Shown piece after piece: positions 1-64,000 of a DNA stretch of 64,000 nt. Every line of letters starts with the position of its first letter. Within the stretch, counting starts at the first letter, position 1. Both the position numbers and the translations under genes were made by a program. The stretch is from contig JAJECH010000012.1 of NCBI GenBank assembly GCA_022822135.1, positions 1-64,000 on the forward strand, written 5' to 3'. Source of the stretch: Pseudomonadales bacterium (lineage in GTDB: Bacteria; Pseudomonadota; Gammaproteobacteria; Pseudomonadales; Azotimanducaceae). The notes beneath the pieces are model-generated. The model was not told the DNA's origin. It did no database searches and was given only the letters and a program-made list of their open reading frames with translations.

Positions 1-1
1 G

Positions 2-907
2 GACTCATTCCGTTATCCGGAGCCTAAGCAGATCAAACTGGACCAAGACAATAAGCGCATCTTCCTGCCGAAGCTCGGCTGGGTACGTTATCGGCACAGT
101 CGGAAGGTGCTGGGAACGATCAAGAACGTCACGGTCAGTGGCTCGTACGACAAGTGGTACGTATCCATTCAGACCGAACGGGAGGTCGAGATTCCCATCC
201 CTGAAGGCAACGACGTTGGCATCGATATGGGCATCGTGCAATTCGCCACGCTCTCCGATGGCACGTGCTATGCACCGCTCAACAGTTTTCGAAAGCATGA
301 GACCGCTTTAAGGAAAGCACAACAAGCGCTGAGCCGCAAGATCAAGTTCAGCAACAACTGGCACAAGGCTAAACGACGTGTTCAGCGTGTGCACACCCGG
401 ATCGCCCGCGTCCGCCATGACTACCTCCATAAGACCTCGACCACGATCAGCAAAAACCACGCGTTCGTGTGCGTTGAGGACTTGCAGGTGGCGAACATGA
501 CGAAGTCGGCGCAGGGCACCAAGGCGCAACCAGGAACACAGGTCAAGGCGAAGTCGGGACTCAACAAAGCCATCCTCGATCAGGGATGGGGTGAGTTTCG
601 ACGGCAGTTGGCCAACCTATGGTTGGACTACAAGATGGCGTGGAAAGGTGGGCATCTGATCGCAGTGCCACCTCAGAACACCAGCCGTACGTGTCCATCC
701 TGCGGTCATATCGCCAAAGCGAACCGTCAGACCCAAGCGCATTTCAAATGCGTGAGTTGCGGTTATGAAGCCAATGCCGACGTGGTCGGCGCGATCAATG
801 TACTAAGGGCAGGGCATGCCCGGTTCGCCTGTGAAGTGAACGACGGTCGTCGTCAGCAGCAGGAACCCACAGAGGCGACTCAAATGATGGCTCCATGCCA
901 TGCTTGA
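2..907 (+). CDS. tnpB: TnpB RNA-guided nuclease (IS605 OrfB), 5' end missing
   Basis: The open frame continues to the window edge, so the GTG at 107 is not the true start. About 301 C-terminal residues are visible. Catalytic RuvC-like residues can be assigned: Asp in GIDMG (visible residue 75), Glu in VCVEDLQV (159) and Asp in ANADVVGA (260). A four-Cys zinc finger (CPSCGH and CVSCGY) lies between the last two. This is the C-terminal half of the TnpB family, which cuts DNA guided by RNA made from the element's right end and promotes retention of the IS. All three acidic residues and the zinc ligands are present, so the visible part looks intact. It lies head-on against the disrupted sulfatase gene. 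Confidence 0.93.
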   Translation, partial: DSFRYPEPKQIKLDQDNKRIFLPKLGWVRYRHSRKVLGTIKNVTVSGSYDKWYVSIQTEREVEIPIPEGNDVGIDMGIVQFATLSDGTCYAPLNSFRKHETALRKAQQALSRKIKFSNNWHKAKRRVQRVHTRIARVRHDYLHKTSTTISKNHAFVCVEDLQVANMTKSAQGTKAQPGTQVKAKSGLNKAILDQGWGEFRRQLANLWLDYKMAWKGGHLIAVPPQNTSRTCPSCGHIAKANRQTQAHFKCVSCGYEANADVVGAINVLRAGHARFACEVNDGRRQQQEPTEATQMMAPCHA

Positions 908-950
908 GCGCGGTAAGAATCCCCTTCCTTCAGGTAGGGGAGGATGTCAA
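800..950 (+). ncRNA. Putative omega-RNA scaffold (reRNA) of TnpB
   Basis: In characterised TnpB elements the guide RNA comes from the 3' end of tnpB plus the right end, and the guide is the flanking DNA immediately beyond the element. By that rule this RNA would span the last part of tnpB and the 921-940 hairpin. Its guide would start at 951 (CCCAGATGTCTTTCTCGCCG), which is sulfatase sequence. The 5' boundary is a guess. The call rests on family knowledge and the visible hairpin, with no direct signal for a promoter. Confidence 0.35.
921..950 (+). repeat. IS605-type right-end hairpin and terminal TCAA
   Basis: A CCCCT arm (921-925) pairs with AGGGG (936-940) around a 10-nt loop, followed by AGGATGTCAA ending at 950. 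This arrangement, a subterminal hairpin then a tetranucleotide at the cleavage site, is typical for the right end of the family. The next base begins unbroken sulfatase coding sequence on the other strand. Confidence 0.75.
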
Positions 951-1833
951 CCCAGATGTCTTTCTCGCCGAGGTAATGACCGTGGTCCGTACACACGATT
1001 ACCATCGTGTCGCCCCACAACTCGTTTCTGTCAAGCGCGTCCAAGACCTTCCCAAACCAGTGGTCAATCATGGACAGCTTCGATCCGTAGTTGCAACGGA
1101 TATGACTGCCTTCGCGTTCCGTGATCACGCCGCGTTCGACATTCCTAACACGATAGGGTGGCCAGATAATGCGCGGACCATCCCAGGTAGGGTCATAACG
1201 GTCCATCCATGGAGTCGGCGAGTCAAAAGGTTCATGTGGATCGAACTCGTCAACGTATAGTAGAAAACGATCGTGAAAGTCACCGTTTAAGTCGATCCAG
1301 TTCGCAGTCGCATTCATGGTCTTCGGACCTGGAAAATCTATTTCCTCCCGAAAATAGGTACGCGAACGGTCGTAGTGCCACTCTCGACTCCCAGCGGGTA
1401 ATGCCATTGCACCGATCCAAGACGGATCAGGTCGCGACTTCCAAGGATCATTCTCGTGTCCTCGAAGGTACTCCCATGCGAAAAAGTCTGTGTGGTAGTT
1501 CTCGCCTCCAGTCTCGAACAAATGAGGATGATCGGTGAACAGCACGGTGTTCACGCCGGCTTCCCGCAAATAAGCCGTGATCGGACGCTCCCATAGCTCG
1601 ATAGAACCCCAAGGCTTCCACAAGAAATCCATCGCACCACATAGCAGATCGTGGCGAGCAGGCATGCACGGAAAGGACCCAATGAAATGTCGATTGAATC
1701 GTACGGCTCGTTGTGCGAATCGATCGATGTTCGGCGTATCGAATTCTGTCCCGCCATAGTCCCCGATCATGTGTCGATTAAAGCTATCCAACAAGATCAC
1801 AATCGCGTTTTTAGGTTTGGCTGATGCTGTCAT
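951..1833 (-). pseudogene. Sulfatase (formylglycine type), truncated by IS insertion
   Basis: About 294 N-terminal residues of an alkaline-phosphatase-superfamily sulfatase remain. They include the first metal Asp (ILLDS, residue 16), the formylglycine motif C-M-P-A-R (Cys56, Arg60) and DHGHYLGE near the break. The frame formally runs on to 880, but residues after KDIW are the translated right end of the IS (VDILPYLKEG) and are not sulfatase. Family members are usually 450-500 residues, so the C-terminal third, including later active-site residues, is lost or lies left of the IS outside the window. The ATG start at 1833 is close to the core and needs no extension. No signal peptide is visible. 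It is divergent from the PhyH gene at 1935. Confidence 0.88.
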
Positions 1834-1934
1834 CCTAGACCTCGTTTTATCGGAGAATAGATCGGCACTGAGATACGCCTACACGCGTATTTCTTAATAA
1901 TACGGTGCCATTAAAAGTTGAAACGAGGTCTCCG

Positions 1935-2804
1935 GTGAGCACGAATCCTGATACGACCAACGTGTTTGGCGAAGAGATTCATGTGCCTGGATTGGACGGT
2001 TGGGTAGACAGCATCAACGAAAACGGATACGCCCTCATCCCCAATTGGCTTACCGAAGAACGAGTCGAGAGGCTCGGTGTGGATTTGCGTCGTGAAGTCA
2101 ATCCAATTCGCGAGTTGATGCCGCCTGATTTCACGACAGTTCGTGCTCACAACCTACTCGCAAAAACTCGCTGTGTTGATGATCTGGTCTGTGATCCAAG
2201 ATTAGTAGCACTCGCACAAGGAGTTTTAGGACCAAATATCCAAGTGTCGGTGGTGGCGATGTTCGATCTCTTGCCCGGCGCGAAGGCACAAGGGTTGCAT
2301 CAAGACGATGGCCTTTGGCCAATTCCACGACCACATCCACCGTTCGTAGTCAATACCGTAATCGCCGTCGATGAGTTCACGAAAGAGAACGGTGCCACAC
2401 ACCTTGTCCCGAAGTCACATCTGTGGCATGACACACCAGTCAAACAGCCTCCTGCTGTAACGCCGATTCAAGTGGAAATGAAACCCGGGTCGATGTTGAT
2501 TTGGTCCGGTGCTCTATGGCATGGAGGCGGCGCTAATAACACCGATCAAAGTCGCCTTGCCATTGACATCAATTTCAATCTATCCTATCTAGCTCAACAA
2601 GAAAACCAATTCGTCGGTGTACCACGATCAGAAGTTGAGAAAATGCCGGAGCACTTACGGCGGCTGATCGGGTACAAGTTTGGCTTGATTCACGTCGGTC
2701 CTGGCATGGTTGATCTCCGCGATCCATTGTTCATGAAAGACCATGTGAAATTTCAATATGACGTCAATGGCGCTGCAATGCCAAATATCGGCTCTAGAAG
2801 CTAA
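1935..2804 (+). CDS. Phytanoyl-CoA dioxygenase (PhyH) family oxygenase 1
   Basis: Predicted Fe(II)/2-oxoglutarate-dependent dioxygenase of 289 residues. The facial triad is visible: HQD (His122, Asp124) and the distal His196 in ALWHGGG, with the 2-oxoglutarate-binding Arg207 in QSRLAID. The start is taken at GTG 1935, which has an AAACGAGG ribosome site 7 nt upstream; an earlier GTG at 1905 has none. The O-methyltransferase begins 30 nt downstream and is probably co-transcribed. Members hydroxylate small molecules as diverse as acyl-CoAs, ectoine and mitomycin precursors, so the substrate cannot be named. One of six PhyH proteins in this window. Confidence 0.88.
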   Translation: MSTNPDTTNVFGEEIHVPGLDGWVDSINENGYALIPNWLTEERVERLGVDLRREVNPIRELMPPDFTTVRAHNLLAKTRCVDDLVCDPRLVALAQGVLGPNIQVSVVAMFDLLPGAKAQGLHQDDGLWPIPRPHPPFVVNTVIAVDEFTKENGATHLVPKSHLWHDTPVKQPPAVTPIQVEMKPGSMLIWSGALWHGGGANNTDQSRLAIDINFNLSYLAQQENQFVGVPRSEVEKMPEHLRRLIGYKFGLIHVGPGMVDLRDPLFMKDHVKFQYDVNGAAMPNIGSRS

Positions 2805-2834
2805 CCATTTCAAAAAAGTAGACCGGAGCACGGC

Positions 2835-3497
2835 ATGTCATCATCAACGATCGTCGTCAACGACCAAATCGACGGTTACCTCCTTAACCACGTACGATCC
2901 GAATCGGAAACCGCTGAAGCATTGCGTAAGGCGACAGCGCCCATGCCTGCATCCGTAATGCAGGTATCACCACTTCAAGGCGCGTTTATGTCTTGGCTTG
3001 TCCGTTTCATGAATGTGAAAAACGCCTTAGAGGTGGGTACTTTCACCGGATATAGCGCGTTGTGCGTCGCTGAAGCACTACCAGCCGATGGGAAACTTGT
3101 CGCTTGCGACGTTAGCGAAGAGTGGACTAGTATGGCGAGAGAGTATTGGGAGCGCGGAGGCGTTGCACAGAAGATCGATCTGCAACTTAGACCCGCGGTT
3201 GAGACACTGGATGCACTTCTTCAAGAGGGTCGAGAGCGTTCGTTCGACTTCGCGTTCATCGACGCCGACAAACCGAATTACGATCGTTACTATGAACGCT
3301 GCTTACGGTTATTGCGAGTCGGTGGCGTCGTAGCCGTCGATAACGTGCTTTGGACAGGACGAGTTGCAGACGATAGCTACAACGACGAATCAACCCTTGC
3401 TATCCGAGCGCTCAACACCAAGATACAGCACGACGAGCGAGTAAATAACGTCATGCTACCGATCGGCGATGGACTCACGCTCGCAACCAAGCGTTAA
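2835..3497 (+). CDS. SAM-dependent O-methyltransferase (caffeoyl-CoA OMT / family 3 type)
   Basis: The 220-residue protein has the compact architecture of cation-dependent O-methyltransferases. The SAM-binding motif is ALEVGTFTGYSA, the acidic strand is LVACDVSEEW, and the metal/catalytic segments are FAFIDADKPNY and VVAVDNVLWTG. Length is exactly typical for this family. These enzymes methylate vicinal hydroxyls of catechol-like substrates and use a divalent metal. It follows the PhyH gene by 30 nt, so hydroxylation followed by O-methylation of the same molecule is a reasonable inference but unproven. The ATG at 2835 is the natural start. Confidence 0.9.
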   Translation: MSSSTIVVNDQIDGYLLNHVRSESETAEALRKATAPMPASVMQVSPLQGAFMSWLVRFMNVKNALEVGTFTGYSALCVAEALPADGKLVACDVSEEWTSMAREYWERGGVAQKIDLQLRPAVETLDALLQEGRERSFDFAFIDADKPNYDRYYERCLRLLRVGGVVAVDNVLWTGRVADDSYNDESTLAIRALNTKIQHDERVNNVMLPIGDGLTLATKR

Positions 3498-3573
3498 TCA
3501 AGGCCAATCGGCGCAATCTACGTTAGTCTGTTGAGTGCTGAATCTACCGCTCGAAACTAACGTTCAAACCGTC

Positions 3574-5049
3574 CTACAAAGTTGACCACGGTCCCTGAAT
3601 CGCGAATGTGACACCCGGCGACTGAATATTCGCATAAAGCGTTTGACCATCTCGGGAGAAAGTCGCACCAGCCCATTCTGACGAACGGTAATCTTGTGCT
3701 TCGATTTCTGGGCGATCTGGCACGCCATTTGACAGGTCGAGATTGTTCTCAGCGAAAGTAATGACTTCGTGACCCGGTTGCTTCGCGATTAACAGACGAC
3801 AACCGTACTTCAGCGTATTGTCTGCGTGATGTACGCCTCCACCATCTTCACAAAGGACGATCATCCCATTCACGGGATTAACCGCAATGTTGTCGATGGC
3901 GTCTGCTTCTTCTTCGGAACCCGATGCATAGATACATATGAGGCGTTCAACTATCGGGTCGTACAACCAGACGCTTCCGGTCCCCGCCGGTCCGCCTGCT
4001 GTGTCTATCCAATAGAGCCGTCCTTCATATTCCCAAATGCCTTCGCCACGGCTAAAGGTAGCACCACCCCCAGCTTCACCTTGTAAGAACGGACCTGATT
4101 TGCCTTCCCCCATCAAGTTTTCGAAACCGTTGCCATAGCTATTCAGTATTTCAGGATCAGCATCTGGGTCATCGACTGCAATCCACTCAACATCGAATGA
4201 AGCGCCTTCGGGTGACGCGGTCAGATTTGCGTTCGCTTGTCCTTTGACTTTCAGCATCGACAGTTTCCCGCCTTCATCCAGCGCGCCGACTCTCCTTTCT
4301 AAATTGCTCGGCTCGAAGCGATAAAAACCAGAATTAGGGCCGTTATCCTCAGTTAAGTAGGCGTAACCAGTCTTTGAATCGAACGCGACAGCTTCGTGTC
4401 GGAAGAAACCCATGTCCTTTATGGGCACGGCAGTCGCTTTACCGAGATGAGGAGGCGGTACTTCAAAGACATACCCGTGGTCTTTCGCGCTTGAACCGTC
4501 CGGCAGCTTGATGTTGCTTCCCCTAAATGCAACCTCTTCGCAAGTCAGCCACGTACCCCACGGCGATCGCCCTCCTGCACAGTTGATCATCGTCCCGCCG
4601 ATCAGAGGCACGGTTTCCCGATACTGACCTTCGCTAAGTACGACACCTGTCACACCGCCAGCTATACCAAGTGGAAGACCCACTCGTTGCAGTATTTGCG
4701 CAGGCATCTTAAAGTCATCGTAGACTGGCAGTCCTTCACCCTGAATGGTGTCGCCGAAGTATCGTTCGTGGTTCCGGAGAAGAACAACCTCACTGTCTCC
4801 CGCACCGTCCACAACGGCCATACCGTCATGGCGATCTGGTACTTTTCCGCCAATCGCAAGTGGGTCTCCTGTCCAGCTCATACTCCGATATGTGAAGCCT
4901 TCAGGTAGTTTCACAAGAGGTAACCCCGTCTCCATGTCCGGCGTCGGTGCTATCTTCGATGCTCCACGTACCACGTGTGTGCGGAAAACTAGTGGGGCGG
5001 CTCCCACACCAAGCAGTGACTTTCCAAGTAAGTCTCGACGACTAACCAT
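3574..5049 (-). CDS. PhoX-like (DUF839) secreted phosphatase, Tat-exported
   Basis: The 491-residue protein begins with a twin-arginine signal (SRRDLLGKSLLGVGAA) and is predicted to act in the periplasm. PhoX/DUF839 hallmarks are RHDGMAVV, LLRNHE, NCAGGRSPWGTWLTCEE and FFRHEAVAFD. PhoX enzymes are calcium/iron-dependent alkaline phosphatases of marine bacteria. This one may be a general DUF839 beta-propeller whose phosphatase activity is assumed only from family membership. It is divergent from ctaA with only 21 nt between the start codons, so the two promoters must overlap or lie inside the coding sequences. No phosphate-regulated operator was recognised. Confidence 0.85.
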   Translation of the reverse strand: MVSRRDLLGKSLLGVGAAPLVFRTHVVRGASKIAPTPDMETGLPLVKLPEGFTYRSMSWTGDPLAIGGKVPDRHDGMAVVDGAGDSEVVLLRNHERYFGDTIQGEGLPVYDDFKMPAQILQRVGLPLGIAGGVTGVVLSEGQYRETVPLIGGTMINCAGGRSPWGTWLTCEEVAFRGSNIKLPDGSSAKDHGYVFEVPPPHLGKATAVPIKDMGFFRHEAVAFDSKTGYAYLTEDNGPNSGFYRFEPSNLERRVGALDEGGKLSMLKVKGQANANLTASPEGASFDVEWIAVDDPDADPEILNSYGNGFENLMGEGKSGPFLQGEAGGGATFSRGEGIWEYEGRLYWIDTAGGPAGTGSVWLYDPIVERLICIYASGSEEEADAIDNIAVNPVNGMIVLCEDGGGVHHADNTLKYGCRLLIAKQPGHEVITFAENNLDLSNGVPDRPEIEAQDYRSSEWAGATFSRDGQTLYANIQSPGVTFAIQGPWSTL

Positions 5050-5070
5050 TCTCCCGCTCCTAGAATTAAT

Positions 5071-6108
5071 TTGGTGGCATTACTGCCATTCTATACCCCG
5101 CTAATTTTCTTCTGCTTTCTCAGATTGACCGGCTTAGACGATCACGCGTCCCTCGCAACTCGCTACTTAACTATTTGTGCATTTGCGCTCGGACTACTTG
5201 TCGTCGTTCTTGGCGCCTATACGCGACTCGTCGACGCGGGTCTTGGCTGTCCGGATTGGCCCGGATGCTATGGCTTTCTGACGGTACCACAGTCTGAAGC
5301 AGATATCGCTACCGCAAATGAACGTTTTCCGGCGATGCCTCTCGAAGCGGACAAAGCTTGGCCAGAGATGGTACATCGCTACGCAGCAACGCTTCTAGGT
5401 GTGGTCATCTTGGCGATTCTCGGCGTCGCAGCGGTCAAAAAGTTGGCGCTCAACTACCCTATCGCTTTAACAGTTCTCGTCATCGCTCAAGGAATCTTTG
5501 GCGCATGGACAGTTACTCTGAAACTGTGGCCACAAGTTGTAACGGCACATTTATTGGGCGGCTTCGCCACGGTCGCTTTGCTTTGGGTTTACCTTATCAA
5601 ACAGAGAGTGGTACCTCCAGTCGATCTGCCTAGACCGGCTGCACGCGCCGCACTGCTAGTACTCTGTGTTTTGGTGCTACAGGTCGCGTTGGGTGGTTGG
5701 ACGTCTTCGAACTACGCCGCATTGGCATGTCCAGACTTTCCGCTTTGCCACGGACAATTGATACCGGATATGGCGTGGTTCACAGGATTCAACATCTTCC
5801 AAGATATAGGTCCAAACTACCTAGGCGGTGAGTTATCTAACGACGCGAGAATCGCAATTCAATTCACGCATCGATTAGTCGCGCTCGTACTCGTTGGAGT
5901 TACAGTTTGGCTAATCACTAAGTTGACAGGGCGCGTTTGTTGGATCGTGGGTGTCGTATTAGTCACACAGTTCGCGCTGGGCGTATCGAACGTCTGGTTC
6001 AATCTTCCTTTAACCGTCGCTACACTCCATAATTTTGGAGCCCTCGTCTATCTGCTAGTAATCGTTTACATACTTTATTTCACGCGCACCCGTAGCTCAG
6101 TTGGATAG
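5071..6108 (+). CDS. ctaA: Heme A synthase (COX15/CtaA family)
   Basis: Integral membrane protein of up to 345 residues that oxidises heme O to heme A for cytochrome c oxidase. It shows the internal two-fold repeat: Cys pairs CPDWPGC and CPDFPLC, and four heme-ligand His in [28 protein letters not shown] and ATLHNFGAL, spread over eight predicted helices. The start is uncertain: TTG 5071 and GTG 5074 both lack a clear ribosome site, and the family core begins around LATRYL. The TAG stop at 6106-6108 lies inside the D-loop of the downstream tRNA-Arg, so the last seven codons double as tRNA sequence. Companion genes for heme O synthase or oxidase subunits are not in the window. Confidence 0.92.
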
Positions 6109-6162
6109 AGCGTTTGCCTCCGGAGCAAAAGGCCACAGGTTCGAATCCTGTCGGGTGTGCCA
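6086..6162 (+). tRNA. tRNA-Arg (anticodon CCG)
   Basis: A full cloverleaf can be drawn. The acceptor is GCACCCG paired with CGGGTGT (a G-U closes the first pair). The D stem is GCTC/GAGC. The anticodon stem TTTGC/GCAAA encloses CTCCGGA (anticodon CCG). The T stem is ACAGG/CCTGT with TTCGAAT. CCA is encoded at 6160-6162 after discriminator G6159. The 5' 23 nt overlap the 3' end of ctaA. The opposite-strand PhyH-HEAT gene ends 3 nt beyond the CCA. Confidence 0.96.
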
Positions 6163-6164
6163 TC

Positions 6165-7742
6165 TCATACGACAAAACGACGATCTGATAAATACTCTAC
6201 AAGATCAGCTACCCATGGCTCACTCACGTGGCGAACAGAGCGTTGAATCGCGATGAACAGAAGACTCTTCGCATACCGATCGTGTTCTGCGATCGCGTAA
6301 CTCAGTGTTCTCTCGATCTCGCTCGAAGTCAATTGCATCATTGTTAACGCAAGCGCAATGTTCTCCCTTACTGTCGACCGCGACATCCCGCCATTGTTGG
6401 TGTTGTCCGGTTCCACTACATGATCAAGTCGAGCAATCAATCGATCGTGATCCTCTAGCGCGTTCGGATTTGCTCGCGACAGAATCCCCAAGGCGTACGC
6501 AGCGTTTGATCGCACCAAATCATCAGGGTCCGCTTCCAACCGTTCAATCAGCCATTCAATCGCAGACGGATCGCAACACAATGATTCTCGCAATGCGAGA
6601 ATCGTCGCGCGTCGAACCGGCGCCCGGTCGTCACTCATCAATGATTCGAAATCGTTACCACTTAGTGAATCGACAAGACCGCAGGCATAGCCGGCTGCGC
6701 GCCGCACGGCTTCGCGTTCGTGCGAAATAAACGCAATCAAGGCGCTACGGACTTGCTGGTTGCTGTTTGCCAACAGACCCAATTCATAGGCGATTCGCGT
6801 CCGTTCCGCATCAGTGTCAGCGCTGAGCTGCATGTCGCTCGTAGTTCCACTTCGCGATAGAGCCGAGTTGGCCGATTCGCCGCGTAACCAGTACCAGTTA
6901 CGCTCTACGATTCGCGCAATCTTCTCACTGTCGATTTTCGGGGGTGTCGCAATCTTTTGGTTCCAGCTTGGTTTCTTCGGGGCTTCCGCACGATACAAAT
7001 AAAACTTGTACATGAAGCGACGACCGTCAAACCCTGATTGCTGACGAGTGCCACGATGCGAGAGGTCATATGAAGCCAGGATCGCACCACCGCACGGAAC
7101 CTCTAGCTTCCGACGTTCGAGATTCGGGACTCCCCATGTATCCGCGGTCGTTTGAATACGCGCATCCAGTTGTTGTAGGGTGGCGGATCTAGGATCAAAC
7201 GGCGGCAAATCTCGCCCTAAAGGATCACCTCGATGCCACGTACCATCGGCGAGCTCGTAATCGTTCGTCCAATATTGCGTGCCTGGTAAAACCTCGGTTG
7301 GTCCCGATGTGCTACCAGTTGGCTGTGGATAGTAGAAGAGCATCGCCCAGTCTGGTCGATGGGAACGATAGTGGCCTCGATCGTTCCAAGGCAAGTTGCC
7401 GTCCTGGTGGAAGAACTGGTCGTTCGGAGAAGACTCGTGGATGAAATCATGCGGGTAGATCTGCCAGTTCTCTCCTAAGACGCTGGTGATCGCTCCATCT
7501 ATCGTTGGACTGCGTAGCAGTACCTCCGCGCCCGGAATTCGTTGACGCAAGTTGTCCGCGATGACCTTGATGTGAGGGGCGGCGCCTTGGCTAGCCGCGC
7601 CTTGCGCCATGCCGTAAGTCAAGCATGCTGCTTCGTACATCTGGTGATGAAACCCTTGATCTAGTTCCGTCGGGTCAAGAACAACGTATCCGTCCTCGAG
7701 ATATTGGACGATTTGTTGATCGTCCAGCAGCACCGATTTCAC
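6165..7742 (-). CDS. PhyH-family dioxygenase fused to HEAT repeats
   Basis: The 525-residue protein has an N-terminal PhyH domain (about 1-270) with HQD (His112, Asp114), a long insert and distal His229 in SHRGTRQ. From about residue 300 it has a C-terminal array of HEAT/PBS-type helical repeats, with repeated units such as [25 protein letters not shown] and [12 protein letters not shown]. The start is GTG 7742, whose GTGA overlaps the TGA of the HAD hydrolase gene by 4 nt and suggests coupled translation; TTG 7751 is the alternative. The catalytic residues look complete. The HEAT part probably binds a protein partner or a large substrate, but that is inference. The gene ends 3 nt from the tRNA. 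Confidence 0.86.
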
Positions 7743-8440
7743 GTTCCGCAAAGCTGGTCTGCCAGGTCCGTGTAGCTATGCGCTTGAATTTCAAATCCAG
7801 ACGAATCACCTTCAGAGCCCATCTCCCAGACTTTCGGTTTTACATGAGCCGCTTTCAATCCGGCGCGCTGTGCCGCAGCTAAATCGGGTGGATGGCAGGC
7901 GACCATCATGGTTTCAGATGGTTCAACACCGAACAATTGAGCGGCTTTTTGGTACGCCTCAGCTTCTGGTTTGTACACCCCAAGAAATTCGCAGGACAAA
8001 TACGCATCCCAGTCGATACCTGCATGTTTTGAGGAATCTACGACTATTGACAATGAAAGCACGGTTAGGATAGAGACGATGTAGTGCTCTCTAAGGCGAA
8101 CTAACGCTTCAGGAACGTCCTCCCATACATCCATCCGATGCCATGCGGTGTTTAAACGTAGTTTGTCTTCTGCAGTTAGAGCCAGCTCCTGATGTTGCGC
8201 TCCGAGTTCATCCAAGACATCAAGATGAATTTGGTCGGCGTTGCGCCATGAAAGATCTCCCCTACGAACTTCGGCGAGCGTCTCGAACATCCGCCGTCGC
8301 CATTGAAAACAGAATGCCGGTACGTCCATCTCGACGTTTCGCTCTTCGGCGAGCTCTTTGACGGCTGCCTGCGTCGAGGATTGCCAGTCAAAAACGCTAC
8401 CGCCGACATCGAAAGTCAGCACCTTAATCTCGCTGGGCAT
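7739..8440 (-). CDS. HAD-family hydrolase, haloacid-dehalogenase type II-like
   Basis: The 233-residue protein has nucleophile Asp11 in FDVGGSVFDWQ, a Lys in GVYKPEAEAY and the acidic motif IV region HPPDLAAAQRAG. The second motif-I residue is not Asp, which is the pattern of 2-haloacid dehalogenases and not of HAD phosphatases. Length also fits that subgroup. The frame is open up to 8617, but the upstream 59 residues have no family likeness. ATG 8440 has AAAGAAG 9 nt upstream, so it is preferred (ATG 8449 is possible). It is translationally coupled to the PhyH-HEAT gene. Activity on a C-halogen bond is only inferred from subgroup likeness. Confidence 0.85.
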   Translation of the reverse strand: MPSEIKVLTFDVGGSVFDWQSSTQAAVKELAEERNVEMDVPAFCFQWRRRMFETLAEVRRGDLSWRNADQIHLDVLDELGAQHQELALTAEDKLRLNTAWHRMDVWEDVPEALVRLREHYIVSILTVLSLSIVVDSSKHAGIDWDAYLSCEFLGVYKPEAEAYQKAAQLFGVEPSETMMVACHPPDLAAAQRAGLKAAHVKPKVWEMGSEGDSSGFEIQAHSYTDLADQLCGT

Positions 8441-8774
8441 CGAGTTCATCTTCTTTGTTTTCCGTCTTCTGATTATCTTGCATGTCATCTGTTCTGAAAC
8501 AATGGGATAGCTGTATCGAGGCGCGTTTTGATGAGTTGCTACGTCAAACAACTCCCAGCGTTGCGCATCAGAATTAGATCCAACATGCGAAGATCTGATG
8601 TGATGAAGGTAACACATTAGTTACCAATATCATGTGGCGGTGTGCGAGACTATCGGGTTGATTTCTGTCCCGGATACCGAGCTTATTGGGCGAGAGACAG
8701 ACACGGACGTATCATGCGATTTCGCAACGGCAAAAAGTCTGCCCGCCATTGGACATCGAAAGGTCAAACGACCC
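8441..8774. other. Divergent intergenic region, HAD operon / HTH regulator
   Basis: This is the only non-coding stretch between the minus-strand HAD operon and the plus-strand regulator, so it should hold both promoters. In-frame extensions exist on both strands (to 8617 on minus, to 8634 on plus), but neither extension resembles its family. I see no strong palindrome or terminator here. Confidence 0.5.
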
Positions 8775-9137
8775 ATGGCACAAATTCCGCTCTCAAAAAC
8801 GGCCGGAGAAACAAACCAAGTGACCGTTACACGATACTTTAAAGAGACTTTGAAAGCGCGAATTGAGAGGGATTCTGGCTTTCGTGAAGCGCTTCTCGAA
8901 GAAGCGGCAGAGCGCTTGCTCGCCGGAGAATTCGATATAGGGAAGTCCGTGCTACGGGACTACGCAAATGCTACCGTCCGATTCCAGGAATTGGGTGCTT
9001 TGACCTCCAAATCACCGAATAGCTTAATACGGATGCTAGGCCCACAAGGCAATCCTCAGGCGCGAAACCTGTTAGAAATCATCGCACATCTCCATGAACT
9101 CGAAGGAGTGAAACTCAAAGTAACTGCGACGCGTTAA
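8775..9137 (+). CDS. HTH-type regulator resembling solitary HigA/antidote proteins
   Basis: The 120-residue protein has a helical N-terminal part (YFKETLKARIERD, REALLEEAAERLL, DIGKSVLRDYANATVRF) followed by a Cro-like HTH (ELGALTSKSPNSLIRMLG, then GNPQARNLLEIIAHLHE). This layout is shared with addiction-module antidote-like DNA-binding proteins of about 100 residues. The start is set at ATG 8775 behind GAAAGG; the open frame from 8634 adds 47 residues unlike the family. No toxin reading frame is adjacent, so it is probably an orphan regulator. It is divergent from the HAD/PhyH-HEAT pair and may control it. Confidence 0.75.
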   Translation: MAQIPLSKTAGETNQVTVTRYFKETLKARIERDSGFREALLEEAAERLLAGEFDIGKSVLRDYANATVRFQELGALTSKSPNSLIRMLGPQGNPQARNLLEIIAHLHELEGVKLKVTATR

Positions 9138-9391
9138 CAACACGCAGTTCCCAAGATTTTCGGAACACGCATCCGTCTTTGAATTGGATACAACCAAGGA
9201 CCTCAGCCTGTTCTGACGCTTCACATCAGTGATCATCATCACGATTGCTTCTATCGCCTGGGACTGCAGTTTAGTTGCATTCACCTGGTAACTATGGATA
9301 GATGGCGCACCAGTTCGCGACCTATCGAGTTAAAGATAATGTGGCAATAGTCTGACTTATTCCGATAACCGTCTTCGAACAGGATTCTTCG

Positions 9392-10027
9392 ATGAAACTC
9401 TACGACAGCACACTCGCTCCAAATCCCCGTCGCACCCGCATTTTCTTAGCTGAAAAGGGTGTTGAGTACGAAAAAGTGGAATTCAACATACCCAAAGGCG
9501 ATAACCTAGATCCCGAGTTTCTAAAAATCAGTCCCCGCGGATTGCTTCCGACGTTGGTCCTTGATGATGGTACGGTACTCGACGAATCGGTCGCGATCTG
9601 CCGATATTTCGAAGAAACAGTACCTGAACCGAATCTCATGGGGACGGATGCGAAGAGCAAAGCGTTGATCGAAGCTCGACAGCGACACATGGAATTTGAC
9701 GGGTTGCAAGGCGCCGCGGATACCTTCCGTAATTCCTATCCAGGATTTGCGAGACGAGGACTAGGCGGCAGCGTCGGTGAAGTACCGGCGATACCCGAGT
9801 TGGCTGACCGCGGCAAAGCAAGTGTTGCGCGATTCTTCGCCCGACTCGACGAGTATCTCGCTGATCATCCATATTGCGCCGGCGATGTGTTTTCGATCGC
9901 AGACATAACTGCGTTTTGTGCGGTTGACTTTGCGACGACGGCCGCGCGCATCCCGTTTCCAGACGACAAACCCAATCTCAAGCGCTGGTACGATGAAGTA
10001 TCGGCACGCCCAAGTTCGAGCGCGTAG
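9392..10027 (+). CDS. Glutathione S-transferase family protein
   Basis: The 211-residue two-domain GST has an N-terminal thioredoxin fold (residues 1-78). Its active-site region is STLAPNPRRTRIFLAEKGV, the cis-Pro loop is GLLPTLVLDDG and the glutathione gamma-Glu site is DESVAICRYFE. The C-terminal domain is all helical with SIADITAFCAVDF as the N-capping/hydrophobic staple. Length and motifs match bacterial GSTs that detoxify electrophiles. The substrate is unknown. Start ATG 9392 lies behind AGGATT. It is followed after 38 nt by a deacylase gene, possibly in one transcript. Confidence 0.9.
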   Translation: MKLYDSTLAPNPRRTRIFLAEKGVEYEKVEFNIPKGDNLDPEFLKISPRGLLPTLVLDDGTVLDESVAICRYFEETVPEPNLMGTDAKSKALIEARQRHMEFDGLQGAADTFRNSYPGFARRGLGGSVGEVPAIPELADRGKASVARFFARLDEYLADHPYCAGDVFSIADITAFCAVDFATTAARIPFPDDKPNLKRWYDEVSARPSSSA

Positions 10028-10065
10028 CTAGAGTAAGTCTCGACACACAACCGAGGTAAATCACC

Positions 10066-11745
10066 ATGGCACATGACATCGTTGTAAAAGATGGATTAAT
10101 CGTTGACGGCAATGGCACAGCTCCGTATTACGGAGATGTGGCGATTGACGGTGACACGATCACGCAAGTCGGCAAAGTCGATGGAGCTGGCGCTAAGACC
10201 ATTCAAGCGGACGGTAAAGCAGTCACGCCTGGCTTCGTCGACCTCCATACCCACTTTGACGCGCAAGCAGGTTGGGACCCCTATCTAACACCTGTTTCTT
10301 GGCACGGCGTTACGACAGCACTATTTGGAAATTGTGGTGTGACGTTTGCGCCTTGTAAACCAGCAGATCGTGAGTTCCTCGCTGGCATGATGGAAACCGT
10401 TGAGGACATCCCCAAGAACGCGATTCTGACAGGTCTACCGTGGGACTGGGAGTCCTATGGCGAATACCTCGACTCTATTGAGAAGCTCAATCCTGCCATC
10501 AACATCACTGGTATGGTAGGACACTGTGCGTCCCGTTTCTACGTCATGGGCGAGCGCTCAATCACGGATAACGCGACCGACGACGAAATCAAACAGATTG
10601 CTGAGCTTGTCGGCAAATCTGTCGCAGATGGCGCCATCGGATTCTCGACTAATCGATTACCTGGTCACGTACTACCTGACGGCCGGTCAATTCCGGGTAC
10701 ATTTGCCGAACCTAAAGAGCTCGTTGCGATTTCGGAACAGGTTGGCAAACACGGCGGAATCGTTCAGAGCGTCCTGAACTACGGTAAGTTGGACGAAGAG
10801 TTAGATATCGTGCGTCAGCAAGTTCGCGCGGCAGGCACACGCGGGTTGTTCTCCGCTCCTTACACGCCCAGCAAAAACGGCGATCTTTCGGCCTATGACG
10901 CACCAATCGCGAAAATGCAAGCGGAAGGTCTTGACGTTAACGCGCTGACGCTTCCGCGTTCTGGAGGTTTTCTCTCCGGCTTGCGAACGGACATCTTCTT
11001 CTTTGGCACACCCGCCTGGATCGAACTGCGTAAGAAGTCATTCGATGAGCGTCTTGCCACCATTCGCGATAGCGAACAACGCCAGAAACTCATCGACGAG
11101 GCGAAAGAACAGCCGACTACGAGGGGTTCTGCATCTCATGTATTCTGGCTCGGCGACGACGATCGACCGAACTACACTAAAGGTGAATCCGAAAGTCTTG
11201 AATCGCTCGCAAAGGCCGCTGGCGAACATCCATCCGAAACATGGCTGCGGCACATGCTTGAAAGCGATGGAGAAGCGTTCTTCCACGTCAGATTCTTCAA
11301 TCAGCAGCTTGACGCGTTGCCACCTTTCCTCAAGGAGGAATTTGTACTTCCAGGAATTGGCGATGCAGGCGCTCATGTCAGTCAAATCATGGATTCAGGC
11401 TGGACCTCGTTCATGCTCGCGCATTGGGTAAGGGATAAAGAAGCGTTCACACTTGAAGAAGCCATTCGAAAACTGACGAGTGCTCAAGCGCGCGTCGTTG
11501 GATTCGACGATCGCGGTTCGCTTGCTGTCGGCAAGAAAGCCGATGTGAATGTGATCGACATGGATCGAGTCGCAGAACGTCAACCGCAGCTTGTCCACGA
11601 CTTCCCAGGAGAAGCACCGCGACTAATCCAAAAAGCGGTTGGATATCAAGCGACTATCTGCAATGGTGCGGTGATACTGGAGAACGACGAACACACTGGT
11701 GAGCGTTCCGGCCGTGTCCTTAGAAACCCGACCACAAGTGCTTAA
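10066..11745 (+). CDS. N-acyl-D-amino-acid deacylase-family amidohydrolase, paralogue A
   Basis: The 559-residue metal-dependent amidohydrolase belongs to the D-aminoacylase group. Metal ligands are His61 and His63 (DLHTH) and Cys90 (GNCGVTFAPC). The late Asp lies in GDAGAH near residue 431. A beta-sandwich is formed by both termini (N-terminal VDGNG and C-terminal GVGKKADVNVID-like strands). D-aminoacylases remove N-acyl groups from D-amino acids; related enzymes act on other amides or cyclic imides, so the substrate is open. Two close paralogues lie at 41828-43489 and 52979-54634, and the three share long identical blocks such as EFLAGMMETVEDIPK. It is followed after 20 nt by a PhyH gene. 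Confidence 0.9.
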   Translation: MAHDIVVKDGLIVDGNGTAPYYGDVAIDGDTITQVGKVDGAGAKTIQADGKAVTPGFVDLHTHFDAQAGWDPYLTPVSWHGVTTALFGNCGVTFAPCKPADREFLAGMMETVEDIPKNAILTGLPWDWESYGEYLDSIEKLNPAINITGMVGHCASRFYVMGERSITDNATDDEIKQIAELVGKSVADGAIGFSTNRLPGHVLPDGRSIPGTFAEPKELVAISEQVGKHGGIVQSVLNYGKLDEELDIVRQQVRAAGTRGLFSAPYTPSKNGDLSAYDAPIAKMQAEGLDVNALTLPRSGGFLSGLRTDIFFFGTPAWIELRKKSFDERLATIRDSEQRQKLIDEAKEQPTTRGSASHVFWLGDDDRPNYTKGESESLESLAKAAGEHPSETWLRHMLESDGEAFFHVRFFNQQLDALPPFLKEEFVLPGIGDAGAHVSQIMDSGWTSFMLAHWVRDKEAFTLEEAIRKLTSAQARVVGFDDRGSLAVGKKADVNVIDMDRVAERQPQLVHDFPGEAPRLIQKAVGYQATICNGAVILENDEHTGERSGRVLRNPTTSA

Positions 11746-11765
11746 CAGCTAGGGTGTAACACTTC

Positions 11766-12914
11766 GTGCGCTCCGATCCCACAGCACACGAACATCATGA
11801 CGCAATCCGCGCGTATCTTGTTGACGGCAAGATGCGCGCGTTGCAGCTTCCAAATCGCGGCCCGATCACATTCGATGAAACGGGGGCAATCTCAAAAGAG
11901 ATTCTTGACGCATATTGGCGATATGGGTTTTACGTATTCACCGGAGTCATCGACGAACCGGAACTCGAAGAGCTTCGAGCTGACGTAGAGCGTGTGCTTG
12001 ACGGTGCACCAACCTCTAAAGACGATGAGCTTGATCGTCACGGGCGACAGGCGATCGGACATGAGTTCCGTAGACCATCCTTCAGTTTTTCGCGACCTCT
12101 ATCCGACCCGCTCGGCGGTACTGACAGGAATCACGGTCGCCATCCGGTCAAAATGGCGGAACCGACGCCTGCAGAGGATGCTCCGAAAGAGTTCATCGAC
12201 CTGCTCATTGGAAATCTACAGATCATGGATTCGTGCTTACGTCTATATGGTCACCCTGACCTACTCAGCGTGGCTGCTGCAGTCAATGGCAACGATTTCG
12301 TACCGTTTAACGAAGTTACGTTCTTAAAAGAACCCGGGCTCGGCGTGTCCGTTGCATGGCATCAAGATGGGACCACGCATTGGGATTCACCTGAATGGAA
12401 CCAAGGTAAACATGGATTCAACTTCATGGCCCAAATCTATGGTAGTACGCCGTCCAACGGTGTCTGGGTCGTACCCGGAACACATAAGCAAGGTAAAGTC
12501 GATATTAAATCGCTCGTTGAGCAAGCAGGTTCTGAACGGATCGAAACTGCTGTGCCGATGGTGTGTGAAGCCGGAGACGTGGTTATTTCTAATCGGCAAC
12601 TCGTCCACGGCTCATTCGCAAATACTTCAACGGAGCGCAGGGTAACCTTGAACATGGGTTTCCTTCCCCGGAAGAGCGTCCTCAACGTTACGAATGTCAA
12701 TTTCGCAGGGAAAAAGCAAACCTACGATGAGCAGCGTGTGCACCAACGTTCCCGCATGATTGCGATCGGAATCGACGCGCGGCAACAGCGATTCCCGAAC
12801 GAACGTCGGTTCGTATATCAACCTCTTGCTGGCGAAGAGGATCAAAACCGTTGGAGCGAGGAAACTCGTGAGACGGTTGTGAAGGACTACAACCTACTCG
12901 ACGTTCACCTTTAG
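11766..12914 (+). CDS. PhyH-family oxygenase 3 (382 aa)
   Basis: Predicted Fe(II)/2-oxoglutarate dioxygenase. The metal triad is HQD (His199, Asp201) in VAWHQDGTTHW and distal His281 in LVHGSF, followed by ERRVTLNMGF with the likely 2-oxoglutarate Arg. At 382 residues it is longer than the usual 260-300, with extra sequence at the N-terminus (to about residue 60) and before the HQD. The start GTG 11766 is the earliest in frame, 20 nt after the deacylase stop, and AGGGTG lies a short distance upstream. Co-transcription with the deacylase is likely. Confidence 0.85.
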   Translation: MRSDPTAHEHHDAIRAYLVDGKMRALQLPNRGPITFDETGAISKEILDAYWRYGFYVFTGVIDEPELEELRADVERVLDGAPTSKDDELDRHGRQAIGHEFRRPSFSFSRPLSDPLGGTDRNHGRHPVKMAEPTPAEDAPKEFIDLLIGNLQIMDSCLRLYGHPDLLSVAAAVNGNDFVPFNEVTFLKEPGLGVSVAWHQDGTTHWDSPEWNQGKHGFNFMAQIYGSTPSNGVWVVPGTHKQGKVDIKSLVEQAGSERIETAVPMVCEAGDVVISNRQLVHGSFANTSTERRVTLNMGFLPRKSVLNVTNVNFAGKKQTYDEQRVHQRSRMIAIGIDARQQRFPNERRFVYQPLAGEEDQNRWSEETRETVVKDYNLLDVHL

Positions 12915-13012
12915 GAATATTTGCGCAGGTTACCTAACGAGCATCAGTGGATTTCTGAAGGCTCCCAGATTCAGGATAGTTTAGCTCGATTCCATCGTTT
13001 AGATTGAGAAAT

Positions 13013-14320
13013 CTAACGTCGCTTACCGAGCACCATAAAGGGGATGTTGGCATGAGCTGCGTGTCCGTGTCCGTCATTGATCTCTACGAATATCCGATAG
13101 GTACCTGGCTCTGGTGCGACCAATCGAACCGTCGCTTTGTTCGAATCTCCATCGAAGGTGTTCGACATGTCGGCAATCGAAGCTTCCAAGTCCCCGCCGA
13201 TGGAGGTCGCATCGCTCTCTGGCTTGACTGACCATTGGTAGGTCAGTTCGTCATTTTCGGTGTCTTTCGCGACAACCTTAGCTACGTAACCCTTCCCCGC
13301 TGTTAGACGAATGCTGTCAGATGCAGAACGTCGCGCTAACGAGATTGACTCAAGCACGGGCGCCTGATTTTCTGGAAGTCTTCCTGTCCATACAAGCTCC
13401 AATGCGTCCACCGCACCCGTCGTAGCGCCAGACTCCATAAACAAACTGAACCACGTATGGGTCCGTTCTTGTTTATGCCCCCATAAGAACGCATAGGACC
13501 CAAGCCCCGGACCAAGGTAAGGCATGATCAAATCACGGTATTGGAGGAGAAAATGACGAGCCTTTTCTGTACTTGTCGGTTCAATCGCGGCGTCCCAGCG
13601 AGTCTTCCCGACCTCCCAGTGACCAAGAGGTCCCCACTCGGTCACCATGAATGGACCCTCGCCTAAGTACGCGATCGCCTTCGGCATCAACGCGAGCGCT
13701 CCGTAAGCTTGAATGCTCACAAAATCGAGATCCGGCGCTCGTTCCCTAACCAACTCAACCGTCTCACGATCCAATGCCGTAATCGTGGTGGTCGTTACGT
13801 GATTCGGGTCGAGCTCGTGAATCATCCGCGAGAGTTCGTTAACTTCGTCATAGACTCGATGATTCGTAAAGCTCATATCGAGCTCGTTGCCGATGATCCA
13901 CGCCAACAACGCCGGATGGTCTTTGTATTTCAGGACCGCGGCGCGTACATTCTCCCGCTGTTCAGCTATGCTCTCAGCACTGTCGTAGTCAAACCCGAAC
14001 CGCTCGGCTGCGACGGGTAATCCCATCGAGACTGTTAAACCGTACTTCGCGGCTTCGTCGAGGGTCGACTGAGCTTCCTCGATGCCCCACGTTCGAACCG
14101 AATTGCCACCCCGTTCTGCCAGCGTCTCGAGACTTACGCCCACAAAGCCTGCGCCTCGAACAAGGTAGGGTTTGCCGTCACGAACGAGCGTATATCCACC
14201 TTCATAAGCTACGACTTCGACGGGAACGGCTTCAGCTAAACACGGAATCGCCGCAAACGTCAATACCACACTTGCGGCTAACCGTGCGAGGTGTGAACCC
14301 GTCATGAGATCGCTTGACAT
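13013..14320 (-). CDS. Secreted GH2-like TIM-barrel glycosidase with C-terminal Ig-like domain
   Basis: The 435-residue exported protein has a hydrophobic signal segment ending near CLAEA (residues 12-31) and a TIM-barrel resembling the GH2/GH-A clan. The acid/base is in IIGNELD (Asn145, Glu146) and the likely nucleophile Glu228 is in FMVTEWGPLG. From about residue 325 there is a cadherin/PKD-like beta domain (APVLESISL through YRIFVEINDGHGH). Within the operon of a GH16 laminarinase and a TonB receptor it probably trims beta-glucan oligosaccharides; the precise GH family is not resolved by eye (GH2-like or a GH158-type glucanase are options). It is the last gene of the operon, 45 nt after the receptor. 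Confidence 0.75.
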   Translation of the reverse strand: MSSDLMTGSHLARLAASVVLTFAAIPCLAEAVPVEVVAYEGGYTLVRDGKPYLVRGAGFVGVSLETLAERGGNSVRTWGIEEAQSTLDEAAKYGLTVSMGLPVAAERFGFDYDSAESIAEQRENVRAAVLKYKDHPALLAWIIGNELDMSFTNHRVYDEVNELSRMIHELDPNHVTTTTITALDRETVELVRERAPDLDFVSIQAYGALALMPKAIAYLGEGPFMVTEWGPLGHWEVGKTRWDAAIEPTSTEKARHFLLQYRDLIMPYLGPGLGSYAFLWGHKQERTHTWFSLFMESGATTGAVDALELVWTGRLPENQAPVLESISLARRSASDSIRLTAGKGYVAKVVAKDTENDELTYQWSVKPESDATSIGGDLEASIADMSNTFDGDSNKATVRLVAPEPGTYRIFVEINDGHGHAAHANIPFMVLGKRR

Positions 14321-14365
14321 CTAGTCGAGGGTTCGTGCGATTTCAAAGGGGCGCTTTCGCTCTAC

Positions 14366-17056
14366 TCACAAATCTCCGAATCGGTAGCTTGCCCGTATTC
14401 CTGCGAGGCGCGGTCGGGTGAAGAATCGGGTGTTATCAAACTGGGTGATGATCTGAGCTGCTTCGTGAACATCGCCAGTCAAATTGCTGATAAACCCTTC
14501 AATCCGTAAACGGTCGTTCAAGTGGGTGTAACCCAATCCCACATCAACTGATACAAACCCCTTAACTTCGTCATTCAGGCGTAATCGAGGGTTATCTGGT
14601 TGCAGGTAATCGATGCTGTTAAAGATGGTCCGATACTGGTCACTGCGCCAGCCAACCGAGATCACCCAATCAAGCGTGCCCCAAGGCACGCCGGTAACCT
14701 GCGAGAGCGACCCGTTCAACTGGAATCGCGGGGTATGTGGTAAACGCCGACCGTCAATCGACCTAAAGACAGCTTCCTCAGGCGCTACGTCCGCCTGGAA
14801 ACGAAAATCTTGGATGGGAAGCGCACTTTGAATCTTTGCTTCCAGCCAAAGCGCTTTCCAGTCGAAATTGAAATTACCGCCTAGACCAAAGCCACCTTCA
14901 AACTGCATACCATAGATTTCCGAGTCAGCCGCGTTGTAACTGAACGACACGACCAAAGATCCAGCGCCAGTTTCCGTGGGATCGATTAACGTCACGCCAC
15001 CCGCATTGAAGTCGAGTGCCTGTTCCACGGACAGCAATGACGTGAATACTTGATCCGTATAGTCGTAGTAGAACCCGGATACGTTGAAGCGAGTCGGCGT
15101 TTGACCGAGCTGGAAATCGTTTTTCCAGCCTGCTTCGTATACGACAACTTGCTCTTCGTCGTAGATAGGTGCGACAGGTAGACCCGTTTCGCCGGTAAAC
15201 GTATCGTTGAAACCACCGGATTTATGACCGGTCGACACCATCGCGTAGCCAAGCGCGGAACCGAAATCTCGCTCGATACGCACGCGCCAGTCAATGAAGT
15301 CGTTCGACATCTCACCGAATTGCGGTGTGATCGAAGAATTTGGATTGATGATCGCAACAAAGCTGAACAGTCCATCCGGAGGACAGTAGAAGTCGTCTTG
15401 ATTCTGGGTGTCGACGCACGCTACCTTGTCTTCTGGCGAAGCACTTCCACCATAGGTACCTTTCGCTAATACATCTCGTATGTTGTCGCGGTCACCAAAT
15501 CGTGCGATACCGTCGAAGTAGAACGCTAAGTACTCCTCGTCAGACACGGTCCCATCGCCATCTGCATCTGGCTCAAAGATTGAGCGGTCCCTCGCAGCAA
15601 AGCGGAAACCCTCAGTACCCAGACGTACACCACCACAACAGGAGAAATTACGTCCACCGAGTGCAAACGCGTACCTCGCATTGACACCTACGCGGGATTT
15701 TTCTTCTGCGGTGAATCGAAGTCCACCCGTTAACCGAGTAATGTCGCTTAGGTGGTAAGTAATGTCACCATAAACTGAAGACGACTCGGAATCTGTTGTC
15801 GGTTGATTGAATTCGACGCCTTGGAAGAACAATCCTCGATCACCCACGGAACCGAGGAACGTGTACTGGTCCTCAATGAAGTGAAACAAGCCAGCAGTCC
15901 AGGTCAATGCACCAGAGTCTCCAAAAAATCGCAGCTCTTGAATATCCGACACGCTGTCCGTGATAAACTGAAATCTCGACCAATTGTCGTAGACTTCATC
16001 GACTGGTTGTAGCGTATCTGCTACACCTGCCCAGTCAGGTCCGAGTGGCGTTGCCGCATCGTAGTTGTACAGCAAATCACGCCTGCTGACGACGAGCTCC
16101 GCCGTGGCGAAATCAAAATCGTAGGTTAGTTCAAATTTCAAGCCCCAGTGCGTGGTGTCGAGCATTGGCGTGAACGCGCGCGCATACACATCGCGCGGAT
16201 CTTCGATATCTTCGGGATGAACATCGTTACCGAGCGGATTTGCGTAATTCGTACCTGTCCATCCTGACCCTCTCTCATGTACGCTGTCATACGCGATCAA
16301 CGCGCTTAATCGCTCCGTTAGATCGATTGCCAGCTGGACTCGGCGGCCTCGATTGTCCTCGGCTTCCGCTAGGTCAAGATCTAATGGTCCTACGTCGTTG
16401 TAGTACGAGTCGTGCGCGAATGAGTAACCCGCAATTCGCAACGCAGCTTTATCGCCGATTGGCATGTTCACGACGCCGCGATACACTCTGGTTTCGTAGT
16501 CACCGGTCTCAACCTCCAACGACACTTCCTTCCGACCGAAACCTGGGCGCCAAGGAATAATGTTGACCGATCCTGCCGTTGCGTTTCGTCCGCGCAACGT
16601 ACCTTGCGGGCCAACATTCACCTCAACGCGACCTACATCGAAGAAAGCCGAACCGATACCTGCAGTACGCGGGAGATAGACACCGTCGAGATGCGTCGCC
16701 GCAGCTGGGTCACCTAACTCTGTATTGTTGGATGATCCAACACCTCGAATCCAAACTTCGACGTTGCCGCCTTTGTTGCCTATCTCAAGACCAGGTGCGA
16801 TTTCCGACAAATCAGTGAGGTCAACGACGCCTTGCATCTTGAGATTCTCACCTTCAAAACTGTAGGCCGTCGCACCTAAATCCTGGAGATTTTGCTCTCG
16901 TCGTTCAACCGTAACAATGACTTCTTCCATCACGACGGGCCGAGCTTCTTCGGCTGCTTCGTCTTCGTGCTCATCAGCAACAGCCAGCGGTGACCAGGCG
17001 ATCAAGATCGCGGTCACAAAAGTTCTTACACCGAACATCTTCATTAACTTTGACAT
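14366..17056 (-). CDS. TonB-dependent outer-membrane receptor (glucan uptake)
   Basis: The 896-residue protein has a signal peptide (cleaved after about PLAVA), a TonB-box-like segment followed by VEEVIVTVERR-type sequence, a plug domain (DLSEIAPGLEIGNKGG, IRGVGSSNN) and a 22-strand barrel ending RLAGIRASYRFGDL. It is sandwiched in an operon between GH16 and a second glycosidase, so it likely imports their oligosaccharide products. An unusual feature is a canonical EF-hand calcium loop (DADGDGTVSDEE, residues 497-508) in an extracellular-loop region. A Cys-Cys pair lies nearby (NFSCCGG). No SusD partner is present, as usual for proteobacterial loci. Confidence 0.92.
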   Translation of the reverse strand: MSKLMKMFGVRTFVTAILIAWSPLAVADEHEDEAAEEARPVVMEEVIVTVERREQNLQDLGATAYSFEGENLKMQGVVDLTDLSEIAPGLEIGNKGGNVEVWIRGVGSSNNTELGDPAAATHLDGVYLPRTAGIGSAFFDVGRVEVNVGPQGTLRGRNATAGSVNIIPWRPGFGRKEVSLEVETGDYETRVYRGVVNMPIGDKAALRIAGYSFAHDSYYNDVGPLDLDLAEAEDNRGRRVQLAIDLTERLSALIAYDSVHERGSGWTGTNYANPLGNDVHPEDIEDPRDVYARAFTPMLDTTHWGLKFELTYDFDFATAELVVSRRDLLYNYDAATPLGPDWAGVADTLQPVDEVYDNWSRFQFITDSVSDIQELRFFGDSGALTWTAGLFHFIEDQYTFLGSVGDRGLFFQGVEFNQPTTDSESSSVYGDITYHLSDITRLTGGLRFTAEEKSRVGVNARYAFALGGRNFSCCGGVRLGTEGFRFAARDRSIFEPDADGDGTVSDEEYLAFYFDGIARFGDRDNIRDVLAKGTYGGSASPEDKVACVDTQNQDDFYCPPDGLFSFVAIINPNSSITPQFGEMSNDFIDWRVRIERDFGSALGYAMVSTGHKSGGFNDTFTGETGLPVAPIYDEEQVVVYEAGWKNDFQLGQTPTRFNVSGFYYDYTDQVFTSLLSVEQALDFNAGGVTLIDPTETGAGSLVVSFSYNAADSEIYGMQFEGGFGLGGNFNFDWKALWLEAKIQSALPIQDFRFQADVAPEEAVFRSIDGRRLPHTPRFQLNGSLSQVTGVPWGTLDWVISVGWRSDQYRTIFNSIDYLQPDNPRLRLNDEVKGFVSVDVGLGYTHLNDRLRIEGFISNLTGDVHEAAQIITQFDNTRFFTRPRLAGIRASYRFGDL

Positions 17057-17079
17057 GGTTTTCCTCCTGTTACCGCTAG

Positions 17080-20000
17080 CTACTCTGGTGCCTCAAGACG
17101 CACGTTGTCAATGCGTCCAACAGCACCCTCGGCATTCGCCCAATCGGGGAAGAACATCACTAGTTTCAAGTCCGCAAAATCAACTGCGGGAAATGCCGTT
17201 TCCATGTCGTAGCTGTACGACTGCCAGTCGGAATTAGGGGTCGGATTCCCTTCACCGGTCATCAACACTTCCGACGCTTTGGACGAGTCACTGCTTTCGA
17301 GTTTGACGCGCCATTGTGAACCCTCCGGAGGTGGTTCTACTTGCTTGAACTCAAACACCAATTTACCGCCCGTCGCTGAACTTGCATCCATCCCTACAGC
17401 GGCTTGCAGTCCCGTGACGGTGCCTCCCGCGCCGAATGACAACTCGATCACATTCCCGTGTTCTTCGTCATCCTCGACCTCGGCGAACGTAGCCGCGCCA
17501 CAGCAATCCCAGAGGAACCATCCCTCTGCAGGAGCATTGCCATATAGCTCGATCGACGCCTTTTCGGGTACAAACCGCACGTTGTCGATGCGACCAATCG
17601 CACCATCTGCATTCCCCCAATTCGGAAAGATCATCAGCAGCTTAAGCGCAGTAATGTCTAAACCCGCGAGATCTTCGCTTATCGAGAATCGATAACTCTG
17701 CCACTCAGGACCGGGTTCTGGATTTCCAGCATCGGTCAGCATTACTTCAGCAAAGGTAGCAGCACCAGCGCTTTCCAACTTCAAGAGCCACGACGATCCT
17801 TCTGGTGGAGGGCTAACCTCCTTGAAATCAAACTCCAGTGTTCCAGTAGCCAGGTGCAGGATGTCAACACTCGTGTCAGCCTGGAAACCCGCTACAGTAG
17901 GTGTCGCGCCAAAGGCTAGTTCCACAACATTCCCGCGAGTCTCGTCTTCAACTACGCCGAAAGTTGCGCCACCACAGCAATCCCATAAACCCCAACCGTC
18001 GGCTAGTTGATCGTCGAATAAAGTCACAGCACCCACGCTCGGTGGTGGCTGCATGATCTCATCGCCTGGCAACCACTGCACGTTATCGAGTTGGAACGTG
18101 ACCGGTGAGCTAAGGTCCATTGGAAAGATCACAATGCCGGTATTAACCGATGCAAGATTCAAGCCACCGCCTAATAACTGCGAAACAGGAATCTCGACGG
18201 TTTCCCACTTACTGTCACCGACTTTACCAATGACTTGATCACCACTCGTACAGGGGAAGAAACAATCGACCTTCATCGTCATTCCGCCTTCGTTGGAGCT
18301 GTAGTCGTCGACCTTAATATCGAAACTGACAGTGCCACCGGCGTACGCAGCCAAGTCGACGCCCATACTGGCTTGAATGAACCACACGCCTTGTGCATCT
18401 AGGTCAGAAAAAGTGACTTCCAGAATCTTGCCTCTCGCTGCATCGTCCGCGTCGATCTCACGCCACTGCACCTTGTTTGAAGTCGTGCCATCGAAGTAAT
18501 CGCTCCAGCCGGTACTTGAATCGGATGCGCCTACGCCTCGATCCCAGGCTGGGTCCACACCATCGATGTATACAAGAAAAGGTTCGTTGGATGGCGGCGG
18601 AGGCGGCGTGGGCGGCGTAATACCGCAGTCGTTCTCGTTCACGTGTGCGCACGACAAGCGAATGTTGTCGACTCTTAGATGGGCAGCCCCAGTAGGTTCT
18701 AGTACAAATAGACTCAGTACGTTTGAGAGATCTACTGGACCCCCACCGAATTGACCCGCATTGTGAGCGATGTCGCTAATTTGCACTGTAACAGTGGTCC
18801 ACTCATCCATTGGCAGATCAGCGATCGCGAGCTCAACGAAGCCTAAGTCTGGGAATCCGCTGTCTAGCTTGACCTGTACTCCACTCGAAGCATCTGTGCC
18901 TTCACTGAAGACATAGAGGTCAAACGAGACCTCGCCAGCATAGTTCGCCGGATCCGACGCGCTTCCCATCCCAAACAGCGTTTGACGTTCGTTACTGGCA
19001 GGAAATACATTGAAGTTCCCGCCACCAGAAGTTAGCAAGTCAATAACCATACCTCGCTCGCCACCTTCGTCTACTTCTGAGAAGACGAGCGCGCCATTTG
19101 CGTCATAAACACCGATCGATAAGGGAACAGTATCCTCAATATCGGGGAAAGTGAGCGGACCAGCCGAATTGATGTACAAGTCGTAAGATGCGGTAAAGAC
19201 TTTTTGAGGAAGCGGCGCAACGATCGACGGATCGGTGTAGTCTGTAAAACCATCACATCCTCGACCGGTCGATTCGTCAATGTTGCACTTGTACACACGT
19301 ACGTAATCTACGCGTAACTCACCGGGGAACGAACTTGCAACTGGTGCGCCAGGTAGATTTCCGCCAACCGCAAGATTTAATAAGAGATGAAACGGTCGAT
19401 CGAACGGTGCAGAATCGGAACCCGCTTCATGCGCATTCGTCTCCTCGTTGATGAAGTAATTCCAATAGGTCGATCTGTTTACAGTAAAGTAATGTGTCCC
19501 GTCGACGAACCAGCGCAGCTCCTGTTCGTCCCATTCAACGGCATATACATGGAAGCCATCGGCTGGATCAATTCCCTCGTACTTCTTGTATATGAACGTA
19601 TTAAGTGGCCATGCCATGCCGTAATGCAATGCAGCTTGAGTAAAAGGTGCTGGATCTCGAGAGAAAACCTCCAGAATGTCGACCTCACCGCCAGCCGCCC
19701 ACGTTCCGTATTCTGAATTCGTCGGTAGCATCCAGAACGCCGACCACAAACCCTGACCCGAAGCCGCGTGGACGCTTGCCTCAACTCGACCATATCGCAT
19801 ATCCAGCTTTTCAGCGGTATTGATTCGTCCAGACGTATATTCGCGACCGTCGGCAGATTCCTGTCGTGCCGTGATCGTGAGATTACCGCCACCGACCACT
19901 ATGTTGCCCGATTGATAGGACTGCAGTTCGTTATTGCCCCACCCTGGAATGCCTTCTGCGGTGCCGTCGCCGGTTTGGATATTCCATTTGGACGAATCCA

Positions 20001-20205
20001 ATGAACTACCGTCGAACTCGTCGGACCAGACTAGCTCCCATCCTTTAGGAGTGATCGGATTTAAGGGTTCGTTCCCGCCCTCAGCGGGATCGGTGTTACC
20101 GCCACCACAACCGAAGAGTAAGAAACCCGTAACGACCGCAGCGATTACAGTCGTTACTCCTGCAGTAAAGACAGAGCGGGAGCGATGATTCAGATTAAAG
20201 ACCAA
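17080..20205 (-). CDS. GH16 laminarinase-like lipoprotein with several carbohydrate-binding-like modules
   Basis: The 1041-residue lipoprotein has a lipobox ending in LLFGC, then a GH16 catalytic domain at about 50-310 with the signature GEVDILEVF (E-x-D-x-x-E). Recognition strands such as WELVWSDEFDG and GLWSAFWMLP are visible. Then come a beta-sandwich module (about 335-520), a proline linker (TPPTPPPPPS), another module (about 540-715), and two tandem copies of a WDCCG-containing module (about 725-880 and 883-1041). GH16 enzymes of this layout cleave beta-1,3-glucans such as laminarin at the cell surface. It is the first gene of the operon; the receptor starts 23 nt after its stop. Confidence 0.9.
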   Translation of the reverse strand: MVFNLNHRSRSVFTAGVTTVIAAVVTGFLLFGCGGGNTDPAEGGNEPLNPITPKGWELVWSDEFDGSSLDSSKWNIQTGDGTAEGIPGWGNNELQSYQSGNIVVGGGNLTITARQESADGREYTSGRINTAEKLDMRYGRVEASVHAASGQGLWSAFWMLPTNSEYGTWAAGGEVDILEVFSRDPAPFTQAALHYGMAWPLNTFIYKKYEGIDPADGFHVYAVEWDEQELRWFVDGTHYFTVNRSTYWNYFINEETNAHEAGSDSAPFDRPFHLLLNLAVGGNLPGAPVASSFPGELRVDYVRVYKCNIDESTGRGCDGFTDYTDPSIVAPLPQKVFTASYDLYINSAGPLTFPDIEDTVPLSIGVYDANGALVFSEVDEGGERGMVIDLLTSGGGNFNVFPASNERQTLFGMGSASDPANYAGEVSFDLYVFSEGTDASSGVQVKLDSGFPDLGFVELAIADLPMDEWTTVTVQISDIAHNAGQFGGGPVDLSNVLSLFVLEPTGAAHLRVDNIRLSCAHVNENDCGITPPTPPPPPSNEPFLVYIDGVDPAWDRGVGASDSSTGWSDYFDGTTSNKVQWREIDADDAARGKILEVTFSDLDAQGVWFIQASMGVDLAAYAGGTVSFDIKVDDYSSNEGGMTMKVDCFFPCTSGDQVIGKVGDSKWETVEIPVSQLLGGGLNLASVNTGIVIFPMDLSSPVTFQLDNVQWLPGDEIMQPPPSVGAVTLFDDQLADGWGLWDCCGGATFGVVEDETRGNVVELAFGATPTVAGFQADTSVDILHLATGTLEFDFKEVSPPPEGSSWLLKLESAGAATFAEVMLTDAGNPEPGPEWQSYRFSISEDLAGLDITALKLLMIFPNWGNADGAIGRIDNVRFVPEKASIELYGNAPAEGWFLWDCCGAATFAEVEDDEEHGNVIELSFGAGGTVTGLQAAVGMDASSATGGKLVFEFKQVEPPPEGSQWRVKLESSDSSKASEVLMTGEGNPTPNSDWQSYSYDMETAFPAVDFADLKLVMFFPDWANAEGAVGRIDNVRLEAPE
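17083..18030 (-). repeat. Two tandem copies of a ~155-residue WDCCG module in the laminarinase
   Basis: At protein level both copies share GWxLWDCCGxATF, a VEDD/E-GNVxEL strand, EFKxVxPPPEGSxW, a WQSY strand and GAIGRIDNVR or GAVGRIDNVR. They fill the C-terminus of the GH16 lipoprotein (about residues 725-1041). The adjacent Cys pair and aromatic residues suggest a disulfide-bearing carbohydrate-binding beta-sandwich. DNA similarity between the copies is visible but diverged, so this is an old duplication. Confidence 0.8.
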
Positions 20206-20628
20206 GTCTTTCCTCCTCGAACTGGATGTTAAGCGGTACGACTTGCAAAGGTCACGATTTCCTTCACATACGCCACATTAGCGCGTAAGTTCGCGGCGAC
20301 GTAAAGTCGAACTAGCATCAAGAACTGGAGAACCCGTCAGTCTGTCAGTCACTTGATCATGTAGATGCGCGCTCGAACCGACGAATTAGTCTTAACCATT
20401 GCACGCGAACTCAGAAGTACGAATAGATGAACGATGTTATTGAAGATGGCGGAGTACCGCTGATGGATATCTCAAACGGACTTACGCTCAAACTCACCGT
20501 GTCATATATCTGTAATGTTACGTGTCGCAATCTGCCGAGTTCAAAAAGAGAAACAACGAAGGAACGCAGCGCTCAAACGCATCAGTTGCACTCAGTGTGA
20601 TCCCACTTTCACACAAGCTCGGAGCGTT
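20206..20628. other. Intergenic region upstream of the beta-glucan operon
   Basis: This 423-bp stretch separates the end of ppc from the start of the GH16 gene, both on the minus strand. It must contain the promoter and any regulatory sites of the glucan operon. A small inverted repeat GTGTGA-N8-TCACAC lies at 20595-20614, just past the ppc stop. It lacks a T-run and its spacing is wrong for a CRP site. I see no coding potential. Confidence 0.5.
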
Positions 20629-23229
20629 CTAGCCTGTATTGCGCAAACCACTTGAAATTCCCGCCATCGTAACCTTTAAGGCACGATTTATTGTTTCGCT
20701 ACGATCGCCTAACGTTCTACGTCGATAAAGAAGCTCTGCTTGTAAAAGATGTAATGGATCCAAATATGTGTTACGGACCTGCAACGACTCCCTGAGTTCC
20801 GACTGAGTTTCGAGCAGGTCTGACGCATCAATTAGACTCAGAAACTGCGTTCTTAGATCGTTCAGTTCATCGACCAGATCACGTGTCTTTTGCGTATGTG
20901 CACCTTCGACCAGCTTGTTCCCGTACTGCAATGCAATATCAGGTTCAGCTTTAGCCAAAATCATTTCAAGCAATTCAATCTGTGTTCTGAAAAAGGGCCA
21001 CGTCAACAGCTTCGTAAACAGTTCCCGGTCATCGAGTAAGGAAACGATCACCGGTGAGTAGCCAAACCAGGCAGGCAGCATGAGGCGGACTTGCGTCCAT
21101 GCGAATACCCAGGGAATAGCTCGTAGCGAGAACACGTCCGACGCATGTTGGCGACGACTTGGTCGACTGCCGAGGGCTAATTCCGCAAGTTCAGATTCGG
21201 GGGTGAGCGCTCTGAATGTATCGGTAAAGAGCTGCGATCTAACTTCATTTCTGTAACAGTTAATGGATTCGACCGACAATCGATCGATGATCGAACGCAT
21301 GGTTGAAGTCGGAGGTATCGGAGGCGAAAGCGTCGCTTCCGCGGTCGAGAATAAATACCGACTTAGGGTGTGCAACGCGATATTCGGATTGCCGAGTTTG
21401 AACCGAATCATTTCGCCTTGTTCCGTGACGCGGAGACGCCCGCCAATAGACCCAGCTGGTTGCGACATGATCGCCTCGTGTGCCGGACCGCCACCGCGTC
21501 CTACCGTGCCCCCACGTCCGTGAAACAGAGTCAGCGCCACGTCATGTCGTCGCGCCACCTGGCTCAGTTCCTCCTGCGCTCGATACTGCGCCCATGCAGC
21601 AGCAAACTGACCGACATCTTTTGCGGAATCGGAATACCCGATCATGACTTGCATACGGTCGCCTTGTCCCGCAATACTCGTACGAAACCAAGGATTGTTT
21701 AGTAACGTCTCAAGTAATGCTGCGGCGTTATCGAGGTCTTCCATCGTCTCAAGCAATGGCACGATCGGCATCTTCTGAAACCCAACGAGTTCCTTCATCA
21801 GCAATGCCACGTGCAACACGTCACTCGGTAGCGCAGCCATCGAGATCACATAGTTAGCAAGTCCCTCACTCGGTGCTTGCGAAATTGTCTGAAAGGTCGC
21901 CAACACTTCCGCAACCGAGTCGCTAGGTTGCCAACTCCTCGGAATCAGTGGTCGATTGCTTGCCAATTCCCGTAGCAGAAACGAGGTTTTCTCATTTTCG
22001 GACCAGTTCTCATAAGCGGTAGTGTTCTCACCGTAGTGTGCGAGTAACTCCGAGAATACTTCGGTATGCCTATCGGCGTCTTGTCGGATGTCGAGTAAAA
22101 CAAGACTGACCCCGAAGCAGTGTGCGCGGCGGATCGTGTCGAGTAATGGTCCGTTTGCAATCGCGTCAAGTTCGCAGGCCTGTAATGAACGATGGCACAA
22201 GAGCAACGGTTCGAGCAATTCGTCTGTCGATCCGATGATGTCCGTTGTAGTGTGTTGACTTCGTTCAGCCCACTCACGCGTAGCTTCAAGCTTTGTACGT
22301 AGTTCACGTAACACTGCACGATACGGTTCGTGTACGGCGCCAACCCTTTTCCGCATTTCTTCACTACACGCGTTCATCGAAAGGGAATCAATCAGTGTAT
22401 TGACATCTCGTAGAAAGAGATCAGCGGCCATCCAGCGCGCTAACCGCAAGACGTCTCTTGTCGTTTCAGCCGTGACATTTGGGTTCCCATCACGGTCGCC
22501 GCCCATCCACGAGCAGAACGTGAACAACCTCGCATCAAGGGCGAGTGGAGGCTGACCCGCGGTTTTGAGCGCACTATCGATGCGACGCAGGATTTTTGGC
22601 ACTGCATCCCACAGAGAGTTCTCAATCACCGCAAATCCCCATTTCGCTTCTTCCTCTGGGGTTGGTCTTTGCTGCCTTATCTCATCCGTGTGCCAGACTT
22701 CAGCAATCAGCCGACGCAACGTTGATTGATTGCCTGAAAGGTGGTACTCGTCCAACGCGCCTGAAATCGCTTCGTATTTACGGATTAATGTCCGGCGCAA
22801 TATTTCGGTTGGATGTGCCGTAAGTACCAATTCGATCCTCATGTCATTAAGGATCGCACTTAATTCGTCACCGAATCGTTCATGCAGTTCGTGCCACGTC
22901 GCGTCGAAACTATGTTCAAAGTCCGTGGTGTTGTATCGTTGTTCAGCAACGTTCGCGAGGTTAAGGAATTGATTGAACGCTCGAGCTATATCGACTAGCT
23001 GACCTTCTTCAATGGTCGCCAATATCGAATTCAGTGGCTGCAATGAGTGCTCGCCAGGATCTCGCGCTAGCTTAGCGGCGGCACGGATATCTTCGATTGT
23101 GTCAACGAATGAAGCGCCACGAGAATCGGCAATCACGTCACCGAGAATAGCACCAAGCATGCGCACGTCGCTGCGCAGCTGGTCCGGGAGGGCGTCGTAA
23201 GTCCGACCGCCTTTTTCAAGCAGTGTCAT
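20629..23229 (-). CDS. ppc: Phosphoenolpyruvate carboxylase
   Basis: The 866-residue cytosolic enzyme carboxylates phosphoenolpyruvate to oxaloacetate, replenishing the TCA cycle. Diagnostic motifs are all present: catalytic His139 in VLTAHPTEI, GGDRDGNPNVT, GYSDSAKDVGQFAA, the loop FHGRGGTVGRGGGPAHEA, and the family C-terminus SSGLRNTG. Length is in the normal range of 850-900. Start ATG 23229 gives a normal N-terminus. It stands alone: 354 bp separate it from the upstream Rieske gene and 423 bp from the glucan operon. Confidence 0.97.
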   Translation of the reverse strand: MTLLEKGGRTYDALPDQLRSDVRMLGAILGDVIADSRGASFVDTIEDIRAAAKLARDPGEHSLQPLNSILATIEEGQLVDIARAFNQFLNLANVAEQRYNTTDFEHSFDATWHELHERFGDELSAILNDMRIELVLTAHPTEILRRTLIRKYEAISGALDEYHLSGNQSTLRRLIAEVWHTDEIRQQRPTPEEEAKWGFAVIENSLWDAVPKILRRIDSALKTAGQPPLALDARLFTFCSWMGGDRDGNPNVTAETTRDVLRLARWMAADLFLRDVNTLIDSLSMNACSEEMRKRVGAVHEPYRAVLRELRTKLEATREWAERSQHTTTDIIGSTDELLEPLLLCHRSLQACELDAIANGPLLDTIRRAHCFGVSLVLLDIRQDADRHTEVFSELLAHYGENTTAYENWSENEKTSFLLRELASNRPLIPRSWQPSDSVAEVLATFQTISQAPSEGLANYVISMAALPSDVLHVALLMKELVGFQKMPIVPLLETMEDLDNAAALLETLLNNPWFRTSIAGQGDRMQVMIGYSDSAKDVGQFAAAWAQYRAQEELSQVARRHDVALTLFHGRGGTVGRGGGPAHEAIMSQPAGSIGGRLRVTEQGEMIRFKLGNPNIALHTLSRYLFSTAEATLSPPIPPTSTMRSIIDRLSVESINCYRNEVRSQLFTDTFRALTPESELAELALGSRPSRRQHASDVFSLRAIPWVFAWTQVRLMLPAWFGYSPVIVSLLDDRELFTKLLTWPFFRTQIELLEMILAKAEPDIALQYGNKLVEGAHTQKTRDLVDELNDLRTQFLSLIDASDLLETQSELRESLQVRNTYLDPLHLLQAELLYRRRTLGDRSETINRALKVTMAGISSGLRNTG

Positions 23230-23583
23230 GTTTGGAAAAGCTCATGAGACAGACACGCAGCAACCAAGTGAAATCTAAACGGATTATTCGTCGACGTACG
23301 AACGGCCGAAGAGTCGTCTGAGCCTTAATTCTGGCGTAGCTGCATGACATGAGCCACACGCGCTGGATGTGCAACGTCAAGAATGAGCGATCTACTTCCA
23401 CCCAACGCGACCGCGTTCGGCGCAGAACTCATTCGGGACCGCGTTTCACAAGCTTGATGCCGCTCGGAAACCATTGCTTCGGAGCGCCCGAATCTCTACA
23501 GTCTATTTCAAATATTCACTTTCTGTGATTCGTGTGCACGTTCTCCTAACGATCCATGCTTCGTCTATGGCCGTTCGTTTCGA
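23230..23583. other. Intergenic region between Rieske oxygenase gene and ppc
   Basis: 354 bp with no convincing reading frame; a 61-codon minus-strand frame at 23216-23401 has no recognisable features and overlaps the ppc start. The region should hold the ppc promoter. I found no strong terminator for the upstream gene. Confidence 0.5.
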
Positions 23584-24774
23584 TCAAACGGCTGCGACAG
23601 GTTCGAGCTCTGGTCGATTAAGCCCGCGTCGATGCGCATTGTGGTAATGGTGTAACGCTGGTTCATTACGACCAAACAGTACGTGTGAGATTGCGCCACT
23701 GTTTGCACTCCGTTGCGTCGATTCAGCAACAAGATAGTCTTCGCGTCGGATGATAGCGTTGAAGCCATTGAACTTTTCCTCATGATTGACTTTGACGCCA
23801 TGTTCTTCATGAGCTTCGACGAAATTTGGAGACAAATACCAACTGTGGTACGTGTTGGATTTGCTCGTTGAGTTATCAACCGGATGCATCCGCAAAACGT
23901 CGCATCCTGCGTAATCCACCAAAAGGATCGCATTCGGGTAGATGAAGTAAACCGTCAGCGTCAGTGAGAAAAACGGCCAATCCTCTTCATTCGGTATCTC
24001 TGCGACGATGCGCTCCCAATTCTGGTAGGCGAAGACCATTCGGTAGTTCATACCATAGATGTCGTGCGTTTGGAGATTCCCTTTAATCGACGGTGCCAAT
24101 GAGTTTCTGTGAAGCACGTCAAAGTGATAGTTTTCACCGAATGTATCGATCACGAGTTTCCAATTCGCTTCAGCGTCGATTTCTTGATCCGAAGAATGAG
24201 ACATCTTGTCGAGTCCCCAGGCTTCCATCTCCTCACCGAGACCCCCTAGACAATCGTCAACGTCAACAGTGCCACCAGGACTAGGCTTACACCACAGCAT
24301 GCCATATTTCTCGGCCGCTGGAAGTTCAACGAGGGGAAACTCTTCCTTGCAAATAGAACCGAAGCTACTTTCACGGTTTACGGCGATAAGACGACCTTCA
24401 GTGTTGTACGTCCATGCATGGAACGGGCAGCTGAAGCGCTCCGCACGTCCTTTGCCGTCCGGGACAACTTGCGCGCCGCGGTGTCGACAGACGTTTGCGA
24501 ACGCTCGAAATTGTCCGTTTGGGTCTCGCACGAACAAGACGGACGTATCGTTGATTGTCTCGACCTTGTAATTACCGTTCTTTGGAAGGTCAGAAGATAG
24601 CCCAACAAACAGTGGCGTATCCTTAAAGAACACTTGCTGTTCCTGACGCAGCAACTCCTCTGACGTAAAGTCGTCAACGGGACTTCGAATGATTCCATCC
24701 GCGAAATGGGTTGTACCGTTCGCGATGCCATCTTTCAAAATTCGAAGAACTCGCCGTTTTTCTGCCTTAAGCAT
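23584..24774 (-). CDS. Rieske non-heme iron oxygenase, alpha subunit (ring-hydroxylating type)
   Basis: The 396-residue protein has an N-terminal Rieske domain with [2Fe-2S] ligands Cys96/His98 (CRHRGA) and Cys116/His119 (CPFHAW). It is followed by a catalytic domain whose mononuclear iron ligands include His217 and His222 in NYHFDVLH, with the bridging Asp210 in VIDTFGE. Such oxygenases hydroxylate aromatic or quaternary ammonium substrates using electrons from a separate reductase, which is not nearby. The substrate is unknown. It is divergent from the CoA-transferase gene (127 bp between starts). Confidence 0.9.
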   Translation of the reverse strand: MLKAEKRRVLRILKDGIANGTTHFADGIIRSPVDDFTSEELLRQEQQVFFKDTPLFVGLSSDLPKNGNYKVETINDTSVLFVRDPNGQFRAFANVCRHRGAQVVPDGKGRAERFSCPFHAWTYNTEGRLIAVNRESSFGSICKEEFPLVELPAAEKYGMLWCKPSPGGTVDVDDCLGGLGEEMEAWGLDKMSHSSDQEIDAEANWKLVIDTFGENYHFDVLHRNSLAPSIKGNLQTHDIYGMNYRMVFAYQNWERIVAEIPNEEDWPFFSLTLTVYFIYPNAILLVDYAGCDVLRMHPVDNSTSKSNTYHSWYLSPNFVEAHEEHGVKVNHEEKFNGFNAIIRREDYLVAESTQRSANSGAISHVLFGRNEPALHHYHNAHRRGLNRPELEPVAAV

Positions 24775-24901
24775 GTGTAAGTAAGCCCCAAAAAAGTGTG
24801 GAAAGTGTACGCATCCGCTAATGCTAATTCACCTCCGGCAAATCTCGACCAACCAATAACATTCGCATCCTCTATTCTTCTGTATCTGCGACATACATCA
24901 C

Positions 24902-26143
24902 ATGGACCAATATCTTTTTGAGGGATTGAAAGTAATTGACGCCGCAACGGTCATTGCGGGTCCCGCAGCAGCCATGATGATGGCCGATTTCGGCGCCGAC
25001 GTGATCAAGATTGAAGAACCCCGTCGAGGTGATTTGTTGCGATGGTCTTCAAATATGCCAGATACCGATCCGGGCGCCGAAAACTACATGTGGCAGATGG
25101 ACGGTCGCAACAAACGCAGTATCGGGTTGGATTTAAAGGATGAGCGTGGACTGAAGGTAATGCATGAACTCATCGCGCAATGCGACGTTTTCATCACCAA
25201 TATGCCGTATCCAAGTCGAGAGAACTTCAAACTATCGTACGAAGATGTCAAACCGTCGAATCCGAATCTGATCTACGCTTCGCTAACGGCGTATGGCGAA
25301 CTCGGAGAGGAAAGAGGCCGGAAGGGATTTGATCAATTAGCGTATTGGGCTCGGAGCGGTCTCATGGATCTAATGCGTGAGCCTGGCACTCGTCCGACTC
25401 AAGGACTACCTGGTATGGGTGATCATCCGACTGCGGTCTCAATTTATGCAGGGATCGTTACAGCCCTACTAAAACGCGAACGTACAGGCGAAGGTTCATT
25501 TGTTCAAACCTCGTTGCTCGCCAATGGTCTTTGGTCAAATTCGGCAACCGCACAAGGTGTTATGGCAGGTGCGGACACTCGCCGCTACCGAGCGGAATCA
25601 GAGCGACCAGGATTCTTTTTCCGCGTATATCAGGCTAAAGATGGGCGTTGGTTGCAGTTCAACATGGTGCGAAACGAGGAATTGATGAATCTCGTTTTCA
25701 CGGCCATGGAGGCAACCGACCTACTCGTGGATGAACGATTTAAGACTCCAGGTGCCATGCACCGTCATCGAGATGAGGTCGGTGCACGTATTCAGGAAAT
25801 CATCGCAACGAAGTCATCGGACGAGTGGCTTCAGATTTTTGAGGAATTCGACGTACCGATTAACCGAATTGCCATCGTTGAGGAGACGCCGACGGATGAA
25901 CAGATTCTGCTGAATCGGATGGTGTCAACGCCAGTGAACTCTGATATAGGTGTTCCGCTCGTGGTCAATCATCCCGTGCGGGTCAGCGGGGTCGAGCATG
26001 TTCCAATGAAGCTAGCCCCTCGGCTAGGCGAACATTCACAAGAAGTACTCGAAGAACTCGGTTACGATTCCAATTCGATTGACGAACTTCTGTCTAACGG
26101 CGTTGTTGTCGAACCGGAATCCGTTGAAACCACCTCGTCATAG
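24902..26143 (+). CDS. Family III CoA-transferase (CaiB/BaiF)
   Basis: The 413-residue protein has the family N-terminus (GLKVIDAATVIAGPAAAMMMADFGADVIKIE) abridged here to its core IDAATVIAGPAAA, the strand NKRSIGLDLKDERG, and the likely catalytic Asp in GMGDHPTAVSIYAG. The C-terminus LGEHSQEVLEELG is also typical. Family III enzymes move CoA between carboxylic acids through aspartyl-CoA intermediates; formyl-CoA:oxalate transferase is one member. The donor and acceptor here are unknown. Confidence 0.9.
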   Translation: MDQYLFEGLKVIDAATVIAGPAAAMMMADFGADVIKIEEPRRGDLLRWSSNMPDTDPGAENYMWQMDGRNKRSIGLDLKDERGLKVMHELIAQCDVFITNMPYPSRENFKLSYEDVKPSNPNLIYASLTAYGELGEERGRKGFDQLAYWARSGLMDLMREPGTRPTQGLPGMGDHPTAVSIYAGIVTALLKRERTGEGSFVQTSLLANGLWSNSATAQGVMAGADTRRYRAESERPGFFFRVYQAKDGRWLQFNMVRNEELMNLVFTAMEATDLLVDERFKTPGAMHRHRDEVGARIQEIIATKSSDEWLQIFEEFDVPINRIAIVEETPTDEQILLNRMVSTPVNSDIGVPLVVNHPVRVSGVEHVPMKLAPRLGEHSQEVLEELGYDSNSIDELLSNGVVVEPESVETTSS

Positions 26144-26444
26144 CAACTGTTTCATCGAATATCACAATGTCAGCTACCGGCAAGACTCTACGACAAACTA
26201 ACTACGCCGTAGTACGTCAAACACCTAGTTTCTATCGGATCGACACACGGTCGAGAACTACCGGAACGTCCTAAATCCGAAGTTAAAGTTCGGATTTAGG
26301 ACGTAAGAAGCGCGATTCTTGGAGTAAGCGTGTAGTACGGTTGTTGTTCGTTAATCGAACCGCTAAATACTCTAACTCGCGGCGCGGCTTATTTGCCATC
26401 GCACGCTACTGAACGGTCACCACTCCCATTCGACAGCGACCTTT
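26144..26444. other. Convergent intergenic region with a long perfect hairpin
   Basis: 301 bp between the CoA-transferase (+) and the dehydrogenase (-), which end toward each other. No reading frame is convincing. The only conspicuous structure is the 16-bp perfect inverted repeat listed separately. Confidence 0.6.
26266..26304. terminator. Perfect 16-bp inverted repeat, probable bidirectional terminator or palindromic element
   Basis: Arm ACGTCCTAAATCCGAA (26266-26281) pairs without mismatch with TTCGGATTTAGGACGT (26289-26304) around the 7-nt loop GTTAAAG. It lies between two converging genes, where a bidirectional terminator is expected. There is no T-run on either side, so it would have to act through stem strength, mRNA 3'-end protection, or be a REP-like unit instead. 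Confidence 0.6.
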
Positions 26445-27389
26445 CTACGCTCCTGTCGTGATCACTCCTTTTATGTAGCCGTCAACTTGACCAGTCGTCG
26501 CTTCACTCATGAAGGATGGAAACTCATCAAGCGGCACTACATGCGTCACCAAAGGTCGCAGATCGATGATGCCTTTTTGAATCAGTCGAATCGCGGGAGG
26601 AAACGGGTCACGAAGCTGAGCACCTGGCGAGGAGTTCACGAGCGAAATCGCTTTCCCATGCCAAGTTGACGGATTAAAAGTAGCTTCGGTCCCTTTAATC
26701 CACCCAAACAGATTGATAAGACCAGCACGTCTCACAATATCTGTTGCTAAGTCCAACCCCGACTGTGCGCCGCTTGTATCAACAACGACGTCGATGCCGC
26801 GACTCTGTAAATCGCGCTTGACTTCATCGAAGCCATCGGCCGTTACGTTGTGCGCTTCGGTAGCGCCAAACTCCTGTGCAAGCTCTAGGCGTCGATCGTC
26901 AACGTCAAGTGCGATAAGTTGATCCAATCCCATGCCCTGCAATCCTTGGACCATCATCAACCCCATGAATCCGCAACCCACCATCGCGAGGCGTTCGCCC
27001 ACCTTGATCCGGCAGCAATCGATCCCTGTGACGACGCATGATGCCGGTTCAACTACCCAATGCTGGTCAGCTAGGTTTGAGTCCGGTATCTTGTAAAGGC
27101 TGCGCGCCGGAGCGTTTCGATATCGACCAAAACCGCCGCCCGCAACACGCTGACCGATTTCTACGTCAGTCACTCCAGGTCCTAACTTCGTCACGTAACC
27201 AACGCCTTCGTGACCTGGTGGTGCGGTCGCACCCGCGTTAGTTCCGACTCGAAACGTTTGCAAGTCCCATGAACATATCCCGCACGCGGTGTTTTCAATT
27301 TGAACCTGCCCTGGACCCGGATCGTCAATCTCATGTTCGACGAACTCAGCGCCGCCACCGGGCACGTAACGGATATTCTTGTATTTCAT
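26445..27389 (-). CDS. Zinc-type medium-chain alcohol/polyol dehydrogenase
   Basis: The 314-residue NAD(P)-dependent oxidoreductase of the MDR superfamily has a catalytic zinc site in TACGICSWDLQTF (Cys36 or Cys39) and PPGHEG (His60, Glu61). The Rossmann motif is VGCGFMGLMMVQG and the cofactor-selecting acid is in IALDVDDRR. The structural-zinc lobe with four Cys is absent, and the protein is shorter than the usual 340-350. Related proteins include sorbitol/threonine-dehydrogenase-like enzymes, but the substrate cannot be named. It is a single gene facing the CoA-transferase. Confidence 0.88.
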   Translation of the reverse strand: MKYKNIRYVPGGGAEFVEHEIDDPGPGQVQIENTACGICSWDLQTFRVGTNAGATAPPGHEGVGYVTKLGPGVTDVEIGQRVAGGGFGRYRNAPARSLYKIPDSNLADQHWVVEPASCVVTGIDCCRIKVGERLAMVGCGFMGLMMVQGLQGMGLDQLIALDVDDRRLELAQEFGATEAHNVTADGFDEVKRDLQSRGIDVVVDTSGAQSGLDLATDIVRRAGLINLFGWIKGTEATFNPSTWHGKAISLVNSSPGAQLRDPFPPAIRLIQKGIIDLRPLVTHVVPLDEFPSFMSEATTGQVDGYIKGVITTGA

Positions 27390-27549
27390 AATGCTGGATC
27401 CTAGGTTCTGTAGCGTTCAGCTGCACATGAGCGTCGTCAGAACCTCGTTCGCTCAGTGCCGCACAACCTCAATGAGTATAGCGAGCCTATCTTTCCTTTT
27501 CCAGCCTCGCTGTGCTTGAATTCCCATCAGTCCAGTTCACGGAACAACA

Positions 27550-27846
27550 GTGAGCAACTCTCTTCGGCAGCAAGTGTTGGTTCTCTACCTAGCGAACTCC
27601 GCTTTGGACTCGCCTGTCACTGCTTGGGCGCGATACGATGGCACGGGTACGACCAGACATCAAGCGGGAGGTGACGAGGAACCGCCTTACGCAACGGGGT
27701 TAGCGGCGCTGCAAGATGGATGGCGACTAATCCAAGCATCACCGCTCATTGATCACAAGTCCGGCGACGAATTTCGAACCGGGTACTTCAAGTACGAGTT
27801 CTTTTTTGAAAAGCTTGTTCCCTTACCAGGTGAGGATCTTGATTAA
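27550..27846 (+). CDS. Small conserved-looking hypothetical protein (98 aa)
   Basis: A GTG-started frame encodes a 98-residue soluble protein with a regular composition unlike a random frame: YATGLAALQDGWRLIQASPL, then DEFRTGYFKYEFFFEKLV. The pattern is reminiscent of small uncharacterised proteins with a helix-strand-strand core ending in YFKYEFFFEK. I do not know a function. No strong ribosome site precedes GTG 27550. It lies alone 107 bp upstream of a PhyH gene on the same strand. Confidence 0.6.
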   Translation: MSNSLRQQVLVLYLANSALDSPVTAWARYDGTGTTRHQAGGDEEPPYATGLAALQDGWRLIQASPLIDHKSGDEFRTGYFKYEFFFEKLVPLPGEDLD

Positions 27847-27953
27847 CCAAGTGGAATCTGAGATACGCGTTGTGAATGCGAATGACGTACGAAAACTTCG
27901 ATTAATCTGCGTAAACTCCTCTGCTGAGTGAACGACGACTCCGAATCGAATCC

Positions 27954-28895
27954 TTGACTACGGCAACACAAACTAGCATCAAGCTCAAAACTCGCGATAT
28001 GGCAAATTTCGCAAGTCGTGGGTTTGTACGTCTTGACGCGGTGGTTCCCAAATCGCTAAACGCTCAATTTCTCGACGAATTGGAACGTACCTTCGGCGTA
28101 CGGGATGCTGCTAACGGATCTACCATGCCTGCTGTCGCTGCAGGTACCGACATCGATCAAGCATTCAGCCCGGACCAAATCCTCGGTCAAATCATGCGAT
28201 TACCTCGTTTGAAAGGCGCAATCGAGAGTTTGGTAGGTCCCGGTAGTCTGTTGGATCACCACTTCGTCCATGTATTACCACCAGCAAGCAAAATCGAGGC
28301 TACGGGTCGATCCGCCAACGCTCAGCACTTACATCAAGACTCGACGATCGATGTCCGCAAGGCTTTTGATATTCAACTGTTCTACTATCCGCAAGAGATC
28401 ACCGAAGACATGGGCGGTACGCGTTATCTACCGGGTTCACATCTTCGGATCGTAAATGAAGCGGCGATCGCACGATATCAGAACGTTCGCGGTCAGCAGC
28501 ATGTGGAGTGTCCTGCGGGAACGGTGTTCCTCATGCATCATGGGATTTGGCACGGCGGGAGTATCAATCGGAGCGAGCGTACACGCTATCTTTACAAGCT
28601 GCGTCTCAATCCAACCGTATCTCAGGTTCGCCTATGGGATACTACAGATCTGAATGACGAAGACGTAGCGCAACGCCCAATCTTCTTCGTCCGCGAAGCT
28701 CAGGATCCAGCAAACGTTCAGAGCATCCTAACCAAAGGAGAACCTTGGTTTGAGATGGATACCGGACGGATCGAATATATCAACCGAATACGCTTCTTTC
28801 GACGCTTACTTGGAGATAGAACGTTCGACGCGAACTACTGGGTTTCCCGTCTTGAATGCGAACCCGATACTATAGTAGACAATCTTAACTCCTAG
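27954..28895 (+). CDS. PhyH-family oxygenase 4 (313 aa)
   Basis: Predicted Fe(II)/2-oxoglutarate dioxygenase with HQD in AQHLHQDSTID (His127, Asp129) and distal His200 in GIWHGGSINRSERTR, whose Arg residues likely bind 2-oxoglutarate. The double-stranded beta-helix strand GGTRYLPGSHLR is typical. The start is uncertain: TTG 27954 has no obvious ribosome site and the in-frame ATG 27999 would still keep the core. The neighbours give no clear pathway. Confidence 0.85.
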   Translation: MTTATQTSIKLKTRDMANFASRGFVRLDAVVPKSLNAQFLDELERTFGVRDAANGSTMPAVAAGTDIDQAFSPDQILGQIMRLPRLKGAIESLVGPGSLLDHHFVHVLPPASKIEATGRSANAQHLHQDSTIDVRKAFDIQLFYYPQEITEDMGGTRYLPGSHLRIVNEAAIARYQNVRGQQHVECPAGTVFLMHHGIWHGGSINRSERTRYLYKLRLNPTVSQVRLWDTTDLNDEDVAQRPIFFVREAQDPANVQSILTKGEPWFEMDTGRIEYINRIRFFRRLLGDRTFDANYWVSRLECEPDTIVDNLNS

Positions 28896-30145
28896 TTTGT
28901 GGCAATGACACTTCTGAACTAACGATCACGATAATACGACAAAATTAAGTAATCCATCTCTATCATCATTTCGTAGACTCTCACATTGCGTCATGTTATT
29001 CTTTTGGAAGATTTGATGCATAGACCGAGTTTTAACTAAAAGCCGAATTTGGTTTGACTGTCCATCTTCACATCTATCTGGCCGATTGCACATACACTTT
29101 TTATAAAGTCCATTTTTTCCTTCGAACCTGTTTCATTAGATAACCACCAACCACTGTTCCCTAACGGTACGGCACGGTGAGTCCGACTTTCGCTGCTAGG
29201 TTTTCTATAAACTGCCTTAGGATCGTTTCCCACTAACGGCATTAGTTTGTTCCTGTAGGATCGAGACATAATCTTGTGGCCTCTCTCCTGAATCCGCGAT
29301 AGGAAATCATGATCAGTGAAATTCCCACTCAATTCCTTCAGTACGATTTCGACTGCTTCCGCGTGTGAGCTGTAACTCCTAATCTTTTCTTGCTCGTTAC
29401 GACGGATAAAGCGAACACTCCCATGATATGTGCGTCCTTGTTTCCCTATTGCTTTAAAGATAACTTTCTCTAATTTTGTCGGACTAATTCTCTCCGGTCG
29501 ATTCACTTTTAAACGTGTCCGATTGTCAAATTTTTTATACGCGAAACAAATATCCCGTCGACTGATAGAACAGCTATCGTTCCACAATCCGTCGAACCAA
29601 GTCCTGACAGACCTAGCTACTCTTATACTGTTGGAGTGAAAAGCCGCTTCTCTGTTGTGCGCAGACTTTGTTATATCCTCATCGTTTTCAAATCCAAGGC
29701 CATTTATAGATACGTTAGCGGATCCAACGATCGATTGTTCTCGACATAACCATACTTTTGCATGCATTCCATCATATTTTCTTACATCGAAGCCTAAATT
29801 GAGCATCTCTTCTATAGGTTTTGGATTACAAGCTCCACTCATCAAATCGCATACTATCCTTACTTCTCCAGAATTTTTACTATGTCTCGCCAATAAACCG
29901 GTAATATCTATGGCTCCTTTACCCCAATATGCAACCGCGATATTTAATGGATCCTCCCATAATGTTTTATCTTCCACCATTTCTCTTATTGCGTCGAGTA
30001 TTTCTCCGCCGTGTAAGAATTTCATGGTTCGTTCCTCTTTAAACTATCTCAGAGAGCAACCATATTACTGATTCGCAGTTTTAAGTAGAAGATACCATGT
30101 TAAAGGGCTAGAATGGTTCGCTAATTCCCGTCTTTAACGTGATAC
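28896..30145. other. AT-richer island carrying a single PLD-type gene
   Basis: Base composition visibly drops relative to both flanks: many A/T runs, and codons such as ATA, TTA and AGA in the gene. The flanking PhyH and nucleoside-hydrolase genes have the composition of the rest of the window. This is consistent with recent acquisition of the PLD gene, though no attachment site, repeat or integrase is visible. Confidence 0.55.
29036..30025 (-). CDS. Phospholipase D-like domain protein (possible nuclease)
   Basis: The 329-residue protein has one HKD half-motif, HAKVWL (His88, Lys90), followed by GSANVSINGL (101-110), characteristic of the PLDc_2 group that often dimerises into one active site. 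The C-terminal 200 residues are basic and unrecognised, with a possible winged-helix-like segment (KLEKVIFKAIGKQG). Proteins with this N-terminal layout include restriction-type nucleases and other DNA-acting enzymes, so a defence role is possible. It is a single gene with a composition unlike its neighbours. Start ATG 30025 has a weak purine stretch (GAGGAACG) upstream. Confidence 0.75.
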   Translation of the reverse strand: MKFLHGGEILDAIREMVEDKTLWEDPLNIAVAYWGKGAIDITGLLARHSKNSGEVRIVCDLMSGACNPKPIEEMLNLGFDVRKYDGMHAKVWLCREQSIVGSANVSINGLGFENDEDITKSAHNREAAFHSNSIRVARSVRTWFDGLWNDSCSISRRDICFAYKKFDNRTRLKVNRPERISPTKLEKVIFKAIGKQGRTYHGSVRFIRRNEQEKIRSYSSHAEAVEIVLKELSGNFTDHDFLSRIQERGHKIMSRSYRNKLMPLVGNDPKAVYRKPSSESRTHRAVPLGNSGWWLSNETGSKEKMDFIKSVCAIGQIDVKMDSQTKFGF

Positions 30146-31057
30146 ATGAGCAATCGTATTCCTATCCTCGTCGATTCCGATGCCAACAACGAGCTAGACG
30201 ACCAACATGCAATCGCCTATGCGGTGTTCAATAGCGATGTATTTGATCTCGTAGGTGTCACTGTTAACAACACCCCACTCGGCGACGGTATAGAAGGCCA
30301 ATACAACGAAGCGAAACGCGTACTCCAACTGTGCGATGCCTTTGACTCGATTCCGCTCTTTCGGGGCGCCGATCAAAACTACGAGGATATTCTTCCGTTC
30401 ATCAATGACGATTCGTTCGACGGCATAGACGCGGTTGACTTCATCATTGCGGAAGCTCGTCGTGAACGCAGCCAACCTTTAACAGTTATCCCTATCGGCA
30501 AACTAACCAATATTGCGCTCGCACTTGATCGTGCACCTGATATCAAAAGCAAGATGCGAGTCGTCTGGCTAGGTAGCAATTACCCAGAGGAAGGCGAGTA
30601 CAACCTATTAGCAGACATCCCTGCCGTCGAGAGCGTTCTAGACTCGTCTGTTGCGTTTGAGATGGTCACCGTACGCTACGCGCAGACTACCGGTTCGACA
30701 GCAGTCGCTGTCGAGACGAAAGTTGTAAAGCAAACGATGCCTGGTTTGGGACCGCAGGTGGACCCTGTTATTGGGCGTCATGGCGGCGAGTTCACGTGCT
30801 TCGGCGACTATTCAATTTCATTATTCGAAAACATGAACTTCCCGACGCGACCTCTCTTCGATGTAGTCGCGGTTGCAGTCGTCAAGAACCCCGCTTGGGG
30901 GGAGCGAAGTGAAATGCCCGCGCCTATCCTCGATGGGAAATCGTGGGTCGATTGGTCGGACAACCCTCATCGCATAGTAATCTGGGAAAACTTCGACAAG
31001 GACGCGATACTGGAAGACTTTTTCCAGTCGATGCGAAACTACCGCTTGCCTTCCTGA
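30146..31057 (+). CDS. Inosine/uridine-preferring nucleoside hydrolase family protein
   Basis: The 303-residue protein opens with the calcium-binding signature ILVDSDANNELDDQ (Asp10, Asp12, Asp18/19), the hallmark of the family that hydrolyses N-glycosidic bonds of nucleosides. The mid motif PIGKLTNIALAL corresponds to the family's TGPLTNxA segment. It uses DSDANNE where classical enzymes have DTDPGxD, so the substrate may be unusual. Its last 19 nt overlap the end of the convergent permease gene. Confidence 0.87.
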   Translation: MSNRIPILVDSDANNELDDQHAIAYAVFNSDVFDLVGVTVNNTPLGDGIEGQYNEAKRVLQLCDAFDSIPLFRGADQNYEDILPFINDDSFDGIDAVDFIIAEARRERSQPLTVIPIGKLTNIALALDRAPDIKSKMRVVWLGSNYPEEGEYNLLADIPAVESVLDSSVAFEMVTVRYAQTTGSTAVAVETKVVKQTMPGLGPQVDPVIGRHGGEFTCFGDYSISLFENMNFPTRPLFDVVAVAVVKNPAWGERSEMPAPILDGKSWVDWSDNPHRIVIWENFDKDAILEDFFQSMRNYRLPS

Positions 31058-32415
31058 TTCGCGAGTTTACGCCCGTACATCGCATATAGCGCAAGGCCGA
31101 CGCAACTCCACATGCCGATGATCACCCACTCCTCGGTTGCTAGCTGCGAATCAAAAGGCGGGAAGAACAACGCGAACAAACTTATTCCTAACGCGATGGC
31201 GATTACACCAACCGTCTTGCCGTATCGAAGTCGATAAGGTCTGACGAGCTCCGGCTCTTTCGCTCGCAACACGAGAAACGCGATCGGTACGAAGATGTAA
31301 GCGAGTACGGTCCCAAAACTCCCTGCGTTAATAAACCATATCAGGATCGTCCGACCGAACAACGGTGTAATACAAGAAAGTACCCCGATAATCACGATTG
31401 CGAGCCAGGGTGTATGAAAGCGAGGATGTAACTCGCCAAGTTTTTTCGGCAGAAAGCCAGACTTTGCCAACGCGAACATCAACCGACTTCCGCCAATGAT
31501 GAACGCATTCCAGCTGGTGAGGATCCCACCAATCCCACCAAGCACCAATATCGCGCCTGCAGACGGATGATTCCATAGCGCTGCCGCCGCGTCACCACTC
31601 GACATGGTCGTCGCAGCTAATTCAGGTCTTGGCATGGAGGTTGCCGCCGCAAACGAAATCGCTCCGTACCAGAGGATCGCAAGCATGACTGAGAATATCA
31701 ACAGCCAGCCAAGGCGTTTCAGGGGCACAGCAAGTTCCTCTGCCGCCTGCGGAATGACATCGAAACCTACGAGCAATACTGGCACCATGATGAGGACCAC
31801 CAACATCCCCGAAACGCCTTCTCCAAACAACGGTTCTAAATTCGCTGCTTCGCCGTGTACTGCGCCTCCTGTAAACAGTACGACGCCTGACAACAGAATC
31901 ACCATCGTGACGATCGTTTGAATAACAGCCGCCATCTTGATACCAAGCACATTGATGACGGTCATGACGATCGCGCCGCCGACGCCAATGAGCACAAAAC
32001 CAACATCAACCGTGAAGTCCTGAAGTGTCCACATTTCGCCAAATCGCACCTCAGGAATGAGGTATGCAACGGCCGTAGGTAATGCGACGGCTTCAAACAA
32101 GCAGACCGTCGTATACGCCATAAGTAATGCCCATGTGCACACGAACGACGGAGTTGCTCCCAGTGCGCGGTGTGTATAGACGTGCTCACCACCTGCGCGC
32201 GGCATGGCTGTTACCAGCTCCGCATACGTCAGCGCGATACAAAGCACCGTGACGCCACCAATCAAGAACGCTAGTAATACACCGAAGCTGCCGGCGTGAT
32301 CCACCCAGTAGCCCGTCATCAAGATCCAGCTCCAGCCGATCATGGCGCCGAACGACAATGTCAGTACTTCACGTGCCCGTAAAACTCGTTCGAAACCTGA
32401 GGATGCTTCAGTCAC
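31039..32415 (-). CDS. APC-superfamily amino-acid permease
   Basis: The 458-residue integral membrane protein has about 12 hydrophobic helices. The first helix (LTLSFGAMIGWSWIL) contains the unwound GxxIG-like substrate loop, and MPRAGGEHVYTHRALG is the typical TM2/3 signature. It likely imports amino acids or polyamines by proton or sodium coupling. The substrate is not deducible. Its end overlaps the nucleoside hydrolase gene by 19 nt on the opposite strand. Confidence 0.9.
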   Translation of the reverse strand: MTEASSGFERVLRAREVLTLSFGAMIGWSWILMTGYWVDHAGSFGVLLAFLIGGVTVLCIALTYAELVTAMPRAGGEHVYTHRALGATPSFVCTWALLMAYTTVCLFEAVALPTAVAYLIPEVRFGEMWTLQDFTVDVGFVLIGVGGAIVMTVINVLGIKMAAVIQTIVTMVILLSGVVLFTGGAVHGEAANLEPLFGEGVSGMLVVLIMVPVLLVGFDVIPQAAEELAVPLKRLGWLLIFSVMLAILWYGAISFAAATSMPRPELAATTMSSGDAAAALWNHPSAGAILVLGGIGGILTSWNAFIIGGSRLMFALAKSGFLPKKLGELHPRFHTPWLAIVIIGVLSCITPLFGRTILIWFINAGSFGTVLAYIFVPIAFLVLRAKEPELVRPYRLRYGKTVGVIAIALGISLFALFFPPFDSQLATEEWVIIGMWSCVGLALYAMYGRKLANQEGKR

Positions 32416-32520
32416 TATCGTTCCTACCTATGCCTTCAAACATACATCTTGAAATTAACGGAAGTCTTTAGTCTTGCGTGTCATCACTAGAGCAACAACT
32501 GAATTTAACGACCGAACGAA

Positions 32521-33549
32521 ATGGATCCCATAAGCCAAGGCAGTCTCGGTGCAGTCCTCCCGCAAAGTGTGCTGCGCCACAAGAATCTCGGCCGTTTGAC
32601 TCTATGTGGTGCTTTGGCTGGCATGGCGCCGGATCTAGACGTCTTCATTTCGAGCGACGTCGATCCATTGATGTTCTTGGTCTTTCATCGGCAGTTCACG
32701 CATGCGCTAGTTTTTATTCCAATTGGCGCATTGATCGTCGCTGGCTGCCTGTTTCCGTTCCTGCGCAAATCGCTCGAATTCAAGCATGTCTATATAGCAT
32801 GCCTCCTTGGTTACGCGACGCATGGGTTTCTTGATTCTTGCACTTCTTACGGTACACAGTTGTTTTGGCCGTTCAGCGACTATCGCGTCGCCTGGAACAC
32901 GGTATCCGTTCTAGATCCCGCATTCACCATCCCTCTTTTACTTGCTGTCATCGCGGGACTGATTTGGCGTAGACGTTGGTTACCTTGGTTTGGACTCACC
33001 TGGGTGATTGCCTATCTGCTCGTCGGCGTCTTCCAAAGCCAACGAGCGTTAGACGCAGGCGAACAGCTAGCGATGGCTAGAGGGCACGTTCCAGAGAGGC
33101 TGACCATCAAGCCGGGATTTGCAAACCAACTTTTGTGGCGGTCAATTTACGAGCATAACGACGTGTTCTACATCGACGCCATTAGAGTCGGCTTGACGAA
33201 GGACCCGATGATTTGCGGTGCAACTTCGTCGGTAGCCGTCCTAAACGTAGAAGAGCAATTGCCGTGGCTTGAGGACGGACAACAGCGAGTCGACATAGAT
33301 CGCTTTAGTTGGTTCTCTCAGGACTATGTCTCGATGGATCCAACGACACCGAACCGGATCATCGACGTGCGTTATTCGACAGTGCCAAATCAGCTAACCC
33401 CGTTATGGGGAATCGAACTGGATCCTAAGGCGGGTTCAAGTCAACATGTCAGGTTCTTTCAAGAGGAGAGCTTTGGGGATGGCCAGATTGACCGGTTTAC
33501 TTCCTTCCTCCGCGGCGAAGACTGCCAAGTTGTCGAACGAGCAATATGA
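32521..33549 (+). CDS. YdjM-like membrane-bound metal-dependent hydrolase (DUF457)
   Basis: The 342-residue membrane protein has N-terminal MDPISQGSLGAVL, MAPDLDVF and FHRQFTHALVF with conserved Asp/His pairs typical of the family, and a further GYATHGFLDSCTSYGTQ. Three to four helices lie in the first 180 residues, and a soluble C-terminal half follows. Family members are annotated as inner-membrane hydrolases of unknown substrate; E. coli YdjM is in the SOS regulon. No LexA box was recognised here. Start ATG 32521. Confidence 0.85.
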   Translation: MDPISQGSLGAVLPQSVLRHKNLGRLTLCGALAGMAPDLDVFISSDVDPLMFLVFHRQFTHALVFIPIGALIVAGCLFPFLRKSLEFKHVYIACLLGYATHGFLDSCTSYGTQLFWPFSDYRVAWNTVSVLDPAFTIPLLLAVIAGLIWRRRWLPWFGLTWVIAYLLVGVFQSQRALDAGEQLAMARGHVPERLTIKPGFANQLLWRSIYEHNDVFYIDAIRVGLTKDPMICGATSSVAVLNVEEQLPWLEDGQQRVDIDRFSWFSQDYVSMDPTTPNRIIDVRYSTVPNQLTPLWGIELDPKAGSSQHVRFFQEESFGDGQIDRFTSFLRGEDCQVVERAI

Positions 33550-33658
33550 CAAATTCTGTCCTCTCATCCGACTAACATAAACCAAAACCAAACAACACCG
33601 TGTGCACTTTGCGTTTCAAACTATCGCGAGTCACGCATCCGCGCAAATCGGAGCAGAC

Positions 33659-35050
33659 ATGAAGAAAAACATCATCGTGCTCGTCACTGATACGTTCAGG
33701 TACGACAACTTATTCGACAACGCCGAACGCCCCGTGCGGACTCCTTGTCTCGATCATTTTTGCGAAACAAGTGCAACCAACATTACAAATTTCTACACAG
33801 CGAGTTTCCCAACGATTCCAAACCGAACGGATCTGGCCACCGGTATCTTCGGATGGCCTCACTACGGTTGGCAACCGATTGACCAAAGCGGTCCGAACCA
33901 CATTGGAAAGACGCTTCATCGTCAAGGCTACAAGACGCAACTGATTTGTGACTGCCCTCACCTGTTCAACAGTCGTTTCCAATTTGGGTTTGATGCCGCA
34001 TATCAGCATCGTGGACAGGAAGGCGACAAACACTTGCTCCATCTGAACCATCCGATTCGCAATGAAATGCCGTTCGACAAGACCCGTCGAATGCCGATCT
34101 GGAACGACAGCAGCTTAGCGGACGCGCATCGTTGGATCAATCGATATTTCGAAGTCGAAGAAGAAACCTTTATGTACAAGACGGCCGCAACCACGGCGCG
34201 CTGGCTTGAGGAAAACTACGAGTGGGAACCGTTTTTCCTATGGGTGGACTTCTTTGACCCACATGAGCCTTGGGATCCACCCGAGTATATGGTGAAAAAC
34301 TACGATCCCGATTACGACGGCGCGCCGATGATCCACTGCAACTATGGTCCGGCTACAGACTATTCACCAGCAGAGCTCCACAATCTTTGGGCGCATTACG
34401 CAGCCGAGTCGGAGCTAGTCGATAAGCAATTAGGCGTTGTCTTGCAGAAGATACAAGAACTGCAGCTGCTTGAAAATTCCATCGTGATCATTACGAGCGA
34501 TCACGGCACAAGCATTGGTGAGCACAACCGCACGGGCAAGAGCAACATCTCGGACAACGACGATCGTTATTGGCCCATCTATCCAGAAGTCGGCCATGTA
34601 CCGTTCATCATCGCTGGTGCCGGAGTACCTGCTGGCAAAACCACCGATTTTCTGGCTCAACCACCCGACATCTTGCCGACTCTAAGCGAGTTGGCGGGCT
34701 TCGATCTCGATGTGCGGCAACCGGTCAACGGCGAGAGTTTTGCCGATGCACTGCAAAACGGGAAATCCCATCGTGACCTCGTCGTTAGCGCTGGTTACGT
34801 GAGTCCACGCTCAGACGGGAACTGCCCACCTAATGCTGTCACACCATTTGTAGTCGACGGAAAATGGGGCTACACAGCCGTAGGCGCAAATGGAACACCT
34901 GAGCTATACGACTATGCCAATGATCCGAACGCGGCGATCGATGTAGTCAACGATCACGCATCAGTCGCAAATGAAATGCAAGAGAAATTCGAATCGTTCA
35001 TGCGCTCAATCGGTGCCAATGACGCGTTAATTGAATGTTGGTCCCCATAG
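33659..35050 (+). CDS. Sulfatase-like hydrolase with Thr at the nucleophile position
   Basis: The 463-residue alkaline-phosphatase-superfamily protein keeps the metal sites: Asp11 in VTDTFRYDN and SDHGTSIGEH late. Where sulfatases have Cys/Ser-x-Pro-x-Arg it reads Thr52-Ile-Pro-Asn-Arg56, in the context FPTIPNRTDLATG. Thr cannot be converted to formylglycine, but it is the nucleophile of phosphodiesterase/NPP relatives. The enzyme may therefore be a phospho- or phosphonate esterase, or inactive as a sulfatase. The start is ATG 33659 behind CGGAG; the frame is open from 33602. No signal peptide is seen. It resembles the disrupted gene at 951-1833 in its FDPHEPWD segment. Confidence 0.85.
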   Translation: MKKNIIVLVTDTFRYDNLFDNAERPVRTPCLDHFCETSATNITNFYTASFPTIPNRTDLATGIFGWPHYGWQPIDQSGPNHIGKTLHRQGYKTQLICDCPHLFNSRFQFGFDAAYQHRGQEGDKHLLHLNHPIRNEMPFDKTRRMPIWNDSSLADAHRWINRYFEVEEETFMYKTAATTARWLEENYEWEPFFLWVDFFDPHEPWDPPEYMVKNYDPDYDGAPMIHCNYGPATDYSPAELHNLWAHYAAESELVDKQLGVVLQKIQELQLLENSIVIITSDHGTSIGEHNRTGKSNISDNDDRYWPIYPEVGHVPFIIAGAGVPAGKTTDFLAQPPDILPTLSELAGFDLDVRQPVNGESFADALQNGKSHRDLVVSAGYVSPRSDGNCPPNAVTPFVVDGKWGYTAVGANGTPELYDYANDPNAAIDVVNDHASVANEMQEKFESFMRSIGANDALIECWSP

Positions 35051-35082
35051 CGCAGAAGCTAGTTAACAGATAGGAGCGAGTC

Positions 35083-36012
35083 ATGCGATTTGGCGCACAA
35101 GTAACGTGTTATAGAAACACCTGGGATTCAATTCGCAGCGTTGTGGAGCTACTTGACGCAGGCGAGCAATGGGAGAGTGTTTGGTTCGCAGACCACTATC
35201 TTCCACCGCCTGGACGAAAAGAGGAAGAACACTTAACCGCACACGAGGGATTCACAGTGGCAGCCGCAGTCGCTGGTTTTTCGAACGACCTGCGCATCGG
35301 GCATTTAGTCCTTGGCAACACATACCGCAATCCAGGATTGGTCGCCAAGATGGCAACAACCGTCGATCAGATTTCGCGCGGTCGTTTTGTGCTCGGTATC
35401 GGTGCTGCCTGGTTTAAACGCGAGCACGAAGCGTACGGTTGGACCTTTCCAAGTATGAAAGAGCGTCAAGATCGTTTCGAAGAAGCTTGCCAGTTAATCC
35501 GCGCGTTGTTCCAAGGTGAAGGTGGTTCGACGTTTAGTGGCAACTACTATCGATTAGACGATGCGCCAATGTCACCCGGTTGCTTTAATCCGGACGGTAT
35601 CCCGATTCTGGTCGGTGGCACCGGCGAAAAGCGAACACTGCGGACACTCGCGAAATACGGCGACGTAATGAACTTGGACGGCTGGGCGGGCGCACCGATG
35701 ACTGCTGAGACGTTTCATCACAAAGTTGGCGTTCTAAATGCGCATTGCGAACGCGTTGGTCGAGATCCCGCTGAAATCACGCACACCGTATTGATGCCGA
35801 CCATGGTTTCCGACGATGCGGAGCAAGTAGCCGCGTTCGTGAACGGCCGCCGGTTAGGTCAAGGATCTGCTGCTGGACCTAAGAACTACGTCATTGACCG
35901 CATTGGCGAGATCGTCGATGCTGGCGCGGACGGCATCATGATTGGTGGCATTCCGACAGACGACCTTGAGCAATACCAACTCGTCGCTGAAGAGGTCTTG
36001 AGTCACTTTTAA
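35083..36012 (+). CDS. Luciferase-like (LLM) flavin-dependent oxidoreductase
   Basis: The 309-residue TIM-barrel protein belongs to the bacterial-luciferase/F420 superfamily (the TIGR03560-like group). Visible segments are WFADHYLPP, IGHLVLGNTYRNP, GRFVLGIGAAWFKREHEAYGW and IPILVGGTGEKRTLRTLAKYGD. It uses reduced FMN or F420; no F420 biosynthesis genes are nearby. The start is ATG 35083 behind TAGGAGCGAG. It lies 32 nt after the sulfatase-like gene and is probably co-transcribed. Confidence 0.9.
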   Translation: MRFGAQVTCYRNTWDSIRSVVELLDAGEQWESVWFADHYLPPPGRKEEEHLTAHEGFTVAAAVAGFSNDLRIGHLVLGNTYRNPGLVAKMATTVDQISRGRFVLGIGAAWFKREHEAYGWTFPSMKERQDRFEEACQLIRALFQGEGGSTFSGNYYRLDDAPMSPGCFNPDGIPILVGGTGEKRTLRTLAKYGDVMNLDGWAGAPMTAETFHHKVGVLNAHCERVGRDPAEITHTVLMPTMVSDDAEQVAAFVNGRRLGQGSAAGPKNYVIDRIGEIVDAGADGIMIGGIPTDDLEQYQLVAEEVLSHF

Positions 36013-36339
36013 GTTCACGCCGTTATGCGCGATTTGTAGAAAACCAATACAACGTTTGACTTGATTTCGCAAGGTGTCTCATCTTCGATTCGCTTCAATT
36101 CCCGATGACCTCGATGTCATATCGTGCGTTAGTGGACGTTAGCGAGATTCGCTCGATTGCAAAAGTGGAGGAGTGATAACCCGGTTATCACTGAAAATGC
36201 GACTCGCGCGCAAGCAACAACTGGCATCCTGCGATCTTCGTCCGAGTCACGTGCGTTGACGCGCCGATTGGTCTAGCGTTGGACGTTAATCAATGTACTT
36301 CGCATTTCTTGGGTAATCGTTTCTTAATCAGCCGCACTT
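36013..36339. other. Convergent intergenic region with a 21-bp palindrome
   Basis: 327 bp between the LLM gene (+) and pnuC (-). No reading frame is convincing. It contains the near-perfect palindrome at 36172-36192. Confidence 0.5.
36172..36192. repeat. 21-bp palindrome AGTGATAACC-C-GGTTATCACT
   Basis: Ten-base arms match perfectly around a single central C (36182). With a one-base centre it cannot form a normal RNA hairpin without opening, so a dimeric protein-binding operator is as plausible as a terminator. It lies 160 bp from the end of the LLM gene and 150 bp from the end of pnuC, with no start codon nearby that it would obviously control. Confidence 0.5.
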
Positions 36340-36963
36340 TCAGCGAGAGTCCTGAGAATAGGCAACTTGACTCGCTCGTGAATGGCGCCATTGCACGTAA
36401 CCCCAAATCGCCATACCGATATATGCGACATACAGCACCGTGAATCCCCATAGCTCAGTCAGTGCGTAAAGCGTTACCGTTCCAACGTTCACCACGAACC
36501 AGACAAACCAGTTCTCGATGAACTTACGAGCGGTGAACCACATCGCGACGAGACTGAGTACCAAGATCGAATTGTCTAGATAGATGTACTCTGCCTCTTC
36601 AAAATAGTCAGGTACGATCAAAGCGAAGAAATACGGCGAAAAGTAGATCGCGAACGCACTCAAGACGAGCACGGCGAGCCAAACAAACTTTGGTGTGCTA
36701 GTGATCGGGAGCTCGGTCTTGTGTTCCGTACCGAATAACCAGTAATACCAGCCGTAGAGATTTAGCGGAAGAAATCCAATTAGCGTCAACGTGAAATACC
36801 CATAGAGATTGTTGTGCCACATAACGGGCGCGCTTAACACACAGAACAACACACCGAGAGGCCACGCCCAAACTTTCTCATAGATCAGACATAAAACGAC
36901 CAGGACACCGACCACAGTAGCGGTGTATTCCATAACCATTAACAGTATCGCAATCCAATCCAC
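36340..36963 (-). CDS. pnuC: PnuC-type nicotinamide riboside (vitamin) transporter
   Basis: The 207-residue protein has six to seven hydrophobic helices. PnuC-family signatures are NLYGWYYWLFG (in place of MxxYGWWxW) and ARKFIENWFVWFVVNVGT near the C-terminus. Family members facilitate uptake of nicotinamide riboside, thiamine or riboflavin, which is trapped by phosphorylation. No kinase or riboswitch is visible; the upstream gap is only 43 bp to the divergent ankyrin gene. Confidence 0.9.
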   Translation of the reverse strand: MDWIAILLMVMEYTATVVGVLVVLCLIYEKVWAWPLGVLFCVLSAPVMWHNNLYGYFTLTLIGFLPLNLYGWYYWLFGTEHKTELPITSTPKFVWLAVLVLSAFAIYFSPYFFALIVPDYFEEAEYIYLDNSILVLSLVAMWFTARKFIENWFVWFVVNVGTVTLYALTELWGFTVLYVAYIGMAIWGYVQWRHSRASQVAYSQDSR

Positions 36964-37006
36964 GACTAAATCTCGCTTTGCGCAATAAACTTGCGGCTCT
37001 AAAACG

Positions 37007-38050
37007 GTGCGATTCTACGAAGGAATGGCAGTCCCTAACACCACTAGCAGATGGGTTAAACCTCTGAATGTCGAACCAGGTCACTGGAAAAAGCAGCTAG
37101 CTGGAAAACACCTGAGAATTGCCGAACGCGGAGATGTTGATGCGGTACGAGAACTTCTAGAGGAACACCCCGAATTTCTGAATAAACGAGGGAGTCACGG
37201 TCGGACCCTTCTTTGGTCAGCGGTACGCCACGGTCGATTGGAGCTTGTTCGTTGGCTCATTGACCGAGGGGCTGACGTGAATCTAACAGGCTGTGTTAAC
37301 AGCGAGAGTTACGTCCAGCTTTCACCGTTGTCTGCATCTGCGTTCTATCGGCGAGATCAGATCTCTGGATTGCTAGAAGCACACGGCGCGGAGGATGACA
37401 TCTTTCGCTGCACGTTTCGCGGCAACGCCGTTGTCGTACTGGACCGGATCGAAAACGAACCTGAATTACTCCATGCGGAGGATCCACACGACGAGATTTA
37501 CTACTCGCCTTTGCTGAGCTTCGCCATCGTCGGAGGAGCGTTGGAATTGGCGAGAACCCTTGTTGATCGCGGATTCGATGTTCGCAAATACAGTTTTCAA
37601 CTCATATTTATCGCTAGTCACTTTGGTCAGAGCGCAATCCTGGATCTGCTTTTCTCAAATGGCGCATCGATCGAAACCGCAGACGCCGGTCTCTGGATGG
37701 CGACGAATGACATATCGATCCTGCGGCGACTTATCCAGGAAGGGTTATCTGCTAACCAACGTCCGAATGGTGACCTAACACCGCTGCTCTATGTATGTCG
37801 AGCGGATAAAGGCGCGAGAACAGACAAACTGAAATTACTCCTAGAACTGGGCGCGGATGTGTCGGTTACTTCCGATAACGGTCGCACCGCATTACATTAC
37901 GCTGCGGTATCTGGCAACTACGAGGCGTGTGAATTGCTTCTCGCGGCGGGTATCGACCCCCACCTAAGTGGGACCAAAGTAACACCTGCAGCCGATTTGG
38001 CTGAACAGAGGGGTTATGGTGAAATCGCCACCCTTATTCGGAACCATTGA
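37007..38050 (+). CDS. Ankyrin-repeat protein
   Basis: The 347-residue protein is built almost entirely of ankyrin repeats, about seven to eight. Clear examples are GRTLLWSAVRHGRLELVRWL, a LLELGADVSVTSDNGRTALHY block and AAVSGNYEACELLLAAGIDP. No signal peptide is present, so the location is cytoplasmic unless it is secreted by a dedicated system. Ankyrin proteins mediate protein-protein contacts and are common in host-associated bacteria. The start is uncertain: GTG 37007, or ATG 37025 with GAAGGA directly adjacent. The stop overlaps the TTG start of the next gene (TTGA), indicating translational coupling. Confidence 0.88.
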   Translation: MRFYEGMAVPNTTSRWVKPLNVEPGHWKKQLAGKHLRIAERGDVDAVRELLEEHPEFLNKRGSHGRTLLWSAVRHGRLELVRWLIDRGADVNLTGCVNSESYVQLSPLSASAFYRRDQISGLLEAHGAEDDIFRCTFRGNAVVVLDRIENEPELLHAEDPHDEIYYSPLLSFAIVGGALELARTLVDRGFDVRKYSFQLIFIASHFGQSAILDLLFSNGASIETADAGLWMATNDISILRRLIQEGLSANQRPNGDLTPLLYVCRADKGARTDKLKLLLELGADVSVTSDNGRTALHYAAVSGNYEACELLLAAGIDPHLSGTKVTPAADLAEQRGYGEIATLIRNH

Positions 38051-38757
38051 TCAATGTGCGTGCATCGGTTGCGTTTGGCATGTTTTTTATGCTTTGCGTG
38101 TTTGGTAACAGTATGACTCAAGCTCAAGACCCGTCGAAACTCGACACCGTCGATGAGGCGGACTTCGGCGAGCTCGCGGAATTGATGCGATTCTTGCGAA
38201 GTGAGAAAAAGGAATCTCTCTTCGTACCCGTCGCGAAATTACAGCTGTCCTATCTAGAAGAAGCAGCATCGCGTGCAGAGACAACAGACTCTGACCGCGC
38301 TGTGGAGATAAGACGATTCGCACGAGGAGTTGCTTTCAACATCGCTTCGTTCACGTGGCCTGGTTGGGGAGATTCGCCAGAGCCTATAAGTCCGCCGCGC
38401 CAAGAACTCGGGTTACAAGCCGCGGAGCGTGCCGTCGAATTGGCTGAACAAATCAACGAGATGACGCCAAACGCGCTATGGATATTAGGCGCGCACCAAC
38501 TCAACGCCGGTCAATACGACGAAGCGATATCGTCATTTGGACGTGCGAAAGGACTGGCTCGAAACGATTTCTATCGCTCGATGCACGACACATGGCAGCA
38601 GTTAACCCAGGTATTGGCTTCGGACGACAATGTCGGGCTCAAGGAACTTGATGTAGCGATCGACGAACTGCGAAATGCGGACGACGATGACGCGGGTTTT
38701 TTTGCGGATCAGTTAAGTACGGCACGTCGCATATACGTCGAGGTCGCCGCGCCTTAA
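38047..38757 (+). CDS. Exported helical-repeat protein of unknown function
   Basis: The 236-residue protein has an N-terminal hydrophobic segment (VAFGMFFMLCVFG) and a likely cleavage site after MTQAQ, so it is predicted periplasmic. The mature part is helical, and ALWILGAHQLNAGQYDEAISSFGRAKGL looks like one TPR-like unit (quoted here as GQYDEAISSFGRAK). The start TTG 38047 overlaps the ankyrin gene's TGA; GTG 38056 is the alternative. Coupling suggests the two products work together, one on each side of the inner membrane. Confidence 0.7.
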   Translation: MINVRASVAFGMFFMLCVFGNSMTQAQDPSKLDTVDEADFGELAELMRFLRSEKKESLFVPVAKLQLSYLEEAASRAETTDSDRAVEIRRFARGVAFNIASFTWPGWGDSPEPISPPRQELGLQAAERAVELAEQINEMTPNALWILGAHQLNAGQYDEAISSFGRAKGLARNDFYRSMHDTWQQLTQVLASDDNVGLKELDVAIDELRNADDDDAGFFADQLSTARRIYVEVAAP

Positions 38758-38811
38758 CGCCTCAGCACGTATCGCTCAGCTTCAGCACGTAACCACAGAT
38801 CACACGATTTG

Positions 38812-41691
38812 ATGGATCAACTTCTACACATACGATTTCGGTTCGCCTTTTTCGTCATCCCGCTTCTTTGGTCGTTATCGACATCGGCAAACGAAACTGA
38901 AACGAACGAACCCCACAAGCCACAGATTGAAGAGCTTGTCGTAGTCGGAACACTGATAAAGCGATCAGAAGTCTATGAAGGACGTGCGCCCGTACAAGTC
39001 ATAGATACGGAGCAACTTCATTCAGTTGGGGCGTCTCAGCCTGTGGACATGCTTGCGAGTCTTACCGCAAATACTGGTTCGTATCTCGCGACACAACAGA
39101 ACTATCTGCAAGGAGTCTCGCAGTTCAGTCTCAGAGGCGTGGGTTTGTCTTCGACGTTGACGCTTATTAACGGTCGGCGTGCGGGAATAGCGCCTATTTC
39201 GAACGACGTCGGACAGAGTTTTTTCGACATTAACACACTGCCTGTGCTAATGATCGACCGCGTCGAGATTCTCCGAGACGGTGCGTCCGCAACATACGGT
39301 TCCCAAGCCGTCGCGGGGGTCGCCAACATTGTTACTCGAAAAAACTTGAGGGGATTTGAAGTTGCTGGCGGCTATCGAAACGCCAGTAACAACGCCGTCG
39401 ACTTGAGCTTCGCCGGTGGTTTTGATTTCGAGCGAGGTTCCGTCAACTTGTACGGCGCATTGCTCGAACAGGACGAGAACTTTCGAACTGAATTCAAGTG
39501 GTTAAGCCCTCGCGCAATCGATCCGAATCAAGACGGCGACATAGTCGAAGGATCATTTGACTCGGGTCGGGGTTCACCCGGTAGCTTCCGACGCGTAACG
39601 ACTAACCCAGATGGGACGTACGAACCGTTTCAATCAGGCGGTGTTGATGCACCACGCTTTCCAGACCCAGATTGTCGTCGTGGTGGAGGATACCCAAGTG
39701 GCTCACTGTGCAGGATGGATTTCTCAGATCAGCGGACGATGATTGCGGCAGAACGACGGTTGCAGTTGTTCGTCGATGCTGAGTTGGACTTATCTGAGAA
39801 CCTGGCATTCATGTCAGAAATCGGATATTCCCTTAACGAGGTCAAGGATCGCGTCGGAAACATGCTGCTTTTCAATGGCAACGTCGAACGAACCAATGAG
39901 TTCTTCGTACCGAGCAATCATCCGTTCAATTTCTGGACCGACCCGGAGAACGATGGTACGCTCAAGTACGTCCCTCCAGATGAATGGTTACCGGAAGAAC
40001 ACGAAGCTGTATCGCTCGGTTATTTCGGAAGACCACTGGGGGCAGAAGCATTCGGCAGGAATTCCGGCGATGAACAACGCCAGTTCGACAACTTACGGAT
40101 CACCGCAGGGTTCGAAAACAAATTTCTCAACGGTTGGTCCGGGCAAGCGTACTTGACCCACGCTGTTTCGGATCTATCGGTCAGCTCTGAACGGCACTGG
40201 GAGGCAGCTGCTTTCGCAGACTCGATCATCGGAGGCGAATGGAACCCATTTGGAACCCGTTTAGTTGCGCCAGATTTAGTGACACCTAAAACAATTGATC
40301 ACGACGGTTTGTTGCCGATGCATGTAGGCAAACGCGCAGCGAACGACCATGAATCACTGCTTCGATTCGAACGTGTGCGAATGGAGCATGCCAAGAGCGT
40401 CCAGAACGTCGCGGAGATTGTGGTTTCCGGCGGACTCTTTGAGCAACTCGCTCAACCAATCAAACTAGCCGCGGGAGCGCAATTCCGTGATCTGCGCTAC
40501 TCGTATCAACCCGATCCTCTGAACGAGGCGGGAACCGGACCACAAGAACGACGAGAGTTCCCACGAGATTCAGATCAGAGCGTTTGGGCTGTTTTTGCGG
40601 AGAGTTTGGCAAACCTTGGCTCGCGCGCGGAACTGCAACTAGCAGCACGTCATGAAAGTTATGATCAAGCCGGCAGCACGACCGATCCAAAGATTGCCGG
40701 ACAGTTATTCGTTAATGATGCTCTTTCGTTACGGTTCTCGTGGGGAACGTCGTTTCAAGCGCCTAGTGTCTTTCAGATCGCTGGCAATTCAAGCAGTCGA
40801 ACGCTAACAGATCCGTTTCGCTTCGATGGTCAAGGGGTTGGTCAATGTACGATCAACGCAGCCGGTGAGATCGTCAATCGTGGCGACAACTTCAATTCAG
40901 TCACCGTGCTGCACGGCGCTGATCTAAGACCGCAAACCGCACGATCGATAAATATCGGATCTCTCGTTCGACCTACCCGCAACGTTGGTATTAGTCTAGA
41001 TTTTTGGTCACTCGATTACCGCAATGTCATCGCTCAGGGTCGTAGTTTTCAAGCGATCGTCGACGATGATTGCCGTGATGACGGACAACCTAACGATCCA
41101 CGAGTTCAACGCGACTCATCCGGGCAACTAAGCATTGTGTCCACGACGTACCAGAACGTTGGCGCGGTGCGAACCGACGGCGTAGACGCAAGCACTTATT
41201 ACGAATTCGAGGCGAAGAGCGGTGACATTCGGCTTAGTGCGGACGCCACGATATTGACGCGATTTGATGTAAATTCAGCGGGTGAGGGGTTCGTAGACCA
41301 ACTAGGTAGTCGTAATGACACCAACGGGTTCGCTCCAACGCCTGCGATTCGCGCAAATCTCGGTCTTGCTTGGCGTAGGAGTCATCAGTCGGCGAATGCA
41401 ACGATTCGATTCATTGACTCATATAAAAACGACGAAGTCGCGTCATTGCCAACAATTGCTGCTTGGACTACCCTGGACGTAAATTTCCAATACTCATTCA
41501 CGAACGTCTTAGACGGAGATCTAACGCTCTCACTCGGTGCCAGGAACCTTCTAGACAAGGATCCTCCGCCATTACCGACTGGCCAACCTGGCATCCAGCG
41601 ATTCAATCTGCGACCTGGCTATGACGGCTTTGTGCATGACATCAAAGGACGTACGGTCTACCTTCGTTTTCACTACCGTCAGAAGAATTAA
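38812..41691 (+). CDS. TonB-dependent outer-membrane receptor 2
   Basis: The 959-residue protein has a signal peptide (FFVIPLLWSLSTSA), then IEELVVVGTLIKRSE as TonB-box/plug boundary. The plug follows with SQFSLRGVGLSSTLTLINGR and VEILRDGASATYGSQAVAG, and the barrel ends with the aromatic-rich strand VYLRFHYRQKN. ATG 38812 is preferred over the TTG immediately before it. The plug type (GTLIKR, RDGASATYG) is common among marine proteobacterial receptors for carbohydrates or other organics. Next to it is a deacylase gene, so it may import that enzyme's substrate. Confidence 0.92.
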   Translation: MDQLLHIRFRFAFFVIPLLWSLSTSANETETNEPHKPQIEELVVVGTLIKRSEVYEGRAPVQVIDTEQLHSVGASQPVDMLASLTANTGSYLATQQNYLQGVSQFSLRGVGLSSTLTLINGRRAGIAPISNDVGQSFFDINTLPVLMIDRVEILRDGASATYGSQAVAGVANIVTRKNLRGFEVAGGYRNASNNAVDLSFAGGFDFERGSVNLYGALLEQDENFRTEFKWLSPRAIDPNQDGDIVEGSFDSGRGSPGSFRRVTTNPDGTYEPFQSGGVDAPRFPDPDCRRGGGYPSGSLCRMDFSDQRTMIAAERRLQLFVDAELDLSENLAFMSEIGYSLNEVKDRVGNMLLFNGNVERTNEFFVPSNHPFNFWTDPENDGTLKYVPPDEWLPEEHEAVSLGYFGRPLGAEAFGRNSGDEQRQFDNLRITAGFENKFLNGWSGQAYLTHAVSDLSVSSERHWEAAAFADSIIGGEWNPFGTRLVAPDLVTPKTIDHDGLLPMHVGKRAANDHESLLRFERVRMEHAKSVQNVAEIVVSGGLFEQLAQPIKLAAGAQFRDLRYSYQPDPLNEAGTGPQERREFPRDSDQSVWAVFAESLANLGSRAELQLAARHESYDQAGSTTDPKIAGQLFVNDALSLRFSWGTSFQAPSVFQIAGNSSSRTLTDPFRFDGQGVGQCTINAAGEIVNRGDNFNSVTVLHGADLRPQTARSINIGSLVRPTRNVGISLDFWSLDYRNVIAQGRSFQAIVDDDCRDDGQPNDPRVQRDSSGQLSIVSTTYQNVGAVRTDGVDASTYYEFEAKSGDIRLSADATILTRFDVNSAGEGFVDQLGSRNDTNGFAPTPAIRANLGLAWRRSHQSANATIRFIDSYKNDEVASLPTIAAWTTLDVNFQYSFTNVLDGDLTLSLGARNLLDKDPPPLPTGQPGIQRFNLRPGYDGFVHDIKGRTVYLRFHYRQKN

Positions 41692-41827
41692 AAACCCTCT
41701 ATCACCAATATCGGTTAGGTCTCAAGTTCAACCCATACGTCCGAGTATTCGGTTCGTCGCACGTATACGACATCCCTAAAATAGATTTCGATTTCCTACA
41801 AGCGTTGACCCGTAGGAGGGTTATATA

Positions 41828-43489
41828 GTGGCTCACGATCTCGTTATTCGCAACGGCACGATTGTTGACGGAACCGGTTCGGAACCGTTTATTGGCGACA
41901 TTGCTATCGACGATAAAGTCATTTCTGCGATCGGCGACGTTGATGATCGCGGTGATGAAGAGATTTCCGCGGAAGGACGGACTGTTACTCCTGGCTTCGT
42001 TGATCTGCACACCCACTTGGACGCCCAAGTAGGATGGGATCGCAAACTCACTTCGGTTTCTTGGCATGGAGTCACAACCGCTCTGCTAGGCAACTGTGGC
42101 GTGACCTTTGCGCCTTGTAGGAAAGAGGACCAAGAGTTCCTCGCCGGCATGATGGAAACAGTTGAGGACATCCCAAAACACGCGATCTTGACCGGTCTAC
42201 CTTGGGACTGGGAGAGTTACGGCGGATACCTCGACAGTATCGAGAGACTCGGACCAATGATCAATGTCACTGGATTAGTTGGTCACAGCGCAACCCGTAC
42301 ATTTGTCATGGGTGAACGAGCCATAGAAGAGCAAGCGACACCCGAAGAAATCGAGCAGATCGCGGCACTTGCAGGACAGTCCGTGAAAGAAGGCGCTATC
42401 GGGTTCTCGGTGAACCGGCATCCTGGTCACACGTTACCGGACCGGCGCCCAATCCCAGGTACGTTCGCAAGTCGCGAAGAATTGCTGGCCATTGCTAAAG
42501 CCGTCGGTGAGAACGGTGGAATGATGCAAGTCGTACCGCATTTCGGCGACCTCGAAAATGAACTCGACCTAATGGAAGCCGAAGCCTCTACTGGTCCCGT
42601 ACTCTTTAGCGCGATAGCAGAACATGGCGCTGCTTTCGACGAGCGAGTCACTGCTATGCGTAAGAAAGGTCTAGATGTAACTGCAGTTACTGTCCCTCGT
42701 AGCGGCGGTGGCATCGTTGGTTTAGCACACAACCTTTATTTCCGGACGCCCGCATGGAACAAACTTCGTAAGATCGAAAACGTCGAAGGCAGACTTAAAG
42801 CGATTAAAGACGCAGAGTTTCGAAAGGAGCTGGTTGACGATATCAAGAACCATCCCCAGCATGAAGAAATGATGCGACCACTCAAGCGGGTGTACTACAT
42901 GGGCGACGAATTGCGACCCAAGTACACACAGTCTCGATATGAGAGTTTGTACGACCTTGCTGAAGAGGCAGGCGAACACCCAGTCGAGGCGTATCTTCGT
43001 ATCTCGCTCGAAACCGATGGCAAGGCACAGTTCCATGTTCGTCAGTTCAACGTGAATTTAGAAAAACTCGAAGCCATGATTACCACCGAATGGGCGATGC
43101 CAGGACTCGGTGATGCAGGTGCTCACGTAAGCGGAATGATCGACTCCGGTTGGTCTACCTTCGTTCTATCTCACTGGCATCGAGATAAGGGTGTTTATTC
43201 GGTGCAAGAGGCCGTACGCCGAATCAGTGGCGAACCAGCACGCGTACTTGGTCTACGTGATCGAGGTACATTGAGCGTAGGTAAACGAGCGGACTTGAAC
43301 GTCATCAACCTGGAAAAACTTGAAGAACGGCAACCTGAGATGGTGCATGATTTCCCAGGCAATGCTCCGCGTTTCATTCAGCGTGCTGAAGGCTACGACG
43401 CAACCATTTGCAATGGTCAAGTCATCCTTCGCGATGATGAACACACTGGTACTCATCCCGGTGAGGTATTGAGAAGCTTTGCTCGATAG
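41828..43489 (+). CDS. N-acyl-D-amino-acid deacylase-family amidohydrolase, paralogue B
   Basis: The 553-residue protein has the same metal site as paralogue A: His61/His63 (DLHTH), Cys90 (GNCGVTFAPC) and GDAGAH late. It differs in the segment after the first barrel strands, reading VGHSATRTFVMGERA where A and C have GHCA-RFYVMGER, which may tune the substrate. The start GTG 41828 has a strong TAGGAGGG ribosome site. A textbook terminator follows at 43557. The TonB receptor directly upstream suggests import of the substrate, with 136 bp between them. Confidence 0.9.
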   Translation: MAHDLVIRNGTIVDGTGSEPFIGDIAIDDKVISAIGDVDDRGDEEISAEGRTVTPGFVDLHTHLDAQVGWDRKLTSVSWHGVTTALLGNCGVTFAPCRKEDQEFLAGMMETVEDIPKHAILTGLPWDWESYGGYLDSIERLGPMINVTGLVGHSATRTFVMGERAIEEQATPEEIEQIAALAGQSVKEGAIGFSVNRHPGHTLPDRRPIPGTFASREELLAIAKAVGENGGMMQVVPHFGDLENELDLMEAEASTGPVLFSAIAEHGAAFDERVTAMRKKGLDVTAVTVPRSGGGIVGLAHNLYFRTPAWNKLRKIENVEGRLKAIKDAEFRKELVDDIKNHPQHEEMMRPLKRVYYMGDELRPKYTQSRYESLYDLAEEAGEHPVEAYLRISLETDGKAQFHVRQFNVNLEKLEAMITTEWAMPGLGDAGAHVSGMIDSGWSTFVLSHWHRDKGVYSVQEAVRRISGEPARVLGLRDRGTLSVGKRADLNVINLEKLEERQPEMVHDFPGNAPRFIQRAEGYDATICNGQVILRDDEHTGTHPGEVLRSFAR

Positions 43490-43556
43490 AAGGACGAATC
43501 GGAGCAGTGTTCACTTGAAAAGTTGAAAACCGCGTTCCGGAGCCTCTCAAATCATC

Positions 43557-43584
43557 AAAGGGCAGGATATATCCTGCCCTTTTT
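43557..43584 (+). terminator. Rho-independent terminator after deacylase B
   Basis: AAAGGGCAGGATA (43557-43569) pairs with TATCCTGCCCTTT (43570-43582), giving a GC-rich stem closed by A-T pairs, followed by more T residues. It ends the transcript of the deacylase gene 68 nt after its stop. Because the arm begins with AAA, weak function on the other strand is also possible. Confidence 0.9.
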
Positions 43585-43678
43585 ATTAAGTCCTCAGTCG
43601 AGTGGATTTCGGCAGCATTTTGACGTTACTCATTTAAACTTGAACGCCTGATGATCGAAATCTCTTCTTGACTTTCAG

Positions 43679-44971
43679 ATGATGACCTTAGAGCAGGAAC
43701 TCGCAACGCTTCGCGTATCCGGTCCCACTAAAGTAGGCTGGGATAGGAATCTACGCCCGAATGAACATGTAGACGAATTCGGGAGCTTCGTTACTGGTGA
43801 TCCAGATTACGGAGAACCAGACCCTCGAGCACCATCTGAACGCCTTCGAAACCACCCAGAAGTCGAAGCGTTAAGACACCACCTGCGCGAAAACAATGGG
43901 ATTCGTGGCCTTGAAATCTGCGAACCGTCTGAAGTACAACGTGCCGCGGCGATATTCCATCGTGATGGATTTGTAGTCATCAAGAACGCACTAAATCCAG
44001 ACCACTTGGCCGCGATGCGCGAAGCATGCGAAAGGAATTTGAGGACCATTCTGTCAAAGCCGCATGACAGCGGCCGCAAGTACGTTCAGGAAACAGGTAG
44101 ATTGCCGCACCGTTATTGCTATGGCACATGCTCGGCGTCTCGACAGATGATGCACGAACCTGCCTGGGCGGACATCATCGACATGCCCACGACTACACCG
44201 ATCCTGTGCGAGATATTCGGTTCGTCAAATTATTCAGTGTGGGGTGGCGGCGGCGATCTTAGCCTACCCGGCGCGATCGAGTACCAACATCTGCACACCG
44301 ACGGTCTCGACGAGCAACAAGATGGTCAAGCGCGTCTAGAACGGGTTTTAAAGTTGAATCGATTGAATCTCGATACAAGCAAGGAATTCAAGGATCTCGA
44401 TTTCAAATCACAACGTCGAGTGATGGACTTCGCGAATACAGGTGTCACCATTAACTTCACGATGACCGATCTAACTTGGGAAAACGGACCGATCCGTCAG
44501 ATTCCAGGTACCCATACAAATCTGTCGCCGCCGCCGTCGATTTACGACGAGCCGGATTGGATGCGACTGTCCACTCTAGTAGGAGCGCCGGCAGGAAGCG
44601 CGATATTCAGAGACACTCGGTGCTGGCATGGAGCTACTCCCAATCTATCGAACGAGATTCGCGCGTTACCTAGCGTCGAGTACTCCGCCAATCCACGACC
44701 TGGCAAACATTTTCAGCGCACCATGCCACATGAGATTTGGTTAAAGCTCTCGCCGCACGCACAAAAAATATGTCGCAACATCAAGACGGATGAGGGCGTA
44801 TGGCCATTTGGAGCGGGCGAACTGCATCCCCTTTCAAGTATGCGTATGAGAGCTTTTCTAGACATGTCTGGTGAGGAAGGATCTGTCGAGTCAGTCCGAA
44901 CCGATCCGAGATCAGCTGGCACTGTCGTTCGTCTGTTCAATTCCCGCTCAGACTCTACTGACGAATACTAA
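43679..44971 (+). CDS. PhyH-family oxygenase 5 (430 aa, enlarged)
   Basis: Predicted Fe(II)/2-oxoglutarate dioxygenase with His206-Thr-Asp208 in HLHTDGLDEQ and distal His317 in CWHGATPN. It is larger than usual, with about 95 extra N-terminal residues and an insert between the metal motifs (ERVLKLNRLNLDTSKEFKD). Late in the sequence is MPHEIWLKLSP, seen in plant-type and algal-type PhyH relatives. The start is one of two adjacent ATGs (43679 or 43682). Substrate unknown; the methyltransferase gene starts 100 bp downstream. Confidence 0.83.
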   Translation: MMTLEQELATLRVSGPTKVGWDRNLRPNEHVDEFGSFVTGDPDYGEPDPRAPSERLRNHPEVEALRHHLRENNGIRGLEICEPSEVQRAAAIFHRDGFVVIKNALNPDHLAAMREACERNLRTILSKPHDSGRKYVQETGRLPHRYCYGTCSASRQMMHEPAWADIIDMPTTTPILCEIFGSSNYSVWGGGGDLSLPGAIEYQHLHTDGLDEQQDGQARLERVLKLNRLNLDTSKEFKDLDFKSQRRVMDFANTGVTINFTMTDLTWENGPIRQIPGTHTNLSPPPSIYDEPDWMRLSTLVGAPAGSAIFRDTRCWHGATPNLSNEIRALPSVEYSANPRPGKHFQRTMPHEIWLKLSPHAQKICRNIKTDEGVWPFGAGELHPLSSMRMRAFLDMSGEEGSVESVRTDPRSAGTVVRLFNSRSDSTDEY

Positions 44972-45071
44972 GACTCACGGTTCTCACCGCAAGCCATAGA
45001 TTCGATCTGTTCCTAAAGTGCATCCCGACTCGTACGTCAGCTCTCGAATTACCGAACCGAAGGTCTCTTAA

Positions 45072-45863
45072 TTGACCAATCGAATTCAGCTTAGTGAATC
45101 CCAGCAGCTCAATCGAGCGAAGTGGCAGCTAGCCGCACGTCGATTCAGACACTTAGGTGAACAGAATTGGCGAAAGAGCGAACCAACATGGGGTTTATGG
45201 AGTCGTTCCGATGAAGGATTGAACCTACTTCCAGCGGACCTATCCAGTAAGCGCTGCTTGGATGTCGGTTGCGGCACGGGTTACATTCTCAAATGGATGG
45301 TAGATCGCGGCGCGATGGCCGTCGGCGTAGAACCGACCGACAACCAACTCGTCACAGCAGTTCGACTAAGTCAGCAACACGAAACTGAGATTTCGCTTAT
45401 TCAGGGATTCGGCGAGAAACTACCGTTCGCTAACGAGTCGTTCGATTTTGCTATTTCAGAATACGGTGCCGCATTGTGGGCGGACCCCTTACAGTGGATT
45501 CCTGAGGTCTCTCGCGTGCTCAAACCAGGCAGCAATCTAGTGATCTACACAGACCACATGATTTCTTACATGGCGGACAACGGTTTAGATGAACCGGATG
45601 GAGCGTGGACCGAGACACTTCAGAGATCCTATTTCGATGCCTATAAAACCAAGTGGAGTGAAGACGGTAGCGACGGTGTGGAGTATCACCTTCCGCCAGG
45701 CAAATGGATCAGCTTGTTTCGTGAATCTGGTTTTGTGATCGACGCACTTATCGAACTACCTGCTCCAAGAGATGCAACCTCACGATTCTCGTTTGCGTCC
45801 GCGGAATGGGGACAGAAGTGGCCTGCTGAGCAAGTTTGGAAAGTGCACAAGAGAGTAGACTAA
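45072..45863 (+). CDS. Class I SAM-dependent methyltransferase
   Basis: The 263-residue protein has motif I CLDVGCGTGYILKW, an acidic residue ending strand 2 (VGVEPTDNQL), and SFDFAISEYGAALWADP as post-I/motif-II region. This is a Methyltransf_11/25-type fold of unknown small-molecule substrate. The start TTG 45072 has AAGGT about 6 nt upstream; no ATG is near the N-terminus. It follows the PhyH gene on the same strand and may modify the hydroxylated product. Confidence 0.87.
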   Translation: MTNRIQLSESQQLNRAKWQLAARRFRHLGEQNWRKSEPTWGLWSRSDEGLNLLPADLSSKRCLDVGCGTGYILKWMVDRGAMAVGVEPTDNQLVTAVRLSQQHETEISLIQGFGEKLPFANESFDFAISEYGAALWADPLQWIPEVSRVLKPGSNLVIYTDHMISYMADNGLDEPDGAWTETLQRSYFDAYKTKWSEDGSDGVEYHLPPGKWISLFRESGFVIDALIELPAPRDATSRFSFASAEWGQKWPAEQVWKVHKRVD

Positions 45864-45906
45864 ACCCTCCGTGACTTTGCGCCTAAAGATTCGAGAGCTG
45901 GAATTC

Positions 45907-46722
45907 CTATTCGAACACCGCCATCATGCGGACTTCGATGCTGCGACGAGGTAATGCCTCACTTGGTGATTCAGGATCGATAAACGATGTGTGAGGTGAT
46001 ACGGCTGATCGGCCGATTCTCGTATCAAGCTGCTTAATTAGAAGCACTTCATCTGGCTGCATGTTCTTGTAGTAATAGAACTGGTGATCTTCTCGGAACA
46101 GTGGCATTGAACTCGTACTCGTTTTACCCGTCCCGCCATATATGTAGTCCACGATATCGCCGTCTCGAATCGTCGATGCATCAAGCACCGCGAGTGGGTT
46201 TTCCTGCACAGGATGGTCGAAAGGTTGCCATGTGTTGAACCAGGCAAACTCTGCGCGTTCGTACAGCTTCACGTCCAACTTTCGGTTCTTCAGCAAATTT
46301 AGCGAAGCTGAGCGTGCAGTCTTCAAACTGTAATCGCAATGCACGAAGCGTGCATACGCCTTATTGAAGTCGCTCTTATCTTCTGTCCGAATCAGGTGGT
46401 TGGTAATGAACACCGCGCTAGCGCCGGTCACTTTTCGAACAAACTCGGCGATAGCGGGTCGGTAAACCTCGGTTACGGCGTCAGCGTCTTCGAAATCAGT
46501 GATTGGTGACGTGTAGTCGAGTAACTCAAACCCGTTGACGTCAACAGAAATCGTGTCAGCGATATCACGTGCATTTCGCACAAGCACATCGACCTTTTCC
46601 GTATTTGCACGTCGTGAGTCACGGTCGTAGATTCGTGGTAATTCGTTCGTATCAGCCCAGCGAGCTGCGAGATACCTGACCTGCGTAGGCACGAATTGAC
46701 TTGCTACGTTCATACGGTGCAT
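45907..46722 (-). CDS. CmcJ/NvfI-like non-heme oxygenase
   Basis: The 271-residue protein matches the CmcJ/NvfI family pattern. It has RFVHCDYS with His and Asp, AEFAWFNTWQPFDHPVQENPLAV (family W-x-P...PLA), YYYKNMQPDEVLLIKQLD, and a C-terminal HTSFID...PRRSIEVRMMAVF. Members include cephamycin C7 modification and fungal Fe(II)/2-oxoglutarate enzymes. It is the last gene of a five-gene operon, starting 1 nt after the dehydrogenase gene. It may hydroxylate the product of the upstream steps. Confidence 0.82.
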   Translation of the reverse strand: MHRMNVASQFVPTQVRYLAARWADTNELPRIYDRDSRRANTEKVDVLVRNARDIADTISVDVNGFELLDYTSPITDFEDADAVTEVYRPAIAEFVRKVTGASAVFITNHLIRTEDKSDFNKAYARFVHCDYSLKTARSASLNLLKNRKLDVKLYERAEFAWFNTWQPFDHPVQENPLAVLDASTIRDGDIVDYIYGGTGKTSTSSMPLFREDHQFYYYKNMQPDEVLLIKQLDTRIGRSAVSPHTSFIDPESPSEALPRRSIEVRMMAVFE

Positions 46723-46723
46723 T

Positions 46724-47686
46724 CTAATAACGAAGCGCTTTATTCACCACATTTCGCAACGACTCGTTTGCGATGAATCGTTTTGCATTGTCTAACAATA
46801 ACTCGTAGCGACGTTCCGTAATGTTGGCCGCATCGGCCACCGCGACGTGCGGCGTGATGATCACACTCTCGCATCGCCACAACGGATGGTCGTCAGGTAA
46901 AGGTTCGATTTCGAACACGTCCAATCCGGCACCTGCGATCTGACCTTTCTGAAGCGCATCGACAAGGTCATCCAACTTCGCCGTCATGCCTCGACCGATA
47001 TTAATGAAGTACGCCGACGGTTTCATGGACTCGAACCGTTCCCGATGCCACATGAACTCAGTGTCATGTGTATGTGGTACCGTCGTCACAACGAAGTCCG
47101 CACTCGGAAGTAAATCATCCAGCGCTTCAGGTAGGGATACTTCGAAATCAACCGGCTGTTCGCAGCGCGGGTCAAGTCCAACAACCTTCGCACCCATCGC
47201 TAGGCATAGTCTTCCAGCTTCTGCGCCGATCCCTCCGACGCCATTGATTAATACAGTACTGTTAGCGATGTCGACATAGCCTCTACGTCGCGCGTGTCTA
47301 TCCCAATGGTTGTTTCGTTGAGCATCCAAGTAGTACGGTAATCCTCTCGACAACGCCAGCATATACATAAGAATGTGGTGCGCGATGTGATCGGAATAGA
47401 TCCCTCTTGGGTTGGTGACGACCACGGGATGCTCGACAAGCTCGCTGTAGTAATACGTCGGTGGCGGTCCTGCCATCGGGTTTTGCAGCCACTTCAGGTT
47501 CTTTGCAAACGGCAAGAGATCTGGCGGCACCCATCCATACCCAGCATCAGCCGAACTCAATGCTTGCGGTAGCTCCGCTTCATCCTCAACGACCTTAACG
47601 TCGAGTTCAGGACAGTCAGCGTTAAGCCGCTCTGCCCAAGTGCGTTGCTCTGCATTTATAGGTGGCAACATTAAGAACGTTGGCAT
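46724..47686 (-). CDS. D-2-hydroxyacid dehydrogenase
   Basis: The 320-residue NAD-dependent enzyme has a Rossmann motif GVGGIGAEAG. The catalytic trio is Arg in NIGRGMTAKLDDL, Glu in GLDVFEIEPLP and His in ITPHVAVAD. These enzymes interconvert D-2-hydroxyacids and 2-oxoacids. In this operon it lies downstream of a LarA-like racemase, which suggests that an L-2-hydroxyacid is epimerised and then oxidised. It starts 9 nt after the CoA-transferase gene. Confidence 0.92.
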   Translation of the reverse strand: MPTFLMLPPINAEQRTWAERLNADCPELDVKVVEDEAELPQALSSADAGYGWVPPDLLPFAKNLKWLQNPMAGPPPTYYYSELVEHPVVVTNPRGIYSDHIAHHILMYMLALSRGLPYYLDAQRNNHWDRHARRRGYVDIANSTVLINGVGGIGAEAGRLCLAMGAKVVGLDPRCEQPVDFEVSLPEALDDLLPSADFVVTTVPHTHDTEFMWHRERFESMKPSAYFINIGRGMTAKLDDLVDALQKGQIAGAGLDVFEIEPLPDDHPLWRCESVIITPHVAVADAANITERRYELLLDNAKRFIANESLRNVVNKALRY

Positions 47687-47695
47687 GGCGTGACT

Positions 47696-50065
47696 CTATA
47701 GCTTTGTCGTACCAGTAACGCCTCGAGCCTCGAGCTCATCGTAATCCGCTTCGCTGAGCCCTAATTCCTCTCCTAGTACTTCTTTCGAGTGCTGCCCGAA
47801 ACACGGCGAGTGTCTGATGGGTCCGCGGTCTGTATTGGCGTAAATCCACGGATTCAGCGGATAGAAATGTGTACCACACTCCGGGTGCTCAATCGGAACT
47901 AGATAGCCTCTAGCGGCGTACTGCTCACTTGGCGACCGATAAACAGACTCAAATTCGCAGACCGGACTGAATGTCATGCCTGTAGGCTCAAGTACACTGC
48001 ATGCTTCGTCAAGATCCAATCCGCTAGCCCAGGTGCTGATTGCAGTGTCGAGTTCCGTTTCAAGCTGCTTCCGAGACGCCGCGGTAGCGAACCGTTCATC
48101 ATGAATACCGCTCTCTCGTGAAAACGCGGCAAACGACTCGTCGGATTCGGCCGCTATCGCGATCCACTGCTCATCGCCCGTGCGATAGACATTGTGTGGT
48201 GCATTGATCGGGTGTTGGTTGCCCGTGGGGCGCCGGATCTTGCCAGTCGCCGAGTACTCAAGGATTGCGTCGCCACATTGTGCAGCAACTGCCTCGATCA
48301 TGGATACATCGATACGCTGTCCCTCGCCTGTGGCTCGTCGGTGATTCAGTGCAGCAAGAATCGCTGCCGCGAAGTAGTATCCGGTGATCGGATCCGGAAT
48401 CAAACCGCCGGTATTCTGCGCTACATCGCCGTCGTAGCCGTGCATGGCGGCTAATCCTGCCATAGGTTCGGTTGTCGCACCGTTTGCGGGATATTCAGCG
48501 AGTGGACCCGTGCGTCCGTAGCCTGACAGTGACGCAAAAATGATGTCCGGTCGCTTCTCACGTAGTGAATCAAGCGTAACGCCCCAGTTGCTCATGACAT
48601 GCGGCGAAAAATTGTCACAAAGAACGTCGAATTTGGGAATGAGCTGCCAAAACATTGACCTACCTTCCGGGTCCGCCATGTCCAGCGTGATGGCACGTTT
48701 GTTCAAGTTCACGGTGTTGTACATGCCATTCGTATTGAGTGGGTTCTGCTCAACCCCGAGATCACGCAATGTCGGTGGGACGGGTGCGCCGGCGCCACGC
48801 CAAACGTCGGGGCGTTGACGGGATTCGATTTGAACGACATCAGCGCCGAGTAGCGATAACAGCTGCGTGCCAAATGTCCCGGACCAAGCTTGTGTAAACG
48901 TCAGTACCCGCACTCCTTCGAGAGGTAATTTGCGGACGTCATTCGGAGGAGTAGTTGGCACACGGGTTTCGGACGTTTCGATTTTTCCGCTGTGTTCCCC
49001 AAATTGCGGTGCACGCCGAGCGTACGTCCAAGGCGTAGATGACAATTTGCCGAACGGCCCCGGTGCGCTGAGGACTTTTCCGCCGATCTCAGTTTCAATG
49101 ATGAAATCGCGTGCGTGCAAGTGATCACTCTCAGCGAGCTCTTGTGCGTTTTGAACCACCCCAGAAATACATCGACGCTCAGCCAAGCCATGGAACACAT
49201 GCCATTTGTTCATGGTCGAAACCGCTTCAGCTAACCCTGACCTTACAGGTCGCGTGTCTTTCTGATGCCTACCCCAAACCGGGATGAAATCTGGATCGTG
49301 TGCGATATCGGGACGGCCTAAGAACTCGAAAGCGCTGGTCCACTCTTTCCAATCGCCGTAGCCGAAATTGATCGCGCCATTTTCACACTCCCATAGCGGA
49401 CCTGGTCGACCTCGCTGCCTTCTTCCGTTGGGTCCGTGCGCCATTCGATTACCGCCGACAAATATGCCCACTTGAGCCCAAGGCGCACATGTGTTTGACA
49501 TCGCTTCCATCTCGCTGACATCACAAACTTCGCCTCCGCCTTGCTCCGCTCGTCGGTAAAGCGCCGCTGCGGCGCTGACAAATCCAGCGACACCAGCGAT
49601 GTATCCGGTTTGATTGTGCGGTAATTGCAGCGGCGGTTCGTCTTCGCATGCATTGATCGCACTCCAACCCACGCGAGCACATGCAGTGAGATTGTTGCCT
49701 GAAACGTGGGCAAGCGGTCCCGTCAATCCGTGTGGCGTAATGGAAAGGTGGATTACGTCCTCGGCGCAAGACTCGATACACCCAGGTAGATCGACCGTTG
49801 TCGTAATCACAACGTCCGCAGATTTCACCAATGCATCTAACTGTTCGTCGGAATTTGTAATCGAACGCTTGTTCCAGTTAGCGTAAGCGTGTAGCAGCGA
49901 TTCGCCATCCGCCGTGAACGGCGCTTCCTGACGCAATTCGTGACCCGAATCCGGTTCTACAAGAATGACATCAGCGCCAAAATCGCCGAATAATCTAGCT
50001 GCCCATGCACCCGACAGTCGGTTTGAACAATCCAATACCCGAATTTCGGGGAACGCTTTCGACAC
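47696..50065 (-). CDS. Tandem-fused family III CoA-transferase (two CaiB/BaiF domains)
   Basis: The 789-residue protein holds two CaiB/BaiF domains. The first (1-385) begins IRVLDCSNRLSGAWAARLFG and the second (395-789) begins LEGVRVLTFTQAWSGTFGTQ; both end with QFGEHS or FGQHSKEVLGEELG. The second half carries the expected Asp in LIPDPITGYYFAAA. The first half shows HNQTGYIAGVAGF at the same place without an Asp, so it may be structural only. Family III dimers are interlocked, and a fusion would make a pseudo-dimer with one active site. It is the middle gene of the operon. Confidence 0.88.
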   Translation of the reverse strand: MSKAFPEIRVLDCSNRLSGAWAARLFGDFGADVILVEPDSGHELRQEAPFTADGESLLHAYANWNKRSITNSDEQLDALVKSADVVITTTVDLPGCIESCAEDVIHLSITPHGLTGPLAHVSGNNLTACARVGWSAINACEDEPPLQLPHNQTGYIAGVAGFVSAAAALYRRAEQGGGEVCDVSEMEAMSNTCAPWAQVGIFVGGNRMAHGPNGRRQRGRPGPLWECENGAINFGYGDWKEWTSAFEFLGRPDIAHDPDFIPVWGRHQKDTRPVRSGLAEAVSTMNKWHVFHGLAERRCISGVVQNAQELAESDHLHARDFIIETEIGGKVLSAPGPFGKLSSTPWTYARRAPQFGEHSGKIETSETRVPTTPPNDVRKLPLEGVRVLTFTQAWSGTFGTQLLSLLGADVVQIESRQRPDVWRGAGAPVPPTLRDLGVEQNPLNTNGMYNTVNLNKRAITLDMADPEGRSMFWQLIPKFDVLCDNFSPHVMSNWGVTLDSLREKRPDIIFASLSGYGRTGPLAEYPANGATTEPMAGLAAMHGYDGDVAQNTGGLIPDPITGYYFAAAILAALNHRRATGEGQRIDVSMIEAVAAQCGDAILEYSATGKIRRPTGNQHPINAPHNVYRTGDEQWIAIAAESDESFAAFSRESGIHDERFATAASRKQLETELDTAISTWASGLDLDEACSVLEPTGMTFSPVCEFESVYRSPSEQYAARGYLVPIEHPECGTHFYPLNPWIYANTDRGPIRHSPCFGQHSKEVLGEELGLSEADYDELEARGVTGTTKL

Positions 50066-50079
50066 ACTAACTCCCTAAC

Positions 50080-51357
50080 TTAAGCCGCGTAACGCGGTAC
50101 CACATATGGACCTTCAGGAATGATGGCGACACTCGGCTCAGTCGTACGCGCTATGCTCTCATCAACAGCATCCTGTAGCGAATCAACCATCTCAACACCT
50201 GTCAGCGTGCGGTCTTCCCCGCGTAATCCTTCACTAAACAGCTGCACTCGAGTCGCACGAGTTGCCTTCAATTGCATTTCGGTTTCCCACTCGTCAATAT
50301 CTGCAAGACGCTTCTTTTCAATGCGTCGCATGAACGCTTGTGGACCTTCTTGCATCAATGAACGTTGCGACGCTTTGAAACTATCCGAACCGATGCCTTC
50401 TGCACATTCACTCGCAACGACAAGCGTGGCATCATCCTTCAAAATGTCGAGCGGCGTTACAAATCCTTTGATTGCCTGATAGTAAGTAAGGTCCAATGGG
50501 AAACCAGCCGCGGACGTTACCACTACATCAAATTTCTTCTGGACTGAGACGACGCAATATCTATCCGCAAATCTAGCCGCTTCGTTATGACTGGATTCGA
50601 TTTCCCCGAAGTTCACGAATGCTAGCTGCCGAGCTTCGTCGATCACGGTATTGAGAGCGTAAATCTCCGATCCACATCTTTCGCGAATCATCGCAAGGAT
50701 TTCAAGTTGCTCGTCATGCAATGGATTTCCTTCCAGATTGCATTCACGGGTCAAAGGATCCTCGATGAATCGCGCGCTATGGAGCGTACGAATCGTGTCA
50801 GCATGAGCAATACCAGGTGCGATCACTTTTCGTCCGCCTGACCAACCTGCCATAAAGTGCGGTTCAACCAATCCCGTTGCGACTTTAAACTCGGCGTCGA
50901 TAAAGCGTCGATCCAGCCTCACCTGCGTTCCAGACCGCGTTAGCCCAAGATCGACATGCTCTGCGTCGTTACGCGCCATGTGATTGACGATCTGGACATT
51001 GTTGAGCACCCATTCATCCTCAATGACGGACGTGAGTTCGTCACCTTCGTTTGGGCGGTGTAGACCCGTTGCGATCAATATCGAAATGTTCTCGCGATCG
51101 ATACCTGCAGTGATCAAGCGCTCCACCAAAGGTCTCAAGAACAAGCCATTGGGGACCGGTCGCGTGATGTCGCATACCAAGATGCATGCCGTTCGACAAC
51201 CTTGCGCGTACGCTGCAACATCGGTTAAGCAAGCTTCGGTCGCGCTACGCGGATCCGTTACTAGCGGCATGTTTGGTTTACGGATTACGGTTACATCAAG
51301 GGAATCCGGAAGAACGACGTCACGTGTGCTCTTGCCATAGAGAAGCGGGATTTTCAC
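50080..51357 (-). CDS. LarA-like nickel-pincer racemase/epimerase (DUF2088)
   Basis: The 425-residue protein has the LarA hallmarks: CDITRPVPN, GLHRPNEGDE (catalytic His), PHFMAGWSGGRK (His plus the Lys that carries the nickel-pincer nucleotide) and IRTLHSARF. LarA homologues racemise or epimerise 2-hydroxyacids by hydride transfer through the NPN cofactor. The cofactor-making larB/C/E genes are not in the window, so the cell must encode them elsewhere. The gene begins 3 nt after the sulfatase stop and ends 14 nt before the CoA-transferase. Confidence 0.88.
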   Translation of the reverse strand: MKIPLLYGKSTRDVVLPDSLDVTVIRKPNMPLVTDPRSATEACLTDVAAYAQGCRTACILVCDITRPVPNGLFLRPLVERLITAGIDRENISILIATGLHRPNEGDELTSVIEDEWVLNNVQIVNHMARNDAEHVDLGLTRSGTQVRLDRRFIDAEFKVATGLVEPHFMAGWSGGRKVIAPGIAHADTIRTLHSARFIEDPLTRECNLEGNPLHDEQLEILAMIRERCGSEIYALNTVIDEARQLAFVNFGEIESSHNEAARFADRYCVVSVQKKFDVVVTSAAGFPLDLTYYQAIKGFVTPLDILKDDATLVVASECAEGIGSDSFKASQRSLMQEGPQAFMRRIEKKRLADIDEWETEMQLKATRATRVQLFSEGLRGEDRTLTGVEMVDSLQDAVDESIARTTEPSVAIIPEGPYVVPRYAA

Positions 51358-51360
51358 GGT

Positions 51361-52833
51361 TTAGTTGATACTCCCGGTCGTCTGAACATACTCCCGATAG
51401 TCAGCGAGTAACGACGTGTTAGTTCGCTCTTCATACGGTCGCATGTGGTCTTCGATGAGTTGATTTACGTCGTCTTGATAGTCCGAATCATCGATATAGT
51501 TGCGCGTCTCGCCGCGGTCCTCTTCTCTATCGAACAGTAAGTCCAACTTCTGGTCTTCAATACGCATCGACAACGTGAAGCGATCCGTCGTAATCGCAGT
51601 CTGCCCAAAAAGCTCACTAAGTACTGCTGGTTTTCCTTGGTGTAGAGCGGCATCGCTTTCACCGTACTCAAGATATGGTAGAAGAGATCTCCCAAGGCTC
51701 TCGGCAAGGGGTGAAGCGTCCGCTATATCCAACATTGTCGCGGGTAGATCAATCTGTTCGACGAGTGCGTTGCTTTTCAACGAATGATCAAAATTCGGCG
51801 GTCTGATTAGACACGGAACGTGCATCGCCTTCTCGTAAAACACCGCTTTTCCTTGAAGACCGTGATCACCTAGCATCTCGCCGTGATCTGAATTGAAGAT
51901 CACCCAAGTATTTTCCAAGTGTCCTTCGCGTTCCAGCGTATCAATGACACGGCCGACCCACTCATCGATCAGGGTTACATTGGCGTAATACCAAGCGCGC
52001 CAACGTTGACGTTGAAAACGTGTTGCACGAGCTACAGACGGTGAACGGTTTCGAAAACCTTCTAGAAAACGACTCGGCGCATCCTCGAGCTGGAGTTCAC
52101 CTGCGTCCAATTCGTCAATCTCGTACATATCACGGTAGGTCGTCGGACCATCGTATGGATCGTGGGGACCAGTGAATTGAATCTGTAGGTAAAACGGTTT
52201 CGAATCGTCGTAACGCTCGATCCACTCAACCGCCTTGCGTCCGATGAAGGAATCTTCGTCTTCGCCGGGCGGGACGGGCGCCGGCTCTTGTCCCCACGGT
52301 GTCATGTTGCCGCTGCGCATCTCCGCAAACCAAGCACGAATGAACTTCCGATGCATATCGAGCCATCCATTTGCCGCGAGGTGATCCGTGTAATGGCAGT
52401 CCATCCATGCGGTTTCGATTGGATCATTGAGTTCGAGACAGTCGTCAAATCCCCATTGATTCAGGACGTGTTCCATCTCTTTCACGTGTATACCGGGCTT
52501 CCCGCCTGCACCGTGACGCCAAAGATGGGTTTTCCCAATAACAGCAGTGGAATATCCAGCTTCACGGATATTCCGAACATGGCTTGGACCTGACGGGTCT
52601 GCGCCGCTCCGATTACTCCATATACCGTTCTCTCGAACTAACTGACCCGTCATCAGACAGGTTCGAGCTGGAACGCATAACGGCGAGTTGGACATACAGC
52701 GGTTAAACAGTATCCCCTGTGCGGCGAGTCGGTCAAGATTGGGTGTTAACGCGTCTCCACCCACAGCACCTATACAGTCGCCTCGCATCTGATCCGCGAA
52801 GATAAAAATGAGATTGGGTTTCGTGTCAGTCAT
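51361..52833 (-). CDS. Sulfatase (formylglycine-dependent)
   Basis: The 490-residue hydrolase has Asp14 (FADQMRGD), the complete formylglycine motif Cys53-Val-Pro-Ala-Arg57 followed by TCLMTG, and NSDHGEMLGDHGLQGK late. It is expected to cleave sulfate esters after Cys conversion by a formylglycine-generating enzyme (not in the window). No signal peptide is visible, so it probably acts in the cytoplasm on an imported small sulfate ester. It is the first gene of the five-gene operon; the next gene follows after 3 nt. Confidence 0.93.
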   Translation of the reverse strand: MTDTKPNLIFIFADQMRGDCIGAVGGDALTPNLDRLAAQGILFNRCMSNSPLCVPARTCLMTGQLVRENGIWSNRSGADPSGPSHVRNIREAGYSTAVIGKTHLWRHGAGGKPGIHVKEMEHVLNQWGFDDCLELNDPIETAWMDCHYTDHLAANGWLDMHRKFIRAWFAEMRSGNMTPWGQEPAPVPPGEDEDSFIGRKAVEWIERYDDSKPFYLQIQFTGPHDPYDGPTTYRDMYEIDELDAGELQLEDAPSRFLEGFRNRSPSVARATRFQRQRWRAWYYANVTLIDEWVGRVIDTLEREGHLENTWVIFNSDHGEMLGDHGLQGKAVFYEKAMHVPCLIRPPNFDHSLKSNALVEQIDLPATMLDIADASPLAESLGRSLLPYLEYGESDAALHQGKPAVLSELFGQTAITTDRFTLSMRIEDQKLDLLFDREEDRGETRNYIDDSDYQDDVNQLIEDHMRPYEERTNTSLLADYREYVQTTGSIN

Positions 52834-52865
52834 ACGTCATATTGTGCGGATTTCACGACGACGAA

Positions 52866-52895
52866 TAAAAAAGCCCCACACGAATGTGTGGGGCT
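52866..52895 (-). terminator. Rho-independent terminator of deacylase C transcript
   Basis: Read on the minus strand, AGCCCCACAC (complement of 52886-52895) pairs with GTGTGGGGCT around a 4-nt loop and is followed by a run of six T. It sits 84 bp downstream of the deacylase C stop and only about 30 bp before the sulfatase start. The sulfatase operon's own promoter must therefore overlap or lie upstream of this hairpin. Confidence 0.9.
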
Positions 52896-52978
52896 CACTT
52901 GCAACGATTTGTGACTGACGTCTAGTTGTCGTTTACGGTGCCTATCTCTTCTCCAGGTGAGTTGGCGAATTCAAGCTT

Positions 52979-54634
52979 TTACGCTGAATTCCGCAACACT
53001 CGACCAGCACAATCGCCAGTCAACTCATCATCGCGAAGTACAACCTGTCCGTTGCAGACAGTTGCATGGTATCCCGCAGCGCGCTGGATAAATCGTGGCG
53101 CACCGAAAGGAAAGTCATGCACGATTTCCGGCATTCGTTCTTCAAGTTTGGCGATATCGAAGACGTTAATGTCGGCTTTCTTGCCTTCCGCTAGCACGCC
53201 TCGGTCTGTTAAACCTAATACGTTAGCTGGCACGGCGCTAATTCTACGCACGGCTTCTTGAATGGAGTAAACCCCACTATCTCTATGCCAATGCGAAAGA
53301 ATGAACGTTGACCAGCCCGAGTCAATCATCTGACTAACATGTGCTCCGGCATCACCGAGACCAGGCATCGCCCACTCGGTCGAAATTAGCTTTTCAAGTT
53401 GACTCAGGTCTACATTGAAGCCACGCATGTGGAACAGCGCTTTCCCGTCCGTCTCATCCGAGATCCTGATAAAGGTCTCAACGGGATGCTCACCCGCCGC
53501 TTTGGCCATTTCAACAAGATTTTGATCGAGGCTCTGCGTGTAACAAGGTCGAAGACCATCACCCATGTAGAACCATCGCTTCAGCCCGTTGACTACCTGT
53601 TCGTTCTGACCTTTGATTTCGTTGATTAACTTCGCACGATGTTCTGGATCACGAATCGCCTTCAATCGACCTTCCAACGGTAGCTTGCGTAGCTCATTCC
53701 ACGCAGGCGTGCGGAAGAAGTTATCTGTCGAAAGACCGCCTACACCACCGCCGCTACGAGGTACGGTCACTGATGTAACGTTAAGGCCTTCTTCAAGCAT
53801 CGCCGATACACGTTCGTTGAGTCGTTCCGTACCTATCTCAGCAGCTGATGAGAACAATGCACCGCGTGAGGTACGGGCCTCGTCAGCGATCAAATCCATT
53901 TCCGCATCGAAATCCTTGAAGTCGGACACGGTCTGCATAAAGCCACCGTATTTACCTACCTCTTTCGCGACGGCACGCAGCTCGTCTCGGTCTGCAAACG
54001 TGCCAGGAATCGAACGCCCATCGGGTAGACGATGTCCCGGAAGTCGATTCGTCGAAAAGCCGACGGCACCTTCTTTGACGGATCGTCCAGCCAATTCGGC
54101 AATTTGCCTAATTTCGTCTTCCGTGGCTGCTTCTTCAACTGCACGTTCGCCCATCACGTAGAAACGAATCGCACAATGTCCCGCAAGACCGCAGATATTG
54201 ATCGACGGGCCAAGCGCTTCGAGCGCGTCTAGATAACCGCCGTAGAACTCCCAATTCCAAGGCAACCCATGCAGGATCGCATTCTTTGGGATATCTTCAA
54301 CCGTTTCCATCATGCCTGCGAGAAACTCACGGTCACTCGGTTTGCAAGGCGCGAAAGTAACTCCACAGTTTCCGAGCAACGCAGTGGTAACACCGTGCCA
54401 TGAAACGGAAGTGACTTGCGGATCCCATCCAATTTGTGCATCAAGGTGCGTATGCAGGTCTATAAATCCAGGCGATACGACTAGACCATCCGCATTGATT
54501 TCTTCCTTGCCCTGACCTTCGACCTCGCCAACGGCAGTGATCTGATCACCGTCAACAGCAATGTCTCCAGAAAATGGTTCCGCTCCGGTGCCGTCAACAA
54601 TCGATCCACCGCGGATCACTAGATCATGGCTCAT
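52979..54634 (-). CDS. N-acyl-D-amino-acid deacylase-family amidohydrolase, paralogue C
   Basis: The 551-residue protein has the same metal site as paralogues A and B: His61/His63 (DLHTH), Cys90 in GNCGVTFAPC, and GDAGAHVSQMIDSGW. By eye it is closer to B in the C-terminal half (FILSHWHRDSGVYSIQEAVRR) and closer to A in GHCAIRFYVMGER. It ends at a strong terminator and is divergent from the enoyl-CoA hydratase gene. Confidence 0.9.
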   Translation of the reverse strand: MSHDLVIRGGSIVDGTGAEPFSGDIAVDGDQITAVGEVEGQGKEEINADGLVVSPGFIDLHTHLDAQIGWDPQVTSVSWHGVTTALLGNCGVTFAPCKPSDREFLAGMMETVEDIPKNAILHGLPWNWEFYGGYLDALEALGPSINICGLAGHCAIRFYVMGERAVEEAATEDEIRQIAELAGRSVKEGAVGFSTNRLPGHRLPDGRSIPGTFADRDELRAVAKEVGKYGGFMQTVSDFKDFDAEMDLIADEARTSRGALFSSAAEIGTERLNERVSAMLEEGLNVTSVTVPRSGGGVGGLSTDNFFRTPAWNELRKLPLEGRLKAIRDPEHRAKLINEIKGQNEQVVNGLKRWFYMGDGLRPCYTQSLDQNLVEMAKAAGEHPVETFIRISDETDGKALFHMRGFNVDLSQLEKLISTEWAMPGLGDAGAHVSQMIDSGWSTFILSHWHRDSGVYSIQEAVRRISAVPANVLGLTDRGVLAEGKKADINVFDIAKLEERMPEIVHDFPFGAPRFIQRAAGYHATVCNGQVVLRDDELTGDCAGRVLRNSA

Positions 54635-54804
54635 GGGATGCCTCGTTTATTACCGATAACAGGCAATATTAATTCAATCTGCACAGATTAAAAACGGCAT
54701 TCTTACAGTGTTTCTACACGAAGTTCAGTTTCCTTCAATATTTAAGAAATCGGCGCGTGTAAATAATCTGCCCTCTATTCAGTTTGCTGGGGTGTACTGT
54801 CGCG
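54635..54804. promoter_or_regulatory. Divergent promoter region with small palindrome
   Basis: This AT-rich region lies between deacylase C (-) and the enoyl-CoA hydratase (+). It contains the palindrome AATCTG-CA-CAGATT at 54676-54689, which could be an operator half-way between the two genes. No promoter boxes can be assigned with confidence. Confidence 0.35.
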
Positions 54805-55638
54805 GTGTCTGACGATCAACCTTTATTAACAGAGCGACGCGGAGAGACTGACGGGATCCTATGGATCACACTCAACCGTCCTGAGAAGCTAAACGCACTG
54901 ACGTTTCCATTGTTACGAGAACTTCGAGAGATTCTGTTTGATGCTCGATTCGATCGCAGTTTGCGTTGTATCGTCATTACAGGGGCGGGGCGCGGATTTT
55001 GTGCAGGAATGGACTTCAGCGGCGCGGCGAATCCAGACCCGGATCCGATACCCGATGGTCTAACGCCAGAAATGCAAGACATCGAAGGCTATCGCCTGAA
55101 TTTCCGTCACGAAACGGAAACCTATATCGCGCTTCGTCGAATGGAAATACCTATTCTCGTGAGCGTTAACGGTCCTTGCGTGGGTGCAGGCTTCGATTTA
55201 GCAAGTCATTGTGATCTTGCAGTGGTCTCGAAGGCTGCTCGATTCCAAGTCGCATATGTCAAGCGAGGACTCTATCCAGATCTTGGCGGTTTTTGGTCTC
55301 TTCCACGCGTACTTGGCTGGCGAAAGGCGATGGAAATGATGATGACGGGTCGCTTTATGAGTGCGGAAGAGGCACATGAAGCGGGATTTAGTAATTACCT
55401 CGTAGAACCTGACGAACTCGAATCAAAGACAATGGAATTAGCACTCGAACTTGAAGCGGGTCCACCAATTGGTCAGAAAGTCGGCAAGCTCCTTGCAGTT
55501 CGAACCGCTCATATGGATTTTGATACCGCGATGCAGTGGTCTGAATCGGTGATCCCATTAGTAGGACTGTCGCAAGATTTCAAGGAAGGACAAGCCGCGT
55601 TTCGTGAGAAACGCGATGCGAAATTTAGAGGATTCTGA
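54805..55638 (+). CDS. Enoyl-CoA hydratase/isomerase family protein
   Basis: The 277-residue crotonase-fold protein has ITLNRPEKLNALTFPLLREL, the oxyanion-hole motif CIVITGAGRGFCAGMDF and the second NH-donor loop VNGPCVGAGFDLASHCDLAV. The catalytic Glu positions of classic hydratases are not clear (KRGLYPDLGGFWSLPRVLG), so an isomerase or hydrolase role is possible. GTG 54805 is favoured as start; the frame is open from TTG 54784. It is followed after 9 nt by glutathione peroxidase. Confidence 0.9.
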   Translation: MSDDQPLLTERRGETDGILWITLNRPEKLNALTFPLLRELREILFDARFDRSLRCIVITGAGRGFCAGMDFSGAANPDPDPIPDGLTPEMQDIEGYRLNFRHETETYIALRRMEIPILVSVNGPCVGAGFDLASHCDLAVVSKAARFQVAYVKRGLYPDLGGFWSLPRVLGWRKAMEMMMTGRFMSAEEAHEAGFSNYLVEPDELESKTMELALELEAGPPIGQKVGKLLAVRTAHMDFDTAMQWSESVIPLVGLSQDFKEGQAAFREKRDAKFRGF

Positions 55639-55647
55639 GGATCAGTT

Positions 55648-56124
55648 ATGGCATTTCACGACTACAACATGAAAGCGATTGACGGTACGGATGTATCGTT
55701 CGATCAATTCAAAGGTAAGCACTGTTTGGTGGTCAATGTCGCAAGCGATTGTGGCTATACCAAACAATATGAGGGTCTCGAAAAGCTACAGCAAGATTTC
55801 GCAGCGAAGGACTTTACGGTCTTGGGATTTCCATGCAACCAATTCGGCGAGCAGGAACCTGGTACGGATGCGCAGATCTGTGAGTTTGCGCAATCGCAAT
55901 ACGGCGCGTCATTCCCGCTCTTCAGCAAGGTCGAAGTTCGTGATGACGGCGCATGTGATTTGTATCAGTGGCTTACATCTCAAAAAACACGACCTAACGG
56001 CAAACCTAACATCGGCTGGAACTTCACCAAGTTCCTGATTGACGGCGACGGGAATGTACTTGACCGCTTTGAACCACAAGTCACTCCTGAAGAAATCGCG
56101 GTTACTTTGAGTAAGGTCCTTTAA
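55648..56124 (+). CDS. Glutathione peroxidase family thiol peroxidase (Cys type)
   Basis: The 158-residue thioredoxin-fold peroxidase has VNVASDCGYTKQYEGL with the peroxidatic Cys, the conserved GFPCNQFGEQEPG, and WNFTKFLID with the catalytic Trp/Asn. It reduces hydroperoxides in the cytoplasm with thioredoxin or glutathione. Cys, not Sec, occupies the active site here, unlike the glutaredoxin candidate 5 kb downstream. It starts 9 nt after the hydratase gene behind GAGGATCAG. Confidence 0.94.
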   Translation: MAFHDYNMKAIDGTDVSFDQFKGKHCLVVNVASDCGYTKQYEGLEKLQQDFAAKDFTVLGFPCNQFGEQEPGTDAQICEFAQSQYGASFPLFSKVEVRDDGACDLYQWLTSQKTRPNGKPNIGWNFTKFLIDGDGNVLDRFEPQVTPEEIAVTLSKVL

Positions 56125-56592
56125 TTCAGCTCACCTTCAGTTGGATTTCATAAATGTAGATCGAGCACTCCAGGGCTAGCTTGCTATTGTTTGGCATTAA
56201 GAAAAGCGAAAGTTTGCACAAGACGGTCTCGATTAAGCGTGAATCCAGCTCGCGCTACATATCTGCAATCACGGGAAACTCTGTTTACGTGCGGATACCA
56301 CGAATCGGAGTCCTAGCTGACACTGATGTATAGACCTAGTCAATCCGTGCATAGAGTAGTCTCCTCGTACATGCGACATCGGTACTATACGCGCGATCAG
56401 CGATCCATCTTCTAGTAGAACCAACGGCAATTACTTTCGTTGTTCGTTCTAAGAGTGGACGGAGCTTGACGATATCGCGTACTTTTCGCTCGATCTCTAC
56501 TCGTATTTCACGCTGAGACGTACGGACTTACCGATGTTCGCGAGCTCAGCATGTGAATCTAACTCATATTAGTAACGAAGGAAACAATTAAC
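56125..56592. other. Intergenic region upstream of GmrSD-like gene
   Basis: 468 bp with no convincing reading frame in either direction and no clear hairpin terminator. It holds the GmrSD-like gene's promoter region. Nothing else was recognised. Confidence 0.5.
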
Positions 56593-58410
56593 GTGGACTG
56601 CAAATTCATGCGCGTCGCAGGTGCTCTTCAGTCGTTCTACACCGTTCCAGTCTATCAACGCGAATACGTATGGGACAGCGAAAACGTGAATCAGCTTTTA
56701 AACGATATTCGAGATAACACAGAAGCGTCCGCAACTGGAGCGCCAATTGCTGATTCTGATGTCTATTTCATAGGCTCGATCGTCGTGGTGGTTGAGAATA
56801 ACGCACCGCAAAAGTTCGTCTTGATCGATGGGCAGCAGCGTCTGACCACTCTATTCCTGATTCTCTGCGGCATTAAGGCAAGACTCACCGAGCTAGGAGA
56901 AGACACTCCGAATTGGTTAAACGACACACTTAGGAACGTTGTTGTTGACGCTAAGGGGGACGACAAGCACGAATATCGCTTGGAGCTCAATTACAAGAAG
57001 AATCAAGAAATTCTGATCGAAGCTTTCAGAGGTGATGTGACTGTGAAGGCTTCTGAGAGTCGAACTCCGTCACAAAAAAACATGGTCCAAGCCTTTACCT
57101 GCGTGCGCGATTTCTTGAAGGAGTATGAGTCCAGCGTTGCCTTGAAGCAGTTCGCAGCGGATCTACAGAATAAAGTAGGCCTTGTCCGTATTGAGACGAG
57201 TGATATGCAAAAAGCCCTTGTCGTGTTCGAGACGCTCAATGATCGGGGCGTCGGGTTAGACGCATTCGACCTCTTGAAGAATCTGCTCTATAAGGAAGTA
57301 AGCAACGATCAAACTAGCAATCAGTTAACTGAGATTTGGAATGAAATCAAAGATTACATTGCCGATAGCGCTCACATACGACCTCTCAGATTTCTTCGTT
57401 ATTTCCTATTCAGTATCGACGACGACATCGGTAACAAACCCCCAACCGAGCAGAAGGCGTTCTCGTGGTTTCAAAATAATGAGAACCTTGACAGGTTTTC
57501 GATAAACCACCAACCAATTAAGTTTGCAAAACGACTTCATTCGGCGGCGAAACACTATAACGAAATGCTGACCAGAAGCCTTAACCATCTAGGTGAAAGA
57601 TCACCTGCAATGTCTTCTCTGAACTGTTTGGCTGGTAAAACCGCGAGACAACACATGGCACTGCTATTAACCGCGGCTGAAAAGAATTGCCCTAAAGAAA
57701 AATTTGAAAGGCTGGTCGAGAGTATTGAGTCAGTACTGTTCTACAGCTTCTCCACAGGATTGCGAAGCCAGACTTTAGAACAGCATTTCTCCGATTGGAC
57801 CCGCAGACTTAAGAAAATGAACTTGACGGACGATAGCGCGTTTGACGACTTGATTCAAGTTATGCGGAACGACATGATGGGAGCGTATACGCTGTTTTAC
57901 GAAGGATTTGATTCATTCAGTCAACTCAGCGTCAACCGAGCAAGACTGATCTACATCCTTGGTAAGTTCTTGCAGAATAGCGAGAAACTAAATAACGACT
58001 CAGACTACGCATTTTTGGATACCCTCATAGGTAAAAGTACCAGTAAGTTAGAAATTGAGCATGTCTATCCCCAAAACCCATCAACTGCATCGCGGGATGA
58101 ATTTGGCGTAACGGACGATGACGAATCGGAGGAATCAATTCGTCTCCTCAGCAATCTACTCTTAATGGAGGCAAGCCTGCAAAAATCGTGCAGCAACAAG
58201 CCGTATTCCGAGAAGAAGCTGAAATACAGCGAGTCACAATTCTGGATGGTAAAGAAGTTCGCGAAGGAGAATCCATTCGGTCCTTCCAGTCTCATCAAGG
58301 GATTGAAAGCTTGGCCAACTCACGAGGGTTGGAATCGTGAAGAGCTTCTTCGCCGCCAAGAGTTTCTCAAAGAGAAAGCTCGCGAAATCTGGAATTTCGG
58401 ACGTGGATAG
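56593..58410 (+). CDS. GmrSD-like type IV restriction protein (DUF262 + DUF1524)
   Basis: The 605-residue protein has an N-terminal DUF262 domain with VPVYQREYVW and the ParB/Srx-like nucleotide motif IDGQQRLTTL (about residues 78-87), plus ALVVFETLNDRGVGLDAFDLLKN. The C-terminal DUF1524 His-Me nuclease has IEHVYPQNP near residue 488. GmrSD enzymes cut modified phage DNA using NTP. Here both parts are in one chain, as in single-chain members. The start is GTG 56593, with AAGGAAAC upstream. It stands alone with 468 bp before and 237 bp after, without other recognisable defence genes adjacent. Confidence 0.9.
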   Translation: MDCKFMRVAGALQSFYTVPVYQREYVWDSENVNQLLNDIRDNTEASATGAPIADSDVYFIGSIVVVVENNAPQKFVLIDGQQRLTTLFLILCGIKARLTELGEDTPNWLNDTLRNVVVDAKGDDKHEYRLELNYKKNQEILIEAFRGDVTVKASESRTPSQKNMVQAFTCVRDFLKEYESSVALKQFAADLQNKVGLVRIETSDMQKALVVFETLNDRGVGLDAFDLLKNLLYKEVSNDQTSNQLTEIWNEIKDYIADSAHIRPLRFLRYFLFSIDDDIGNKPPTEQKAFSWFQNNENLDRFSINHQPIKFAKRLHSAAKHYNEMLTRSLNHLGERSPAMSSLNCLAGKTARQHMALLLTAAEKNCPKEKFERLVESIESVLFYSFSTGLRSQTLEQHFSDWTRRLKKMNLTDDSAFDDLIQVMRNDMMGAYTLFYEGFDSFSQLSVNRARLIYILGKFLQNSEKLNNDSDYAFLDTLIGKSTSKLEIEHVYPQNPSTASRDEFGVTDDDESEESIRLLSNLLLMEASLQKSCSNKPYSEKKLKYSESQFWMVKKFAKENPFGPSSLIKGLKAWPTHEGWNREELLRRQEFLKEKAREIWNFGRG

Positions 58411-58647
58411 CTGTCCTTCAAGCAGACACTACCCGATTGGGGCTCACTCTCCTAATACACGCGTAAGCAATTTTCTAAACAGAATATTCGCACGCTTGTT
58501 CAGTATTTAAAATCCGACGCTAGTTCACGCGCGCCACACACTGCTTTGCAAGCGGTCGGGCTTTCGCACGAACGCTTTCTTGACCTACACGATCGTAGAT
58601 ACATCCGCAGCAACGTTTCTTGCCAGCTGCGGACTTAGGAGAACACT

Positions 58648-60303
58648 ATGGCTACTGTAAATGGCGCGACTTTGATGGCGCGGAGCCTTAAGCAACAAGG
58701 TGTCGACTATATGTTTGGCATCGTCGGTTTCCCCGTCCAGGGTGTAGCCGCGGCTGCCCAAAACGAAGGGATCACCTACATCGGGATGCGCAACGAACAG
58801 GCAGCAAGCTACGCCGCGCACGCGGCAGGTTACCTCACGGGTCGACCGCAAGCATGCCTGACAGTCTCCGGTCCGGGGGTCATCCACGCTTTTCCCGGAT
58901 TGGCGAATGCAAAAGAAAACTGCTGGCCGATGATCTTGATCGGTGGCGCTTCCCCCGTGTACCAAAACGGTATGGGTGCGTTTCAGGAGGAACGTCAGAC
59001 AGAGCTAGCTGCGCCATATTGCAAGTACGCCCACAACATTGAACACGCCGAGCGTATTCCTTACTACGTTGCGCAGGCGGTACAAAGCTCGATCTATGGT
59101 CGACCAGGCCCAGTTTATTTGGACTTTCCAGATGACATCATTCGAGCAGAAGTCGAAGAAGACGAAGTCCAATCGGTTTCTAAAGTCCCTGAACCACCAC
59201 GAACACTCGCTGACCCAAGCGCAATTGAAGGTGCACTAGATGCGCTTGAGTCCGCAGAGAAACCGCTGGTTGTCGTAGGTAAAGGTATGGCATGGTCGCG
59301 AGCCGAAGATGAGGTTCGCGCGTTCATCGAACGCACGCAACTTCCTTTCCTTGCGTCTCCTATGGGTAAAGGTATTCTGCCGGATGACGATCCTCTATCT
59401 GTAGGCGCTGCACGAAGTACAGCACTCCGCGAAGCGGACGTGGTGTTCTTAATGGGCGCACGTCTGAATTGGATCATGCACTTCGGACTACCACCACGCT
59501 TCAATAAAGATGTGCGAGTCATTCAGCTCGACATCAATCCAGAAGAGATCGGTCGAAACGTCCAATCCGAAGTGGCGTTGGTCGGTGACGGCAAGGCAAT
59601 CACACAGCAGCTAAATACGGCGCTCGGCAATCGACAGTGGTTCTACCCAGACGAAACTGAATGGCGGCAAACATTGAAAGCGAAAGCGGACGACAACGCC
59701 GAGGCGGTGAAAGGCATGATCGAAGACGATGCGTCACCGATGAACTACTATCGGGCATTTAAAGACATCAACGAGTGGTTACCCGATGACGCGATCATCA
59801 TCGGTGAGGGTGCTAACACGATGGATATCGGACGCACGCAAATGCTCAACAAGCGAGCACGACATCGTCTCGACGCCGGCACGTATGGGACCATGGGTAT
59901 CGGTCTCGGTTTTGCGATCGCAGCCGCGGTCACCAATCCGGACCAACCGGTCGTATCCGTTCAAGGCGATTCCGCGTTCGGATTCTCTGGGATGGAAATC
60001 GAAACGATGGTTCGTTACAAGCTACCCGTAAAACTCATCGTCTTGAACAACGGCGGTATTGGCGGCGGTATCGGCCCGCTCAAGGAAGGTCAAACAGTAC
60101 CACCTGGCATCCTGACGTACGGCGCACACTATGAAGGCATGATGGAAGCCCTCGGTGGAAGAGGCTACTACGTTGAAGATCCTCAAAATCTGCGTGATGC
60201 ACTAGACGATGCGATGGCGTTTGATGGTCCGACACTAATTAACGTACCGCTCAATCCTCGCGCCGGACGCAAACCGCAACAGTTCGGCTGGCTTACCACA
60301 TAA
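58648..60303 (+). CDS. Thiamine-diphosphate 2-hydroxyacyl-CoA lyase / oxalyl-CoA decarboxylase
   Basis: The 551-residue ThDP enzyme has the catalytic Glu50 in GMRNEQAASYAAHAAGYL, the ThDP/Mg motif GDSAFGFSGMEIE ending at LNNGG, and EGANTMDIGRT plus GTMGIGLGFAIAAAV. This last pair is the signature shared by peroxisomal 2-hydroxyacyl-CoA lyase (HACL1) and bacterial oxalyl-CoA decarboxylase. Either activity releases formyl-CoA or CO2 from a CoA thioester. With six PhyH proteins and three CoA-transferase domains in the window, a lyase acting on 2-hydroxyacyl-CoA is attractive. It is the first gene of a probable seven-gene operon. Start ATG 58648 is behind AGGAGAAC. Confidence 0.92.
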   Translation: MATVNGATLMARSLKQQGVDYMFGIVGFPVQGVAAAAQNEGITYIGMRNEQAASYAAHAAGYLTGRPQACLTVSGPGVIHAFPGLANAKENCWPMILIGGASPVYQNGMGAFQEERQTELAAPYCKYAHNIEHAERIPYYVAQAVQSSIYGRPGPVYLDFPDDIIRAEVEEDEVQSVSKVPEPPRTLADPSAIEGALDALESAEKPLVVVGKGMAWSRAEDEVRAFIERTQLPFLASPMGKGILPDDDPLSVGAARSTALREADVVFLMGARLNWIMHFGLPPRFNKDVRVIQLDINPEEIGRNVQSEVALVGDGKAITQQLNTALGNRQWFYPDETEWRQTLKAKADDNAEAVKGMIEDDASPMNYYRAFKDINEWLPDDAIIIGEGANTMDIGRTQMLNKRARHRLDAGTYGTMGIGLGFAIAAAVTNPDQPVVSVQGDSAFGFSGMEIETMVRYKLPVKLIVLNNGGIGGGIGPLKEGQTVPPGILTYGAHYEGMMEALGGRGYYVEDPQNLRDALDDAMAFDGPTLINVPLNPRAGRKPQQFGWLTT

Positions 60304-60341
60304 ACAGCCACGTCTGACGTTCGTCGACCTATCATAGAGTC

Positions 60342-60803
60342 ATGACTGATCAGACCAAAGAACCGATCGGCAAACTCGATCACATCGGGTTTGCCGTTCA
60401 CAGCATCGAGGAAGCCAGAAAGTTCTGGGAAGACCAGCTGGGTGCAACGCTTCAACGAGTTGTAGATCACCACAGTGGCGACTTTCGGCTTGGTATCCTC
60501 GACTTACATGGATTCTGCATCGAGCTACTTGAACCGACGAATCCAGACGGATTCTTGCAGAAGTATCTCGAGAAACGCGGTGAAGGTGTTCATCACATAA
60601 CGCTGCAAACGCCAGAACTCATCGAAAAGGTTTCCGGTTTGGAAGAAGCTGGTGTACGCGTTGTGGACAAGCATTTCGACAAGGAAGAAGGCGGTGTTGA
60701 CGCATTCATTTCGCCTAAAAGTTCGCATGGCGTGTTGATCCAGCTTGGCGAGAATGTCGGTCCGCTGAATAATCCGCCGTTTTGGGAAACGGACAAACCT
60801 TGA
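60342..60803 (+). CDS. VOC-family protein, methylmalonyl-CoA epimerase-like
   Basis: The 153-residue glyoxalase-fold protein has metal-ligand candidates His14 in KLDHIGFAVH, Glu in CIELLEP and His in GEGVHHITLQ, plus SHGVLIQLGE at the C-terminus. This is the pattern of methylmalonyl-CoA epimerase and related VOC epimerases. Given the preceding acyl-CoA lyase it may epimerise an acyl-CoA. It starts 38 nt after the lyase gene; the next frame begins 8 nt after its stop. Confidence 0.87.
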   Translation: MTDQTKEPIGKLDHIGFAVHSIEEARKFWEDQLGATLQRVVDHHSGDFRLGILDLHGFCIELLEPTNPDGFLQKYLEKRGEGVHHITLQTPELIEKVSGLEEAGVRVVDKHFDKEEGGVDAFISPKSSHGVLIQLGENVGPLNNPPFWETDKP

Positions 60804-60811
60804 ACCAGCCT

Positions 60812-61543
60812 ATGCCGGTCGTTTATTGGCAACCGGGATGAACCAGTTGCTTACGGGTTAAAGAATTCCTCTCGACCCGTGCGGTCGAGTTTGTATCCGC
60901 AAATGTCCGAGAGGACGAATCACGGCAAGCAGAGCTCAGTTCGCTCGGTTTCAGCACCGTACCTATTGTCGCGGTCGGAAAACAAGCCGTACATGGTGTT
61001 GATTTACAACAAGTAGCGGGTTTGATCGGGCTTGTTTACAACTCAAACCCCGAACTCTCTCCCTCCGAACTTATAAACCGTCAGGTCGAATTACTGTCGA
61101 TTCTCGATAGTACGATCGACAGCATCCCTGAAACCGCGCACGACCAAAAGATTCCAGGTCGCGATCGAACCATTTGGAACCTCGTTGAGCACATGTGCGA
61201 AATCGCCCATGTCTATCAACGAGTTGCAGAAGGTACATCAACGTTTGACGCCGCCGCGGCAGACGCCGAAGTTACAGGTAAATCAACGCTTGACCAACTC
61301 CACGCTTCACTCGACAGTCTCAGGGACAATCTGTCGCGTGAAACCTACGAATACGAAAAGCAGGTTGAAACGTATTTCGGCGTCGCGTCGCTACATTACG
61401 TACTTGAGCGCAGCACGTGGCATATCGCTCAACATCTAAGACAGCTTGCGAGTCTTATGCGAGGCATCGACAAGTCGATCATGGAGGATATTGACACGAA
61501 GCTTCTAGATCGGCTACCCATCCCGAACGAGGTCTGGGACTGA
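60812..61543 (+). CDS. Glutaredoxin-DinB fusion with in-frame TGA at the redox Cys (candidate selenoprotein)
   Basis: From ATG 60812 the frame reads MPVVYWQPG, TGA (60839-60841), then TSCLRVKEFL, and stays open to 61543. With the TGA read as selenocysteine it gives 243 residues. The N-terminal part is a full glutaredoxin fold: strand VVYWQPG, U10-x-x-C13, helix CLRVKEFL, strand VEFVSANV, and the cis-Pro loop STVPIVAVG. The rest is DinB-like, with WNLVEHM and WHIAQHLRQL supplying the three His. It is 8 nt after the VOC gene. If TGA is a true stop, translation could only start later, for example at TTG 61022, leaving the DinB part alone. A Cys-to-stop mutation (TGC or TGT to TGA) is the main alternative. 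Confidence 0.7.
60871..60889 (+). promoter_or_regulatory. Candidate bacterial SECIS hairpin
   Basis: CTCGACC (60871-60877) pairs perfectly with GGTCGAG (60883-60889) around the loop CGTGC. It begins 29 nt after the in-frame TGA. Bacterial SECIS elements are hairpins within the coding sequence shortly downstream of UGA, with a short apical loop carrying a G near its 5' side. Spacing, stem length and loop all fit that description. The call is inferential, because such stems also occur by chance. Confidence 0.5.
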
Positions 61544-61544
61544 G

Positions 61545-61970
61545 TTGAGTCGATCTTCACAAAAACGTCCCATCGGTGCGAAGAAATTCGTCATACTGCA
61601 CCACAGTAAGTGCTATCGAGACTCATTCCATTACCGCATTTGCGCGGACGCTGAAATCGAACACCTCGAGAGCGACGACTTGAGCACCCAACACCCAAAC
61701 TCTATCGGAATCGAGTTAGTAGGGGATTTCGATCACGACCCTGTCCCCTCCGCGCAGTTGCAAGCGCTTAAAGATCTGCTACTAGAGCTCAAATTACGAT
61801 ATCCTGCGATCCAGGTTGGCGCGCATCGACAAATCAGAGGCGACCGAAAAACGTCATGCCCGGGACGTAGATTTCCGATGCGTGAATTACGTGAATGGGC
61901 AGCCACCCACCTCATTGACCAACGTGACGACATCCTTCGCGAAGTGATCGAGTCTCAATACCGCCCTTAG
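61545..61970 (+). CDS. PGRP/Amidase_2-type N-acetylmuramoyl-L-alanine amidase-like protein
   Basis: The 141-residue zinc amidase fold has ligands His in FVILHHS, His in VGAHRQI and Cys in KTSCPGRRFP, with NSIGIELVGDFDHD as the central strand. It has no signal peptide, so it may act in the cytoplasm on recycled muropeptides, like AmpD, or on another amide. The N-terminal part is shorter than usual. The start is TTG 61545, 1 nt after the preceding stop (TGAGTTG). Confidence 0.85.
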   Translation: MSRSSQKRPIGAKKFVILHHSKCYRDSFHYRICADAEIEHLESDDLSTQHPNSIGIELVGDFDHDPVPSAQLQALKDLLLELKLRYPAIQVGAHRQIRGDRKTSCPGRRFPMRELREWAATHLIDQRDDILREVIESQYRP

Positions 61971-62011
61971 GGGTAAACTTCGAACTCACGTACGAACCAT
62001 TAGTAACGCAA

Positions 62012-62908
62012 ATGGACATTGCCGCTCAGGGAGCACAACCAAATCTCGACGGTCTCTTTCAAGATCTTGAGCGGTACGGACTAATGAAGTACGCCCTCGA
62101 ACTCGACGCGTACGGCATGACGGTGATTCCGCCCGAAACGATGGGAGTCGACGCGGATTTCGTCACGCGACTAAGAGACGCAATCATCCGCACGTGTGAA
62201 AAGCGCAATGACCTTTCCATCGGCGATCCAGCTGATTCTTCACCCGAAGATGTCGGCAAAGCCTTCATTAATTCGTGGTACTTGCTGCAGGAAGACGAGG
62301 TCTTCGTCGAGGCTGCGTTGAATCCGCGCGTACTGACCATGGCACGCTGGCTGTGCGGTCAAAGTGCCGTTTTAGCTGGACATACGTGGATCATCAAACC
62401 GAAAACCAAACATGGATTAGGTTTGCACAGCGATGCTCACGGTATTCCTCCTGGCGGCGGACATATCGCTCACGTGGCGAACCTCTCCTGGTTGTGTACT
62501 GATTACACATCGGCAGATGACGGACCAACGGTATTCGTACCCGGAAGTCATCGTTATGGTCGTGCGACACTACCGCACGAGTCTTCGCTTGAAGAGACAC
62601 CTTTTCCGGTTGTAACACTTGAAGGTGAAGCTGGATCACTTGCCGTTTGGCACGGTTCGACGTGGCACGGCTCGCAACCGCGAAAGAATCCCGGCTTGAG
62701 AGTGACCTTGGTGCAGGTGTTCATGCGAATGCACATGCGACCGATTCACCTTTGGGATCGTGATGAGATCAGCAGCAACCTACTCTCCAAGTATCCAGAA
62801 CTGGAACGTGTATTAGGTCTTGAATCGCTGTACCCCTATAAAGAACACAATCATCATCCTGAACGTGTTGGTCCGTTTATGAAAACAGGTACCGACCCGT
62901 TCGCGTAA
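62012..62908 (+). CDS. PhyH-family oxygenase 6 (298 aa)
   Basis: Predicted Fe(II)/2-oxoglutarate dioxygenase with His139-Ser-Asp141 in LGLHSDAHG and distal His219 in STWHGSQPRKNPGLR. The loop between them has PTVFVPGSHRYGR, the typical strand preceding the distal His. It is 41 nt after the amidase and 27 nt before the lactonase gene, inside the operon headed by the hydroxyacyl-CoA lyase. Its role may be to supply a 2-hydroxylated substrate to that lyase, which is inference. Confidence 0.87.
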   Translation: MDIAAQGAQPNLDGLFQDLERYGLMKYALELDAYGMTVIPPETMGVDADFVTRLRDAIIRTCEKRNDLSIGDPADSSPEDVGKAFINSWYLLQEDEVFVEAALNPRVLTMARWLCGQSAVLAGHTWIIKPKTKHGLGLHSDAHGIPPGGGHIAHVANLSWLCTDYTSADDGPTVFVPGSHRYGRATLPHESSLEETPFPVVTLEGEAGSLAVWHGSTWHGSQPRKNPGLRVTLVQVFMRMHMRPIHLWDRDEISSNLLSKYPELERVLGLESLYPYKEHNHHPERVGPFMKTGTDPFA

Positions 62909-62935
62909 CGATCGCACGATACAAAGAGATTCAAA

Positions 62936-63823
62936 TTGGGTATTGAAGTCAGAGATTCACGACTACTCGACATAGTCAACGAAGGCACTGAACTGGAAGT
63001 TCTCGGCGATGGATTCGGATTCACGGAGGGACCAATCTGGCACCCTCACCAAAAACACCTTACGTTTTCGGACATTCCTAGTAACCGTATGCATCGTTGG
63101 TCCGAAGCGACCGGTGTGACGGTCTACCGTGAGCCGAGTAACCTCGCCAACGGTAACACCTTCGACAAGCAAGGCCGGATTTTGTCGTGTGAACACGGCA
63201 CAAGCCGAGTGGTGCGCGAGGAACTTGACGGTTCGATAAACGTCCTAGCAAGCCACTGGGATGGGAAAGAACTCAATAGTCCGAATGACATTGTCGTACG
63301 GAGTAACGGAGACATCTTCTTCACGGATCCCACGTTCGGAAGGGCTGACCATACGGGGATACCACGCGAACTCGAGCTGGACCATAGAGGCGTCTACAAG
63401 ATTGACGGACAATCTGGGGAGTTAGCGCTCTTGCGAAGCGACTTTACCCAACCAAATGGTTTAGCCTTCAGCCAAGACGAACAATGTCTTTACGTCGCCG
63501 ACACCCCCGAGATGCACATCCGCAAATTCAATGTTGCTGATGACGGCTCGCTGACTGGCGGCGAAGTGTTCACGAGATCTTCTGGTCAAGGCGCTGGAGC
63601 TCCAGACGGCTTAAAGGTGGACTCGAACGACGATGTCTATTGCTGTGGTCCAGGTGGTGTTCACGTCTACGCACCGGATGGCGTATGCTTAGGAGTGATT
63701 CAAACGCCAGCATTCTGCGCTAATTTCACCTGGGGCGACGATGACTACCTCACGTTTTACATGACTTCCTCGAATCACCTTTATCGGATTCCGGTAAAAG
63801 TACCAGGGGTTCCGCTTTTCTAA
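62936..63823 (+). CDS. SMP-30/gluconolactonase family lactonase
   Basis: The 295-residue six-bladed beta-propeller has the metal-site segments GFTEGPIWHP (Glu), LNSPNDIVVRSNGDIFFTDP (Asn, Asp) and APDGLKVDSND (Asp). It hydrolyses sugar or other lactones to hydroxyacids and has no signal peptide. The start is TTG 62936, with AAAGAGA upstream. It is co-directional with the PhyH gene 27 nt before and a membrane-protein gene 49 nt after. Confidence 0.92.
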   Translation: MGIEVRDSRLLDIVNEGTELEVLGDGFGFTEGPIWHPHQKHLTFSDIPSNRMHRWSEATGVTVYREPSNLANGNTFDKQGRILSCEHGTSRVVREELDGSINVLASHWDGKELNSPNDIVVRSNGDIFFTDPTFGRADHTGIPRELELDHRGVYKIDGQSGELALLRSDFTQPNGLAFSQDEQCLYVADTPEMHIRKFNVADDGSLTGGEVFTRSSGQGAGAPDGLKVDSNDDVYCCGPGGVHVYAPDGVCLGVIQTPAFCANFTWGDDDYLTFYMTSSNHLYRIPVKVPGVPLF

Positions 63824-63872
63824 TCAACAAGGCAACCATCGTTCTTTCAATCGAACTGGAGGGAGCGTCAAC

Positions 63873-64000
63873 ATGGCTGATCAAATTTCAAAATCCATGA
63901 CCACAGTTGGCTGGGTGTTAATCTCAATCATCTGTATCGTCGCGGCAGTCGGCGTCGGTTATGTCATCATCATGCTGCTCATATCCCCGATCCCGATCTG
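63873..64000 (+). CDS. Membrane protein, 3' end outside the window
   Basis: Only 42 codons are visible: a short polar start (MADQISKSMTTVG) and one long hydrophobic segment (WVLISIICIVAAVGVGYVII) that continues to the edge. The start ATG 63873 has a strong CTGGAGGGAG ribosome site. The product cannot be identified from this much. It continues the operon of the lactonase gene. Confidence 0.75.
   Translation, partial: MADQISKSMTTVGWVLISIICIVAAVGVGYVIIMLLISPIPI

Follow-up and report, generated by a model that had tools for sequence, protein, structure and literature searches.

The stretch of 64,000 nucleotides analysed here (hereafter the window) holds a gene for a glutaredoxin domain joined to a DinB domain, and a TGA codon lies in frame at the glutaredoxin active site. 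The question that this locus raises is whether the TGA is read as selenocysteine (Sec) or ends translation there, and, if it is read, what a protein that combines these two domains might do.

A preliminary description, made from the sequence alone, had placed a single in-frame stop at the N-terminal position of the CxxC motif, and this is seen in the translation: the one internal stop in 60812–61543 is the TGA at 60839–60841, codon 10, in the context VVYWQPG-*-TSCL (Table 1). The frame and its end were likewise borne out, whereas the proposed start at ATG 60812 probably needs a small correction. Comparison of sequences indicates that translation probably starts at TTG 60800, a codon overlapping the stop with which the upstream gene ends (60803), because the four nearest relatives have a start codon at that position (TTG in three, ATG in one) and none of the four has one at the place of ATG 60812.

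Table 1. Coordinates of the fusion gene, its features and its neighbours in the window.
Feature	Position	Strand	Remarks
Putative Sec-glutaredoxin-DinB gene	60800..61543	+	probable start TTG 60800, alternative ATG 60812; true stop TGA 61541-61543
Glutaredoxin domain	60812..61030 (3' border approximate)	+	PF00462; cis-Pro codon 60962-60964
TGA, very probably read as selenocysteine	60839..60841	+	residue 10 from ATG 60812; first position of UxxC
Resolving Cys of UxxC, TGC	60848..60850	+	Cys in 71/71 aligned homologues
Candidate bSECIS hairpin	60871..60889	+	7-bp stem, loop CGUGC 60878-60882; covariation, MFE, synonymous recoding, published model
DinB domain, thiol S-transferase-like superfamily	61049..61456 (borders approximate)	+	PF12867; three His in 71/71
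DinB His codons	61190-61192, 61421-61423, 61433-61435	+	conserved in 71/71
TPP enzyme, oxalyl-CoA-decarboxylase-like	58648..60303	+	PRK09259 580 bits, cut-off 557; same order in G007, G040
Glyoxalase-fold gene, methylmalonyl-CoA-epimerase-like	60342..60803	+	Glyoxalase_4 61.6 bits; same place in G007, G040
Amidase_2 (N-acetylmuramoyl-L-alanine amidase) gene, immediately downstream	61545..61970	+	PF01510 41.4 bits; G007, G040 alike

Conservation of the TGA codon and of the frame behind it

Homologues were sought at the level of family, order, class and phylum. Among 200 genomes of the family, 34 gave a match; in 30 of them it was near full length and contained a single TGA, and in the other 4 it was partial. 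The order search (244 genomes) gave a match in 18, with full length in four, all from the same family. The class search (369 genomes) gave a match in 54 and the phylum search (398 genomes) in 78; apart from that of the window's own genome, the only full-length match was in G552 for the class and in G910 for the phylum. In the order of G910, which belongs to another class and is termed here the second order, 65 of the 76 genomes have a full-length gene with one TGA, 3 have incomplete pieces with one TGA, and the fusion is absent from 8; for the order of G552 the search set was one genome. A scan of genome contigs returned three loci, all in MAGs of Gammaproteobacteria and on the same contigs as three from the family search.

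We read 63 distinct Sec-type genes: the full set of 30 from the family and, out of the 65 in the second order, 33, of which 30 were the best-scoring matches. In every one of the 63 the TGA occupies an identical position, within WQPG-TGA-(T/S)(S/G)CL; the active-site motif is UTSC, replaced by USSC or UTGC in four. An alignment of homologues at this codon, as the preliminary description had proposed, therefore gives TGA in the 63 Sec-type genes and Cys in all eight Cys-type genes read (seven checked as TGC or TGT). The frames of the 63 genes run on for 238–249 residues, counting from seven residues before the TGA. Since each frame was extended to the next stop by construction, the number of stops within these frames is uninformative, and the lack of extra stops rests on the frame lengths and on the stop counts of the family and second-order searches. 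In those searches each of the 30 and 65 full-length matches holds one stop, a TGA, which agrees with the earlier argument that its placement is beyond chance; scattered stops in close relatives, which had been named as evidence against a selenoprotein, do not appear in the full-length relatives.

Selection on the frame was estimated from dN/dS (Nei-Gojobori) over the 65 codons that follow the TGA. Values for the window gene against L022–L025 were 0.10–0.21, the comparison with the fifth nearest relative, L026, being saturated, and five other pairs gave 0.10–0.55, with 0.55 in one of the five. Purifying selection past the TGA argues against a pseudogene or a sequencing error. A true nonsense mutation or an error would fit an interrupted frame in a draft genome (3.75 Mb, 63 contigs, 97.6% complete), and one family genome, G057, carries a weak match (C43:17669–18073, E 2.5e-4) to residues 74–208 only that holds three stops, one each of TGA, TAG and TAA; this is possibly a decayed copy, or a chance match. 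Set against this are the single TGA of the 95 full-length matches, its identical position in the 63 genes read and the dN/dS of 0.10–0.55 in nine computable pairs. We regard this explanation as refuted, because the TGA is conserved together with a conserved frame behind it.

A second alternative is that the TGA closes a short leader peptide and that reinitiation, for example at TTG 61022, from which a 173-aa ORF runs, yields a separate DinB protein. However, purifying selection also acts between the TGA and about 61036, as the four nearest pairs show, and Cys13, Glu18, Phe19 and Pro51, which are encoded there, are identical in all 71 aligned homologues (63 Sec, 8 Cys). The Cys homologues, moreover, run straight through the codon. 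We consider reinitiation very improbable.

A candidate bSECIS hairpin and the selenocysteine machinery

The perfect 7-bp hairpin of the preliminary description was found again (CTCGACC-CGTGC-GGTCGAG); it begins 29 nt after the TGA, and the distance from UGA to loop is 36 nt. The bacterial SECIS model as given in PMC13188914 has a loop of 3–9 nt, a stem of 4–16 bp, a G in the first two loop positions, a distance of 16–37 nt from the UGA and an MFE of at most −7.5 kcal mol−1. Applied by hand, all of these published constraints fit the hairpin, which has an energy of −10.2 kcal mol−1 in isolation. The hairpin is missing from the seven Cys forms that were folded.

Covariation was assessed across the 30 family sequences. 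It can be seen that 92.9% of the cells are paired, against 13–44% in slid controls, and that there are 20 double changes; neither figure was reached by any of 500 shuffles, and two of the five covariation measures were unremarkable (48 and 73 of 500 shuffles). In the second order 198 of 231 cells pair, and in seven Cys forms 16 of 49. Three family genes (L037, L040 and L041) pair poorly in this register, and the one stretch folded for them forms a shifted 6-bp hairpin with loop GUGC at −8.0 kcal mol−1. The median MFE of the hairpin region is −8.1 kcal mol−1 for the 63 Sec forms versus −1.9 for the 7 Cys forms, the energy limit being reached by 52 of the 63 and missed by 11. In a synonymous-recoding control the Sec forms have a median z of −2.06, with 33 of 63 passing 0.05, and the Cys forms a median z of 0.12, with none of seven passing. 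When the 61 nt from the TGA of the window gene are folded freely, another structure is preferred over the hairpin (z −1.08); presumably the ribosome would keep part of this stretch unfolded. An RNAalifold helix spanning the TGA was set aside, since only one of its seven pairs changes on both sides and that pair is broken in six sequences.

The codons beneath the hairpin also differ between the two forms. The loop Arg codon specifies Arg in 63/63 Sec forms and 0/8 Cys forms, and a Ser codon under the hairpin specifies Ser in 63/63 and 2/8, respectively. Because Ser and Arg are fixed in the Sec forms and the Arg is missing from the Cys forms, the RNA element appears, as far as the alignment tells, to constrain the protein sequence.

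The preliminary description had proposed a search for selA, selB, selC and selD in the same genome, and all four are present. The tRNA-Sec scores 71.1 bits (cut-off 47) and is labelled tRNA-SeC by ARAGORN, and SelB, SelA and SelD score 411.6, 544.8 and 256.7 bits, each above its cut-off; there is a 4-nt overlap between the frames of selB and selA. A tRNA-Sec match above cut-off was obtained in 145 of the 200 family genomes, although some of these matches, at 48–50 bits, may be other long tRNAs. Such a match is present in 28 of 30 carriers of the fusion versus 117 of 170 non-carriers (Fisher p 0.004, uncorrected for kinship). The two other carriers, G069 and G111 (77% and 92% complete), have weak tRNA-Sec matches with best E-values of 1.4e-7 and 2.4e-7. 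Outside the family this relationship was checked in G910 and G552: G910, with the TGA form, has a tRNA-SeC, and none was found in G552, which has the Cys form and is 94% complete, its two best matches being a tRNA-Ser and a tRNA-Leu, one of which scores above the cut-off.

These data bear on whether UGA might be decoded otherwise, either as Trp through a changed code or, in cells short of selenium, as Cys carried on tRNA-Sec. It is conceivable that the Sec machinery inserts Cys when selenium runs low. Against a different decoding, the gene itself and its upstream neighbour both terminate in TGA, the aligned residue is Cys in the eight non-TGA homologues that were read, and the genome possesses the Sec machinery. 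We judge it highly unlikely.

We conclude that the gene very probably encodes a selenoprotein in which UGA 60839 specifies selenocysteine, as the preliminary description had suggested; the conserved TGA, the exchange of Sec and Cys, the machinery, the SECIS-like hairpin and purifying selection together lend this reading strong support. The hairpin at 60871–60889 would guide the ribosome in decoding UGA 60839 by means of SelB and tRNA-Sec, and the product would be a two-domain enzyme of 243–247 residues, with an N-terminal U-T-S-C glutaredoxin domain and a C-terminal DinB metal domain.

Two further observations concern this genome. A glutathione peroxidase gene (PF00255, 131 bits; window 55648–56124) lies four genes upstream of the fusion and is a Cys form (NVASDCGYT), the Cys of this motif being what we take to be the catalytic position, in a genome that has Sec machinery. 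SelD is contained in a 737-aa frame (L065 1387–3600, contig C26) whose N-terminal half resembles, by eye, an FAD oxidoreductase; this is apparently an Ndh-SelD fusion, a type described as common in marine samples (PMC2398784).

Relatives of the fusion: selenocysteine and cysteine forms

The sequence around the TGA had been described as clean glutaredoxin, including the cis-Pro loop. In agreement with this, Pfam Glutaredoxin (PF00462) matches residues 3–59 with 42.6 bits (cut-off 22.9) and 30/30 family members at E 0.001, and Cys13 and the cis-Pro, Pro51, are found in 71/71 aligned homologues. By profile the nearest solved structure to this domain is 7c10 (Dithiol cGrx1; E 2.7e-15), which from its name we infer to belong to PMC7642778, and cGrx1 is also a fold match to the domain (TMt 0.79–0.82, E 0.03). 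The cGrx1 of Clostridium oremlandii is a native selenoprotein with a U(or C)PXC motif (PMC7642778). It consists of one small domain with U/C-P-X-C, whereas the present protein has UTSC as its motif and carries a DinB domain after the glutaredoxin domain.

Selenocysteine-containing glutaredoxins are thus already known, one of them proven, and the new part is the fusion to DinB. The Grx and Grx-like selenoproteins of the Sargasso Sea and GOS data sets are, like the present protein, Sec proteins of glutaredoxin type with predicted bacterial SECIS elements (PMC1088965, PMC2398784), and the GOS table lists UxxC for those of Grx type (PMC2398784). They differ in being entered as Grx or Grx-like, and the fusions named in the parts of these two papers that were covered do not include DinB (PMC1088965, PMC2398784). 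Metagenomic pieces of the present family could be hidden among these older Grx entries. The Uxx-star family (NF041212) is also a Sec or Cys glutaredoxin-like protein, but its cut-off is 66 bits and the window protein, with 27.6, falls outside it. The window protein likewise scores below the cut-off of every other NCBIfam model. The word DinB is absent from the main texts of PMC13188914, PMC9312934, PMC12013277 and PMC2398784, and the titles and abstract openings searched describe no Sec-glutaredoxin-DinB protein. These searches agree with the earlier view that the combination is new.

Cys-type glutaredoxin-DinB fusions occur on plasmids of Rhizobium, Caballeronia, Variovorax and Roseomonas. 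Among 72,556 plasmid records 16 match; 13 of these cover at least 80% of the query, in fact 98–99% at 27–35% identity. The five plasmid homologues read (of the 16) encode the active-site residue with TGC or TGT and, unlike the Sec forms, lack a SECIS hairpin; four that are annotated are labelled as DinB family or glutaredoxin domain-containing proteins. Two of the 65 second-order genomes also carry a second copy of the fusion without any stop, so that G1208 (L176) and G1213 (L177) each hold a TGA-type and a Cys-type copy and provide a natural Sec/Cys pair.

A tree of 70 of the 71 sequences (L176 omitted; drawn with midpoint rooting) places the 30 family Sec forms on one side of a branch with support 100/99, and the 33 second-order Sec forms on one side of another with support 100/100. 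The seven Cys forms lie with the second order in this drawing and form a group at weak support (48/88); their placement is unsure because of long branches. The Sec forms may have arisen by two gains, by one gain with losses, or by horizontal transfer.

The DinB domain, its gene neighbours and a proposed function

The DinB_2 model (PF12867) aligns with residues 98–212 of the window protein at 24.3 bits, just below the cut-off of 24.8. A match to Polyoma_VP2, with 20.4 bits, was below its cut-off of 30 and was ignored. His127, His204 and His208 are present in all 71 aligned homologues, the last two forming an HxxxH motif. In the bacillithiol transferases of B. subtilis, whose activity depends on a metal, full conservation is limited to H67, H160 and H164 (PMC5815605). 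BstA-H accordingly share with the DinB domain of the fusion a set of three conserved His that ends in HxxxH, and differ in that, as described there, they have neither a glutaredoxin domain nor Sec and use bacillithiol as the thiol (PMC5815605); for the fusion protein glutathione is expected instead, glutathione being found in Gram-negative bacteria (PMC5815605). The same paper mentions two-domain STL thiol transferases and, in the title of a reference, includes glutathione S-transferases in the DinB superfamily (PMC5815605).

A structure model of the window protein, built from four sequences, is mediocre (mean pLDDT 64), and none of its fold matches reaches E 0.001. Over the whole chain the matches are glutathione transferases with poor rmsd; over the second domain they are of DinB type (5wk0, 2qe9, 3gor and 2p1a, including S. 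aureus BstA), all with E above 0.02.

The resemblance of the His triad to that of the bacillithiol transferases, together with the cGrx1 and DinB-type fold matches, leads us to propose, tentatively and at somewhat less than even confidence, that the fusion is a DinB thiol-transferase with its own Sec-glutaredoxin reductase. The DinB domain would bind a metal through His127, His204 and His208 and would transfer a low-molecular-weight thiol, which is probably glutathione, to or from a small substrate; the Sec-glutaredoxin domain would then reduce the resulting mixed disulfide or oxidised intermediate, and transfer and reduction would thereby be carried by one chain. A different reading keeps the Sec-glutaredoxin and makes the DinB domain a scaffold, or a binding partner for a substrate enzyme, with no thiol-transferase activity. 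It draws on the match of DinB_2 to only 15 of 30 family members at E 0.001, on the weak best sequence match of the domain in the PDB (3dka, E 0.022) and on gene neighbours that vary among lineages, but it sits less easily with the retention of all three metal-site His throughout the homologues. We consider it possible, though less likely than not.

Three of the nine carriers in the genus were examined for gene neighbours, and the order TPP enzyme, glyoxalase-fold gene, fusion gene, amidase is kept in these three (the own genome, G007 and G040). The TPP enzyme is below the cut-off of TIGR03254, though above that of PRK09259, and the glyoxalase-fold gene scores 87.5 bits with TIGR03081, below the cut-off of 114.95. 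A PhyH dioxygenase and an SMP-30/gluconolactonase-type protein also neighbour the gene (window 62012–63823). The neighbours at 58648–60803 and 62012–63823 may belong to a small-molecule route, perhaps one resembling alpha-oxidation. Further upstream, a 605-aa ORF at 56593–58410 (PADLOC HEC-06 214 bits, Orf5 212 bits) is a candidate defence protein.

The other lineages examined have different genes around the fusion, and the conserved neighbourhood was therefore set aside as a clue to the substrate: it holds in three genus members and fails elsewhere. In G062 and G1221 the Sec form lies beside TauD/TfdA dioxygenase genes, and the Cys form on a Variovorax plasmid has a TPP enzyme and a TauD/TfdA dioxygenase nearby. 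These TPP enzyme and TauD/TfdA neighbours suggest a role in small-molecule catabolism, the substrate of which they do not name. On the thiol-transferase reading, the protein might be a selenium-dependent bifunctional enzyme that transfers a cellular thiol onto a small electrophile, releases the product reductively and serves the catabolism of small molecules in two Pseudomonadota classes; we offer this as a guess that is more likely to need revision than to hold in full.

The bacterial selenoproteome gains a conserved fusion, represented by 95 full-length genes of the TGA type. A gene finder that halts at the TGA would presumably split such a gene or lose its active site. The occurrence of Sec and Cys forms in one family, and of both in two genomes, provides a natural test of what selenium contributes. 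Known assays could be used to test the proposed function: thiol-transferase activity of DinB proteins has been established with bacillithiol (PMC5815605), and the glutaredoxin of solved structure closest to this domain is natively a selenoprotein (PMC7642778). If the proposal is true, it would connect selenium with the thiol conjugation carried out in the DinB superfamily, a group in which the titles and abstract openings searched yielded no selenoprotein.
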